A stretch of 42,346 nt of DNA from a virus. A program made the translations under genes and the position numbers. Shown here in pieces: positions 1 through 42,346 of the stretch. The notes below the pieces were generated by a model. That model was given only the letters and a program-made list of their open reading frames with translations. It made no database searches and had not been told where the DNA came from. The DNA lies in the IMG/VR virus record IMGVR_UViG_3300022665_000170, positions 1 to 42,346 of that record; one strand, 5' to 3'. The first letter of the stretch is position 1; each line of letters begins with the position of its first letter.

Positions 1-144
1 AAAAATGATCGGGTTTTAGCAATTAATAGTATTCTTAAAAAGAAAAAATAAAAATGGAACTGTGGATTGTTGTAAGAATTTTTGATGGAGAAATTCTATA
101 ATGGATGTTCTGCTCAAAATCTTTGGGATTATATGGACAATCCT
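1..144. repeat. Direct terminal repeat, left copy (circle junction)
   Basis: These 144 bases are identical to 42203-42346 at the other end, so the contig closes into a circle of 42,202 bp. The lipoprotein gene that begins near 41852 ends inside the repeat (stop at 49-51, equal to 42251-42253), showing the ends are an arbitrary cut inside an operon. With a P22-type head module, headful packaging and circular permutation are the likely cause; an assembler overlap would look the same. Confidence 0.95.
54..101 (+). CDS. 15-codon leader ORF coupled to the next gene
   Basis: A 15-residue frame (MELWIVVRIFDGEIL) begins two bases after the lipoprotein stop. Its TAA overlaps the ATG of the following 48-aa gene (TAATG), the usual sign of translational coupling. 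It may be a leader peptide or the truncated head of a small phage protein whose N-terminus has a similar WIV-x-RI-x-DG pattern; that resemblance is from memory only. No function can be assigned. Confidence 0.25.
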   Translation: MELWIVVRIFDGEIL

Positions 145-247
145 TATGGTTATATTCTCTTGGCTTGGCGAATTATTTGCTAGTCCGGTTTTCCAAGGAG
201 TCATGTTATTTCTTATTTTTTTAGCCTCCCCGCAAATGAGAAAATAA
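101..247 (+). CDS. 48-aa two-segment membrane protein, holin-like candidate
   Basis: The start ATG has GGAG ten bases upstream and overlaps the stop of the leader ORF. The product is almost entirely hydrophobic, with segments at about residues 4-26 and 28-42 separated by a short Gly-Glu turn, and a C-terminal Arg-Lys. Size and layout fit a small holin or another phage membrane toxin, but no family was recognised. It is the last gene of the plus-strand operon that starts with the repressor, an odd place for a lysis gene, so a superinfection-exclusion role is equally possible. Confidence 0.5.
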   Translation: MDVLLKIFGIIWTILMVIFSWLGELFASPVFQGVMLFLIFLASPQMRK

Positions 248-255
248 AATTAAAC

Positions 256-459
256 TTATTTTTTCAAACCTTTAATATCTTCTCTCAAAAAGCTGATATT
301 TTTATTTATAGAATCAAATTGAATTTCTATTCTTTTTTCAAATTGAATGAACTCTCCATCAGAAATACTTGTAGATGAAATTTTAAGCATGAGGCCCAAT
401 ATTCCTATAATAGAGACAATGAACACTGGCCATTTTACGTAACCATTTTTATCAGCCAT
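256..459 (-). CDS. 67-aa membrane-anchored coiled-coil protein
   Basis: The start is preceded by GAGGG at good spacing. Residues 10-28 form one hydrophobic segment (VKWPVFIVSIIGILGLMLKI); residues 35-67 are polar with heptad-like spacing, so a short coiled coil is likely. This resembles small phage membrane proteins such as XhlA/hemolysin-type holin accessories, though those usually carry the coiled coil first. It is the last minus-strand gene before the circle junction and converges on the 48-aa plus-strand gene. Function unknown; a lysis or exclusion role is inference. Confidence 0.6.
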   Translation of the reverse strand: MADKNGYVKWPVFIVSIIGILGLMLKISSTSISDGEFIQFEKRIEIQFDSINKNISFLREDIKGLKK

Positions 460-460
460 C

Positions 461-612
461 AGATTCCCTCAGAGTTCAAGGTTTTTAAAGCCCTGGACCC
501 TAACTTGTGGGTAGTCGGTTATCCGATGGGCGTGTCTTCTCACGTTCGTAGCGGGTGCTTCAACACCCGTTGCTGCTCTTACACTTGTTTTAACCTTTCA
601 TAATTATAAACA
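461..612. other. Structured intergenic region between divergent genes
   Basis: This spacer separates the minus-strand 67-aa gene from the plus-strand secreted protein. Read on the plus strand it can form GCCC/GGGC enclosing ACCC/GGGT and the hairpin TCGGttatCCGA (about 509-550), then CGTGtcttctCACG (531-544 area), then CGGGTGcttcaaCACCCG (558-575). Stems this dense are unlikely by chance in an AT-rich spacer. The symmetric stems fit either strand, so this could be a 5' leader for either gene or a small RNA. Confidence 0.4.
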
Positions 613-613
613 G

Positions 614-832
614 ATGTTAAATAAATGGTTCTTATTCCTGTTTCTAATTGGACCCGGATCAATCAACGCTTTTGAAGATTTAGTCTTTTATGATACTGAA
701 GAAGCCTGCATTAAAAGAGGTAAACATTTACACAAGTTTTATAGTCCTGAATTACCTTACAGATTAAAATATTCATGTGTGAATAGTAATAAAAGAGAAG
801 AACTAAAAAACAAAACATTCAATAAAGATTAA
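614..832 (+). CDS. 72-aa secreted protein with two cysteines
   Basis: The N-terminus MLNKWFLFLFLIGPGSINA is a clear signal peptide with probable cleavage after SINA. The mature part of about 52 residues has two cysteines that could form one periplasmic disulphide and ends in a Lys-rich tail. There is no good Shine-Dalgarno sequence in front of the start. The frame stays open after its TAA stop for 27 more codons that encode a transmembrane segment (833-916), so the gene may be a broken or read-through form of a larger membrane protein. Family not recognised. Confidence 0.55.
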   Translation: MLNKWFLFLFLIGPGSINAFEDLVFYDTEEACIKRGKHLHKFYSPELPYRLKYSCVNSNKREELKNKTFNKD

Positions 833-916
833 CAATGGTTTTGGTTAGGTATTATTATTATATTTGGTTCATTATTTGCGTTCATAGTTTTTGGTATTTC
901 TGGAGGTTTCGATTAA
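833..916 (+). other. In-frame transmembrane extension after a TAA stop
   Basis: Directly after the TAA at 830-832, the same frame reads QWFWLGIIIIFGSLFAFIVF and on to GISGGFD before the next stop. It has no ATG, GTG or TTG of its own in frame. The segment is a textbook membrane span, so it is either the C-terminus of a once longer protein cut by a nonsense mutation, or expressed by stop readthrough. Confidence 0.35.
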
Positions 917-946
917 TGTTTTCTTCCTTCCTTTGTTTAAGAAAAT

Positions 947-2275
947 TTATTGGAATAGGATATTTATTGTGCCTGCGTCTAATACGTTTGAAGATGTTCC
1001 TAATATTTTTATTTGAGTTAATTCTTGCGATAATGATTTATTCCCTCCCCCTATCATCGCAGAAGTATTTGCATCTTTTCCCAAATGAGAAGAAACCCAA
1101 TTATTCGTAGAAGGATCTATAAGGGTCAATAACATATGCCCACTAAATATAGAGTTTCCATCAGTCAGATTTACAATAAAACCAGTTGTCAAACTAGCCG
1201 CCCCCGGATTCGCTCCATTTGGAAGTATCATGCTTGTGCTAACATAACCTGTTGTTTCAAAACCTCCGGCGCCTCCAAGTTGAACCAATATATTCCCCCC
1301 TGGATTCAAACTCACTCCATTAAATATAATAGTTATTTTGTTTGTTGCGGCAGGAACGTCGCTAAATTCAATTGTGCCAATAGCGTTTTGCTGAGTGGAA
1401 AGAGTAGAACGCGTGGGGAGGGGGGATACTAATTCAAAAGTGTCCGGGTTACTAATTTCATTAAAAGAAACAATCACAGGGATGTTCTGTTTAATCTGCT
1501 CTGGACGTAATTCATTACCATTGCTTTTTATTGAAATTGTGGGCAGGCTCCCTACTGCTAGAGTGACGTTTCCGTTATTAGTAGCATTAGGTTTGAATTG
1601 ATATAATTGGCCGTCAACATATCCAGTAGTAGATGGTCCACCATCGGCAGTGATCGTGTTCCCATCTCCAGCGACATTTGTGAGCAGGCTGATGCCTCGA
1701 CCTGAATCTATCCAATTAAAATTATCTTGATTGGAATTATATATAAATGATATAACTTGATTTGCTTGAAAAAAACCAGGGCTTATTTCTTCATTAAAAT
1801 TAAATTTAAAAGGTTGTGTCCCAACCGTATCAATATTTACGGTCATATCGCCGGTGTTGGTGGCAACAAGCCGCATCGTGAAAATTTGTTGGTCATCGTA
1901 TTCAGTAATCCCGGCAGGAGTTTCAGCGGTAATCGCATTTATCCCTTGGACATTCGAAAGTGCAAGGATTCCTCCTGTGCTTGGATTTTCTCCGTTATCT
2001 TGAGAAGAAAAAATCGTTACCCCATTCCTGTCATCCACCTGGATAGAATATCTTTGATTCAACCAAGGCTTATTTTCCACGCGACCATCAGCCGCAATAG
2101 TCTGCGGATTCGGGAGTTGCGTTGCTACGGTAAGGGCGCGGTCTGAAAAAACAGGTATCTGATTGACTAAAAGAGTGGGATCGGTATTAGGTTTCCCATA
2201 ATAGACGCGACCATCCACCGCAAGGGATCCGAAAGAGTCAAACCATTGTTGCTGTATGTCAAAGACTTCTGCCAT
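947..2275 (-). CDS. Tailspike/tail fibre with P22-type head-binding domain
   Basis: Residues 1 to about 110 follow the pattern of the P22 tailspike head-binding domain: a conserved GSLAVDGRVYYGKPNTDP stretch, then LVNQIPVFSD and a VNP/NKPW region that lead into the receptor-binding part. This domain docks the spike to the portal/tail hub. Residues 120-442 are rich in Gly, Thr, Asn and short beta repeats, and end in a domain (LTLIDPSTNNWVSSH, then a GGGNKSLS stretch) common at phage fibre C-termini. No catalytic site for polysaccharide cleavage is visible. It has an AAGGAG site and is the last gene of the late operon, as tailspike genes often are. Confidence 0.8.
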   Translation of the reverse strand: MAEVFDIQQQWFDSFGSLAVDGRVYYGKPNTDPTLLVNQIPVFSDRALTVATQLPNPQTIAADGRVENKPWLNQRYSIQVDDRNGVTIFSSQDNGENPSTGGILALSNVQGINAITAETPAGITEYDDQQIFTMRLVATNTGDMTVNIDTVGTQPFKFNFNEEISPGFFQANQVISFIYNSNQDNFNWIDSGRGISLLTNVAGDGNTITADGGPSTTGYVDGQLYQFKPNATNNGNVTLAVGSLPTISIKSNGNELRPEQIKQNIPVIVSFNEISNPDTFELVSPLPTRSTLSTQQNAIGTIEFSDVPAATNKITIIFNGVSLNPGGNILVQLGGAGGFETTGYVSTSMILPNGANPGAASLTTGFIVNLTDGNSIFSGHMLLTLIDPSTNNWVSSHLGKDANTSAMIGGGNKSLSQELTQIKILGTSSNVLDAGTINILFQ

Positions 2276-2292
2276 TTTTTTCTCCTTAAATA

Positions 2293-4311
2293 TTATCTAT
2301 CCAGGGTCGGGGCAAGCGCCCGGATCAAAGTTTCCTCAATCGTCCTAGGTGCGCCCTGTTGAGTGATGCGAGATACTTGAGGCGCTATATTTTCCAATCC
2401 CCGGATGTCCCTTCCTGTCAATATTCTCGCGATGGCTTCTGGCCTCTCGGCCGGGGTAGTAAGTCGTTGTGTGGCCCCTTTAATAATATTGAGAGTCCCC
2501 CTGGCGACATCCCCAATCCCGACCTGTCGAACGCCTTCCAGAAGTTGAGCGGGATCCAGGACGGCATCCCCCTGCGCGGCGATTCGTTCCGCAGTCTTGG
2601 AATTTCCCAGGACATCGCTCACGGCCCGGAACAATTCTTTTTCGTTCTCCAGGAACTTCGTATATTGAGCGAATAATTTCTTATCTCCAAACGCGAAAAG
2701 AATCTTATCCTCGAGTGCCGGGATATCTAGTAATTTTTTCGTGGCATCAGCGCGAGAAACCGTATCACCGATCTTCGCCTTCAATGCCTGAGCTGCTCCT
2801 ACCCGGAAAAGATGACGTTGTTCTGGGGTCATTTCAGCCAAAGCAAGTCTTAACTCGGTAGGACTCCCGAATTTCGCCTTCGACATAAACTCCGCGCCAC
2901 GCTCCAGGGCTTCCTGATTTGCGATCTTATCCCCCGCCAAACCTCGCGCCCGGGCATAATCTCCCCCTTTGATCGAATCGACCTCATCCAATTCCTTGAC
3001 GAGATTCCTTCGAAGTATTGTAATCGCCCTGGATTTTTCTGTCGGTTTCCCAAACGGAGTTTTAGCGAGAGTTTCAAGATCGAATAATTCTTTTTTAACT
3101 TGGTCGAGAAATTGAAGTTTAAGACCGCGCCCAACTCCTCGACCGGTGGCTGGAACTCCCGCCTCTTTTGCCAATTGAGTTAATTCCGGATCAACCTTGC
3201 TAACATTTGTCTGAAGATTCCGCAGAGTAACCCCGGCATTTTTGAAGGCTTGCCTTCCTGCGGGAGTTTTCAGTATCCGATCAATCACTTTGGATTCTAT
3301 ATTTTGATTCTGATTAAAAGCCGATTGAAAAAGCTTGCTCGATTGGTCAATATTCGCAAGCGCCTGTCTTTGACTGAAAAAGTTTTCCGGAACAATTTGA
3401 TTAATATGTTGTTCGATCCGGGCAATTTGACCGCCTTTAATTTCTCCGGTCTTTGGATCCCGGACTCCCTCCTGCCGGTCCTGAAGGAATTTCTGGATTT
3501 TATCCTTTCCTTTGCCCGGTATCCCAAAAGCCGTAAACCCTAATGCTCTTGAATTGGGGCCGACATCGATAAGCGCTGATTCTGCCCCTAATTTATTGAT
3601 TCGCTCCAAGGCCTGTTCCGGGGTGAAGCCATCCCGTTCCAAGGCTTCGGCAACTTTCCGGAGGGCTACCGTTCCTTGTATTTTGCTTGATGTCCTTTCC
3701 AATAAATTAACAATACCCGACCCCGCGAGTTTTCCAACACCGATAATCCCCGGAATCGCAGCGCCCAAAGTTCCGCCCAATAAAGCACCGCCCCCAGCTT
3801 CGACCACTTGTTCCTGGATATCACCTCGGGCCTCTCCTCCCGCTTGAGCGCCACCCAGGACAGCACCGCCAGCGGCGCCCCTACCTATCGCGCTCACGGT
3901 ACCAGGGGCCTTGGCTATAACCCCCCCAATCCTCTGGCCTATAGGATTAGCCAACCCTCCGATGATTGAGGCAATAATGGCGGTTTTGGGATTCTCCGCC
4001 CGGAACGCTTCCCGTCTTTCAAAGGGAGTTTGTTCCGGGACCGTTGTTTCATCCCCGAAGATACTTTGAGCCAAATCTTGACCGGCTTCCGCGACAATAT
4101 CTGATAATCCAAAGGTAGCGGTGTTCAACGCTTCCTGGGTGAATCCGCTTATATTTTCAGAGATATCCCCCAAAAGAGAACTTTCCTCTTGAACAGGAGC
4201 AGGGGTTTCCGTGGTTCCTTGGATACCCGTTAAGGCGGCTTGGATTTCTTCCGCGCTCATCGTATCCGGAAAATTTATTTTTCTCCCATCAGGAAGATTC
4301 ACAATCGGCAT
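2293..4311 (-). CDS. Ejection (internal virion) protein, gp16/gp20-like
   Basis: A 672-aa protein whose N-terminus (INFPDTMSAEEIQAAL) matches a short motif frequent in podovirus internal virion proteins. Residues about 100-200 are Gly/Ala-rich and hydrophobic, consistent with insertion into the host envelope during DNA ejection; the rest is helical and charged with Arg/Lys-rich patches. It starts within the stop of the preceding gene (TAATG), so the two large ejection proteins are coupled. Assignment rests on position (after the head-completion genes, before the tailspike), size and composition rather than a firm family match. Confidence 0.65.
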   Translation of the reverse strand: MPIVNLPDGRKINFPDTMSAEEIQAALTGIQGTTETPAPVQEESSLLGDISENISGFTQEALNTATFGLSDIVAEAGQDLAQSIFGDETTVPEQTPFERREAFRAENPKTAIIASIIGGLANPIGQRIGGVIAKAPGTVSAIGRGAAGGAVLGGAQAGGEARGDIQEQVVEAGGGALLGGTLGAAIPGIIGVGKLAGSGIVNLLERTSSKIQGTVALRKVAEALERDGFTPEQALERINKLGAESALIDVGPNSRALGFTAFGIPGKGKDKIQKFLQDRQEGVRDPKTGEIKGGQIARIEQHINQIVPENFFSQRQALANIDQSSKLFQSAFNQNQNIESKVIDRILKTPAGRQAFKNAGVTLRNLQTNVSKVDPELTQLAKEAGVPATGRGVGRGLKLQFLDQVKKELFDLETLAKTPFGKPTEKSRAITILRRNLVKELDEVDSIKGGDYARARGLAGDKIANQEALERGAEFMSKAKFGSPTELRLALAEMTPEQRHLFRVGAAQALKAKIGDTVSRADATKKLLDIPALEDKILFAFGDKKLFAQYTKFLENEKELFRAVSDVLGNSKTAERIAAQGDAVLDPAQLLEGVRQVGIGDVARGTLNIIKGATQRLTTPAERPEAIARILTGRDIRGLENIAPQVSRITQQGAPRTIEETLIRALAPTLDR

Positions 4312-5912
4312 TATTGACTTCCTCCAACCGGCTCAAGTTTTCCGGTTGTTGGATTAAAATTAAATTCGCCAGCGCCTATTTCGCCTCCGTTATTTGTTAT
4401 TGTTTCAGGAGCGACATCCTGCAAAGTGAATTCCAATAAATCTTGAATATCCAGAGCGGACCGGAAATCATCCGTATCCTTGGCGGCCGCGATTCCTCTT
4501 TTGGCGGCTCTTTGGATTAATTGTTTTAACTGATTCAATAACCTTATATTTCCCTTTGTTGATTTGCCGAATCCCGCCTCGATCCTTGTCAGGGTCGCTC
4601 CTTCCCTTTCGGTAAATTGGGATCCGAATATCGGCCTTAATTGCGCCAGGACTTGTTTTCCAAGATTGGCGGTCAGTTCCGCCTCATTCGCGCTCTCAAC
4701 CCCTAGGGTTTGTTTTACCCTCACTTTAATAGCATCGAATCCACCCGTTTCCAGATCATCTAGGAGCTTAATAGACCGATTAACGACTGCCATTCCTTTC
4801 GCGGCTGATATGGCATCGTCAATGTCAACCTGAATTCGGGTTTGTTGAGCCTTCGTGCGCGTAATTCCTCCCGCTTGCCTGATTTTTCGAACTGTCAATG
4901 CTTCTCCGGTTTCTCCGAGTCTGGAAACGGGTTGACCTTCCAGGGGAACAATTTTATTGACTGTTTCTCCTGTCCGGGTATCTATAACCGGAATAGATTG
5001 GGCAAACGAACCATCAGGCAATTCCACAATCACGCCAGGACTTTTAGCAAAGGTCGCTTTTTCCGCCCTTCCTCCCGTAGCCAAAGGACTCTTTTTAACT
5101 TCGCCCGTTCGGAGATTTTTTTGGGCTATTATCTTCCCATCAGGCCCTAAAACATCCTCAAATTTATCGACAGGTTTTACGACAGGCGCCACCAATTCAT
5201 TTTTAGCCAGGTCTTTGAGAACATCTCCCTGGGCTATATCAAGGAATAATTCCTGTTCTCGATCAGCATCATTCATGTTTCGAATTTGTATTAAAGAGGG
5301 ATCAACTTCTCCGGTTCTCGACTGTTTAGCGATTTCGTTATCTATCGCCTTATCCTGTTTCTCCCTGGAATCCATGCGAGAAAGACTTAAAGCAAACGCC
5401 TGAGTCTCATCGACTTGTTTTGCAAGAGCTTCTTTTGCCCTCTTATCCCGACCCGCAAATATAGGTTCGATCGCTTTAACAATCGCCGGTCCTCCCTTAA
5501 TCCCAGAAAGTTTTAAAAGTAATTCTTCGCGTTTTGCCAAATTTACCGCTGGGACCGTTCGAGGTTGAGGAGTAGGAATTGCTCCTAAATCCGCCTGGAT
5601 GATTTGACCGGGAACAATTTGATCAGCCTGCGTTTGGGGTGGGTTGATAAGTTGGGCCAAGGTATCTTGAATACTTTGCTGGCTCGTCTGTGTAGATTCA
5701 AACTTCCGCGAAGCTAAATCGCCGGCCTCTTGTCGAAGGATTAAATCGGCCTCGGCAACCCCCAAAGTTCCCCTCCTGATCTCCTCATCGAGGGCCAGTT
5801 TTCTTTCAGCTAATTGACGATTTTTATTTAGATCCAAAGCCTGTTTAATCTGCAATAGAGGACTAAAATCCAGAGCCAAGCTTCTCGCATCAAAATTTTC
5901 TAATGTCGCCAT
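4311..5912 (-). CDS. Ejection (internal virion) protein
   Basis: A 533-aa mostly helical protein with long Lys/Glu/Gln-rich stretches (residues about 20-90 and 150-230) typical of DNA-ejection proteins. A central beta-rich insert around residues 250-340 contains VELPDGSFAQSIPVIDTRTG, and a helical C-terminal part follows. It has GAGG upstream of the start, and its stop overlaps the start of the next ejection gene. By gene order it corresponds to one of the gp20/gp16 pair that P22-like phages inject ahead of their DNA. No enzymatic domain is seen. Confidence 0.6.
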   Translation of the reverse strand: MATLENFDARSLALDFSPLLQIKQALDLNKNRQLAERKLALDEEIRRGTLGVAEADLILRQEAGDLASRKFESTQTSQQSIQDTLAQLINPPQTQADQIVPGQIIQADLGAIPTPQPRTVPAVNLAKREELLLKLSGIKGGPAIVKAIEPIFAGRDKRAKEALAKQVDETQAFALSLSRMDSREKQDKAIDNEIAKQSRTGEVDPSLIQIRNMNDADREQELFLDIAQGDVLKDLAKNELVAPVVKPVDKFEDVLGPDGKIIAQKNLRTGEVKKSPLATGGRAEKATFAKSPGVIVELPDGSFAQSIPVIDTRTGETVNKIVPLEGQPVSRLGETGEALTVRKIRQAGGITRTKAQQTRIQVDIDDAISAAKGMAVVNRSIKLLDDLETGGFDAIKVRVKQTLGVESANEAELTANLGKQVLAQLRPIFGSQFTEREGATLTRIEAGFGKSTKGNIRLLNQLKQLIQRAAKRGIAAAKDTDDFRSALDIQDLLEFTLQDVAPETITNNGGEIGAGEFNFNPTTGKLEPVGGSQ

Positions 5913-5921
5913 CTCAAACCT

Positions 5922-6767
5922 CTAAAAATTAGTTTCGAAAAAGTTTCCTTGTTCATTTCTCAATCCGAAATCTATTCCGGAACTTCCGCCTCCACTTCCG
6001 ATTGGCGTTCCTCCTCCACCACTTCCTCCGATACCCGGAATAAAACTTCCAAGCGTTCCAGTTAATTTTAAGAGATTATTAAATCGCTGTGTATTTATCT
6101 GCTCATCAGCCAGGATTCCGGACTCTCTCCCCCTTCCAATCCCCGAAATAAGACCCTGCGCCCTTCCCGAAACTCTGTCCCTCAATTGAGATTCCAAATC
6201 GACAAGGCCGCTCGAAAGTTGCCCTTGACCCAAAGTCAATTGATTCCCCAATCCTCCGCGCCTTTCAACTCCATGGAAACCCAAGTTAGCCAAGTTTCGA
6301 TTCCTTCCGAACAGTTCACTTTCCAATTGAAGGGCAAGTTGAGGAGAAATCCTGGAAATTTCTTTCAGGGCCCCCCCGGATCCTGTTTGACCGGATGCCG
6401 CAAGTTGGCCTCGCGCTCCTCTTTCCTGCAAATCTCTTAAAGATTGAAAAACGGAACCTTGAGTGATATCCTCTAAAAATTTATTAAATCCTTCTGCCGT
6501 GGATCCTTCCCTTAAAAAAGATAGGCCCTGTTCCCCTGCCTCGATAAAAGGGGCAAAACCTTCCTCCGTCAATCCTCTTTGGCGCAGGAAATCTTCTCTC
6601 AATTGAGTTTGTTGTTCGCCGATTTTCCCCTCAGTGATACCAAAATCCGTATCACCTCGGGCGATGGCTTCTCTATTGAAAATTTGCCTTTGTTCTGCCG
6701 CCCTACGCCCTACGTTACTACTCCCTCCAAATCCAAGCGCCTTTCCAATATTGCTAAAAAATCCCAT
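5922..6767 (-). CDS. DNA transfer/ejection protein, gp7-like
   Basis: The protein opens with a Gly-rich segment (MGFFSNIGKALGFGGSS). It then has the pattern of podovirus DNA-transfer proteins: an acidic-helical part with FAPFIEAGEQGLSFL, SVFQSLRDLQERGARGQLAA and a Gly/Thr-rich TGSGGALKEI, closing with a Gly-rich tail (residues 240-265). Small ejection proteins of this kind are packaged in the head and leave before the genome. It is preceded by AGGAAAG and sits between the head-completion genes and the two large ejection proteins. Confidence 0.7.
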   Translation of the reverse strand: MGFFSNIGKALGFGGSSNVGRRAAEQRQIFNREAIARGDTDFGITEGKIGEQQTQLREDFLRQRGLTEEGFAPFIEAGEQGLSFLREGSTAEGFNKFLEDITQGSVFQSLRDLQERGARGQLAASGQTGSGGALKEISRISPQLALQLESELFGRNRNLANLGFHGVERRGGLGNQLTLGQGQLSSGLVDLESQLRDRVSGRAQGLISGIGRGRESGILADEQINTQRFNNLLKLTGTLGSFIPGIGGSGGGGTPIGSGGGSSGIDFGLRNEQGNFFETNF

Positions 6768-6776
6768 TTTCTTTCC

Positions 6777-7064
6777 TCAAGAAATAATGTTCCCGTCTTT
6801 ATATCTTCTCCAGTTTGTGCCATCGGAATATGCAGGAGTGGGTCCGCCCGTATCATCATTGACATAAATTTGGAGCGTTTGATTCTCGGATGCGGATGGT
6901 AAACTGGCTTTAACAAACTCCTCTAGCCTGTTCCTCTCGTTTGCAAGTTCATTTATTTTTAATTCAAGGTCATCGAACCAATCAATGGTCTGTTTAGCTG
7001 GCGATCCATCCTCATTAACTATAGGATCGCTCCTCTTTGGGTTGCTCGTTATTTCATCGACCAT
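6777..7064 (-). CDS. 95-aa virion-associated protein of unknown role
   Basis: The start overlaps the stop of the gp10-like gene (TAATG), so it is coupled to the head-completion genes. Residues 28-55 (IDWFDDLELKINELANERNR) look like a short coiled coil; the C-terminal third (YVNDDTGGPTPAYSDGTNWR) resembles the small beta-rich tip domain often seen at the ends of phage needle or fibre proteins. P22 carries its tail needle gp26 here, but gp26 is about 233 aa, so this may be a miniature plug/needle or an adaptor. That role is inference. Confidence 0.5.
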   Translation of the reverse strand: MVDEITSNPKRSDPIVNEDGSPAKQTIDWFDDLELKINELANERNRLEEFVKASLPSASENQTLQIYVNDDTGGPTPAYSDGTNWRRYKDGNIIS

Positions 7065-8455
7065 TATTTTATTTGCCCTATTGTTGCGGGTCGACCCCTG
7101 ATTATTAGATGATCAGCATTAAAAACTACATTTTCCCGAGTGATCAACCGGATCCCCATGAATCCCTCATAGGTTCCTAACCCCCCTGGAGGATTCCAAA
7201 CAAGTTTCTGTGCATATTGACCAATCAACCCCAAATCCTCATAAATAACCGGACCATATAGAACCCCATCCTCTGTGGTTTGAAGTCCGATTGACTGCCT
7301 TTCCCCGGCATTAAAGCCCTGGGAAACACCTAATTCCAATTCAGCCCCCGTCATGTATTCCATATTCTCCTCGGACAAAGAAGTTTCAATTATCCTTGTG
7401 ATACGGTCGCCATAATCAAAATTAACATCATCAAAGAATCCTAATTTATCCTCGAACCCGGAATAATATCTATTATCGAATTCCACAATAAAACCACCGC
7501 TCCAAGGTTTCGACACTTCATCGATCACAGTATCCAGTAAAGACCAATCGCCGCCGAAAAACAAAAAGGAATCTCTTCTTAATGTGAGGGTGGCAATATC
7601 AAATCCTAACCAGTTTATTCTCCCGGAAATCGTTTCACTTAATTCCTGATTGGTATAGGTGGAAAGAATTTTATCGATCGGCGGATTGGATAGTTTTTCA
7701 ACGCGGTTCGCGTCCATCGCAAAGATACCAGGGCTTTGGCCTGTTTTTCTTCCAACAAAAATAACAGCCTCATCAACTTCTAAAAACCCTCCAATGAATC
7801 CATAATCAAATGCGTTTCCAACAGGCTGAAATGGAAATGAGATGTTCGGCACATTCTTAAATCTCTCAACCGATTGCGTTCCCATCAAATAAAGATAATT
7901 ATCGAGGGTAAAACAAAACTTGGTCTCATCCGGTCTGACTTCCGCATCAAAAAAACTTAGGGCCTGGATCGTTCCAAAATCCCCGACATCGGAAAAAACG
8001 GTTTTATCTCCGACCACCGGAACATAAATGGCCCTTCCTCCAATCGCGGTCACACTAACAAATGGAACGAAATTAGCATTCCCGGAAGTATCGACAAGCA
8101 CATCTGATTTATCCAGGGTATAACTAGCGGAACCTCGCGCTACAATCGCAATCGTCACGGCTCCCTCAGCGGAAAAAACCTGGTCATCCCCTAATATTGT
8201 CCCAATAACCGTAAAAGCCCCGGTATCGACATCATCAATCCGCCTCAATTCCTGAGAATAAATATAATAAAGGAAGCCGTTCCATTCAAACCCTCCACGA
8301 CAAGTCCCCCCTACTACGGCTATCAAAGGGATTCCGGGGCGCGAGATAATGCTATTGCTCTTATCATGGGTATGCAACACATTCTGCAGGAGTTGATTTG
8401 TTTCAGGGAGCTTATCTATCCCCTGCGTTCCTTTAGGTAATTGAAATCTTGCCAA
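7064..8455 (-). CDS. Packaged-DNA stabilisation protein, P22 gp10-like tail hub
   Basis: A 463-aa beta-rich protein, close to the 472 aa of P22 gp10, beginning MARFQLPKGTQGIDKLPETN. Short repeats of the type GGFEWNGFLYYI and FTLDNYLYLMGT suggest a propeller-like body. It lies directly after the gp4-like gene, as in P22, where gp4 then gp10 close the portal and retain DNA. The start codon is TTG, with GGAAAGAGG upstream. It is the probable tail hub to which the spike's head-binding domain attaches. Confidence 0.75.
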   Translation of the reverse strand: MARFQLPKGTQGIDKLPETNQLLQNVLHTHDKSNSIISRPGIPLIAVVGGTCRGGFEWNGFLYYIYSQELRRIDDVDTGAFTVIGTILGDDQVFSAEGAVTIAIVARGSASYTLDKSDVLVDTSGNANFVPFVSVTAIGGRAIYVPVVGDKTVFSDVGDFGTIQALSFFDAEVRPDETKFCFTLDNYLYLMGTQSVERFKNVPNISFPFQPVGNAFDYGFIGGFLEVDEAVIFVGRKTGQSPGIFAMDANRVEKLSNPPIDKILSTYTNQELSETISGRINWLGFDIATLTLRRDSFLFFGGDWSLLDTVIDEVSKPWSGGFIVEFDNRYYSGFEDKLGFFDDVNFDYGDRITRIIETSLSEENMEYMTGAELELGVSQGFNAGERQSIGLQTTEDGVLYGPVIYEDLGLIGQYAQKLVWNPPGGLGTYEGFMGIRLITRENVVFNADHLIIRGRPATIGQIK

Positions 8456-8473
8456 ACCTCTTTCCTTTATTTA

Positions 8474-8950
8474 TCAGCGTTCAATTTCAGCATCCGGTTC
8501 TGTCAATACCCGGACCGGACCAAAAAACTTTCTTGAACTTGTTGAAAATCTAAATCGCTCATTCCCCGCGCCCAATGGAGCCGTTGAAGAAATCCTTCGA
8601 AGTGGTGGCGGATCCTGGGTGTACCATTTCTTTAAGAAGGCCATCCCGGTTTCTGCGTTCCTTCGGAGATTTTCAGAAACAATAATCTGCCCGTTGTCAT
8701 AATTCGTGGATATTTCAATCGCCAAATTATTGATCAGAGCGTTCCTGGTATCCAAGGTTTCCCCGACATCATCAGAAAATGTTCGAATCGGATTTGCAGT
8801 AAGGAAAATATTCATGGTGCTGAGTTGTTGGAGAAATGATTGCAGCGAGTCAAGTCCCGCGCTTAAATCAGCGGCCTTAGCCGATTTGAGCGGAGAATTC
8901 TTCCCTATTTTTGTTAAGGAAGCCAGGATTATAAAGTTGGCCGTACTCAT
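8474..8950 (-). CDS. Head completion/tail accessory factor, P22 gp4-like
   Basis: A 158-aa helical protein, close to P22 gp4 (166 aa). Family features are the N-terminal helical region with TKIGKNSPL, the LSAGLDSLQSFLQQL helix, a DTRNALINNLAIEI helix and a C-terminal RRISSTAP segment. Gp4-type proteins bind below the portal after packaging. Its ATG overlaps the stop of the preceding gene (ATGA) and the gp10-like gene follows, the same order as in P22. Confidence 0.8.
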   Translation of the reverse strand: MSTANFIILASLTKIGKNSPLKSAKAADLSAGLDSLQSFLQQLSTMNIFLTANPIRTFSDDVGETLDTRNALINNLAIEISTNYDNGQIIVSENLRRNAETGMAFLKKWYTQDPPPLRRISSTAPLGAGNERFRFSTSSRKFFGPVRVLTEPDAEIER

Positions 8951-9273
8951 TTTTTTACCTCAGTGGTTACAGTCCCGGAACTGGCACTTTCCGGAGCGGG
9001 ATCGGCAGGAGCATGGGCCGCGTCTTCTCCGGTCAGGAACCAACCATCCTTTAGTGCTCCATCAACCGCGGATTCCGGAAACTTTTCAGATTCGATAATG
9101 ACCTCATCGAACGGATTCTCGTCACCCTCAATGAGTTCTCCCTCTAATCGTTTAAAGAGAGTGACTTTTTTACTCCCCTTGACAGGTTTCCATCCAATTT
9201 TTTCACAGTAGGCCACGGTTTCGGGTCTGTCATTCGTCTCAATAAGGGCTCCGCCAGGCTTTTTCCATTTCAT
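8947..9273 (-). CDS. 108-aa head-region protein
   Basis: A small acidic protein with a compact start (MKWKKPGGALIETNDRPETV, then a CEKIGWKPV turn) and an Ala/Pro-rich low-complexity tail from residue 85. A strong GGAG site precedes it. The position between coat and gp4-like genes is where P22-like and other podophages place small head-decoration or head-tail adaptor proteins. The N-terminal pattern resembles proteins that carry a single short lysine-rich beta fold next to the capsid gene. Function unproven. Confidence 0.5.
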   Translation of the reverse strand: MKWKKPGGALIETNDRPETVAYCEKIGWKPVKGSKKVTLFKRLEGELIEGDENPFDEVIIESEKFPESAVDGALKDGWFLTGEDAAHAPADPAPESASSGTVTTEVKK

Positions 9274-9341
9274 AGAATTTCTCCAAAAATTATTTAAGTA
9301 AAGAATGGGAGGGGTTTCCCCCTCCTCATCCCATTTATTGA

Positions 9342-10625
9342 CTAGGGAGTACCGAAACCCTGTCCAGCGAAGAATGGATTCAAAGCCGCATATGCCGGCA
9401 ATAAATCAAACCTTACTTTCTGCAGGTTCTTGGTCCCATCGGAAAACTTTGTGACTCGAATCTGTAAGCCATCCTCAGTTTCCCCGATGGTGTCCGTTGC
9501 AAAAAGTTTCTGCAAAGGAACAGAGCCAATCCCGAAAGCCTGTTTATGCCAGAACAGATTCGGTTGAACCGTGGTAGAAGCCGCCACTGACAATGTAATA
9601 ACATCATCGTCAACAGGAGCCACATCAACGGTATTATATTGACCGTTTGTTTCCTGGATAGCAGGTCCGGTCACAATAATAGTGCCGGCTCCAGCCGTTA
9701 TAGTGGCATCAGCTACAACCGTACCAACCCAAGGAACTTTGCTTCCACTTGCATCAAGCATGACTTTGCGAGTGGAAAGGTTCAATCGGTTGACTCCAAC
9801 GATTGTGACGGTTTCACCGGCGAAAATAGTAAAAGCGCCTGTAAACCCATCCACAATCAAGGTCTGGGTCATGGTATCTTTTGCCGTTACATAATCAACG
9901 GCTGGATTTCCGTTAAGCGCTCCGACTAAATCTGTTCTTGATGCGGAAGTAAAGGATTCTAGAGTTGTCGCGGTCATAACCATCATTCCCGCGAAATCCT
10001 GAGCAATTATCGCCATCTTTTGGGCTTCTGATATCAAGGCTCCTGCTGAACCACCGGCACCCAATGATCTCTGAATTTCAGCCAGGGAAACTTGAGTAAA
10101 TGGATTGACGGAATATTTCCAGTCACCGAGAGGAACTCCAGAGGACCTCATTAGAGCACCGCTGTTTGCGACTTCCGACCAACCCGTTACAGGGGTGCCC
10201 GGAATTCCTGATCTCAACCCGGAATTTCTCATCATGAATGCCGCGAAATCCACTTCCAAATCATTGACAATTCTGGTAGCCATCGGTTCCAAAAGCTGGT
10301 CAAGCTGATCCATTTTGAGAGCTTGATCGACCTGTTTGAAATCGACATTGACGGTAAAATAATTCTGGACAACTCCCTTGGCTTTACCGGTGATGATGCT
10401 ACTCTCAAGCGGAGAAACGGCGGTCAGATCACCGTCAGGAGTTCGTACGCTGACATAATCGGTAGGACGTTTGAAATTTACTTCGTCGCCACTGGCAGGA
10501 TCAAACTGCCCTTCCAGTAACTGAGTATTGACGTTCTTTGACAATACTCTGGCACTCTCGAACTTTTCCAGGAAAATCCGGATAAGTTTTTGGGTTATAT
10601 TACTATCAAAATTATTAACAGCCAT
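9342..10625 (-). CDS. Major capsid (coat) protein, P22 gp5-like
   Basis: A 427-aa protein, matching P22 coat (430 aa). It begins with an N-terminal arm and ITQKLIRIFLEKFESARVLS helix, followed by the HK97-type E-loop region (residues 45-80, with RPTDYVSVRTPDGDL) and the long spine helix. A beta-rich segment around residues 225-345 corresponds to the inserted I-domain of P22-type coats. The scaffold gene precedes it immediately and head-completion genes follow. A GGAATTAAATC site precedes the ATG. Confidence 0.85.
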   Translation of the reverse strand: MAVNNFDSNITQKLIRIFLEKFESARVLSKNVNTQLLEGQFDPASGDEVNFKRPTDYVSVRTPDGDLTAVSPLESSIITGKAKGVVQNYFTVNVDFKQVDQALKMDQLDQLLEPMATRIVNDLEVDFAAFMMRNSGLRSGIPGTPVTGWSEVANSGALMRSSGVPLGDWKYSVNPFTQVSLAEIQRSLGAGGSAGALISEAQKMAIIAQDFAGMMVMTATTLESFTSASRTDLVGALNGNPAVDYVTAKDTMTQTLIVDGFTGAFTIFAGETVTIVGVNRLNLSTRKVMLDASGSKVPWVGTVVADATITAGAGTIIVTGPAIQETNGQYNTVDVAPVDDDVITLSVAASTTVQPNLFWHKQAFGIGSVPLQKLFATDTIGETEDGLQIRVTKFSDGTKNLQKVRFDLLPAYAALNPFFAGQGFGTP

Positions 10626-10638
10626 GATTTAATTCCTT

Positions 10639-11583
10639 CTATTTATATTTCGCTCCCGGCGGCCCGCGCTGTCCTTTCTTGGATTTAATGTATCCGCCTT
10701 TGGATTTGCTTTCCGGATCGGGAGTTTTATTTATTTTCCGCTTAACTTTCTTGATTTTAGACTCGAAAACGCCCAATTCTTTTAACGCTCTCCCTGGTGA
10801 TCTGTCCAGGAGGTCGGAAAAATATTTAGCTTTTGCCTTGTCTTTCCCAAATTTATAAAAGATCAGTTCCGAATTGTCGAAAGTCTCAACAATAAAATCG
10901 GCCTTTGCTTCGCCCAATATATCGAAAGCAACCTTCTCCGTTTCGTCATAATCTTTCTTCTTTAGTTTTTTATCAAGATCAGTAGCGCGTTGATAATGTG
11001 ATTCGTAGGATTTCTCGATCTCCTTTTTCTTATCCTCGATTTTCTTTCTATGATCATCCTCGGCCCTAGCTTGCAAAATCCTCTTGTTCGCATCGATAGC
11101 CGCTTGATTAGCATGGAAGGTGTTTATATCCTTGATATAAGCAGGATCATAAGACCCACCATCATAGTTATCGGGATTAGGAGGTCCAGATTTGACACCT
11201 TGACCTTTTTGTTCCAGGAGGTTTTTATATAAATCCAACTCCTTGTTTTTTGCTTCCAGTTCGGCGTTCGCCTTTGCTTCGGACTCTTTGGCCTTCAAAG
11301 TTTCGGCATTTCGCTCGTTCATCCGGTTATGGAACTTTTGAGTCTTGAGCTCCTTATCGGATAGTCCCTCATCCCCTTCTAAAACGATTTCATATTCGCC
11401 CTCATCGCCAGAATCTTCCGAATCTTCGGAATCCTCTTCCTCCTCGCCGGGATCCTCGGTTTCCGAATCCATTGTTTCCTGGGATTCTTCCTCCTCGTTC
11501 TCCTCATCGGGATTGGTAACGTCATCAGGGTCTAACTCAAGCGTTTCCTGGTTTGAATTGGATGATTCATTCTTCTTTGCCAT
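10639..11583 (-). CDS. Scaffolding protein
   Basis: A 314-aa protein (P22 gp8 is 303 aa) directly upstream of the coat gene. The first 70 residues are extremely acidic (runs of E, D and S). Residues 75-240 are a long Lys/Glu-rich helical region likely to be coiled coil. The last 45 residues are strongly basic (KIKKVKRKINK, then KGQRGPPGAKYK), as expected of the coat-binding helix-turn-helix tail of P22-type scaffolds. The start has AAGGAG at six bases. Confidence 0.8.
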   Translation of the reverse strand: MAKKNESSNSNQETLELDPDDVTNPDEENEEEESQETMDSETEDPGEEEEDSEDSEDSGDEGEYEIVLEGDEGLSDKELKTQKFHNRMNERNAETLKAKESEAKANAELEAKNKELDLYKNLLEQKGQGVKSGPPNPDNYDGGSYDPAYIKDINTFHANQAAIDANKRILQARAEDDHRKKIEDKKKEIEKSYESHYQRATDLDKKLKKKDYDETEKVAFDILGEAKADFIVETFDNSELIFYKFGKDKAKAKYFSDLLDRSPGRALKELGVFESKIKKVKRKINKTPDPESKSKGGYIKSKKGQRGPPGAKYK

Positions 11584-11587
11584 GGTG

Positions 11588-11653
11588 TCACTCCTTGTTG
11601 TTTAGGTTTTTCGCTTCCTCAGCGATAAAGTTTTCCGCCCTTCGGCGAGACAT
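11588..11653 (-). CDS. 21-codon mini-ORF, possible gene remnant
   Basis: The frame reads MSRRRAENFIAEEAKNLNNK plus Glu, and its TGA lies within the scaffold gene's ribosome-binding site (AAGGAGTGACACC). There is no Shine-Dalgarno sequence in front. It lies just after the AT-poor/AT-rich boundary behind the DUF3326 gene, so it could be a leftover of a gene truncated when the accessory cassette arrived, or a coupling leader for the scaffold. Weak call. Confidence 0.2.
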   Translation of the reverse strand: MSRRRAENFIAEEAKNLNNKE

Positions 11654-11657
11654 GCGG

Positions 11658-12647
11658 TTAAAACATTTTTAATTGGTTAATTTTATTGGTAACTGATTCA
11701 ATTGTTACTCCAGATTTATTGGCACAAATTACTCCAATAGCCTCTAAATAATTATTTACTAAAATATCGACTCTTGAAGGCTCTTTATCAATTGCGGTTC
11801 TATTTTCTAATACACCTATTATGGGGATACCTTGTTTTTTACAAGCCCTGTGAGGCTTTCCAAAAAGGCCGGCAGGAGAAACCATGAAATCAATCTCATT
11901 ACTCCACAAAGCATGGCTATTTGGAGATAATTTGGGGGCTTTATGTGCTCCCTTTAAACAGCAATGAATATAACAAGTAGATACTAATTCAGCCGATTTC
12001 CTGGGATCAACCACCTCATTAAATGTTTTCATTACCTCACTATTTTCAATAGGAGCGTGAAACACTGGCTTATTTATTCGAACAGAAACAAACTTTGAAA
12101 GTTCCGCTTCAATGCCACCCCAGGGATTCACTCCACCCTCCCCCTGCAAATAATCTGTAACTACTTTATTATCTGTTTGAATAGGGGTATTGATTATTAA
12201 AACATCAAAATCTAAACCCTTTACCTGGGTGATCAATGATTCTATATTTTCAATCCTTCCAGAGGCTTGCCCATTAATCATTGAAGCAACCATAACCAGT
12301 GGAGTCTTAAGAGCCAATAAACTTATATCTGCTCCCATTGTTACCCTGGCAGCGTTTAGAGCATTCACGGTTTCAGAAAGAACGGGAGAATTGACAACTA
12401 CCAGGATCTTATTGCTACGCACTTCTTCAAGCCCTACATTCCCCTGTAAAAATCTATCCAAAGTAGAGCCCTCGACATAGAGCATATTTTCTGTCATTTC
12501 GTTAATATCTGAGGCATTAACTACGTTCGGATGAATAATCAATTTATCGCAAACTGAGGCAACTAATTTAGCTGCCGGCGTAGCATCCCCCGAATGCCCA
12601 CCAATTTCTGCACCCACCCCAGTAGGAACTATAAAGACTATATTCAT
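11658..12647 (-). CDS. DUF3326 family protein (accessory gene)
   Basis: The 329-aa protein begins NIVFIVPTGVGAEIGGHSGD and continues with IIHPNVVNASDINEM and NMLYVEGSTLDRFL. These are the conserved N-terminal blocks I associate with DUF3326, an uncharacterised family of bacterial genomes including cyanobacteria. Later conserved-looking blocks are GGVNPWGGIEAE, STCYIHCCLKGAHKAP (two Cys and a His), and SPAGLFGKPHRACKKQGIP. Length is normal for the family and no motif is broken, so it is probably functional. It starts immediately after the stop of the SpeD-like gene with AAAGGG upstream. Base composition is markedly AT-richer than the portal and coat genes, indicating acquisition. Biochemical role unknown. 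Confidence 0.7.
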   Translation of the reverse strand: MNIVFIVPTGVGAEIGGHSGDATPAAKLVASVCDKLIIHPNVVNASDINEMTENMLYVEGSTLDRFLQGNVGLEEVRSNKILVVVNSPVLSETVNALNAARVTMGADISLLALKTPLVMVASMINGQASGRIENIESLITQVKGLDFDVLIINTPIQTDNKVVTDYLQGEGGVNPWGGIEAELSKFVSVRINKPVFHAPIENSEVMKTFNEVVDPRKSAELVSTCYIHCCLKGAHKAPKLSPNSHALWSNEIDFMVSPAGLFGKPHRACKKQGIPIIGVLENRTAIDKEPSRVDILVNNYLEAIGVICANKSGVTIESVTNKINQLKMF

Positions 12648-13016
12648 CTAAACCCTTTCAACTATCGTTGATTTCTTGATCTTTCCATTAAAGAATTTAC
12701 TGCTATAATTTTCTGCCGTATTTTGATCGAATTCTTTACATGAAAATATATTGATATAAGCGCATTTCAGAATATCTAACGTGTGAATCGTTATATTGCT
12801 TGTCTTGATAAACTGGACCGCCGATGTTCCAATCAAATGAGGTTCAGTTTCTTTTTCGTCTTCTGGGGTTTCAAGATCGTCCCACCAAAACCTTTCACAT
12901 TTTTCCATATCAATTAATTCGCAAAGTTCATAAAAATATTTATCTAAACTTTCACGCGTAAATTTAGACGGATCGCATTCATGCAAATCTAAGATCAATT
13001 CCTTGCCATAATTCAT
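12648..13016 (-). CDS. S-adenosylmethionine decarboxylase-like (SpeD fold) protein
   Basis: The 122-aa protein has the SpeD layout: ELILDLHECDPSKFT near the start, then TSNITIHTLD (residues 72-81) and AYINIFSCKEFD (86-97). In SpeD the proenzyme cleaves itself before the Ser of an ESH motif to make a pyruvoyl group, and a downstream His and Cys assist. Here Ser73, His78 and Cys93 align with those, but ESH reads TSN (Thr72, Asn74). It could be a decarboxylase with changed substrate (phage SpeD relatives acting on arginine or ornithine have been reported, as I recall) or an inactive regulator. Its ATG overlaps the previous stop (TAATG), and DUF3326 follows directly. Confidence 0.7.
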   Translation of the reverse strand: MNYGKELILDLHECDPSKFTRESLDKYFYELCELIDMEKCERFWWDDLETPEDEKETEPHLIGTSAVQFIKTSNITIHTLDILKCAYINIFSCKEFDQNTAENYSSKFFNGKIKKSTIVERV

Positions 13017-13240
13017 TAATCGATTCCTAACTGTTGACGCAATTTATCTTTCTTCTTAAATAATTTATCCATTGTTCTGTCGCGGGCTCGATCTGGTTTG
13101 AACAACTTATCCAATTGGCCCGAAACCTTTTTCAATTCAGCCAGTTTCTTTAATTTGGTTGTGTTTCCCGTCACCGGTTTCGCTTTCTTCGGAAGCCTGA
13201 AAGGTGCGTCGCTGATTGCTCTAGTGTTTTTTTTCGCCAT
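13016..13240 (-). CDS. 74-aa basic protein
   Basis: A lysine- and arginine-rich protein (pI clearly high) with a probable helical core, KLKKLAELKKVSGQLDKLF, followed by RARDRTMDKLFKKKDKLRQQ. It overlaps the SpeD-like gene start by one base. It could bind DNA or act as a small virion component, but nothing is diagnostic. It belongs to the AT-rich block between portal and scaffold. Confidence 0.5.
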   Translation of the reverse strand: MAKKNTRAISDAPFRLPKKAKPVTGNTTKLKKLAELKKVSGQLDKLFKPDRARDRTMDKLFKKKDKLRQQLGID

Positions 13241-13258
13241 TATCTAAAGATTCTCCTT

Positions 13259-13456
13259 TTAACTTGTTTTGCAATGCATCAATGTAATAAATTTCTTTGA
13301 ACGCTCATCGGGCGAATCAGGTTTGTTAATAAAACCACATTCAAGACATTCAAATTGTACAAACTCGTCTTCACTGATAATCAAAACATGAAATTCATCA
13401 TTATCACATTTTGGACAAATAGCGCGATCTTCTGTAATACTCTTTATTTTATCCAT
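13259..13456 (-). CDS. 65-aa zinc-ribbon protein
   Basis: Two CxxC knuckles, CPKC (residues 14-17) and CLEC (37-40), separated by 19 residues form a classic zinc ribbon. Such small proteins bind nucleic acid or partner proteins. It is part of the AT-rich accessory block, with a second cysteine-rich gene next to it. The start is preceded by GGTAGAGATGGA. No specific function can be assigned. Confidence 0.55.
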   Translation of the reverse strand: MDKIKSITEDRAICPKCDNDEFHVLIISEDEFVQFECLECGFINKPDSPDERSKKFITLMHCKTS

Positions 13457-13463
13457 TCCATCT

Positions 13464-13685
13464 CTACCTCACCGTTAAACTGTATTGTTGTATTATTTTC
13501 TTTCTTCCTGATATGCCCATAAACTTTAAAACCGTTTCATTTAACTTAATGTCACATTCTCCACAAATCGGATAATACCAATTCTTTAAAGAACATATTT
13601 GCCATTGATACTGTGCCGGCTCACCACAACGTTCACATTTTTTTCTACCAATTCCAATGAAAGTATAAGGTTGTTTCCTAGCCAT
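13464..13685 (-). CDS. 73-aa zinc-finger-like protein
   Basis: Paired CERC (residues 17-20) and CGEC (41-44) with an extra Cys at 31 suggest a zinc-binding fold; the sequence between is aromatic (YQWQI, NWYYPI). It lies just downstream of the portal gene with GGAG upstream of the ATG. Many phages carry such small Zn proteins of unknown role. Neighbouring genes are the second zinc ribbon and the portal. Confidence 0.55.
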   Translation of the reverse strand: MARKQPYTFIGIGRKKCERCGEPAQYQWQICSLKNWYYPICGECDIKLNETVLKFMGISGRKKIIQQYSLTVR

Positions 13686-13703
13686 AAACTCCGATCCCTT
13701 TAT

Positions 13704-15839
13704 TTAAGATGCCTTTTGTTTAAATCCTTTAAAGAATGTATCCCGCGCCTTCTCCCTGGCTGTGAGATTCGCTTTCTCTCTTTCGACTCCAACCTCCGAC
13801 AAGGTTTTCTCAGTATTGGCGGCCTTGTTCTTCGCTTCCTCAATTGATTTCACGGTATCGGCTCTCAACTTCTCAGCGTTCGCGTTCTTTTCAGTGGCAA
13901 TAGCTGTCAAGGCCTCCGCTTCCGGATTGGGTTGTTGCTGTTGAGCCTGTTGGGCCTGTTGAACTTGCGCCAGGAATTCCTCATCTTCTTCCGTTTCAGG
14001 TTTGATCGTGCCGTTCGCTAAGCCTTCTTTCCTGATCTTATCTTTAACGGTACCCAATCCCAGGGATGGCGAAAGGGTGATAACCTCTTTCAAAATTTCC
14101 AATCCAAGCGCCTGGGCTTCCGGTGTTTGAATCTGCGTAACCACTCCAACCGTACTCAATCCATCCTCAACGGCCTGTTCCCGCTCGCTCTCATAGGATG
14201 GGCCGGTATCCGATCGAACCATGAATTTCTTGTTATCCAACCGATTGACCTCCTCAAGTTCTCCGGTTTCGTCGTTGAACTTCTGTTCCATAATCTGCTT
14301 TCGTCCTTCCGTTCCGTCCCGACTCAATATCCGGACGGATTGCTGACTCGAAAATATCTCCTGAGCCATAGAAGCAAAGACCACTCCCATCCACTCCGTT
14401 GATTTAGCAATATGCTGAGTTAAAACCAGCGTGTTCTCGTCAATCTTTTTGGTTAATTTCTGAATAGCTTTCCCAGATAAATCCGAATCAAGGATCTCCT
14501 GCGGAGGAGCCCCGCTGATATCCCTCATTTGGGCGGTGATTAATTCGATCAACTGGACCGCGTTTTGGTCTGCTTGTGGAGGAGGAGTCCAACCCACCGC
14601 GCCCTGTGGGTTTAATAACTCGCCTTTAGGGGAATAAACAGGATCAAACTCCAGGAATCCTTGATTGCTTCTATCCGCCCAAGCGACCCTATAGTTGGGA
14701 TCTTCAAGGGCTCCTTTTGGATGAATAGGAATCTGTGCGCTTGCGGTATGGGCATCCTCCGCAATTTTGGAGGCGAGGGTATTCATCAGGGTTTGACGAT
14801 CCCGGACCTTACGAATCAATCCATAATAGATTTCTCCCATTTCATCCGTAAACGCCCAATATGCGTAATAGGGAATGATCGGAATAAATTTACCCACTAT
14901 TCGAACAGGGTCTTCTAGAAATTCCGTTCCACTGAAAACCGACTTCTCAATCCATTGAGTTTTGACTTTCTTTTTCCCGACAAATTTAAGATCACGATTG
15001 CGCCTCAATTCATTCTTTCTCTTCTTAAATTCCCGCGCCTGGAACCTTTCCATCAAGCCCGTTGATCGATTAAAGAACCTATGAACAAACTCAAACCTTT
15101 GGACGATTTGATATCGTTCGGCAATGAAAAGTATCTCCTCGCCGTTAAGCTTGAATCGCCTTTGGGTTATTTCCTTTGGATCAAAAGCGGAGGAGGGAAT
15201 ATGTCCCGGATAGGCGGCTTTGAATGAATCATCCGTAAACATCTTCAAAACGGTACAGTGCATAGCATCCCGTTTATCAGACCGCATCGCCCCGGCATCC
15301 CAAATAACCGTATTGTAGGAATTGATTACAGGTTCGAAGATGATCTCTTGTTTATCGTTATTTCCATCTTCCTCATCCTCAAACTGGGTGCTTAACTGAA
15401 CCGATCCATTCCCACAGGTAGCCATTTCGTCAATCGCCAGGGTCACGGACTCGACCCCGGAATTCTCATCAAAGGAAGAACGAAACATCCCGTTCATCAA
15501 CTCCGCATCATCATCCGAAGTCGCTTCGTCCTTTGCCTTATATTCCACGCTCACCGAGTTATTTATCTGCCGACCGACAAACTTATTCTTGAAATCAGTA
15601 ACGATATCGAATTCAAGTCGGATTCTATTTGCCAAATTCCCGTTTGCGTCCGAAGTGCCAAAGATATCCTGGTCATCCCATTGACCACCCTTATCGTTGA
15701 CGAACGACATATCATCTGCAGCATATCCTCTTTGGTAATAACTATTATCCGCATCGGCCCCCAAGCTGACCTTATAGGATTGGAACTTGGTTTCCAGGTC
15801 TGCCCCGTCTGCTTTGTCGTTTATTATCTTACTTTCCAT
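13704..15839 (-). CDS. Portal protein, P22 gp1-like
   Basis: A 711-aa portal (P22 gp1 is 725 aa). Family features include the N-terminal block FKNKFVGRQINNSVSVEYKA, the central GKFIPIIPYYAYW segment, the RKVRDRQTLMNTLASKIAED helix and the DISGAPPQEILDSDLSGKAI loop typical of P22-type portals. The last 100 residues are a long Gln/Glu/Ala-rich helix (the barrel region). It overlaps the end of the large terminase by 16 bases. It forms the dodecameric DNA channel. Confidence 0.85.
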   Translation of the reverse strand: MESKIINDKADGADLETKFQSYKVSLGADADNSYYQRGYAADDMSFVNDKGGQWDDQDIFGTSDANGNLANRIRLEFDIVTDFKNKFVGRQINNSVSVEYKAKDEATSDDDAELMNGMFRSSFDENSGVESVTLAIDEMATCGNGSVQLSTQFEDEEDGNNDKQEIIFEPVINSYNTVIWDAGAMRSDKRDAMHCTVLKMFTDDSFKAAYPGHIPSSAFDPKEITQRRFKLNGEEILFIAERYQIVQRFEFVHRFFNRSTGLMERFQAREFKKRKNELRRNRDLKFVGKKKVKTQWIEKSVFSGTEFLEDPVRIVGKFIPIIPYYAYWAFTDEMGEIYYGLIRKVRDRQTLMNTLASKIAEDAHTASAQIPIHPKGALEDPNYRVAWADRSNQGFLEFDPVYSPKGELLNPQGAVGWTPPPQADQNAVQLIELITAQMRDISGAPPQEILDSDLSGKAIQKLTKKIDENTLVLTQHIAKSTEWMGVVFASMAQEIFSSQQSVRILSRDGTEGRKQIMEQKFNDETGELEEVNRLDNKKFMVRSDTGPSYESEREQAVEDGLSTVGVVTQIQTPEAQALGLEILKEVITLSPSLGLGTVKDKIRKEGLANGTIKPETEEDEEFLAQVQQAQQAQQQQPNPEAEALTAIATEKNANAEKLRADTVKSIEEAKNKAANTEKTLSEVGVEREKANLTAREKARDTFFKGFKQKAS

Positions 15840-17404
15840 CCGCGTCTAATCCTTGTCGGTGGTGGTGGTTTTTGAGAAGGAATAGGTTTATCCAAGGGGA
15901 AAACTATTCCCATATCGTATATCCTCGCATCGCTATCCATCATATCGTCATGGATTCCAACCGGGAACGGATCGTATTCTTCCTCAATAAATACCTTAAC
16001 GAGATCAACCGTCCTTCCCTCCCAATCGGTATATAAAAGTTTTTCAGGCAGCCAAATCCTTCCGGTTTCATAATCCGGGACCATCCTTCGGATCCTGTCA
16101 TTCTTCGCCATCGGTCCGCCCAGGGGTTCAATGAAAAACCGATAGTTTTCATTCTCCATTTCTATCTCGATATGCTGAATATCAGAATCCTTGCCGTATT
16201 TCTCATAGCCAACCCTGATTTTTCCCATCGGATTGGCGGCGCTCCATTTCCTATGGAGGTCAAATAATTTGCTCGTTCTTTCTGTAAGGTTCAACTTATC
16301 CCGGGCCATATCCAATTTATAGAGGTTCTTGTCGGAGGCTGCTCCCCATACTGTCATCGAGGTATAATCAGATTTCTTGGTCTTTTCGTTCGCGGGATCG
16401 ACAATGATATAGATATTCATTCCGTTGCCGGTCTGTATCCCTTTGTAATGTTTGATCCATTCCATCTTGAATCCTTGGACTGAATCTGCTTTTGGGTCTA
16501 GTAACATCTGACAACCGAAAGTATAAGGTCCCTGGTCATTCCTCTTTTGCCTTAGTTCTTCCCGGGTTAGGAGAACGGGTTCGCCATCAAAAGTTCCATC
16601 TATCGTTGCAGGATGCAACCTGGGAATTGCGGACCCTCTCCGGATTATCTCCCGATAGGTGTCATTGAAATGATAATAAGTCCCCGCATAACGCTTGATT
16701 CCTCCGCGAATTCCAAGGTTAAGGGCCATTTCCCATGCTTGGGTAGTCTTTCTCATCATTTCCGGGCTTCTCACTGATTCCAAGGTAACAACGTCATCAA
16801 AAACCAATATATAAAAGTGTTTGCTGGTGGGCTGGCCATCAACCAAACCCCATGCCTCAACCGTTGATTCCTTTGGGTTTGACTTCCTTTTAACGATTAT
16901 CCCGTCATCCTCCGACCATTTAGGCGCTTGCCGTTTCGCTTCCTGCCATAATATCTCAGGGAATAAATCGATAAGGACTCGATTGGTTTCCAATTCCCGC
17001 ATGATCTGACGTAGAAATCCCTTTGCTATCCCCCTCGTATGGCTGAATATGCCAACTGTGACCTCCTGACCGCGCCATTCTTCCAGGGGGTTGTCTCCAT
17101 GGCTTGAAAGGATGTCCTGAATAGTTTTCCCCATGGTAATGATGCTTGATTTGTAATGTTCTCTTGCCCATAAGTCCAAATACCCGTCCGGCTTCTCCTG
17201 AACCTCCCGGCACCGCTCAAACAGCCATTGATCCTCGATGTCTTCCCGCCCCATCGGATACCGGAGAAGGAAAAACAGATCAGTTCGGCAAAGCCCCCTG
17301 AATAGATTCAGCCGATCGGATTCCTCTAAACTCTCCGAGAATTTCAAGAGTTCGGGATATTCCTTCATGCTGGTGGGTAACATTTCCACTGTGTTCAACG
17401 TCAT
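15824..17404 (-). CDS. Terminase large subunit
   Basis: The ATPase-nuclease motor of packaging, 526 aa from the ATG at 17404, chosen because GGAAGGATAAAC precedes it. Walker-A-like REHYKSSI is at about residues 81-88 and Walker B (ILVFDD) at 199-204. The C-terminal RNase H-like nuclease shows its first Asp in IYIIVDPANEK (about 336) and further acids in HDDMMDSDA (485-493). Walker A is the variant RxxxKSS form seen in several terminase groups. The gene overlaps the small subunit by 125 bases and the portal by 16. Confidence 0.88.
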   Translation of the reverse strand: MTLNTVEMLPTSMKEYPELLKFSESLEESDRLNLFRGLCRTDLFFLLRYPMGREDIEDQWLFERCREVQEKPDGYLDLWAREHYKSSIITMGKTIQDILSSHGDNPLEEWRGQEVTVGIFSHTRGIAKGFLRQIMRELETNRVLIDLFPEILWQEAKRQAPKWSEDDGIIVKRKSNPKESTVEAWGLVDGQPTSKHFYILVFDDVVTLESVRSPEMMRKTTQAWEMALNLGIRGGIKRYAGTYYHFNDTYREIIRRGSAIPRLHPATIDGTFDGEPVLLTREELRQKRNDQGPYTFGCQMLLDPKADSVQGFKMEWIKHYKGIQTGNGMNIYIIVDPANEKTKKSDYTSMTVWGAASDKNLYKLDMARDKLNLTERTSKLFDLHRKWSAANPMGKIRVGYEKYGKDSDIQHIEIEMENENYRFFIEPLGGPMAKNDRIRRMVPDYETGRIWLPEKLLYTDWEGRTVDLVKVFIEEEYDPFPVGIHDDMMDSDARIYDMGIVFPLDKPIPSQKPPPPTRIRRGWKVR

Positions 17405-17789
17405 GTTTATCCTTCCATCCACCACGGTTCTTTAAATAGAAGATTCCAGCCACGACATTTGGGGCTAATTTCTTCTCAATCCTGACAACTTTCTCGCCTC
17501 CTCCTGGAAGCTTAATCACCTTATCCTCTGAAATCGTTACACCTTTGGCATTCTCAAACATTGCATTAACTACGACAGCCACGCCTTTATCCTGTCCTCT
17601 TTTTATGGCCTCCGCGAACTCCAGAAAATCTGCCTTTTTTTCATGTAAAGTTGACTCTCCCATCCTCAAAACATTCGCAATCTGTTTCAATGTAAGGCCC
17701 TGACTCGCTAAGGCTTCAGCGTTCTTGCACAGTTCCGAAGTGATTTCGATTGGCGGACGACCCATTATTTTATGTTCCTTTTTAGGCAT
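17280..17789 (-). CDS. Terminase small subunit
   Basis: The 169-aa protein starts with a basic tail and GRPPIEITSELC, then a helix-turn-helix (residues 24-60: ALASQGLTLKQIANVLRMGE). Next come the helical AIKRGQDKGVAVVVNAM oligomerisation region and FYLKNRGGWKDKHDVEHSG, a segment typical of small terminases that recognise the packaging start. It precedes the large subunit and overlaps it by 125 bases in another frame. If the later ATG MGRPP (residue 9) is used, the product is 161 aa. Confidence 0.8.
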   Translation of the reverse strand: MPKKEHKIMGRPPIEITSELCKNAEALASQGLTLKQIANVLRMGESTLHEKKADFLEFAEAIKRGQDKGVAVVVNAMFENAKGVTISEDKVIKLPGGGEKVVRIEKKLAPNVVAGIFYLKNRGGWKDKHDVEHSGNVTHQHEGISRTLEILGEFRGIRSAESIQGALPN

Positions 17790-17829
17790 ACTGTAAATAG
17801 TCGATTCTAAATCCTGATTACGTTTTATC

Positions 17830-17858
17830 TTGACAGACTTTCAAACCAGGGTTATTTA
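17830..17858 (+). promoter_or_regulatory. Sigma70-type promoter candidate on the plus strand
   Basis: A perfect TTGACA (17830-17835) lies 17 bases before TATTTA (17853-17858). It points against the surrounding minus-strand genes, toward the basic 62-aa gene and the 18.2-18.5 kb spacer, so if used it makes an antisense or small RNA. The rest of the 229-base gap (17790-18018) holds only AT-rich sequence and a GCCACC/GGTGGC stem at about 17970-18000. Confidence 0.3.
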
Positions 17859-18018
17859 AAAAAAAGAGGTTCAAAGATTTATCTTCCCCAAATTTATTGC
17901 TTTCATCACCGTGTTTAAACAACTACTGTTAATCAACCGTTCCTTTGAATCTTAAAAGCAAACCCGCCACCCTGACGAACAAGGAAGGAACATGGTGGCT
18001 TATTAAGTAGAACCAAAA

Positions 18019-18207
18019 TCATGATTTCCTTCTCTTCGACAACTTTTTAAGAGTTTGAGCCAATCTAGCCCTTTGGCCTGTTTTCCCCTTCATTTTTGCG
18101 GCTTTAGCTAGTTTCTTGGCGGGAATGGGCTTTCCTTTCTTTGCTCCAAGGGTTTTCCTTAACGCCCCTGGATTCTTGATTGCTTTCTGAATAAAATCTT
18201 TTGCCAT
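18019..18207 (-). CDS. 62-aa basic protein common in phages
   Basis: The ATG at 18207 is chosen because GGGGG lies six bases upstream. The product is almost half Lys/Arg with a patterned core (GALRKTLGAKKGKPIPAKKL, then KTGQRARLAQTLKKL). I recognise this pattern as a recurrent small phage protein without known function. It may bind DNA or RNA. It stands alone between two AT-rich spacers ahead of the terminase genes. Confidence 0.6.
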   Translation of the reverse strand: MAKDFIQKAIKNPGALRKTLGAKKGKPIPAKKLAKAAKMKGKTGQRARLAQTLKKLSKRRKS

Positions 18208-18279
18208 TTGCAACCCCCTTATTTTCTATTTATAACGTTATTGTAACTATTCATTTGATATATAGTTCCGCTCTTTACC

Positions 18280-18303
18280 TATCAGAATTTCATTATTCTG
18301 ATA
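18280..18303. promoter_or_regulatory. Perfect inverted repeat, operator candidate
   Basis: TATCAGAAT and ATTCTGATA are separated by six bases (TTCATT), giving a dyad of 24 bases. Spacing of the half-sites is close to one and a half helical turns. No U-tract follows on either strand, which argues against a terminator and for a protein-binding site. Confidence 0.4.
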
Positions 18304-18361
18304 TTTATTTCATTTGATACTAGCTTCATACTAGTTTATATAAATTAGTATTGAATGCCAC

Positions 18362-18407
18362 ACCCGGCCAAAATATTACAGTCCTCCTCAATAACATTTG
18401 ACCGGGT
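18362..18407. other. 11-bp hairpin with SD/anti-SD-like loop
   Basis: ACCCGGCCAAA (18362-18372) and TTTGACCGGGT (18397-18407) pair over 11 positions with one wobble. The 24-base loop holds GAGGAGG on the minus strand, that is CCTCCTC on the plus strand (18383-18389). No T-run follows. Depending on the strand transcribed, the loop would expose a Shine-Dalgarno or an anti-Shine-Dalgarno sequence. Confidence 0.4.
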
Positions 18408-18542
18408 TACCCCTTCCGAGAGTTCTTATTATTTTATCTTCCAAAATTTCCACTTCATTTCACATTAAATATATGTTTTTAAACATTTTTCTTATTTAAC
18501 AGTGTCTTTCATTCCGCTGAAATGTCCGTCTTTTTGTCCTAT

Positions 18543-18857
18543 TTAAAACCAAGATTTTCCTATTTCCACGCGAGTCGGAGAACCTGTAATCTGTCTTTGT
18601 TGTCCGGTAGCCGTATTTTTCAACTCAGCCGTAAGAAACCAAAGACCCGGATCCAGATTTTCCGTTTCGTCAGTTGTTATTATCCCAGACCAGCTTCTAC
18701 CGCCTGGATCCTCATCGGCAAAAAAACTTAATGCTGACGTATCATCCGGATATTGTTTCATTTGAACCTGACAGGTAAAACCGGCAACCGGCAAACCACC
18801 CCGATCAAATATAAATTCTATATCTCCCCCAACCTTGATTGATGTAGGTTTTGTCAT
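18543..18857 (-). CDS. 104-aa beta-rich structural candidate
   Basis: A small beta-rich protein beginning MTKPTSIKVGGDIEFIFDRG with GLPVAGFTCQVQMKQYPDD and a closing RVEIGKSWF. Alternating hydrophobic strands and the repeated W/G turns resemble Ig-like or baseplate-fibre N-terminal modules, but no family match is certain. It follows the 154-aa gene by five bases and has only a weak ribosome-binding site. Tail-side location suggests an attachment protein for the large fibre. Confidence 0.45.
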   Translation of the reverse strand: MTKPTSIKVGGDIEFIFDRGGLPVAGFTCQVQMKQYPDDTSALSFFADEDPGGRSWSGIITTDETENLDPGLWFLTAELKNTATGQQRQITGSPTRVEIGKSWF

Positions 18858-18862
18858 AATTT

Positions 18863-19327
18863 TTATCTCGCAATAATTTTCGCGGAAGCCGAACCTCCGG
18901 AAATTTTAGGCCCACCGCTCCCGCTTGCTCTTGAAATCCTTCCTGAACCACCAGAACTGGATATATCGGGGGTCCCTTTAACTGCCGCTACTTTAGCGGA
19001 AACCCCGGCCTTTCCCGCCACAATCGTATTTGTAGTCTCGGGTGTACAATCAGACGGGGTAAAAACAATTTCGCGCCATTCATCCCCGCTTTGGTCTTTC
19101 CCGAAAATGAGAGCCCCAGGATTTGACCTCTCGTTTTCTGTCAAAGAAAACTTTACCTGGGGGGATCCCGCCGGTTCTACAACAGGCAGAATTTGAAGAT
19201 TGACGAAAGGCCCACCGCCGTTGCTTATTTGAAAGTCCCCGGCCTCAATGGTGGGATCGACCAAAAACAAAGAAGAATTGTCCGCATCCTCTAAAAACTG
19301 GAAAAAAACTGAGGGAAAAGTTGACAT
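18863..19327 (-). CDS. 154-aa putative structural protein
   Basis: The N-terminal two thirds are beta-rich (FFQFLEDADNSSLFLVDPTI, then an NGGGPFVNLQILPVV strand pattern, then WREIVFTPSDC). The last 45 residues are Gly/Ser/Ala-rich low-complexity sequence ending in KIIAR. Composition and place behind the giant fibre gene suggest a virion or fibre-accessory protein. Function unknown. Confidence 0.45.
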   Translation of the reverse strand: MSTFPSVFFQFLEDADNSSLFLVDPTIEAGDFQISNGGGPFVNLQILPVVEPAGSPQVKFSLTENERSNPGALIFGKDQSGDEWREIVFTPSDCTPETTNTIVAGKAGVSAKVAAVKGTPDISSSGGSGRISRASGSGGPKISGGSASAKIIAR

Positions 19328-19332
19328 TTAAT

Positions 19333-19566
19333 TTAAGTCGGATCGTCTTGTTTTTTGTCTGTTTCTGTTGCCCGAGTCTTGTGGTTTGGCGGCTTGGTAT
19401 CCCTATCAAAACGGCTTGCGCGCGGTTGTTTTGTTACTATTCCGCGAATGATAGAAACCGCAACCAATATCATTCCGTTCATATTCCGTTTTAATGGTAC
19501 TTCGGCCAAAACCTGATCAATCAGTGCAATCGCTTCTTCGGGGTTCATTTGTTTCGTTGCATTCAT
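19333..19566 (-). CDS. 77-aa protein, possible fibre-associated factor
   Basis: The ATG at 19566 is preferred because AAAGGG lies seven bases upstream; longer in-frame starts lack a site. A short amphipathic helix (PEEAIALIDQVLAEVPLKRN) is followed by a moderately hydrophobic stretch (MILVAVSIIRGIV) and a basic/Asp-rich tail. It follows the giant fibre gene and might be a small chaperone or accessory. Unrecognised. Confidence 0.45.
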   Translation of the reverse strand: MNATKQMNPEEAIALIDQVLAEVPLKRNMNGMILVAVSIIRGIVTKQPRASRFDRDTKPPNHKTRATETDKKQDDPT

Positions 19567-19591
19567 ATTTTTTCCCTTTATAAAATTATTA

Positions 19592-22500
19592 TTATTCTCT
19601 AGTATTAATTGTTGCATAGGTCATTGTTATGCCACTGGATCCGGAATTCCTGGTAATCAATGGCTTTATTAAATCTCCGCGGAACGCTTGCACTGCGAAT
19701 GTTTTAGTAACACTTTGAGCATCACTTCCGACGGCCACCAAAACTTCTACAGGATCCGGAAGATCCACAAAACCACTTCCCCGGTCTATTTGAAATTTGA
19801 ATCTAAAATCAACGGTTCCGCCTGAGCTCTCAACCGTAAAATCGAATGTAATCCATCCATCAAATTTAGCATCAGCTATAGATTCAAATGTGCCATTGAT
19901 TTCATCAACCATCCTCCACTTTGCCATCGTAGTGCTGGCAATTAAAGCGTTCCCCGTTATACCAAATACCAAATCCGTAAAAGTATTATTAACTATTGCT
20001 CCAACCGGCGTGGAATTATCATTTACAAAAGCAGAAGCCAAAATAATTGAACTTGATATTCCCACATTATCAGTAGCATTTATTCTTGTATCAGTTTCAT
20101 CGAGACTTAAATTTATTTCAATAGTGCCGCTGTTTGTTGATTTAAAAGATCCGCTAACTGTGACAAAATCGCTAACAACCTCTAATACCGTATAAAAAGC
20201 GTTATAGAAATTTGTTCCAAGAACTTTAATGCTGTCTCCCGCAAGGATCGAATGCCCAGAAGCTAAATTAAAAATAAGTCTTTGAACATTTGCCAAACCC
20301 GTAGCATCATCTCCCGAAAATGGTTTAATAATGTCGAAAGATACGCCGGGTATCACATTAAATATTTGGAAAGTCCCATTGTAATTTGTAGTTCCTGTTA
20401 TCGTTAGGGTTTCATCCGTAAAATAATTTGTTATGCAGGAAACAGTGGTTCCCCCCTGGAAGTTATCAGCCATTTCAGTAATAGTTCCTGCAGCTGGAGT
20501 CGAACCACCAACACTATTGATGATTGCTAGTGGAATGGTAGTTTGTTCAAATATATTTCCACCGAGAGCTACACAATTAGTTATAGAAAAAATAGGAACA
20601 TCAAAATTAATGCGTGTATTAAAATCAAATACTGATCCAGTTGCCGTTGTCGTATTGAGGATTGCAGTAAAAGTCGCGGCAGATAGCGGATTATTTGTGT
20701 CAATAGTAAGCAACGGGCCGGCCATAGGAACACCGAAATGAGCGATATTAAATACTGATATCGTTGTGTTATTGGTAAGTGAAAAACCAGTGGTAATAGA
20801 AAGGAGGGTAAGAAATCTTAATAGAAAAATACCGTTATCGAATTGGCCTAGAGAAGTCCATCCAGCCAGGGTAGCTAGATTGATATTTAAAAAACCACCC
20901 GGAGCGCTTAAATTTAAAAGCACACCTGTAGAGCCGCTGGAAATAGTTATTGCCCCGGAAATAAAAAGACTCCCTCCGCCAGTAAATAATGCGCCACCTC
21001 CGACATAAACCAACCCGACTCCCGCTTGATTTAATCCTGTGAGATTTAATGCGCCACCAGTTAGGACAAATTGAGTCGCGGTAATTACGGTAATATTAAA
21101 AACTAAAGTTAGATTAGTGCCTAGGGGAACAAAAATAATTCCTCCACTGGCCAAGACCTCAAAATCTTCGTTAGTATTGATTTCGACAATAGAAGGAGGT
21201 TTTGAGGAACGCTTAAACCAAGTCGTTCCTGTTGTAAGTTCTTTGCTTTCATATTCCCCGGATAATCCACCATTCCCTCTAATATATGTATCGCCTCCTG
21301 CGCCCGTAACATTTCCATTAGGAGTGCGATTCCCTACAAACTTATTAGAAACCCCAGGATTAGAACCTGTGTTTTTAATTCTGCCTATTGGGAAAGTGTC
21401 ACCATTTGGAAAAGTAGAAAATGAAGTTAGGCCACTGATATCACCATCTGAATGAATGCCATGCGGGCCAGCATTCAAGCCCCCCGCGTATAAGTCCCCT
21501 TTTATTACTGCTTCATTGTCTACCGAAAGATAGCCAGCATTTACATTTCCTATGGAAGCGGTTGGAGCTTCAATGCCATTAAGGTCTATTACCGCGAACC
21601 TGTCAGTTGCGCTAGATAAGATATATGCAAATTTGCCAGAGACATGGATTGCGCTAAGATCGCCAAGGCCAGCCGGAAAACTATGGGTAATGACAGGAGC
21701 CGTTGGACCAGATATGTCAATTACTACGATTGATTCTGCTGAACCTCCCGTTGTAACGTAAGCATAATTGCCATCAATAGAAAGAGACTCGGGCGCATCC
21801 AGAATAGAACTGAAAACACTTCCAACCAATGCGGGAGTAGTCGGGTCGGAAACATCAATTATTGCTAGGGAATCGGTAGCACGACCAAGAATATAAGCAT
21901 ATCTTCCAACTACATAAATATCTGTTGGACTATTTGTAATCCCCACCAGGTTTAAATCCCCAACTATTACAGGAACAATGGGGTCTGAAATATCAACTAT
22001 TTTTAATCTTGAGGATCCAAGGGTAACGTAGGCGAATTTACCTAGAACATACATTTCTTCCGGTATTGAAAAATTAAGGGCATCTATCAAACTACCGGCT
22101 AATACCGGATCGTTAGGATCGGATATATCAATTACGGCGAGAGAATTTGAATTTCTGCCCAAAACATAACAATATTTACCAGCAACATACACTGAAGCTG
22201 CTGAGTCCAGCGTAGCACTATCCACCAAACTGGAAACAAAGGTAGGATTCGAAACGTCTGATACGTCTACTATCACCAGGGAGTCATTAGTCACGGATGA
22301 AATATAAGCGTATTTCCCGGCAACAATAATATGGCTGGGACCCCCTAAATTACTAGTATCAAGCAAAACCCCCACCAATACAGGGGATGTTGGTTCCGTA
22401 ATGTCCAATATAGAAATAGAATCTGAAATACCCGCACTGATAACATAGGCATAATTATTTACTATGTATAAATTCCTGGGAGCGTCCATATTAGTGCTAT

Positions 22501-25500
22501 CTTGCAGACTTCCCAACAGCATAGGAACAGAAGGAACTATTTTAAAATCCCCACTGGCGCTTATACCACCATCTGAATGGATTCCATGAAATCCAACATT
22601 CAAACCGCCTGTAGTTAAACTACCTTTTATCTGGGCATCATTATTTAAAGAAAGATTTCCTGCTGATAAATTACCAATATTAGCTACCGCAACATCAAAG
22701 CCGCCCAAGTCTATTATTCCAAATATATCTAAATTTTGACTTGTAGAATAACCATATTTCCCTGAAATATAAAAATCCTGGCCGATCCCTGTTGGGAAGG
22801 CATTTATTATCACCGGATTTAATCGATCAGTTATATCTATAATTACGATATTCCCAACCAAACGATTAACATAAGCGTAGTTACCACTAATTTTTACAAT
22901 CTGTGGGCGATCTAAAACAACGCTATCGATTATTGAACTAACTATGACAGGAGTAGTGGGGTCGGAAATATCGATAATAGCAAAAGAATCTGCTATATCA
23001 CTTACAACATAGGCATATCTTCCAACCACATAAACATCGGTTGGTAAAATCAGGATAGTTCCGCTTGAGACAGAGCCAGTTATAAAAGGAGAAGTGGGAT
23101 CGGATATATCTATTACAAATAATCGGTTGGAATTCGTTGTTACATAAGCATATTTACCTAAAATATAAATACCTGATGCCAGTCCAAATGATCCATCTGT
23201 TAGATTACCCACCACAAAAGGAGAAGCGGGATCAGATATATCTACCACTGTAAAACTGCCGCCGGCAACATAAACAAACTTCGCGGCAACATAAATATGA
23301 GCAACATTACTTAAGGTTACTGCATCAACCAATGTTCCGACTAAAATCGGATTGGCAACATCGGAAATATCTATAACACTAAGAGAATCTGAATTATTCG
23401 ATCCAATGTAAGCATATTTTCCGCTAATAAAAAGGCTTACTGGAGCATTAAAATTTATGGCATCGACTAAAATACCGACAATAAATGGTGCTTTCGGATC
23501 ACTAACATCAATAATAGTAAGAGAATCTCCTATGGTGCTGGTAACGAAAGCATAATTACCAACAACAATAACATCCTGCGCCCCATTGAGATTCACGTTA
23601 TCGATCAGAGTTGATACTGTAAATCCGTTGGAGGGAATAGTCGTTAATGATCCTTTATTGCTTATATCTCCATTGGCGTGAATTCCCTGTAATCCAACAT
23701 TCAATCCGCTTGAATGCAAAACACCAGCTACCTGGATATCATTATTAACTGAAATGTTTCCTGCAGAAAGATTTCCAATATTACCGGTTGCTACATCGAA
23801 CCCACCTAGATCGATAATTCCAAATGCGTCTGCTACTGAATCTGTTAAATAAGCATATTTTCCACTTATATAAATTGGGCTTCCGAACGTACCGAGTCCA
23901 GTTGCAAAACTATTTAGGATTACTGGATTCGTTCGATCAGTTATATCTATAAGAACAATCGTAGTGTTTCTTCGTACTGTATAGGCATAATTTCCACTAA
24001 TAATTACGGTTTCAACTGTGTCTAAGAGAACGCTATCGATTATGGAACTAACAAAGGTAGGTGTTGTAGGGTCAGAAATATCAAAGATAGAAAAAGAATC
24101 ACCGGTAGATGAAACAATATAAGCGTATCTTCCCACTACATAAATATCGACTGGCCCATTCAGGTTTACCGCATCAAGAACAGAACCAACCTCAACAGGA
24201 GCGGCAGGATCAGAAACATCAACAATAGTCAATCTATTTGATATGCTTGTTACAACATAGGCAAATTTCCCTAAAACAAAAATACGACCTACATCAGTCA
24301 AATTAGTCGTGGAAATACTGCCAACTAAAATAGGATTGTTCGGATCAGAAATATCTATTATTGCTAAAGAACCAGATGTACTTGAAACTACATAAGCATA
24401 TTTACCAGCAACATAAAGAGCTTGCGGTGTTCCCATATTAGTTGCATCGGATATTGTCCTGGCTACGAATGTCGGAGCGGAAACATCTGAAACATCTACA
24501 ATAGCTATCGAATCAAGCCCAAATAATGCAAGGTAGGCATACTTTCCGCTGACAAAAATATCGATTGGAACTTGCAAATTTACAGCATCAATTAAAGATC
24601 CCACAACGAATGGCACATTCGGATCGCTGACATCAATAATAGCGATAGAACTTCCAGTTGAACTATTAACATAAGCGTAGTTATCAACTACAAAAACCTT
24701 ATCTGCTCCATCGAGATTCACGCTGTCGATCAAAGTTGATAAGACAACTCCACTGGAAGGAATAACATCAAGCGCCCCAGGTATTGTTAAATCATTGCCA
24801 TCCGGAGACATAAAAATATTGCCAATATCAACTGTCTGAGCTCCGTCTCCTCTTACTAGAAAATTATCTGTTAAAGTTCCAGGAGTCGTAACGCCACCGG
24901 CCCCATCAAAGACAGAATCCCACCCCGTAGTGTTCGATGAGGTTGATCGTTTAATAAAAAGATCACTATCAAGACCATTGACGCGCCAGTAATGATCTCC
25001 CGCCGCCCCCGTTATCAATCCTTCGGGATCCCTTGTTCCCACTAAAGTAGTAATTCTCGCGCCATTCGTTCCCAACGATTCCATCATGCTTACCGGAACC
25101 GTATCATTTTCTGAGGAAGAAAGAAAAAATTGGGCAAGAGGATTAGTTGAATTAAATCCTATAAATCCTGTGCTGGTATCAACAAAAATATCATCCCCAT
25201 TAAGAGAAATGTCACCACTTGCATTGATTAGCAAATCAACTTCTGACTGAATTACTACATCATCTGCACTTGCATCAAATTTAATAGTTAATTTTGGGAC
25301 ACTACTCGAATTGTTTATTTGGAAAACTGGATCTCCAAATATCTGCTGCAACGTCAAATTGGCAAAGGAAGGACTGTTTATAGTGTCTAATGCCTGTCCA
25401 AACTCGATACCGTCTTCGGCTAAAGTTACTTGGAGGGAAAGTCCTGCCTGACCTGAATAAGTAGAAGGCGTATCCAAGAGTTCAATGAATTCATCAAATG

Positions 25501-25990
25501 CTTCTGTGCTCCCCAATACCCAATCAGTGTTAGTTAAACCTTCTGCCACATACAATAAATTGTTGGTCGAATCCCAATAAAATTCACCAATAATTCCAGG
25601 CGTAACAACACCGTTCGGATCCCCGCCGCTGACAAAAGTCCTGGCTATATGTAACTGATCGCCAGAAAGTTGACTATGGCTATCCGGAGTGACTGCCGTA
25701 TCAAATTCAAGGGCATTTTCTGCTTGATTTACTCTTGGGAAAAGTCCAGCCTGACCTGAGTAACTGTTTGGAGTATCGGTTAGCTCAATAAACTCATCAA
25801 ACTCATTACTTGAACTTACCCAGGATGTATTTAAAAGGCTCTCTGCTACATATAGTAAATTATTTGTAGAATCCCAATAGAACTCGCCAATAATAGTAGG
25901 CGTAACTACGCCATTAGGATTACCGGTACTAACAAAAGTACGGGCTATATGTAATTCGTCTCCGACAAGTTGACTGTGAACACTGCCCAT
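19592..25990 (-). CDS. 2132-aa fibre/adhesin with three LVIVD beta-propellers
   Basis: Order: two tandem copies (residues about 20-190) of a module holding IIGEFYWDSTNNLLYVAE; a TRDPEGLITGAAGDHYW region near 320; then three propellers at about 410-735, 790-1105 and 1150-1480. Each propeller has seven LVIVD-type repeats of the form GKYAYVVSS...LAIIDISDPTTPVLVGS. After each comes a similar linker (IGNLSAGNISVNND, then a GIHSDGDIS-like motif). Residues 1490-1950 are Gly/Thr/Asn-rich and look like a beta-solenoid; the end (KWRMVDEINGTFESIAD onward) is a beta C-terminal domain. LVIVD repeats are known from bacterial surface and secreted proteins. A receptor-binding fibre is the best reading; it is the largest gene of the genome. 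Confidence 0.75.
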   Translation of the reverse strand: MGSVHSQLVGDELHIARTFVSTGNPNGVVTPTIIGEFYWDSTNNLLYVAESLLNTSWVSSSNEFDEFIELTDTPNSYSGQAGLFPRVNQAENALEFDTAVTPDSHSQLSGDQLHIARTFVSGGDPNGVVTPGIIGEFYWDSTNNLLYVAEGLTNTDWVLGSTEAFDEFIELLDTPSTYSGQAGLSLQVTLAEDGIEFGQALDTINSPSFANLTLQQIFGDPVFQINNSSSVPKLTIKFDASADDVVIQSEVDLLINASGDISLNGDDIFVDTSTGFIGFNSTNPLAQFFLSSSENDTVPVSMMESLGTNGARITTLVGTRDPEGLITGAAGDHYWRVNGLDSDLFIKRSTSSNTTGWDSVFDGAGGVTTPGTLTDNFLVRGDGAQTVDIGNIFMSPDGNDLTIPGALDVIPSSGVVLSTLIDSVNLDGADKVFVVDNYAYVNSSTGSSIAIIDVSDPNVPFVVGSLIDAVNLQVPIDIFVSGKYAYLALFGLDSIAIVDVSDVSAPTFVARTISDATNMGTPQALYVAGKYAYVVSSTSGSLAIIDISDPNNPILVGSISTTNLTDVGRIFVLGKFAYVVTSISNRLTIVDVSDPAAPVEVGSVLDAVNLNGPVDIYVVGRYAYIVSSTGDSFSIFDISDPTTPTFVSSIIDSVLLDTVETVIISGNYAYTVRRNTTIVLIDITDRTNPVILNSFATGLGTFGSPIYISGKYAYLTDSVADAFGIIDLGGFDVATGNIGNLSAGNISVNNDIQVAGVLHSSGLNVGLQGIHANGDISNKGSLTTIPSNGFTVSTLIDNVNLNGAQDVIVVGNYAFVTSTIGDSLTIIDVSDPKAPFIVGILVDAINFNAPVSLFISGKYAYIGSNNSDSLSVIDISDVANPILVGTLVDAVTLSNVAHIYVAAKFVYVAGGSFTVVDISDPASPFVVGNLTDGSFGLASGIYILGKYAYVTTNSNRLFVIDISDPTSPFITGSVSSGTILILPTDVYVVGRYAYVVSDIADSFAIIDISDPTTPVIVSSIIDSVVLDRPQIVKISGNYAYVNRLVGNIVIIDITDRLNPVIINAFPTGIGQDFYISGKYGYSTSQNLDIFGIIDLGGFDVAVANIGNLSAGNLSLNNDAQIKGSLTTGGLNVGFHGIHSDGGISASGDFKIVPSVPMLLGSLQDSTNMDAPRNLYIVNNYAYVISAGISDSISILDITEPTSPVLVGVLLDTSNLGGPSHIIVAGKYAYISSVTNDSLVIVDVSDVSNPTFVSSLVDSATLDSAASVYVAGKYCYVLGRNSNSLAVIDISDPNDPVLAGSLIDALNFSIPEEMYVLGKFAYVTLGSSRLKIVDISDPIVPVIVGDLNLVGITNSPTDIYVVGRYAYILGRATDSLAIIDVSDPTTPALVGSVFSSILDAPESLSIDGNYAYVTTGGSAESIVVIDISGPTAPVITHSFPAGLGDLSAIHVSGKFAYILSSATDRFAVIDLNGIEAPTASIGNVNAGYLSVDNEAVIKGDLYAGGLNAGPHGIHSDGDISGLTSFSTFPNGDTFPIGRIKNTGSNPGVSNKFVGNRTPNGNVTGAGGDTYIRGNGGLSGEYESKELTTGTTWFKRSSKPPSIVEINTNEDFEVLASGGIIFVPLGTNLTLVFNITVITATQFVLTGGALNLTGLNQAGVGLVYVGGGALFTGGGSLFISGAITISSGSTGVLLNLSAPGGFLNINLATLAGWTSLGQFDNGIFLLRFLTLLSITTGFSLTNNTTISVFNIAHFGVPMAGPLLTIDTNNPLSAATFTAILNTTTATGSVFDFNTRINFDVPIFSITNCVALGGNIFEQTTIPLAIINSVGGSTPAAGTITEMADNFQGGTTVSCITNYFTDETLTITGTTNYNGTFQIFNVIPGVSFDIIKPFSGDDATGLANVQRLIFNLASGHSILAGDSIKVLGTNFYNAFYTVLEVVSDFVTVSGSFKSTNSGTIEINLSLDETDTRINATDNVGISSSIILASAFVNDNSTPVGAIVNNTFTDLVFGITGNALIASTTMAKWRMVDEINGTFESIADAKFDGWITFDFTVESSGGTVDFRFKFQIDRGSGFVDLPDPVEVLVAVGSDAQSVTKTFAVQAFRGDLIKPLITRNSGSSGITMTYATINTRE

Positions 25991-25992
25991 AA

Positions 25993-26844
25993 TTAAGGCG
26001 CCTGTTTAGTAAGTACTGAATGGGGAAATTGATTGCTATAAACTGGGTTTAAAGAATTATCCAAGACCAAATTCAAATCATTGTCGTATACAAGATTCTC
26101 CGTTACCATATTTAGTGTACCGAGTTCTTCCTCGTTAAATTTTAGAAGCGGATTTCCTCCGGAATCGGTTTTAAGGCTAAAGGCTGCCGAACTTGTTAAT
26201 TCAATAAAATAGGGAGAAGTATTTCTAAGTCCTACATCAAAATTAAATTGAAGTAGTAAAGGTTGATCAGCAACAACCTGATTAATTCCTAGGTTTGTGT
26301 TTTTTACTTTTAATCCAGTGTTGTCGGTGCCGACATAAATAGAATGATTTACGGCAGCCGTTGCGCCTATCGTTCCTACTTCATGGGTAAGTGTTTTAAT
26401 TATCCTGGCATGGGTGGTATTAAAATTAATACCTATTGAGGTTGATGTCACTTGAGATACGGCGGGACCAAATATTACAGAAGGTTCCAGGCCTTTTAAA
26501 ACTGCAGTGTGAGGAGAAGTTGCCGTTCCATTATCATCAAAAGTTATATGAGGAATTAATGCTCTTTGATGTTCATCGGCTACGGATGGATTAAAGGTTT
26601 CTATAAAAGAGGCGGCGGCGCTGATAGTCAGATCAAGACCAACATCTAATGAAGAGGATGAAATCCTAAATCCAGTATCATTAAAAACCCCGTTGGCTCT
26701 GGCCTCAATATGTGCGACCGTATCACCATCGGTAAATACAAACCTAATACTTCCATCGGTGTTTTCATCCCCAATGATATAAAGGATTTGTTTGTTGTTT
26801 TGCCGGGTTACGTCAATAATGCTTGGGCGGGAAGTATCAACCAT
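25993..26844 (-). CDS. 283-aa virion-associated protein upstream of the fibre
   Basis: Beta-rich throughout, with repeated short motifs such as TDGSIRFVFTDGDTVAHIEA near the start and VYDNDLNLVLDNSLNPVYSN at the end (an internal near-repeat of NLVxDNxLN). It is composed like a fibre or collar protein and its stop is two bases from the start of the 2132-aa fibre gene. Probable fibre-attachment or co-assembled component; no family recognised. Weak ribosome-binding site. Confidence 0.5.
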   Translation of the reverse strand: MVDTSRPSIIDVTRQNNKQILYIIGDENTDGSIRFVFTDGDTVAHIEARANGVFNDTGFRISSSSLDVGLDLTISAAASFIETFNPSVADEHQRALIPHITFDDNGTATSPHTAVLKGLEPSVIFGPAVSQVTSTSIGINFNTTHARIIKTLTHEVGTIGATAAVNHSIYVGTDNTGLKVKNTNLGINQVVADQPLLLQFNFDVGLRNTSPYFIELTSSAAFSLKTDSGGNPLLKFNEEELGTLNMVTENLVYDNDLNLVLDNSLNPVYSNQFPHSVLTKQAP

Positions 26845-27180
26845 AATTAATTACCGGTTGAAGGGCCTGCATGAAAATTAGAATTAGGGGTGACTCACCG
26901 GAATCAAGGTTGGCTTGGGATTTTTTTGAATAGGAATTCATTTACGGATAGAAACCTTAATAAATTTCTACCCGCAAACTTAATGATTTCAAACGAAGAT
27001 CGCAAGCGCGACATTCAAGTATGAACGGTCAGTCTGTTAGAATGGTATGGGATATGGGGAACGTGGAACAATTTAAAAAGGGGAACAAGGATAGCTTTAT
27101 TTGAAAAATGGAGGGAAGCCAGACCACCTCCGGTACCATTTAAGGCATAAAAATATAAAGCTCAGTATTATTAAATGATA
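26845..27180. other. 336-base spacer at the early/late boundary
   Basis: No gene is supported here. The notable element is an imperfect inverted repeat: TTTACGGATAGAAA (26941-26954) against TTTCTACCCGCAAA (26965-26978), 12 of 14 positions paired and fully paired as RNA with wobbles, around a 10-base spacer. A late promoter would be expected in this gap on the minus strand, but only weak matches (TTGTTC-type) are visible. Confidence 0.4.
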
Positions 27181-27420
27181 TCAGGAGGCCGCGACCCCGT
27201 CCATCCTCCGCTTATTCGCTCGGAAAACGAAGGTTGATTTCAGTGGAACATTGATTTTTCGTTGGCCTTCCTTAGCTCCAGGGTTGATCTCCTCATAAAT
27301 CTGGATTAAATCAGAAGCCAAGCCTACACCGTACCGCTTCGCCACTTCCCGGAAATAATTATTATCGATATCATCCGGCCCCATATCAGAAACCAATTCA
27401 TTAAAATATTCGTTGTCCAT
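27181..27420 (-). CDS. 79-aa protein, possible small regulator
   Basis: An acidic N-terminus (NELVSDMGPDDIDNNYFREV) leads into a helix, AKRYGVGLASDLIQIYEEIN, and a basic end. The middle vaguely resembles the first helices of Mor/C-type late activators, but the DNA-binding part is missing, so this is only a hint. It is preceded by AAAGGAT and is the last gene before the early/late gap, a sensible place for a late-gene regulator. Confidence 0.45.
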   Translation of the reverse strand: MDNEYFNELVSDMGPDDIDNNYFREVAKRYGVGLASDLIQIYEEINPGAKEGQRKINVPLKSTFVFRANKRRMDGVAAS

Positions 27421-27469
27421 ATTTATCCTTTCATTTTTATTTTTTTTGTTCGGTTAAAGGATTATTGTC

Positions 27470-27571
27470 CTATTTTTCTCTCAAAATGCCAACCAAAATC
27501 CATATAATCCTGAGCACTCCCACAACCAGGGTCCCGACTAAAAGGTTCTCTCTAAAGGTCGTAGCGTACAT
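27470..27571 (-). CDS. 33-aa membrane microprotein
   Basis: The frame reads MYATTFRENLLVGTLVVGVL and continues RIIWILVGILREK, a single membrane span with positive ends. CAGGAG six bases before the ATG is one of the better ribosome-binding sites in this region, which supports expression despite the small size. It forms a run with the 30-aa ORF upstream. Function unknown. Confidence 0.5.
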   Translation of the reverse strand: MYATTFRENLLVGTLVVGVLRIIWILVGILREK

Positions 27572-27599
27572 TTAAATCTCCTGAATGATCACCTGGACG

Positions 27600-27692
27600 T
27601 TATCCTGGAGGTTTGACAAACATCCTCTTAAATCGAAGATCGTCAATCTGTGAATCATTTTTAAATAATCCTGAGTTTTCAATCGTATCCAT
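27600..27692 (-). CDS. 30-aa microprotein
   Basis: A short soluble product (MDTIENSGLFKNDSQIDDLR, then FKRMFVKPPG). An AAGGAG site precedes the ATG at eight bases. It lies just after the replication initiator gene and before the 33-aa membrane microprotein. No relatives recognised; kept because of the strong start signal. Confidence 0.4.
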   Translation of the reverse strand: MDTIENSGLFKNDSQIDDLRFKRMFVKPPG

Positions 27693-27713
27693 GTAAATTC
27701 TCCTTGTTAATTT

Positions 27714-28793
27714 TTAAAGGTTTTTTTGAGGATTTTTTTCAGATCTCCGCGATATACAAAAATCCGCCAAAATCGGACTCCCCCTGATATCCGACAAGCT
27801 GGATTCAATCAAACCCCGATAATTTTCTATCAGGCTTTTTCTGGTGTACTGGTTAGGAACCGCAATTGTGAGGATTCCGTTTGAAAGTCTTTGAGGGAAG
27901 GTTGACTCAAACCAAGTCTTAAAACTCTCGGCTTGAACCTGTGATTTTATTTTTTGAAGAGCATCGTTCCAGAATTTCTCCAGGATCGGGTCCCCTGAAA
28001 CTCTCGGCTTTGGAGGATCGGGTGACTCATGCGGTCCCTCGATATAATCTGGCTCCTCCTCCGGGATATAATCCTGCCAATTGTTGAACCAAGTTTTCGC
28101 GTGTTTGAAACTGTAATCCCGGAACCCGTTATTGCGTTCGGCCCTCACATCCTTTTGATAGTTTTCCATGGCGGAGTCATATTTCTGGATGTCCTCATAT
28201 TTTTTGATACTGGCATTCCAATGACCTATGGATGCTTTTTTCCCGTCCTTTTTTCCAGGATAGGATTTCCACCTTTTTTCAAAAGCTTCCTGTTTTATGA
28301 TTCTCCATGATTCATTTTCAGAAAGAGAATCCGCCTTTGTTTTATCTTTTGATTTAGAGTTAGAAACAGAGTTAGAAACAGAGACTAAAGAGCTATCGTT
28401 TGCCAATGGCAAAACTATAGCACTGCCATTATCATTTTTTATCTCTAACTCTTTATTTTTCCATCTCTTAGATGCACCTATCTTACCTGCGTTGGATTTT
28501 TTTCTGCGAAAGACTCTTTGTTTTTTGCGTTCTTTCTCCAATCTTTTGTGTAAAAGTTGAAAATTATTTTTAGGATTTTTATAAAAACATTTGGTGATTT
28601 TTTCGAGTTTTTCGCATCGGCTTTTGAGTAAACTTTGAACCTCCTCCGGGTCGGATGGAATCGATCCTTCTTTCCAGCAAATCCCACATAAACGGATATA
28701 ATGACCCTCCTCCTCAGCGGTCATGGCAATCACATTTATATCGTTATTCCAATCATCCGGATAAAATTGGAATGCTGGAGATTTATTGATCAT
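27714..28793 (-). CDS. Replication initiator: DUF1376 domain fused to DnaA-N domain
   Basis: The N-terminus (KSPAFQFYPDDWNNDINVIA, then MTAEEEGHYIRLCGICWKEG) is a DUF1376 domain, a winged-helix module of phage replication proteins. A Ser/Lys-rich linker and a second helical region (KRWKSYPGKKDGKKASIGHW) follow. Residues about 270-335 (FWNDALQKIKSQVQAESF, KTWFESTF, ILTIAVPNQYTRKSLIENY) match the DnaA N-terminal domain that recruits DnaB. The protein probably binds the phage origin and loads helicase, since no phage helicase or polymerase was found. Start taken at the Met before INKSPAF; an ATG four codons earlier (28805) is possible. Overlaps the methyltransferase end. Confidence 0.75.
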   Translation of the reverse strand: MINKSPAFQFYPDDWNNDINVIAMTAEEEGHYIRLCGICWKEGSIPSDPEEVQSLLKSRCEKLEKITKCFYKNPKNNFQLLHKRLEKERKKQRVFRRKKSNAGKIGASKRWKNKELEIKNDNGSAIVLPLANDSSLVSVSNSVSNSKSKDKTKADSLSENESWRIIKQEAFEKRWKSYPGKKDGKKASIGHWNASIKKYEDIQKYDSAMENYQKDVRAERNNGFRDYSFKHAKTWFNNWQDYIPEEEPDYIEGPHESPDPPKPRVSGDPILEKFWNDALQKIKSQVQAESFKTWFESTFPQRLSNGILTIAVPNQYTRKSLIENYRGLIESSLSDIRGSPILADFCISRRSEKNPQKNL

Positions 28794-29664
28794 ATTTATC
28801 AGCATCCATAATTGCTTTTCCTATTATTTCTAAAATTTGAGGGATAACTGCGTTCCCAAGGGCTTTAATTCTGTCCACCCTATGGGGAACCCCATTAGCC
28901 ACTCGACCCACATCGGGTTCACTTGTCCACCACCCTTCTGAGGGGACACCGACAGCCTTACGGCCCATCCTAATTTGTTGGGCTTTGTTCTCCCGTCCGT
29001 GGCCTCCCAATTCATATCGTAAGTCCCTGGGGTGTGTTGGGGAGTAGGCAGAAGTTCCTTTGCATGCGGGCCCATGCCCTCCATCTCCAAAACTTTCCCC
29101 GTCAAAGTTCTTCCGCTGTTTGGTCCCGTTCGACCCTTGTCTGGTTTCCCGCAAAACCCAGCCGCGTCCATTACTGTCACGGTGGGCCACAATCCAGATT
29201 CTTTTCCTTTCGTGCGGGGCTTCGATGGCACAAGCTGGAATATTGAATGCCCGTACTTGGTATCCTTGACCTTCCAAGTCAGAAATCGTACGTTCGAGCT
29301 CCATATTGACGAACCCAGCAACATTTTCTCCAATAACCCAAGCGGGCCCGCATTCTTGGATGACTCTAAACATTTCAGGCCAGAGGTCGCGGTTATCATC
29401 TTTGCCTTTTCGCTTCCCGGCATTACTGAAAGGCTGGCAAGGGAACCCTCCGCAGATAAGGTCAATCCCTCGGATTCCGTCTGCTTCGAGCCGTGATTTT
29501 CTAAGTGTCCGGATGTCTTCATAAATCGGAATTCCTGCAAAGTTTTGTCTTAATAATTTTCTACAAAATTGGTCAACCTCGCAAAATGCCACGGTTTCCA
29601 TGCCAGCCCGTTCCAGGCCAAGACTGAAACCACCAATGCCAGAAAATAAATCAAGAACTCGCAT
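28783..29664 (-). CDS. dcm: DNA (cytosine-5) methyltransferase
   Basis: A 293-aa C5-methyltransferase that transfers methyl from SAM to cytosine. Motif I is DLFSGIGGFSLGLERAG (residues 5-21), catalytic PCQ at 75-77 within GGFPCQPFS, ENV at 113-115, motif VIII RKRIWIVA at 153-160, and motifs IX-X in VGRVANGVPHRVDR and ALGNAVIPQ (252-276). The target-recognition part (165-245) is short, Gly/Arg-rich and unusual. It starts one base after the Dam-like gene. No restriction enzyme neighbours it, so it is an orphan, likely protecting phage DNA. A second long frame overlaps residues 48-278. Confidence 0.92.
   Translation of the reverse strand: MRVLDLFSGIGGFSLGLERAGMETVAFCEVDQFCRKLLRQNFAGIPIYEDIRTLRKSRLEADGIRGIDLICGGFPCQPFSNAGKRKGKDDNRDLWPEMFRVIQECGPAWVIGENVAGFVNMELERTISDLEGQGYQVRAFNIPACAIEAPHERKRIWIVAHRDSNGRGWVLRETRQGSNGTKQRKNFDGESFGDGGHGPACKGTSAYSPTHPRDLRYELGGHGRENKAQQIRMGRKAVGVPSEGWWTSEPDVGRVANGVPHRVDRIKALGNAVIPQILEIIGKAIMDADKYDQ
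28830..29522 (-). CDS. 230-codon ORF overlapping the cytosine methyltransferase in +1 frame
   Basis: Lying wholly inside the methyltransferase gene, this frame runs 230 codons without a stop from an ATG that has AGGA ten bases upstream. Its product carries motifs I recall from stand-alone phage proteins: GPLGLLEKMLLGSSIW, a short FQLVPSKPRT, GLWPT, and near the end NPMWVEWLMGFPIGWTEL. The last motif is the +1 reading of the bases that encode VGRVANGVPHRVDR in the enzyme. Either it is a second real protein (dual coding) or a shadow kept open by strong conservation of the enzyme. The region is poor in stop codons in several frames, which favours caution. Confidence 0.35.
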   Translation of the reverse strand: MKTSGHLENHGSKQTESEGLTLSAEGSLASLSVMPGSEKAKMITATSGLKCLESSKNAGPLGLLEKMLLGSSIWSSNVRFLTWKVKDTKYGHSIFQLVPSKPRTKGKESGLWPTVTVMDAAGFCGKPDKGRTGPNSGRTLTGKVLEMEGMGPHAKELLPTPQHTPGTYDMNWEATDGRTKPNKLGWAVRLSVSPQKGGGQVNPMWVEWLMGFPIGWTELKPLGTQLSLKF

Positions 29665-30099
29665 TTAAGAATTATAGGGTTCTGGAAATATGACGACCAC
29701 AGAAGGGAACGGCGCATTATTTTTAGAGTTCCCAAATTTCAACCGTCCCCTTAAAAATCTTGTTTCTGCTTGCCAATAAATATAATTGTGCCACCATCTG
29801 GTATCAGGCCTGGCCGGCAACAACATCACCACATAAGCCGTTAACCGTTCCTCATAGGCTTTCTTGACCCACTTAGAAATTTGATTGCCATAAGGCGGAT
29901 TAACAAAAACCCTTTCCCCTTCCCAGCTTTGGTCAAGCCCGTTATCCCGAATGGTGAAAAACTTTTCACATTTCGCATTTTCTTTTGTCGCACAAGGATC
30001 CAGAGTGAACTTGAATTCATCATCAAGTTTTTTGAACAAATCCAGAGGCGTTTCCCATTCGCAGGTTTGAGTAGAAAAATGTGGTGTGAACGGTTTCAC
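29665..30099 (-). CDS. Phage Dam-type N6-adenine methyltransferase
   Basis: A 144-aa protein from GTG at 30099, chosen because GTGA overlaps the metallopeptidase stop and AAAGG precedes it. Conserved blocks: TCEWETPLDLFKKLDDEF, FTLDPCATKENAKC, and the catalytic NPPYG (after WEGERVFV) followed by WVKKAYEE. These match the small phage Dam family (PF05869). It adds a methyl group to adenine, probably in GATC. The cytosine methyltransferase follows immediately, so the phage modifies both bases, likely against host restriction. Confidence 0.85.
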   Translation of the reverse strand: MKPFTPHFSTQTCEWETPLDLFKKLDDEFKFTLDPCATKENAKCEKFFTIRDNGLDQSWEGERVFVNPPYGNQISKWVKKAYEERLTAYVVMLLPARPDTRWWHNYIYWQAETRFLRGRLKFGNSKNNAPFPSVVVIFPEPYNS

Positions 30100-30419
30100 T
30101 TCAAAGCCTTTTGGATTAATGGAAAAAGTTTCGGATTGTCTCGCATCACCACACAAAGTCCGGTTGCCATGCCTTCAACCACTTTTTCTTCCTGTTCATT
30201 GGTCAAATCAAACTTGCCCATGTGATGCGAAACAGCGTGTAAGACTTCATGCAAAAGCGTGTTGGCCTGTACCTGAGAATTATATCGCTCATCAATTGTA
30301 ATTTTGGCTTCGTTGTTTTTGCACTGACCTAAATATTTTCCCTGCCTTTTTTCTTCTTCATCCATCAAAAGGATTTCATAATCCAAAGGCATGATCCTGA
30401 TTTTTTTTGGTAATTTCAT
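30096..30419 (-). CDS. HExxH zinc metallopeptidase-like protein
   Basis: A 107-aa protein with LLHEVLHAVSHHMG (residues 56-69), a complete HExxH zinc motif in a helix, and a following acidic segment NEQEEKVVEGMATGL that could supply the third ligand Glu. The fold and size fit the SprT/ImmA-like minimal peptidases frequent in phages. Substrate unknown; roles in host-protein or repressor cleavage have been proposed for relatives. Its ATG overlaps the stop of the nuclease gene (ATGA) with AGGAG upstream. Confidence 0.7.
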   Translation of the reverse strand: MKLPKKIRIMPLDYEILLMDEEEKRQGKYLGQCKNNEAKITIDERYNSQVQANTLLHEVLHAVSHHMGKFDLTNEQEEKVVEGMATGLCVVMRDNPKLFPLIQKALK

Positions 30420-30943
30420 AAATTAAAACTCCTTTGGTCAGGTGGTTTTGGATCCCATTTAGAATCCCACCACCTGTAACGCCAATAAAATTTAGAGTAA
30501 AGTTGTGCCACCAATCTTGAGGAAAGTTTTTCACAACCCTTTCTGCAAGTCGGTTGCCGTTCAACAGTTACCAATCCCCTTTCATTGAAAGTGATTATTC
30601 CAGTGTCCGGCGAAACATGGTCGGGCATCTTGGGCAGAAGTTTTTCAGGAACCGCATAGTAGAAATATTTAATATGTTTAAACATTTTTTGGGCATATTG
30701 CGGATTAAGAAACTTCATTTTCTTACAATCTATTTTCCAATCAGAAAGAGTTAATTTTATTTCAACTTCCGTTAAATAATCAGACTTTGAAACCAAAGCC
30801 AAATCCATTTCCCACCCAAATAAATTGACGTTAGGAAAGCTTGTGTATCCATCAGGCCAATGATAAAAGACATGCTTCTGGATATCCCGTTCAGTTAATT
30901 TTTCGCTTTCTTTCTGGAAAGCAGCTTTCAATACAATTCCCAT
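30416..30943 (-). CDS. PD-(D/E)XK nuclease-like protein
   Basis: In the 175-aa protein, residues 43-65 contain GWEMDLALVSKSDYLTEVEI followed by K: an acidic residue, Asp, a spacer of about twelve residues and ExK, the core of the PD-(D/E)XK fold. A helix with two lysines (WKIDCKK) follows as expected. Such proteins in phages act in recombination or as MmcB-like repair factors. The C-terminus has a cluster of aromatic and basic residues. It lies directly before the peptidase and methyltransferase genes in one operon. Specific activity is not proven. Confidence 0.6.
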   Translation of the reverse strand: MGIVLKAAFQKESEKLTERDIQKHVFYHWPDGYTSFPNVNLFGWEMDLALVSKSDYLTEVEIKLTLSDWKIDCKKMKFLNPQYAQKMFKHIKYFYYAVPEKLLPKMPDHVSPDTGIITFNERGLVTVERQPTCRKGCEKLSSRLVAQLYSKFYWRYRWWDSKWDPKPPDQRSFNL

Positions 30944-31047
30944 AAAAGTTTCCTTATTCCACTCTATGCCCTTCTTCTATCCATTTTTCATTTACCATTA
31001 CCTGATTTCTTGTTTATAACTACTTTTCGCTTTCTTTTAACTAGGCG

Positions 31048-31127
31048 CGGGGTTGACGGACCACTGAGTCCCCGTTTAATCCTCTCTTGCATCAGTGCGC
31101 TAAGAGGCACACCAACCCCTACCGTTT
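31048..31127 (-). ncRNA. Structured RNA candidate R1
   Basis: On the minus strand a 7-bp stem (GGGGTTG 31118-31112 with CAACCCC 31054-31048) encloses two hairpins: CTCTT/AAGAG extended by GCA/TGC (31083-31105), and ACGGGGACTCAGTGGTCCGT (31055-31074) with GGAC/GTCC. The 13-mer CAAACGGTAGGGG at its 5' end (31115-31127 on the plus strand) recurs at 37341-37353. It lies in a 245-base gap between early genes. No known RNA family recognised. Confidence 0.45.
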
Positions 31128-31188
31128 GATGTCATCCGGGGCAATAAATAAGCTCGTGGATTCATAAATCAAAGGGTGCCTATTTTTT

Positions 31189-31371
31189 CTCAGTTTTTTA
31201 AATTATTCGCTTTAAAGGGATATCAAACATAATTCCAGCAGCCTTCAAAATGCGTTCCGCTTCGATCTCAAAATCCTCACTCTTTTTAAGAGTTAAAAGT
31301 GCATCCATTACCTGGACATAAGCGTTAATCAAATCACCCCCACTTGAAACATTTCTATCATTTTCTTCCAT
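31189..31371 (-). CDS. 60-aa helical protein
   Basis: The frame begins MEENDRNVSSGGDLINAYVQ and continues VMDALLTLKKSEDFEIEAER, ending KAAGIMFDIPLKRIILKN. AAGGAG lies eight bases before the ATG, a strong site. Mostly helical and acidic at the start. It sits between the nucleotidyltransferase-like gene and RNA candidate R1. Unrecognised. Confidence 0.55.
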
Positions 31372-31410
31372 GCGCAATTCTCCTTAAAATAAGTTAAAAC
31401 TGTCCCCACT

Positions 31411-31419
31411 TTGTCCACA
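31411..31419 (+). promoter_or_regulatory. DnaA-box-like site
   Basis: TTGTCCACA differs at one base from the DnaA box TTATCCACA. It lies in the 85-base AT-rich gap upstream of the 60-aa gene, next to one of the AGTTTGCTA repeats (31437-31445). It may belong to the phage origin, given the DnaA-N domain in the replication protein. A single 9-mer match is weak evidence. Confidence 0.3.
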
Positions 31420-31456
31420 GAAAACGATTAATAAATAGTTTGCTAAAAGTTTTTTC

Positions 31457-32338
31457 TTAGAAAATCTTATCTAAAATTTTAAAGAGATATGCCGTATCCA
31501 CCTTATCAGGGTCTTTCTCAGCCAACTTCTCAAGCACTTCGATAAAATAAAGAGCGTCCACGCCCACTAACTGATCCCTCAAAACATTTATATCGGTCAA
31601 ATCCAAAGCGTTCACCTGCATGATGATCTTTAAAATCTGCCCAGCATTAATCGACCAGTGACGCTTGATAAACTTTCGCATTCGAATAATGCTACATACT
31701 GGATATTTGCTACCGATATAAACCAACTCTTTTGCTAGTAATGCCTCCAAAGCTCTAGACCGCAATACCAGTTTTTCATCCCAGCTAGTCCAATAATTCG
31801 TGCAATGGACAAAATCGTAGTTTTCATGAATCTCATCTGGTTCCCCGTAAAAACGGAAAATCAACTGCACGCTATGGGATAGAGTGATTGCATTCGGGCT
31901 GACAAACACCGGGCAATATTTAGGCTTTACGTCCACCTCCAGTTCAGAGATAGGATCAACTTCAGAGATAGGATCAACGCCGATCCCAAAAATATCTTCC
32001 TCGCTCTCCAGTTGTGGAATTCCCTGGCCCCCCGTATTTTTCACACCGAGATTAATCTGTCCCTCAGCCGTCTCGGTTATGACAATTAAATCCCTGGAGT
32101 CCGGGTGTGTTTCAAGAAATTTTTTAACATAATAATCAGCAATCGCTAGAGCAGCTTCTTTGGTGCGAAAATAGATGTCGTAATCGTTAACTTCTTCCTT
32201 CAAAAGCATACTTGCTATCGCTCCACCAGTTACGATCGTATGGCATTCAGCAAACTTAGCCACCTCATTATCAATTATCGTTCCGATCCATTCCTTGTGG
32301 ACTTTTGACAAAACCGCCTTGATAGTTTTAGCTTTCAT
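31457..32338 (-). CDS. Nucleotidyltransferase-fold protein
   Basis: A 293-aa protein with VTGGAIASMLL then NDYDIYF (residues 36-57): GG followed by a hDhD-type acidic pair, the core of the nucleotidyltransferase fold as in poly(A)/CCA enzymes and toxin-type transferases. A later Asp in YDFVHCTNYW could be the third acid. Related proteins are widespread in phages as unknowns. Residues around 122-134 contain a doubled VDPISE from an exact 18-base tandem duplication. Short direct repeats flank the gene on both sides. Substrate unknown. Confidence 0.6.
   Translation of the reverse strand: MKAKTIKAVLSKVHKEWIGTIIDNEVAKFAECHTIVTGGAIASMLLKEEVNDYDIYFRTKEAALAIADYYVKKFLETHPDSRDLIVITETAEGQINLGVKNTGGQGIPQLESEEDIFGIGVDPISEVDPISELEVDVKPKYCPVFVSPNAITLSHSVQLIFRFYGEPDEIHENYDFVHCTNYWTSWDEKLVLRSRALEALLAKELVYIGSKYPVCSIIRMRKFIKRHWSINAGQILKIIMQVNALDLTDINVLRDQLVGVDALYFIEVLEKLAEKDPDKVDTAYLFKILDKIF
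31942..31977. repeat. Exact 18-bp tandem duplication inside a gene
   Basis: TTCAGAGATAGGATCAAC occurs twice head to tail (31942-31959 and 31960-31977), duplicating six residues (VDPISE-like) in the nucleotidyltransferase-like protein without breaking the frame. Identity of the copies suggests a recent slippage event. Confidence 0.9.
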
Positions 32339-32352
32339 AATCTGTCCTTTAA

Positions 32353-32372
32353 AGTTTGTTAGAAGTTTGCTA
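32353..32372. repeat. Paired AGTTTGYTA direct repeats (iteron-like)
   Basis: AGTTTGTTA (32353-32361) and AGTTTGCTA (32364-32372) are spaced 11 bases start to start, directly upstream of the ribosome-binding site of the nucleotidyltransferase-like gene. The same pair in swapped order occurs at 32534-32553 and a single copy at 31437-31445. One helical turn spacing is typical of protein-binding iterons. Confidence 0.5.
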
Positions 32373-32442
32373 TGAAATTCAAGGGATCAAAAAATTGACA
32401 CCACTGATTAATAAGGCTTTAAGTCTATAAAAGGCTCTACGT

Positions 32443-32463
32443 CAACAATTGTTCCTATTGTTG
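32443..32463. promoter_or_regulatory. 7-bp inverted repeat, operator-like
   Basis: CAACAAT (32443-32449) and ATTGTTG (32457-32463) are a perfect dyad around seven bases, in the 142-base gap between the 61-aa gene and the nucleotidyltransferase-like gene. No U-tract follows on either strand. With the neighbouring direct repeats it suggests a protein-bound control or origin region. Confidence 0.35.
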
Positions 32464-32480
32464 GCTAAAAATCATACCCT

Positions 32481-32666
32481 CTAAAACCCTTTATTTTCAA
32501 TAGGTTGCAGAGGGTCAATTTCTTGACACCCATAGTTTGCTAATAGTTTGTTAACGTCAGATAATGGTAAAATTTTCCACCCATCCTTATTAAAGATTGT
32601 AAAACCTTCTTTGTGCAAAAAGCTAATGGCTTCATCAATAGCGATCTTTTTAGATTTCTCCTCCAT
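32481..32666 (-). CDS. 61-aa small early protein
   Basis: The ATG at 32666 has GGAGG at good spacing and lies inside the end of the YopX-family gene (17-base overlap). The product starts MEEKSKKIAIDEAISFLHKE and continues with GFTIFNKDGWKILPLSDVNK, one helix followed by a short hairpin. The codons for NKLLANYG contain the second AGTTTGYTA repeat pair (32534-32553). Function unknown. Confidence 0.55.
   Translation of the reverse strand: MEEKSKKIAIDEAISFLHKEGFTIFNKDGWKILPLSDVNKLLANYGCQEIDPLQPIENKGF
32534..32553. repeat. Second AGTTTGYTA repeat pair
   Basis: AGTTTGCTA (32534-32542) and AGTTTGTTA (32545-32553) repeat the 11-base spacing of the pair at 32353-32372 but in the opposite order. They lie inside the coding region of the 61-aa protein. 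Confidence 0.5.
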
Positions 32667-33108
32667 TCTCAACCTCCTTTTTAATCAATTCTGGATTCTC
32701 ATAAATATTACCGATCACTTCAAACTCTAAGGATTCGCTGGAAAATTTAAATTCAATAGAGTTATTATAAGAATCTGCCCCCTTGCGTCTCGCGAGCATA
32801 AATTGACAAGTTGGAAACAAAAACTCAACAATTCCCCATTCAATATATTCTAAGCACCCTGACCGGTCTAATTCACCATCCTTTTTGAACCTGTTTAAAT
32901 TAAGTTTTGTAACAATATCCCCCTCATAAATCTCTTTACCGTTTTTATCTTTAAGGCCGGTGAATTGCATGAGAATAACATCTTGAGTCGCCCAACAATC
33001 CTCAATAGACATTGAACCATTAAGATATAGCCTGAAATGTTTTCCGCTACCGGGATTAACCATACATTCGCAAACTTTATCCCAAGCTCTGAATTTAATT
33101 TCTCGCAT
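32650..33108 (-). CDS. YopX family protein
   Basis: A 152-aa protein starting MREIKFRAWDKVCECMVNPG, with LMQFTGLKDKNGKEIYEGDI in the middle and EFEVIGNIYENPEL near the end: the full set of YopX-domain (PF09643) landmarks. YopX proteins are common in temperate phages of many bacteria; their role is unknown. The ATG at 33108 follows AAGGAGGATTAGG, in which the previous gene's stop is embedded. Its extra N-terminal VNPG segment recurs in the 84-aa early protein nearby. Confidence 0.85.
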   Translation of the reverse strand: MREIKFRAWDKVCECMVNPGSGKHFRLYLNGSMSIEDCWATQDVILMQFTGLKDKNGKEIYEGDIVTKLNLNRFKKDGELDRSGCLEYIEWGIVEFLFPTCQFMLARRKGADSYNNSIEFKFSSESLEFEVIGNIYENPELIKKEVENGGEI

Positions 33109-33109
33109 C

Positions 33110-33307
33110 CTAATCCTCCTTTTCTTTGAACTGAACTTTCCCGGCGTCATTAATTTTAAATTCAATAGGGCTTCCTTTTTTCCGATAAACACCATCGGCA
33201 TTAAGAAGATAATCTCCGCTTACATCTCCATGTCCTTCCAAATTCAAATCACTGAAAGATAGCATTCTTGGTGGTTTATCCCCCTCATATTTCAATCCAC
33301 CTTCCAT
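33110..33307 (-). CDS. 65-aa small early protein
   Basis: The product begins MEGGLKYEGDKPPRMLSFSD and has a beta-rich part (GDYLLNADGVYRKKGSPIEF). AAGGAGGAATAACG precedes the ATG. Its C-terminal KEKED is the translation of the ribosome-binding site of the YopX gene that follows. Possibly a small regulator; unrecognised. Confidence 0.55.
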   Translation of the reverse strand: MEGGLKYEGDKPPRMLSFSDLNLEGHGDVSGDYLLNADGVYRKKGSPIEFKINDAGKVQFKEKED

Positions 33308-33342
33308 CGTTATTCCTCCTTTCCTTGACTATCGTTTTGTGG

Positions 33343-33765
33343 TCAAAGTGTGTTGGGTGGTTCGTGTATAGCTTTTTCCAAAAGTAATTCTCTGACTCTT
33401 TGGTTATCCTTTATTAATTCAGATGCAAGAAAATACAATTCTTGCAAATCAGTTAATTGCATTCTCTTTGATGATTGGTGAACCGCTTGAACAGTTGGAT
33501 TATGCAATCGACTTTCAATAATATCCTCGATAGCTGAATCAATTATCTTTTTAATTTCGTTTTCATCTTCTGACCTTGATATGAAATTGATTACATTTCC
33601 TTTATAATTGACATAACATGGTTTATTCCCCTGCAACATAATTGAACTCCCATCAGGATATTCAACAGAAGAATTACCGTCAAAATCAATAACTGTCTTA
33701 CCGGCTCCTTCCATTTCAATTGTAATTTTACCTTTTCCAGTGTAGTTGAATTTGTTATCTAACAT
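33343..33765 (-). CDS. 140-aa early protein
   Basis: Residues 1-65 are beta-rich (KFNYTGKGKITIEMEGAGKT, then VEYPDGSSIMLQGNKPCYVN), followed by a helical half (EIKKIIDSAIEDIIESR, LTDLQELYFLASELI). The second ATG (33765) is chosen because GGGAG is seven bases upstream; the first overlaps the previous stop. Its 3' end is homologous to that of the 86-aa gene at 34660 but has TGA where that gene reads TTA. Function unknown. Confidence 0.6.
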   Translation of the reverse strand: MLDNKFNYTGKGKITIEMEGAGKTVIDFDGNSSVEYPDGSSIMLQGNKPCYVNYKGNVINFISRSEDENEIKKIIDSAIEDIIESRLHNPTVQAVHQSSKRMQLTDLQELYFLASELIKDNQRVRELLLEKAIHEPPNTL

Positions 33766-33767
33766 CC

Positions 33768-33980
33768 TCATTCTCCCTTTTTAGGTGGTGAATCTAATTC
33801 ATGCCAATGCGTTGGGGTGTAATCTTCCCAATAATTATCTTCGTGGTTAAAGCAAACAATCCAATCATTCCCGGTTGCTTTACAAGGAAAATATTCGCAA
33901 AATGCTAAATTATTTCCATCCCAACATGCTATTTTAGATCCATCTTTCGGAGCAGTATCTATAGTTTTCCATTCCTTCAT
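33768..33980 (-). CDS. DUF551-like protein
   Basis: A 70-aa protein with MKEWKTIDTAPKDGSKIACW at the start, then W/Y-rich middle, and PTHWHELDSPPKKGE at the end. This W-x-x-I-x-x-A-P-K-D-G ... PTHW-x-x-L-x-x-PP layout is that of DUF551 (PF04448), short proteins frequent in phages and with no known role. The second ATG is used (GGAGG at seven bases). Confidence 0.75.
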   Translation of the reverse strand: MKEWKTIDTAPKDGSKIACWDGNNLAFCEYFPCKATGNDWIVCFNHEDNYWEDYTPTHWHELDSPPKKGE

Positions 33981-33982
33981 CC

Positions 33983-34144
33983 TCATTCCTCCTTTTTATT
34001 TTTGTCTCTGCTTTCAATTCCGGCAAGTATTTCTTTTCCTAGTTTCAGCCTTTCATCAACTGGCATCGAGATATATTGTTCATAATCCGTCAACTCTATT
34101 TCCTTGGCGATTTTTTTCAAATCATCAAAACTGATTTCTTCCAT
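33983..34144 (-). CDS. 53-aa small early protein
   Basis: The frame reads MEEISFDDLKKIAKEIELTD and continues YEQYISMPVDERLKLGKEIL, acidic and helical. GGGG lies eight bases upstream of the ATG, and the TGA lies in the start region of the DUF551-like gene. The terminal NKKEE is encoded by that gene's AAGGAGGAA ribosome-binding site. It fits neatly in an otherwise empty gap, supporting it as real. No family. Confidence 0.6.
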   Translation of the reverse strand: MEEISFDDLKKIAKEIELTDYEQYISMPVDERLKLGKEILAGIESRDKNKKEE

Positions 34145-34158
34145 CCTCATTCCCCTTG

Positions 34159-34410
34159 TTAAGTTTTACGTTTTTCCCTGGAGATAAAATCTTCCAGGGC
34201 TTTAATCATATCGGCCCGGTTCGCATTGCAGATATAGTTCATTCGGCTCCTGTCCGTTGGTTCGCCGAATTTGAAAACGAGGAGACAGAAACCAAATTCC
34301 TTTTTGCCGCCGTTTGCATTTGGATTGTTAAACGTTGCATCAATAGCCTGTCCGAGCGCCCTCATTGTTTCCCGATGTTTTTCCTCGCTCGGTCCGTGAG
34401 TGTCAGGCAT
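34159..34410 (-). CDS. 83-aa conserved phage protein
   Basis: The ATG at 34410 (MPDTHGPSEEKHRETMRALG) is chosen over an upstream in-frame start because it has GGAAAGG nearby and matches the family I recall. The core (KKEFGFCLLVFKFGEPTDRS, then RMNYICNANRADMIKALEDF) is common in phages of proteobacteria and others as an uncharacterised protein. It overlaps the 84-aa gene by eight bases. Confidence 0.65.
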   Translation of the reverse strand: MPDTHGPSEEKHRETMRALGQAIDATFNNPNANGGKKEFGFCLLVFKFGEPTDRSRMNYICNANRADMIKALEDFISREKRKT

Positions 34411-34657
34411 TATTTTTATCCTTTCCTTCCTTAAGTTTTTCAATTTCAAGTTTCAAGGAAATAATTTCTTCACTCATTACATAAGTAGCTTTTGCAAATT
34501 CCTTATTAGGATTACCTGAGCCAGATCCTGGATTAACCCATAATTCTCCTATCTCTTTATGAATTTCAATTAAAGAGGAAGGGTTTTCACTCATAAACGT
34601 ATCTAAACTCATATACTTTTTTGGTTTTATTTTATTTTTGTCCTTCTTAAACCACAT
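34403..34657 (-). CDS. 84-aa small early protein
   Basis: MWFKKDKNKIKPKKYMSLDT leads into a helix and a Gly/Ser/Pro loop ELWVNPGSGSGNPNKEF, ending in a Lys/Glu-rich helix. The VNPGSG loop also occurs in the YopX-family protein of this phage, hinting at exchange between small genes. The second ATG (34657) fits the GAAGGAATGAGG cassette. Unrecognised. Confidence 0.55.
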   Translation of the reverse strand: MWFKKDKNKIKPKKYMSLDTFMSENPSSLIEIHKEIGELWVNPGSGSGNPNKEFAKATYVMSEEIISLKLEIEKLKEGKDKNNA

Positions 34658-34659
34658 CC

Positions 34660-34920
34660 TCATTCCTTCTTTTCTTGGCTGTCGTTTTGTGGTAAAAGTG
34701 TGTAATGGATAGTAACCATGTGGGCCGCAAGTTTTATCTCTACTTGTCCCTTTCTATAAACAGCCAAATAGGGAACGGAACCGAGACTTCCATTTTCTGC
34801 ATAAGCAACTATTTTCTCCAAACCGCGTTTCCCTACCTCCCAAAAAGACCCCCCTGATATATTGAACCCAATCGCACTTATCTCTCTTTTATCTTCAATA
34901 ATTGGTTTTATTTCATCCAT
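34660..34920 (-). CDS. 86-aa small early protein
   Basis: MDEIKPIIEDKREISAIGFN begins a beta-rich protein with GGSFWEVGKRGLEKIVAYAE and VPYLAVYRKGQVEIKLAAH. The ending TLLPQNDSQEKKE derives partly from the ribosome-binding site of the next gene. GGAGG precedes the chosen second ATG. No family recognised. Confidence 0.55.
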   Translation of the reverse strand: MDEIKPIIEDKREISAIGFNISGGSFWEVGKRGLEKIVAYAENGSLGSVPYLAVYRKGQVEIKLAAHMVTIHYTLLPQNDSQEKKE

Positions 34921-34935
34921 CCCCATTCCTCCAAT

Positions 34936-35028
34936 TTATTGTTTTGAAATAAAAGTAAAAATTATTCCAACATTTACTATCCAGATGAAAGTTCCTAACG
35001 CATATAAAACATAATCAATTCCCGACAT
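34936..35028 (-). CDS. 30-aa membrane microprotein
   Basis: MSGIDYVLYALGTFIWIVNV and then GIIFTFISKQ: one membrane span. The ATG lies inside the end of the integrase gene with AAGGAG twelve bases upstream. One of several single-span microproteins in this phage. Low certainty because of size. Confidence 0.35.
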   Translation of the reverse strand: MSGIDYVLYALGTFIWIVNVGIIFTFISKQ

Positions 35029-35986
35029 CGAATTTTTTCACTCCTTCTTTAAGAGTTTCCCGATCCGTCCTGGCATAGATCAGCGTTGTTTTAAAATCTG
35101 AATGACCCATCAATTCTTGAATAGTGGTTAAAGCCACTCCCTGTTTAATCAGGTAACACGCTCCAAAATGCCGGAAGTTGTGCATAGCCCTACCATGAAC
35201 CCACCCAGAAGCCACAAAGGCCCTCCCTACTGCCTGTGAAACGGCTTCATGCAACATTCCAGGGAACCATAGGCCATCGCCAGAAATAGGCACAGGAAGC
35301 CCTCTAAATGCTTCTCTTAGCTTATTAGTCATGGGCACGAATAATGGAGGTTTGTTCTTATATCGGGTTTTTCTGCGGGTATAGGTGATTCCAGCTTCTT
35401 CGCCTCTGAAAACGATTTGGGCCTTCGTCAAATGAAGTAAATCGGAAAGGGGCATTGTGGAGTACATGGCAACATGGGCAATCCCCTTATATTTTTTCCT
35501 TCGAGGCCCGGATGCTAGGTTTTGAATGACAGCGTTTGCCATTTCCTCCGAAACGATTTGGGATCCGTCAAACTTTTTCCCAGGTTTTAAAACGAGGCTT
35601 TTATAATCGATTTGGAAACCAAGTTCTGGAGCAATTCTGATAATCGCCAGGGCGGTTGACTCAACGTATTTTTCGCAGATTTTAACGGCCCATGCTTGAA
35701 TATCTATTTCGGATAATCGCTTGCCTTTGAATTCTGGAATCAAATGATTTTTAAGATTCCGTAACTTGTTTTTTCTGTCTATTTTTGGATCATATTTCTC
35801 GACCAATTCATCAAATCTAATCAGATAAAATTGATACCGCCCTTCCCGGATGAGCATAAATATTTCCGCGATTCGATCAATCGCTATTTGCTGATCGGTT
35901 GTCTTTAAAGATTGCCTCAATAAAACTTTCATGTATGTGCAGTTCGCATACCACACTTTCCCCTTTTTAATAATCAAATCGGCCAT
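35015..35986 (-). CDS. int: Tyrosine-recombinase integrase with altered Arg I
   Basis: From the ATG at 35986 (AAGGGGG seven bases upstream) the product is 323 aa. An N-terminal arm/core-binding part (residues 20-130) is followed by the catalytic domain. The active site shows a Lys in RRKTRYKNKPP, HNFR (His269, Arg272), GHSDFKTTLIY (His295, Tyr304). The expected Arg I of the T-G-M-R-x-S-E-L-L motif is Pro179 (TMPLSDLLHL). Family knowledge says Arg I contacts the scissile phosphate and is nearly invariant, so the enzyme may be inactive or compensate. No attP was identified next to it. Confidence 0.8.
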   Translation of the reverse strand: MADLIIKKGKVWYANCTYMKVLLRQSLKTTDQQIAIDRIAEIFMLIREGRYQFYLIRFDELVEKYDPKIDRKNKLRNLKNHLIPEFKGKRLSEIDIQAWAVKICEKYVESTALAIIRIAPELGFQIDYKSLVLKPGKKFDGSQIVSEEMANAVIQNLASGPRRKKYKGIAHVAMYSTMPLSDLLHLTKAQIVFRGEEAGITYTRRKTRYKNKPPLFVPMTNKLREAFRGLPVPISGDGLWFPGMLHEAVSQAVGRAFVASGWVHGRAMHNFRHFGACYLIKQGVALTTIQELMGHSDFKTTLIYARTDRETLKEGVKKFDVGN

Positions 35987-36072
35987 CGGTCTACCCCCTT
36001 GTGTGTAGAGATAACTTTGCGTCATCCAAGGGGGCAAACCTACCATTTTGGCTGAATTAGAGGCAATCATTT

Positions 36073-36342
36073 TTATTTATTTGATTCCGCTATTGTGGCA
36101 TCGGCTATTCTAATTGCCAAAGGAATGTATTTATTAATAATGTGATCTTCGGGCGTCGTCTCTTTCGAAAACAAAAAATCACCTTGCACCAAACTCACTA
36201 CAAGATCATCAATCAGCTTATTTCGCCGCGTGATTCCAGGATAAGAAAATTCCTGGGGTTCCCTTCCGGATTGGCTTGCTCGGTCAGGATTTTCTTTTAT
36301 TATCCTAGGATAAACAAATCCACCATCTTTATTCTCACTCAT
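36073..36342 (-). CDS. 89-aa early protein
   Basis: Residues 1-45 are polar and likely disordered (KENPDRASQSGREPQEFSYP), followed by helical RRNKLIDDLVVSLVQGDFLF and IINKYIPLAIRIADATI. A strong AAGGAGG site precedes the ATG, which overlaps the stop of the ASCH-like gene. It directly precedes the integrase, so an excision or regulatory role is conceivable, but no HTH is seen. Confidence 0.5.
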   Translation of the reverse strand: MSENKDGGFVYPRIIKENPDRASQSGREPQEFSYPGITRRNKLIDDLVVSLVQGDFLFSKETTPEDHIINKYIPLAIRIADATIAESNK

Positions 36343-36899
36343 AATTCCTCCTTTATTTTTTTAAAAGTAATAACCCAAACCCAAGGATTTGCAATCCAGG
36401 AAATATCCTGTCCATCTATTCGTGGCTTCCCGTTGATTGAATCCCAAAGTTGCGCATAAGATTGATGCCAGCCGGCATGAACCTCTTGGAGCCCTTCCAT
36501 TCCTTCCGCAATACAATCCTCTTTTGAAATATCCTGCACTCGTTCAACCCGGATATCCGTTATTTCGAGATTGATCCTGGAGGCCCATCGGGGCATGTGG
36601 ATTGAGGGCCTCCAAGGGATTTTCCTTCCAGCTTCATAGTGGTCATTCCCATTTGCTCGATAATCAATTCCCGCCAATGTTTCAACAAAGGCCTCCCGCA
36701 CCCAAAGATTTCGGCGCCCCTCTCCATAAGGACATTTATATTCTTTCCCATCCGTATCCATCCACTCCTTTGTAAGCAGGGTGAGGGATATTCCATCCTC
36801 ATCCGGTTGCGGTTTTATCACTCGCCGGGTCTGAGTTTTCCGTCCATCAAGGATCGCCTCGACCATCGGCCCGGAGAATAGAATCGGTTTTTCTTTCAT
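36339..36899 (-). CDS. ASCH-like phage protein
   Basis: The start KPILFSGPMVEAILDGRKTQ with TRRVIKPQ is the hallmark of a phage family with an ASCH/PUA-like fold, predicted to bind RNA or modified bases. Further landmarks are LWVREAF, HMPRWASRINLEI and a closing NPWVWVITF. Length (186 aa) is typical. The ATG overlaps the stop of the zinc-ribbon gene (TAATG). The role may be recognition of modified nucleotides; unproven. Confidence 0.75.
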   Translation of the reverse strand: MKEKPILFSGPMVEAILDGRKTQTRRVIKPQPDEDGISLTLLTKEWMDTDGKEYKCPYGEGRRNLWVREAFVETLAGIDYRANGNDHYEAGRKIPWRPSIHMPRWASRINLEITDIRVERVQDISKEDCIAEGMEGLQEVHAGWHQSYAQLWDSINGKPRIDGQDISWIANPWVWVITFKKIKEEL

Positions 36900-37165
36900 T
36901 ATTTATTTTCCTTTCGAGAATTCTTTTTCCTGATCGAATAAACTTTTTTTCGGCAATCAGGACACCATTTTGCGCCTTTGGTTGAATTGCTTTTAAAGTC
37001 GCTCTGACATTCAACGCACTTGTACCATTTGAATTTTATTCGGCGCTTCTCCCCGGTGAATGAGATAATCCGGGAAAGTTCGCGGTCACTGATAGCGATA
37101 AGTTCCTTTTCGGAAACGATATGTTTTAATTTTCCACCAGCATCAAAGACTCGAACTTGGTTCAT
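36899..37165 (-). CDS. 88-aa zinc-ribbon protein
   Basis: An N-terminal helix-rich half (EKELIAISDRELSRIISFTG) is followed by KCVECQSDF and KWCPDCRKKV, two CxxC knuckles 18 residues apart, and a Lys/Arg-rich tail. Such a layout suggests nucleic-acid binding. A strong AAGGAGGG site precedes the ATG, just after the structured spacer (R2). Confidence 0.6.
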   Translation of the reverse strand: MNQVRVFDAGGKLKHIVSEKELIAISDRELSRIISFTGEKRRIKFKWYKCVECQSDFKSNSTKGAKWCPDCRKKVYSIRKKNSRKENK

Positions 37166-37186
37166 TTATTCTCCCTCCTTAAAATA

Positions 37187-37436
37187 TTCGCGGACGGCCC
37201 CAGGCAGAACAAGGGGAACTGCCTGGAGCGAGGTCGTTCGACCCCATGGACTAGGCTCACCGATTAAAAGCCTCCGCTTTAAAAATAAAGGCAAACGGGG
37301 CGGCGAACATTGCGCTCGTTTTTGGTGATAGACCACCTAGCCCCTACCGTTTGCATTCACACTCCCATTGGAATTACTCCGCTTGGTGATGGATAACTAG
37401 CTCAAGCGGGATTGAACTGGAACAAACGGCTTGCCT
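37187..37436 (-). ncRNA. Structured RNA candidate R2, possible switch
   Basis: This 250-base spacer is densely paired: CAGGCAG/CTGCCTG (37201-37225), GGTCG/CGACC (37232-37243), CTTTA/TAAAG near 37280, GGTG/CACC near 37325, CCGCTTG/CAAGCGG (37379-37409). CCGTTTG at 37347-37353 can pair with CAAACGG at 37423-37429, or, with the adjacent CCCC, with CAAACGGGGC at 37292-37301: two mutually exclusive folds. It shares CAAACGGTAGGGG with R1. It lies ahead of the zinc-ribbon, ASCH and integrase genes. Confidence 0.5.
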
Positions 37437-37438
37437 AA

Positions 37439-38719
37439 TTAATTCAAAGTTAAACCTTCCTCGTCGCTGACCTGGGTGACAAAATATTGCATATCTGTTT
37501 TCTCGGCCTCTTCAATGAAGATTGCCCGATTCTTTTCATCCAAGGCTTCGAGCCCATCAACACAAACCAGGGGAAGCTTGGTCTTTCTCAATCCCGCTAT
37601 CATCAAACAGAATCGAATCCTAGCCGCTTCATTCAAGGTGTCAAAAGGAATATCATTGATATAAATATCCCCATCAAATACCTTTAAATCCTTGACAGGG
37701 AGATTCTCCATTAATTCGCCTTTGAGTTTGTCAAGGTCATCGATTTGACCAGTCTGATCCTTGGCTTCCTTTTCCAGTAATTTGATTTCCGCGCCCTTCT
37801 TTTCAACGAAATCAATCGCTCCGGAAATCTTGTGTTGGTTTTTAGAATTCTGATCGGCCTCGGTGAGTTTTTCTTTTCCTGGATCCGCCATTTTGCAAAA
37901 TTCATCCAGAACATTTTTAGCAGATTGTTCGTGAGCGTTTTGGCATTCCTGGGTATAGTCCGCGAGTTGTTTATTGAGCGTATCAATTTTCTCTTGGGTA
38001 GTTTCCTTTGCGTCATTGATAAGTTTGTGCCGAAGTTCATCGGCTTCCTTAAGCCCCTTATCTCTTATTTCGTTTAATTTCTCCAACTCAGTCCGCACGA
38101 CTTCGACCTCAATCGTCCAATCCTTTTTATCCTCCTGGAACGGGATAGTCTTTCGCATTTCAGAAACCATCGTTTCCATTGTGACCGCTTCCTTATTGAC
38201 ATAGGCACGCTCCTCAAAAATACTCTTTCTGATTTCCTCAATCACTTGGAGAGGGTGCCCGTCTTTTTCGGACCGGTCAAGACCGGCAATAAATTTGATC
38301 TCGTCACTCGGCATTGTCATTGGGACCGAATTGAGGAGCATCTTAATCCGGGCCTTCGGATCCGCCGTCAATATCTGGATAGGATTCAATCCAACCGGAT
38401 CGATAATTTCTTTCAGATATGAGGCTCCCAATTTCATCTTTTTCCCTTCGGCATCTTCAAAGGTGACATGTGATTTATCCTGGGTCATTTTCTTGGTAAG
38501 CGTTTCGCCGTTATCGAAAACGAGAACGATTTCTCCCTCATCCGCGCCATTCCGGAGTAACGTTCCGTCGTGTCCTCCTCCGAGTATTCCCTTTATAGCT
38601 TCGAGGAATGAAGTTTTCCCGGCCTTGTTCTTCCCGGAAATAGTGGTTATTTTCCCCGGTTTATATTCAAGCGTTTTAATTCCTAAGATATTTCTTATTT
38701 GAATTTTAGCTACTTGCAT
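37439..38719 (-). CDS. SbcC/RecF-like ATPase
   Basis: A 426-aa SMC-type protein. Residues 1-45 contain IRNILGIKTLEYKPGKITTI and Walker A GKNKAGKTSF; about residues 165-330 are a Lys/Glu-rich coiled coil (short arms); Walker B is LPLVCVDGLEALD near 395. This resembles phage AAA_23-type proteins that act with a nuclease in recombination or end processing; no SbcD-like nuclease is present, but RecT and a PD-(D/E)XK-like protein are in the same operon. It overlaps the 91-aa gene by ten bases with AAAGGAGG upstream. Confidence 0.8.
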   Translation of the reverse strand: MQVAKIQIRNILGIKTLEYKPGKITTISGKNKAGKTSFLEAIKGILGGGHDGTLLRNGADEGEIVLVFDNGETLTKKMTQDKSHVTFEDAEGKKMKLGASYLKEIIDPVGLNPIQILTADPKARIKMLLNSVPMTMPSDEIKFIAGLDRSEKDGHPLQVIEEIRKSIFEERAYVNKEAVTMETMVSEMRKTIPFQEDKKDWTIEVEVVRTELEKLNEIRDKGLKEADELRHKLINDAKETTQEKIDTLNKQLADYTQECQNAHEQSAKNVLDEFCKMADPGKEKLTEADQNSKNQHKISGAIDFVEKKGAEIKLLEKEAKDQTGQIDDLDKLKGELMENLPVKDLKVFDGDIYINDIPFDTLNEAARIRFCLMIAGLRKTKLPLVCVDGLEALDEKNRAIFIEEAEKTDMQYFVTQVSDEEGLTLN

Positions 38720-38985
38720 GATTCCTCCTTTTTGCTTCCTAAAATATACCCGCAGGAAAATTGTTTCATAGCCAATAGGCTGAGCCCCCGGTTATCAAAT
38801 AAAGGTTGCTCCGGAGCTACCACTAAAATTTGATATTTTTCGTTTTTATCTTCCATAACAAATTTTAAAGGGGCAAATCTCTCATTCAAAACCCCTACTA
38901 AATGCCCATCCGGGAACAACCCGTTTTCCACACTGACAATAAAACGCAAATGAAGCGTTACTGAATGATCTTTAATTTCTTCCAT
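38710..38985 (-). CDS. 91-aa early protein
   Basis: A beta-rich small protein (HSVTLHLRFIVSVENGLFPD, then a KFVMEDKNEKYQILVVAPEQ segment). TAGGAGG precedes the ATG. It lies between RecT and the SbcC-like ATPase, so a recombination accessory role is plausible, but nothing in the sequence identifies it. Confidence 0.55.
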   Translation of the reverse strand: MEEIKDHSVTLHLRFIVSVENGLFPDGHLVGVLNERFAPLKFVMEDKNEKYQILVVAPEQPLFDNRGLSLLAMKQFSCGYILGSKKEESCK

Positions 38986-39017
38986 GATTTCCTCCTAAAT
39001 ATTTTAATCAGGGATTA

Positions 39018-39096
39018 GGGCTTGCCCGATCCACAAGGACCGGAAAGGCCTGAAAACGGTTATTAGCAGTCTAACGTGGCCTTACAATTCAAGCCC
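39018..39096 (-). ncRNA. Structured RNA candidate R3
   Basis: GGGCTTG (39090-39096 read on minus) and CAAGCCC (39018-39024 read on minus) make a 7-bp outer stem. Inside are GGCC/GGCC pairing and, next to the 3' strand, the hairpin CCGGTCCTTGTGGATCGGG. The plan (outer stem, variable part, GGTCC-loop hairpin) is that of R1 and R4. Confidence 0.45.
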
Positions 39097-39119
39097 ATCC
39101 TCCCCTTAAATTAAAGTTT

Positions 39120-39160
39120 GGGGCTCCCGGACCACTAGGACCGGGAAGTTCAACCGCCCC
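39120..39160 (-). ncRNA. Structured RNA candidate R4
   Basis: GGGGC (39156-39160) pairs with GCCCC (39120-39124) around the hairpin TCCCGG/CCGGGA (39125-39146), loop tcctagtggt region. The GGTCCTAGTGG core matches the loops of R3 (GGTCCTTGTGG) and R1 (GGACTCAGTGG). It begins at the last base of recT, so it may also act as a 3' stabiliser or processing site. Confidence 0.45.
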
Positions 39161-40221
39161 TATTTCTTTGTCGCTAATTCTTCCAGGTCGAGCATCATCA
39201 AATCGTATTTCTCTTTAGTGATTTGTGATGTCTCAGCAAATTTGTTTTTCTTTAAATATTTAATAATTGCCGCTGTGGTGATATTCAATTCCCGGAATCT
39301 CGCCTGAAACGCCGAAATCTGATTCTCGTCAATCAATTCCGGTTCGTGCGTTTGTTCCGGAGGAGAATCCCCTAATGGAATATCATCTTCCATCGGAGGA
39401 GGTTCCGCGCTGGCATCGGCAATACCGGAGCCCGGCTTTTTATCCTTTAAAGCATCCAGGTTGGGTTTTTGGTCATCGAGCACTTTCGCCGTTTCAGCCT
39501 TTTTCTCCTTTGCTATTTCGATATCGACAACATCCGCTAAATCCAAATCAATTCCATCCTCTATGGCGTTGACCCTCGAAATATCTTCAATCGATTTGGG
39601 AAGGATGTTAGTGATTGACCGAATAACGGTTTTATAAATCATCGCCTCCTCGTGTGTTCTCCAAGGAGAAGTAAATTTTCCACTCCGGTCTTTTTTATCA
39701 AGTCCCTTGGCGAACTTAATTTTATGATTCATCAACTTTTTATAGGGCCAGAACTCGAACCCCTTAACTCCCTCCGACATTTCAAAGATTCCATAAGCCC
39801 CGCGAATCTCTCCCGGCTCCTCCTCGGTGGGTACATGGATACAGGCTTCGTTCATTCCGTATTCGTATTTGAATAAATCATTTTGGTAGACAATTCGAGC
39901 GCCGATCTTTTTTACCAGTTTAGACCGGAGACAAAGTTGGATGAGCCCCTTATATCCCGGAATCAGGGTCGCGGTTCTACCATAGGGAACGATATAGGCT
40001 TCGCCTAAAACCCCGTCAGGAATTAGTCTGAGCTGGGATGCGTCCAACAAGGCCTTAATCAATGAGGCTTCGGTACAATCTGCCAGGGCGGGATTTTTTT
40101 CAATGCAAGTGAGGAAGGCGGAACAGAAATACTCCCATTTAATCATTCCCCCCAATTTGGCGGTGATTCTCTTTTCGTTTCTCTTTAAAGCATTTCCAAT
40201 TTGAACCAAATCGGTTGACAT
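39160..40221 (-). CDS. recT: RecT-family single-strand annealing protein
   Basis: 353 aa from the ATG at 40221, which has GGAGGA upstream and overlaps the stop of a 30-aa ORF (TAATG). RecT landmarks: FLTCIEKNPALADC, SLIKALLDASQLRLIPDGVL, GEAYIVPYGRTATLIPGYKG, LIQLCLRSKLVKKI, and SPWRTHEEAMIYKTVIRSI. Residues 230-300 are a Pro/Asp-rich linker, and the C-terminus is a helical tail. RecT anneals single strands for recombination, usually with a nuclease partner; the SbcC-like ATPase and a PD-(D/E)XK-like protein are nearby candidates. Confidence 0.88.
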   Translation of the reverse strand: MSTDLVQIGNALKRNEKRITAKLGGMIKWEYFCSAFLTCIEKNPALADCTEASLIKALLDASQLRLIPDGVLGEAYIVPYGRTATLIPGYKGLIQLCLRSKLVKKIGARIVYQNDLFKYEYGMNEACIHVPTEEEPGEIRGAYGIFEMSEGVKGFEFWPYKKLMNHKIKFAKGLDKKDRSGKFTSPWRTHEEAMIYKTVIRSITNILPKSIEDISRVNAIEDGIDLDLADVVDIEIAKEKKAETAKVLDDQKPNLDALKDKKPGSGIADASAEPPPMEDDIPLGDSPPEQTHEPELIDENQISAFQARFRELNITTAAIIKYLKKNKFAETSQITKEKYDLMMLDLEELATKK

Positions 40222-40313
40222 TATTCGTCCTCCTCCCAAAAATTATATTCAAGACAAACCACCCACGCTATGCAAGCGGCTCCCACTATCCCAATTATTG
40301 ATATTTCAAACAT
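40221..40313 (-). CDS. 30-aa membrane microprotein
   Basis: MFEISIIGIVGAACIAWVVC and then LEYNFWEEDE: one membrane span with acidic C-terminus. It overlaps the end of the cysteine-protease-like gene by 19 bases and its TAA overlaps the recT ATG. No clear ribosome-binding site, so it may mainly couple translation into recT. Confidence 0.3.
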   Translation of the reverse strand: MFEISIIGIVGAACIAWVVCLEYNFWEEDE

Positions 40314-40648
40314 TTATTTTTTTCATACCACTTCGGTTTCTTGCCCATATAAATATCCGGCATATCACTAAAGAGGTGATTAAACTGGCTAGCTGTGGGA
40401 TCTAAAATGCTTCCATCTAAATTTTCCAGCCAACAATGATGATATTTGATATCTCCTTTTACCAGGAAACCATCAACTAACTCATAATCCACACCGCAAA
40501 TGGCGCGCAGGTATCCCTGTAATGAAGAACAGGCAATAAAACACATATTCGTATTAGTGTTTTCACCCAGGATTCCGACGGTAAAGTCTCCGGCAATTTT
40601 TAATATTTGTTCTTTAGATATTTGAGAGGTGGTTGCCTTCGATTTCAT
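40295..40648 (-). CDS. Papain/transglutaminase-fold-like protein
   Basis: In the 117-aa protein, NMCFIACSSLQGYL (Cys36) begins a helix, and YHHCWLENLDGSILDPTASQ supplies His (about 70) and Asp (about 82): the Cys-His-Asp order of papain/transglutaminase-like folds. The DPTASQF ending is a recurring phage motif. It could be a protease, amidase or a non-catalytic relative. No signal peptide, so it is not an obvious endolysin. It is the second gene of the leftward early operon. Confidence 0.6.
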   Translation of the reverse strand: MKSKATTSQISKEQILKIAGDFTVGILGENTNTNMCFIACSSLQGYLRAICGVDYELVDGFLVKGDIKYHHCWLENLDGSILDPTASQFNHLFSDMPDIYMGKKPKWYEKNKCLKYQ

Positions 40649-40650
40649 AT

Positions 40651-40917
40651 TTATTCTCCAACAAGCGCCCCGGTTCGCAGCCCTTCGGAGGGCAAAGATT
40701 CATTTTCCTGGAAATCCGCCTCCTCCGTTTCTTCCTCAAGCTCCTCCGCAACCCAGGAAAGGACCGAATCTGCGGAATCCACCAGGGAAGTAAAGCACGC
40801 AGTATCCCAATAAGGATCGGCCAGATTAATGGCCTCCCCGCGATCGGCCTTTTGCAGAAATTCCATAATATTTTCAACTTTTTCCTTAACTTCGTTTAAC
40901 GCTTCGATTCGATTCAT
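40651..40917 (-). CDS. 88-aa acidic early protein
   Basis: The ATG at 40917 (MNRIEALNEVKEKVENIMEF) is chosen because AAGGGGG is four to five bases upstream; the frame is open back to 41088 through the leader terminator. The helical N-terminus is followed by a very acidic stretch (EELEEETEEADFQENE). It is the first gene after the attenuator, so it could be an antitermination or control protein, but the sequence does not show it. Confidence 0.55.
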   Translation of the reverse strand: MNRIEALNEVKEKVENIMEFLQKADRGEAINLADPYWDTACFTSLVDSADSVLSWVAEELEEETEEADFQENESLPSEGLRTGALVGE

Positions 40918-40953
40918 CCAAACCCCCTTGACATTAAATGAAAAAAATGACAT

Positions 40954-41007
40954 AAAAAAAGGCCAAACAGCAGAGTTCCTTTGCGAGAAAAGTTGCTGTT
41001 TGGCCTT
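40954..41007 (-). terminator. Strong intrinsic terminator/attenuator in the early leader
   Basis: AAGGCCAAACAGCA (40959-40972) and TGCTGTTTGGCCTT (40994-41007) are a perfect 14-bp inverted repeat with a 21-base loop, followed on the minus strand by seven T's (40960-40954). It lies between the minus-strand promoter and the first early gene, so most early transcripts would stop here unless antitermination occurs. Confidence 0.8.
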
Positions 41008-41102
41008 ATTAGAGCTTTGAGAACCGGTTTCCCCGTTCCTTCGGCTTTTTTTATTTAATTTTAATGAACTCATTAGCTTTTCTCGCATTAAACTTAGTCT
41101 TA

Positions 41103-41131
41103 AATATAAGTTATTTTCGCATATAAATCAA
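41103..41131 (-). promoter_or_regulatory. Leftward early promoter
   Basis: On the minus strand TTGATT (41131-41126) and TATATT (41108-41103) are exactly 17 bases apart, a good sigma70 match. Nearby dyads CTTAAATATAAG (41100-41111 area) and TTATATTTATAA (41141-41152 area) could be repressor operators, since the repressor gene diverges from here. Confidence 0.6.
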
Positions 41132-41169
41132 GTGAAAAGGTTATATTTATAAAGAAATGGAGTTAAGTT

Positions 41170-41643
41170 TTGAATTTACAAGGGGTTGCAGAAAGAATAA
41201 AGGCTTTGAGAGAGAGTTTAGGCTTAAATCAGACCGAATTGGCCACTCAATTAAATGTTCATCAGACCAAAATCAGCCAAACCGAAGCAGGAAAAATGAA
41301 ACCCTCGTTCGAAGTTCTATTTTTTCTCAGTGAAAATTGCTCTGTTACCATCGATTATATTTTAAAGGGCGAGAACTCCTTTCAACCTGGGAAGGCAACC
41401 CAAATGAATATGAGTATGCAGACCGAAGCCGCTAAAGAAGCAATGGCAAGTCTTAATAAATGTGCTAAATCTATCAAAAAACTGGACATGTCTGTTGTTT
41501 TGGGAATTAAATATTATGAAAATGAGTTAAAAAAGGTTCCAAGAGATCCTGAAATTAAAAAAACCTTAGAAGGGATCAAAAGTGAAGAGGAGGAGGCCGA
41601 AAGTGAAGAACCCCAAAATAAAGAATATGCGCAAGCATCGTGA
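41170..41643 (+). CDS. Cro/CI-type repressor
   Basis: A 157-aa protein starting at TTG (GGAG nine bases upstream). Residues 5-62 are a HTH_3 domain: VAERIKALRESLGLNQTELA, then QLNVHQTKISQTEAGKMKPS. The rest is helical with an acidic tail (KSEEEEAESEEPQ); there is no S24 peptidase domain, so induction would not be by RecA-type self-cleavage. It diverges from the leftward early promoter and is the probable lysogeny repressor. The next gene starts within its stop (GTGA). Confidence 0.8.
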   Translation: MNLQGVAERIKALRESLGLNQTELATQLNVHQTKISQTEAGKMKPSFEVLFFLSENCSVTIDYILKGENSFQPGKATQMNMSMQTEAAKEAMASLNKCAKSIKKLDMSVVLGIKYYENELKKVPRDPEIKKTLEGIKSEEEEAESEEPQNKEYAQAS

Positions 41644-41855
41644 ATAATGATGAAATTATAGAATTACTCAAAGAACAACATCAGGAAAGCATGGAAGTGG
41701 CTAATGAACAAAAACGTCTTCTCGAATTGCTTACGGCAGAATATCGGGTGAGTAATGTCCGTACAGCCATGTTAGATGAAACACTAAAAAAAGTCTTGTT
41801 TGCGATGAATGACTTTGGGAGAACTGCGGAACAATTGTTGGAGGAATTTAAATAA
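41640..41855 (+). CDS. 71-aa helical protein coupled to the repressor
   Basis: Starts at GTG overlapping the repressor stop (GTGA). Entirely helical and charged (IIELLKEQHQESMEVANEQK, EYRVSNVRTAMLDETLKKVL), probably a coiled-coil dimer. Position suggests a repressor partner or antirepressor-type protein, but this is inference. Its own end carries GGAGG, the only ribosome-binding site for the lipoprotein downstream. Confidence 0.6.
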   Translation: MNNDEIIELLKEQHQESMEVANEQKRLLELLTAEYRVSNVRTAMLDETLKKVLFAMNDFGRTAEQLLEEFK

Positions 41856-42253
41856 TCAAAACTAAAATATTTATTATTCTAATCTCATTATTGTTAATAA
41901 ACTCTGGTTGTTCGGTGGGAATGGCAATGAGTGGCAAAGAAGCTCCAAATCTTGGGATGATCCAAGTCGGAGCAACTAGAGGAGAAATTGAGTTGACAAT
42001 TGGGCCTCCATTTAAAACAGTCACGCTTCCAAATGAAAAAAGAATGGATGTTTACGAATATCAAATTGGGAACGAACCAAGTGCGGGGAGGGCTGCTGGA
42101 CATGCTGTGATGGATTTATTAACATTGGGATTGTGGGAAATCATAGGTACTCCAATGGAAGCAATTCAGGGAGATAAACGACTATTAAATATTACTTATG
42201 ATAAAAATGATCGGGTTTTAGCAATTAATAGTATTCTTAAAAAGAAAAAATAA
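41852..42253 (+). CDS. Lipoprotein with BamE/SmpA-like fold, non-AUG start
   Basis: The signal peptide (KTKIFIILISLLLINSGC) is only complete if translation starts at ATA 41852 or ATC 41855, seven to ten bases after GGAGG; the first standard codon, TTG 41891, removes most of it and has no ribosome-binding site. Lipobox NSGC is slightly unusual (Asn at -3). The mature part has MIQVGATRGEIELTIGPP and LLNITYDKNDRVLAI, the pattern of the small BamE/SmpA-like fold. It would sit in the outer membrane or periplasm, consistent with superinfection exclusion by a prophage. It crosses the circle junction (stop equals 49-51). Confidence 0.6.
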   Translation: MIKTKIFIILISLLLINSGCSVGMAMSGKEAPNLGMIQVGATRGEIELTIGPPFKTVTLPNEKRMDVYEYQIGNEPSAGRAAGHAVMDLLTLGLWEIIGTPMEAIQGDKRLLNITYDKNDRVLAINSILKKKK

Positions 42254-42346
42254 AAATGGAACTGTGGATTGTTGTAAGAATTTTTGATGGAGAAATTCTA
42301 TAATGGATGTTCTGCTCAAAATCTTTGGGATTATATGGACAATCCT
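42203..42346. repeat. Direct terminal repeat, right copy
   Basis: Exact copy of 1-144; see the left copy. The lipoprotein gene ends inside it and the 48-aa membrane protein begins inside it (42303 equals 101). Confidence 0.95.

Follow-up and report, generated by a model that had tools for sequence, protein, structure and literature searches.

The window, the whole 42-kb virus record analysed here (IMGVR_UViG_3300022665_000170, 42,346 nucleotides), carries a small insertion of two genes, about 1.4 kb in all, within a P22-type head operon. The first gene encodes a SpeD-like homologue of pyruvoyl decarboxylases with intact catalytic residues and the second encodes a protein of the DUF3326 family. 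SpeD-DUF3326 is a conserved module that recurs in dozens of unrelated viruses. In cells, DUF3326 is found behind either a SpeD of the window's type or a decarboxylase of an unrelated family, and in some operons the two genes lie 3' of PtuA-PtuB-like genes of the Septu kind. We read SpeD-DUF3326 as a mobile, amine-forming enzyme pair common to phages and Septu-like operons, and place the probability of this reading at about 0.45. The swap between unrelated decarboxylases, together with the Septu-like operon position, provides the first concrete functional lead for DUF3326, namely an amine metabolite.

The head operon and its insertions

The head module of the window lies on the minus strand and encodes TerL, portal, scaffold and coat, in agreement with the P22-type flanks recognised in the initial annotation. 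The phage also has an integrase gene. Five small genes occupy the interval between portal and scaffold. The GC content of this five-gene stretch is 36.4%, against 44.6% and 46.2% in the flanks, and ranks in the lowest ~1% of the window's 2-kb stretches. The AT-richness first described from hand counts (28% at 11701-11760 and 45% at 14041-14100) is therefore real, and both counts are exact. GC3 is 0.47 in the gene for a small basic protein, like the head genes, 0.30-0.33 in the SpeD-DUF3326 pair and 0.23-0.30 in two genes for putative zinc ribbons. A promoter belonging to the cassette was rejected, as promoter-like sites are little above shuffles (14 vs 8.5 +/- 3.0).

The initial annotation had treated the five genes as a single cassette. 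This is ruled out by a sibling phage, L262, represented by one IMG/VR contig of 17.7 kb with a sibling head operon. Its portal protein is 85% identical to that of the window, and the DNA is 79% identical along portal-TerL. The gene order of L262 is portal, basic gene, scaffold, and the contig has neither the zinc ribbons nor SpeD and DUF3326. Because the basic gene stands between portal and scaffold there and the rest is absent, the window contains two insertions that flank a native gene (Table 1). Homology between the window and L262 ends at the stop codon of the basic gene and restarts at 11650, so that SpeD-DUF3326 is a clean insertion. The stop of the basic gene overlaps the SpeD start. 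The putative zinc ribbons give weak matches to zinc-ribbon models, every one below cut-off. The idea that they or the basic gene belong to the module was rejected, since the 16 viral loci compared first contain no homologue of any of the three. Elsewhere in the window, a 2132-aa protein (19592-25990) has several long repeats of the 'AYVV....IDISDP..P' type that appear propeller-like by eye; it is presumably a tail fibre or adhesin.

Table 1. Positions of the head-operon genes, insertions and predicted catalytic codons in the window.
Feature	Position	Strand	Basis
P22-type scaffold (context)	10639..11583	-	phrog_648 E 2e-14
SpeD-DUF3326 insertion, ~1,365 bp, absent from L262	11651..13015	-	blastn and junction sequences
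Second gene in the pair, DUF3326 protein of 329 aa	11658..12647	-	PF11805 E 2.5e-73; AF2 pLDDT 94
First gene in the pair, SpeD-like homologue (122 aa) of pyruvoyl decarboxylases with class 1b AdoMetDC fold	12648..13016	-	PF02675 AdoMet_dc E 3.6e-12
Cys93 codon (T. maritima C83)	12738..12740	-	1tlu alignment; Cys in 63/64 window-type rows
His78 codon (T. maritima H68)	12783..12785	-	1tlu alignment; invariant in 83/83
Ser73 codon, serine predicted to form the pyruvoyl group (T. maritima S63)	12798..12800	-	1tlu alignment; Ser in 83/83 homologues
Native gene of the head operon (portal-scaffold interval) for a small basic protein, outside the insertion	13016..13240	-	L262 orthologue 10153-10374, 54% identity
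Second, separate insertion (approximate bounds) with two putative zinc ribbons, 13259-13456 and 13464-13685	13241..13703	-	absent from L262; weak zinc-ribbon matches
P22-type portal (context)	13704..15839	-	PF16510 E 2e-94

The SpeD-like and DUF3326 proteins

The SpeD gene ends in TAG and the ATG of the DUF3326 gene follows immediately, so the two genes abut as originally described. The family assignments proposed for both have also held. The SpeD-like protein scores 47 bits against PF02675 (gathering score 25), which places it in the superfamily, and matches phrog_3125 'S-adenosylmethionine decarboxylase' at E 4e-14. Its AF2 model (pLDDT 97) is matched by Foldseek to the Thermotoga maritima AdoMetDC structures 1vr7/1tlu with TM 0.75 and E 2.6e-8 to 7e-8. 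In the alignment of 64 proteins of the window's SpeD type, Ser73 and His78 are each conserved in 64/64 and Cys93 in 63/64.

Phage SpeD homologues with AdoMetDC, arginine decarboxylase or ornithine decarboxylase activity are known experimentally (PMC9992855). For the window protein, SAM is an unlikely substrate on sequence grounds. It scores 26.9 bits against TIGR03330, the equivalog of bona fide AdoMetDCs, where the cut-off is 75.65. The catalytic His lies in HTLD rather than the HTWPE of 1tlu, so that Leu-Asp-x stands in place of Trp-Pro-Glu. The Pro after this His is reported to be fully conserved in bona fide AdoMetDCs but not in arginine decarboxylases (PMC10407285, Li et al.). The SpeD of Sinorhizobium phage phiN3 also lacks this Pro and yet has reported AdoMetDC activity (PMC9992855); residue rules of this kind can therefore fail. 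The SpeDC ornithine decarboxylases have four diagnostic residues, Gln, Thr, Phe and Tyr (PMC10407285 Fig. 8). With the positions placed by inference, the window protein has the Gln (Gln68) and the Thr (Thr72), Thr79 where SpeDC-like rows have Phe, and a Tyr site at position 87 that is mostly Tyr/Phe in its subfamily. The site that is Phe in 18/19 SpeDC-like rows is Thr in 44, Ala in 9, Ser in 5 and Cys in 3 of the 64 window-type rows. Trp45 is invariant in the window's subfamily, and the SpeDC-like rows have a gap there.

The DUF3326 protein matches PF11805 over model positions 2-336 of 337 with 247.5 bits (gathering score 25) and is thus a full-length member of the family. We know of no member with a known activity. 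The AF2 model (pTM 0.91) reads as two Rossmann-like halves. A fold search of the PDB with this model gave no convincing relative (Foldseek best E 1.9e-4, TM 0.31), and a VIA search reached Z of at most 8.7, with unrelated Rossmann-like folds such as UGT, lumazine synthase and arylmalonate decarboxylase. The structure search of viral models returned nothing below E 1e-3, the search of PDB sequences gave no match, and tblastn at E 1e-5 found no DUF3326 in GenBank phages. Across 93 homologues, including those of cyanobacteria, P8, T9, G10, G16, P40, N41, N44, E180, H197, E220, Y300 and E302 are invariant. Such a set of residues would fit the active site of an enzyme. A search for a nucleic-acid-binding signature in the protein gave none.

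Pairing in viruses and in cells

The first IMG/VR searches returned 6 loci with the DUF3326 query and 13, in part the same, with the SpeD query. Both genes were present in 6/6 and 11/13 of them. Wider alignment-based searches of IMG/VR gave 58 DUF3326 loci, 53 of which have SpeD, and 80 SpeD loci, which were split by profile score into 41 of the window's type and 39 SpeDC-like, the latter with Phe following the catalytic His. DUF3326 is present in 33/41 window-type loci and in 0/39 of the SpeDC-like (ornithine-decarboxylase-like) loci. Of 49 distinct viral pairs, 48 begin with SpeD; the two genes share a strand and mostly overlap or lie within about 10 bp of each other (-4 to +7). These counts derive from searches that started from the pair itself, some loci duplicate a contig, and IMG/VR contigs are frequently incomplete. 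Among records searched whole, which may be fragments, seven have a window-type SpeD without DUF3326 and five have DUF3326 without SpeD. The functional link between the two genes that had been suspected from a single locus is strongly supported by this recurrent adjacency. Their distances over 60 loci agree weakly (Mantel r 0.21; 20/5000 permutations as high).

The other neighbours of the viral pair vary by contig. The commonest cluster besides the pair is terminase (6 loci), and terminase or portal genes, of several unrelated families, are the closest sizeable neighbours in at least 8 more viral contigs. The pair is also found in many non-structural contexts, and most viral pairs have no recognised defence gene nearby. 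Individual loci vary in layout. DUF3326 comes first in L126, a gene that is GIY-YIG endonuclease-like by eye lies between the two in L105 (7411-7998), and L243 is a prophage-like locus with the pair. A window-type SpeD is fused at the C-terminus of large viral proteins of 1236 aa (L135:4273-7983) and 617 aa (L130:5467-7320), with DUF3326 directly after.

Cells of the Marinimicrobia, Aminicenantes, Chloroflexota, Pseudomonadota and Desulfobacterota have a long-form DUF3326 of ~450 aa with ~85 extra N-terminal residues. No long-form protein was found on plasmids. It lies immediately behind a window-type SpeD in L042, L045, L047, L236, L237 and L238, and immediately behind an NspC-like PLP decarboxylase in L044, L231, L232, L234, L235 and L048/L049. 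SpeD and NspC-like partners interleave within one clade of a quick DUF3326 tree. Because the non-homologous PLP enzyme replaces SpeD in cells, the true partner of DUF3326 is best described as an amino-acid decarboxylase. The strongest argument for DUF3326 working with the product or the substrate of the decarboxylase is that enzymes of two unrelated families occupy one and the same slot. In L042, a gene of the glutathionylspermidine-synthase family (PF03738, GSP_synth; 6093-7738) lies directly upstream of SpeD-DUF3326.

DUF3326 occurs without an adjacent decarboxylase in cyanobacteria, planctomycetes and relatives, and three genomes with such a solo DUF3326 have no window-type SpeD anywhere. 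The solo proteins of planctomycetes, Verrucomicrobia, Armatimonadetes and a Lokiarchaeota MAG (L024-L040, L043, L094) form one clade nested among viral SpeD-linked proteins, which suggests transfer followed by SpeD loss. Three loci of Aminicenantes and Chloroflexota (L233, L240, L241) have divergent DUF3326 proteins of ~420-440 aa between NRPS genes and no adjacent decarboxylase. A gene near that of L241 is amidinotransferase-like by eye and has no Pfam match.

The order PtuA-PtuB-decarboxylase-DUF3326, with frames overlapping or nearly abutting, is found in L022, L235, L237 and L238. Versions cut by a contig end are L236, with PtuB at the contig start, and L247, with PtuA-PtuB-NspC-like at the contig end. 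A decarboxylase thus lies directly behind PtuA/PtuB-like genes on six contigs in all, of which L236 has only PtuB before its end, L238 has a PtuA fragment, L022 was called by blastp homology, and L247 was called by PADLOC model for PtuB and by sequence for PtuA. PADLOC E-values are 4e-62 and 3e-57 for PtuA and 1e-31 to 5e-55 for PtuB. A strong PtuB is present in 4/148 genomes of the Marinimicrobia-type phylum, and a decarboxylase lies right behind it in 4/4. DUF3326 is present in 6/148 of these genomes, three of which are among the four with strong PtuB (overlap counted by genome, Fisher p 1.5e-4). The operon of L022 (4172-7604) has SpeD and a short, phage-type DUF3326 and comes from a Thermoplasmatota MAG contig, which, like L018-L021, may be misbinned or viral. 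Its SpeD has lost the catalytic Cys and has Phe at the site. In a Myxococcota locus (L242:8988-11407), DUF3326 adjoins a gene for a CAP12/Pycsar-type TIR effector.

A tblastn search with the proteins of the Septu-like operons found no PtuA/PtuB homologues in the window, and none were found in the viral loci. The window thus does not encode a Septu system and carries the partner half alone. Our search of the open-licence PMC literature found no paper linking Septu with a decarboxylase, and PtuA-PtuB-decarboxylase-DUF3326 is a Septu-like variant that we found described nowhere in it.

Proposed function and known systems

In the proposed mechanism, the SpeD-like protein would cleave itself at Ser73 to form a pyruvoyl group. 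It would then decarboxylate an amino acid, which is probably not SAM and most likely basic. DUF3326 may convert that small molecule in the step that precedes or follows decarboxylation, and an amine would be the product. The polyamine or amine metabolism proposed in the initial annotation survives in part. The partners of DUF3326 are SpeD-like or NspC-like decarboxylases of polyamine-enzyme families, whereas SAM decarboxylation for spermidine does not fit the TIGR03330 score and the missing Trp-Pro-Glu. The Septu connection makes defence or counter-defence a serious alternative, and the phage role we prefer is host takeover or counter-defence, in which the phage would supply the non-nuclease half of a Septu-like operon. 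This step is plausible but tentative, and taken alone it is somewhat unlikely. A more specific version is unlikely: an undescribed Septu type would have SpeD/NspC-DUF3326 as its small-molecule half, for immunity or control, and phages would carry only this half, a metabolic antidote with which to disarm the host system, as a form of counter-defence via amine synthesis.

The main rival derives from the position in the head module and assumes late expression with the head genes. The product of the pair, a polyamine or a similar amine, would neutralise the DNA in packaging or support translation, a form of late auxiliary metabolism. This is possible though not probable. A packaging role is compatible with the data, and the location between portal and scaffold keeps the idea alive, as do the terminase or portal neighbours of unrelated families elsewhere, the known activities of phage SpeD homologues (PMC9992855), a decarboxylase swap that stays within polyamine-enzyme families and the GSP_synth-family gene in L042. 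However, the pair also occurs in many places away from structural genes, the Septu-like operons are without packaging genes, and no spermidine synthase was matched among the scanned window proteins. The ornithine-decarboxylase-like phage SpeDs carry no DUF3326, and ordinary putrescine production therefore does without it.

It is improbable that the amine becomes a modification of tRNA or phage DNA that blocks nucleases, PtuAB-like or other, with DUF3326 as the enzyme that attaches or activates it. In two studied systems the PtuAB effectors cleave tRNA-Tyr (PMC11555353, PMC13096335), and the pair is placed with PtuAB as a protect-and-cut system would be. Solo and NRPS-linked DUF3326 proteins argue instead for small-molecule chemistry, no nucleic-acid-binding signature was seen in DUF3326, and the fold search is uninformative. 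The integrase of the window phage, the prophage-like locus L243 and the defence-like operons would fit a prophage-borne weapon against competing phages or plasmids, but no nuclease of the Septu kind or other killing component lies beside the pair in viral loci, and we consider this quite improbable. That SpeD is an ordinary ornithine/arginine-decarboxylase auxiliary gene with DUF3326 as a hitchhiker is highly unlikely in spite of the Gln and Thr that it keeps among the SpeDC residues as placed here, and the Tyr/Phe that its subfamily mostly has, since the SpeDC Phe is mostly Thr (44/64) and since the pairing far exceeds hitchhiking across unrelated viruses and cells and survives the swap to a non-homologous decarboxylase.

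The enzyme pair proposed here resembles several known systems in part. With the phage AdoMetDC, SpeDA (ADC) and SpeDC (ODC) homologues (PMC9992855, PMC10407285), the window protein shares the phage setting and, as predicted from its sequence, the class 1b fold and the self-processing Ser, the His and the Cys. It differs from them as a separate subfamily, with Trp45, with Thr/Ala/Ser instead of Phe following the catalytic His and without Trp-Pro-Glu. Its linkage to DUF3326 separates it further from SpeDC-like phage loci. The PLP enzyme that replaces SpeD is closest to the NspC carboxynorspermidine decarboxylase (TIGR01047); its scores of 214-318 bits are below the equivalog cut-off of 409, and its substrate is therefore probably different. 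Cyanobacteria have a fed3-DUF650-DUF3326 cluster (PMC4284462). The cyanobacterial protein has the same domain, is 30-35% identical and keeps the invariant PTG, PN..N, E and H residues, but has no adjacent decarboxylase in the loci examined. In Septu type I, formed by the PtuA ATPase and the PtuB HNH protein, and in retron I-A, or Septu type II (PMC8565338, PMC11555353), the core proteins are homologous to those that precede decarboxylase-DUF3326 in cells (PADLOC E 1e-31 to 1e-62). The extra Septu gene reported by the PADLOC authors is a reverse transcriptase (PMC8565338), whereas the additional genes here are a decarboxylase and DUF3326, and phages carry only this half. This adds a Septu operon layout that is absent from the literature searched and suggests that phages carry part of it, in which case a single gene pair may unite auxiliary metabolism with counter-defence.

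Follow-up and report, generated by a model that had tools for sequence, protein, structure and literature searches.

Does the cytosine methyltransferase (MTase) gene of this phage encode a second protein in an overlapping frame? The locus lies on the minus strand of the IMG/VR virus record IMGVR_UViG_3300022665_000170 (positions 1 to 42,346; hereafter, the window). Within the gene for a 293-aa MTase chain, here called alpha, a 230-codon ORF, beta, is read in the +1 frame from an ATG at 29522 to a stop codon that ends at 28830 (Table 1); a TTG at 29540 would be an alternative start, giving 236 aa. A previous reading made from the letters alone (the sequence-only reading) had drawn attention to this ORF with its own ATG and AGGA, and had placed it correctly; the spacing between the two elements is long and the site is weak in the window. 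Both motifs it had named in the +1 product, GLLEKMLLGSSIW and WVEWLMGFPIGWTEL, are present in beta. The frame, it proposed, was either an overlapping second gene, possibly widespread but overlooked, or a translation artefact, and it suggested examining stop avoidance and conservation at enzyme-synonymous sites among homologues. Both comparisons were run, and neither went against a second gene.

Table 1. Features of the alpha/beta locus, in window coordinates.
Feature	Coordinates	Strand	Basis
Alpha, C5-cytosine DNA methyltransferase chain, 293 aa, motifs I–VIII and X	28783–29664	−	PF00145
Catalytic core, motifs I–VIII (alpha residues 1–165)	29170–29664	−	AF2 pLDDT mostly 87–97
Predicted disordered linker at the usual place of TRD and motif IX (alpha residues 166–260)	28885–29169	−	AF2
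Motif X (ALGNAVIP) and C-terminal helix (alpha residues 262–292)	28789–28881	−	AF2
Beta, +1-frame ORF, 230 aa, proposed recognition/motif IX subunit	28830–29522	−	PHROG_1008, constraint, split-MTase homology
AGGA, possible ribosome-binding site of beta	29533–29536	−	Sequence; 10 nt from ATG
Beta-hairpin FLTWKVKDTKYGHSIFQLVPS (beta residues 80–100)	29223–29285	−	AF2 pLDDT about 95; family-conserved
First WPTP-type element, WPTVTVMD (beta residues 112–119)	29166–29189	−	Family consensus WPTPxAxD
Second WPTP-type element, LLPTPQ (beta residues 157–162)	29037–29054	−	P159 and P161 nearly invariant
Motif IX, VNPMWVEWLMGFPIGWTEL (beta residues 201–219)	28866–28922	−	Family conservation, profile alignment

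Comparative evidence for coding in the +1 frame

Considered on its own, the window gene is suggestive only: when its codons were shuffled with protein and codon usage kept, 42 of 20,000 shuffles reached its 239-codon +1 opening (p about 0.002). The relatives carry more weight. We assembled 185 genes, each 200 codons or longer, about 170 of which were fetched through the MTase frame alone and are therefore independent of +1 openness, with the caveat that a few loci originally recovered via beta had served as seeds for the MTase profiles; at 90% protein identity, 188 loci fall into 177 clusters. The longest +1 opening spans at least 60% of the gene in every one of the 185. Its mean reaches 80% in the group of the window gene (33% under the shuffling null) and 89% in an N15/K1H-like group (null 44%), with the other four frames at null levels. 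Among 30 unrelated bacterial C5-MTases, the +1 opening averages 21% and exceeds 60% just once, so the long opening is a property of this family and not of C5-MTases in general.

Conservation at sites that are silent in alpha follows the boundaries of the second frame. Identity at four-fold degenerate sites, taken over 95 diverse genes, is 0.28–0.32 in alpha codons 1–60 (null 0.27–0.28) and 0.43–0.68 over most of codons 61–280, with weaker bins at codons 181–200 (0.39) and 221–240 (0.33), and it is 0.33 past codon 280; the 79 genes of the second group gave a similar profile. Codon positions were compared over 367 aligned pairs, which are mutually non-independent. Variation per site at alpha position 3 is 0.50–0.51 in the alpha-only parts and 0.32 where motifs IV–VIII overlap beta. 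In the TRD region, position 1, the wobble position of beta, varies more (0.447) than the alpha wobble (0.395), a pattern indicating that beta's frame is the more constrained there; in motif IX the corresponding values are 0.228 and 0.189. An SD sequence followed by a +1-frame ATG lies close to where the opening begins in 48 of 96 genes (12.1 expected), and in 50 of 79 genes of the second group (17.7 expected), a clear start site thus being found in only about half of the genes. Together, a frame open beyond chance in all family homologues and excess conservation at alpha-synonymous sites within the ORF, with background levels outside it, are the features of an overlapping gene, and on this comparative evidence the +1 frame qualifies as a real gene and beta as a conserved coding frame.

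Methyltransferase motifs in two frames

What do the two frames encode? Alpha begins with the catalytic core of a C5-MTase, including PCQ, ENV and APHxRxR: PF00145 matches residues 1–166 (E 1.7e-46, Pfam profile search), M.HhaI matches residues 1–163, and Foldseek returned M.HaeIII and M.HhaI. The TRD and motif IX that would normally follow on the same chain appear to be missing from alpha, whose AF2 model has a pLDDT of about 39–50 across most of residues 166–260 and climbs to 87–95 in two C-terminal helices (residues 262–270 and 275–292). The ~95 residues separating core and motif X are therefore predicted to form a flexible linker with no folded TRD; this linker is absent from the split relatives described below.

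Beta carries a canonical motif IX, NPxWVEWLMGFP, together with a variable region containing the WPTP-type elements. Within the motif, N202, P203, L209, M210, G211 and P213 are nearly invariant, and the equivalent segment of one-chain relatives, NPxFVEWMMGxP, was aligned by profile to the canonical motif IX, LTPRECARLQGFPDDF. The sequence-only reading had derived WVEWLMGFP from the bases of the enzyme's own motif IX/X. The bases are indeed the same; what they encode in the MTase frame is VGRVANGVP, directly ahead of motif X, in the predicted disordered linker that leads into it, and the genuine motif IX belongs to the +1 product.

Modelled alone, beta is mostly of low confidence (mean pLDDT 60.5), its confident parts being the hairpin (about 95) and the motif IX helix (about 84), as a partner-dependent fold could look. 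A fold search with this model gave no significant match, the model being too uncertain. Searching Pfam and PDB with the beta sequence gave nothing useful, and a profile search found no solved relative.

Split and one-chain relatives

Relatives in which the two halves are arranged differently are informative about beta. A one-chain-type query matches 575 phage records, and one-chain actinophage MTases such as Tweety gp72 and Darolandstone gp38 end in a C-terminus like AFPEWMMGWPAGWVT...IGNGVVPQQ, a segment that aligns by profile to canonical motifs IX–X, LTPRECARLQGFPDDF...QFGNSV. Since motif IX lies in the MTase frame of some actinophages (CheeseTouch gp88, Tweety gp72), the second ORF is not universal. 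Other actinophage loci are split (Firecracker gp6/gp5, Samora gp34/35, Bumblebee11 gp75/74, DrYang gp77/78), as are several loci from Bacilli (L387–L391): alpha ends just past motif VIII, and an overlapping +1 ORF that matches the beta profile holds PTP-type elements and motifs IX and X. In four clear splits (L008, L079, L201 and L341), motif X is on beta and missing from alpha. Split loci thus drop the TRD of the MTase frame and keep the +1 ORF, which indicates that the former is dispensable and that the beta version is the one retained. Beta, with its motif IX, is by profile comparison a homologue of the second half that split MTases encode separately.

The one-chain and split actinophage enzymes share with the window locus the catalytic core and the type of motif IX segment. 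Unlike the window locus, the former have motifs IX and X on the core chain, and the latter have both on the second ORF, with an overlap of only tens to about 200 nt.

Several individual loci deserve mention. Gordonia phage CheeseTouch (L352:947–1747) has a one-chain MTase, yet also a 267-codon +1 ORF that matches the beta profile until just before motif IX. At two loci, L206 (642–645, on the contig of L065) and L221 (2844–2847), the MTase frame is broken just past motif VIII by a lone in-frame TAA and opens again with motif X, the +1 ORF being open throughout. Possibly, these are intermediates between the nested and split forms. Second ORFs also differ in how many (W/L)PTP-type elements they carry, about eight in DrYang gp78 (L355:775–1980) and several in L391:850–1923, and it is possible that these elements are recognition modules.

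Distribution and annotation of the family

Beta matches PHROG_1008 (E 5.5e-28, model positions 27–281 of 329), as do all 90 aligned +1 products, and the match of split relatives extends to about position 319, motif X included; betas from the two MTase groups align with each other as homologues (hhalign probability 100). By profile, beta and these 90 products are members of this 'DNA methyltransferase' family, a name that conceals members read +1 to a catalytic MTase gene and lacking the catalytic motifs themselves. All 160 loci retrieved with beta are +1 to an MTase (80 in viral genomes, many of them on contigs that the MTase had already retrieved, and 80 in bacterial genomes), every one overlapping it, so that no stand-alone beta homologue was found among the 160. 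Of 200 sampled Bacilli genomes, 12 contained a PHROG_1008 match; 11 of these overlap PF00145 and the twelfth overlaps an MTase-profile match. We classified 347 loci, some contigs being counted twice, as nested (326), cut by a contig end (4) or having the beta frame well past the end of alpha (17, not all of which are true splits).

Most records annotate just one of the two genes. Both appear in a few, among them Paenibacillus phages ('g55 internal gene') and E. coli phage K1H (ORF28/29). The suspicion that the second protein is widespread but overlooked is borne out by these annotations and by the uniform PHROG_1008 membership.

Some genomes hold more than one copy. The chromosome of a Roseovarius MAG has five near-identical nested loci (L307–L311) and genome G136 has three, possibly representing multiple related prophages. 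In a Bacillales locus (L402, 1216–1960, minus strand), one open frame holds both the beginning of the MTase and the segment for beta, and the rest of alpha lies in another, possibly a frameshifted, decayed copy.

A probable two-chain enzyme and its alternatives

Could the +1 similarity be no more than an echo of conserved MTase residues and codon bias, in a frame that is never translated? The bases of motif IX are conserved in alpha too (RVxxGxPxRVDR), which would echo part of the +1 motif, and the shuffles of the window gene taken singly leave some room for chance. Across the family, however, the opening is not recovered by shuffles preserving the protein and its codon usage, conservation of the degenerate bases of alpha is confined to the +1 ORF, and in split relatives the +1 frame continues beyond the point at which alpha ends. 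With the codon-position pattern added to these observations, we reject this explanation, hardly credible by our estimate, and with it the translation artefact considered in the sequence-only reading. A programmed +1 frameshift near motif VIII, joining the alpha core to the +1 frame in a one-chain enzyme, would account for a frame relation that is +1 at virtually every locus, and actinophages do have one-chain enzymes with such a C-terminus. Constraint on the +1 frame starts near alpha codon 61, however, about 100 codons ahead of motif VIII and close to the conserved SD and ATG sites, which disfavours a reading by frameshift only; moreover, nested genes keep the motif X of alpha, needless for a fusion. 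We consider this route very improbable. Somewhat less so, but still unlikely, is a +1 product that is real and has a function of its own, for instance as an anti-restriction protein or MTase regulator, and merely shares the DNA of the enzyme. Selection on beta is silent about what beta does, the part of beta overlapping motifs IV–VIII is without a counterpart in canonical MTases, and a solved relative is lacking from the profile search; against independence speak the canonical motif IX on beta, its homology to a second ORF that in split MTases also has motif X, and its association with an MTase at all 160 loci.

We thus favour, with good though not full confidence, a locus encoding a two-chain C5-MTase, in which alpha would contribute core and motif X and beta recognition and motif IX to a putative active pair. 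The second protein foreseen in the sequence-only reading is supported, and is most likely not an unrelated product; beta would be the half of this enzyme that alpha lacks, the one recognising DNA. Alpha would fold into the AdoMet-binding and catalytic core (motifs I–VIII, with the catalytic cysteine) plus the motif X helix. Beta would be translated in the +1 frame from its own internal start, about 47–60 codons into alpha, bring the variable recognition region (hairpin and WPTP-type elements) and motif IX, and pair with alpha to form an active orphan enzyme that might protect phage DNA against restriction. Expression of beta, heterodimerisation, sequence recognition and the anti-restriction role are our inferences. 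A further scenario appears doubtful to us, albeit worth stating: the N-terminal half of beta was overprinted on motifs IV–VIII, the gene thereby making its own obligate partner, and the WPTP-type elements serve as interchangeable recognition modules through which methylation is retargeted with the catalytic chain intact.

A PHROGs scan of ten neighbouring genes found a DNA methyltransferase of another family, a replication protein and no restriction enzyme among the ten, making an anti-restriction role the natural reading. The other methyltransferase (PHROG_111; 29665–30156, minus strand) abuts the start of alpha, and a replication-type gene (27714–28805) overlaps its end by 23 nt.

If true, two proteins are encoded by many phage and prophage genes of Firmicutes, Proteobacteria and Actinobacteria that are annotated as a single 'cytosine methyltransferase'. 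A codon-optimised alpha cloned alone would lose beta and might wrongly be scored as 'inactive'; specificities, too, would need to be assigned to beta. The locus family further offers a well-sampled set of long same-strand overlapping phage genes, whose split and one-chain relatives show how such overlaps form and resolve.

Comparison with known two-chain methyltransferases

How does this arrangement relate to known enzymes? M.BatI, an orphan C5-MTase from a prophage, has a gene 20–30% below the usual size and an unusually short TRD, and was tested as the native gene, in vitro translation included (PMC8936443); a nested beta, if present, would therefore have been co-produced. Compared by description, M.BatI may be another nested case, which we regard as a lead only. 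Our search for its kin found related Bacillales genes with both frames, M.BatI itself not being identified among them. Its native gene showed methylation-independent toxicity in E. coli (PMC8936443); if it also encodes beta, the second protein would be worth considering for this effect.

In M.AquI, an alpha/beta C5-MTase, the second chain holds the distal variable region and motif IX (PMC3404938). Split relatives likewise have two chains, the second with variable region and motif IX, and here motif X as well. The window locus differs: its motif X remains with alpha, and beta lies inside the alpha gene instead of following it, so that a second chain uniting variable region, IX and X is found in the split relatives and not in the window.

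The closest likeness is to M.EcoHK31I (YGGCCR; Lee, Kam and Shaw 1995), termed naturally split (PMC3439449) and described as a two-polypeptide C5-MTase whose large chain has motifs I–VIII, X and a predicted TRD and whose small chain has motif IX (PMC3404938). By this description, the window locus too has I–VIII and X on the large chain and IX on the small. The predicted TRD of M.EcoHK31I is on its large chain, whereas the TRD region of the window alpha is predicted to be disordered and the most constrained variable region is that of beta; moreover, the window gene belongs to a phage, and no restriction partner was seen for it. When E. coli genomes were searched with the N15-type gene, the hits were related prophage MTases and did not include M.EcoHK31I. 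The small-chain ORF of M.EcoHK31I is said to lie in a different frame inside the large-chain gene; if so, the mechanism is not new in kind. Two-polypeptide C5-MTases were already established, and our literature search found no description of the nested overlap in phages. To these enzymes we add the split and one-chain relatives, a measurement of selection in both frames and, as the new element, a family-wide and deeply nested version, mostly unannotated, in phages that infect many hosts.
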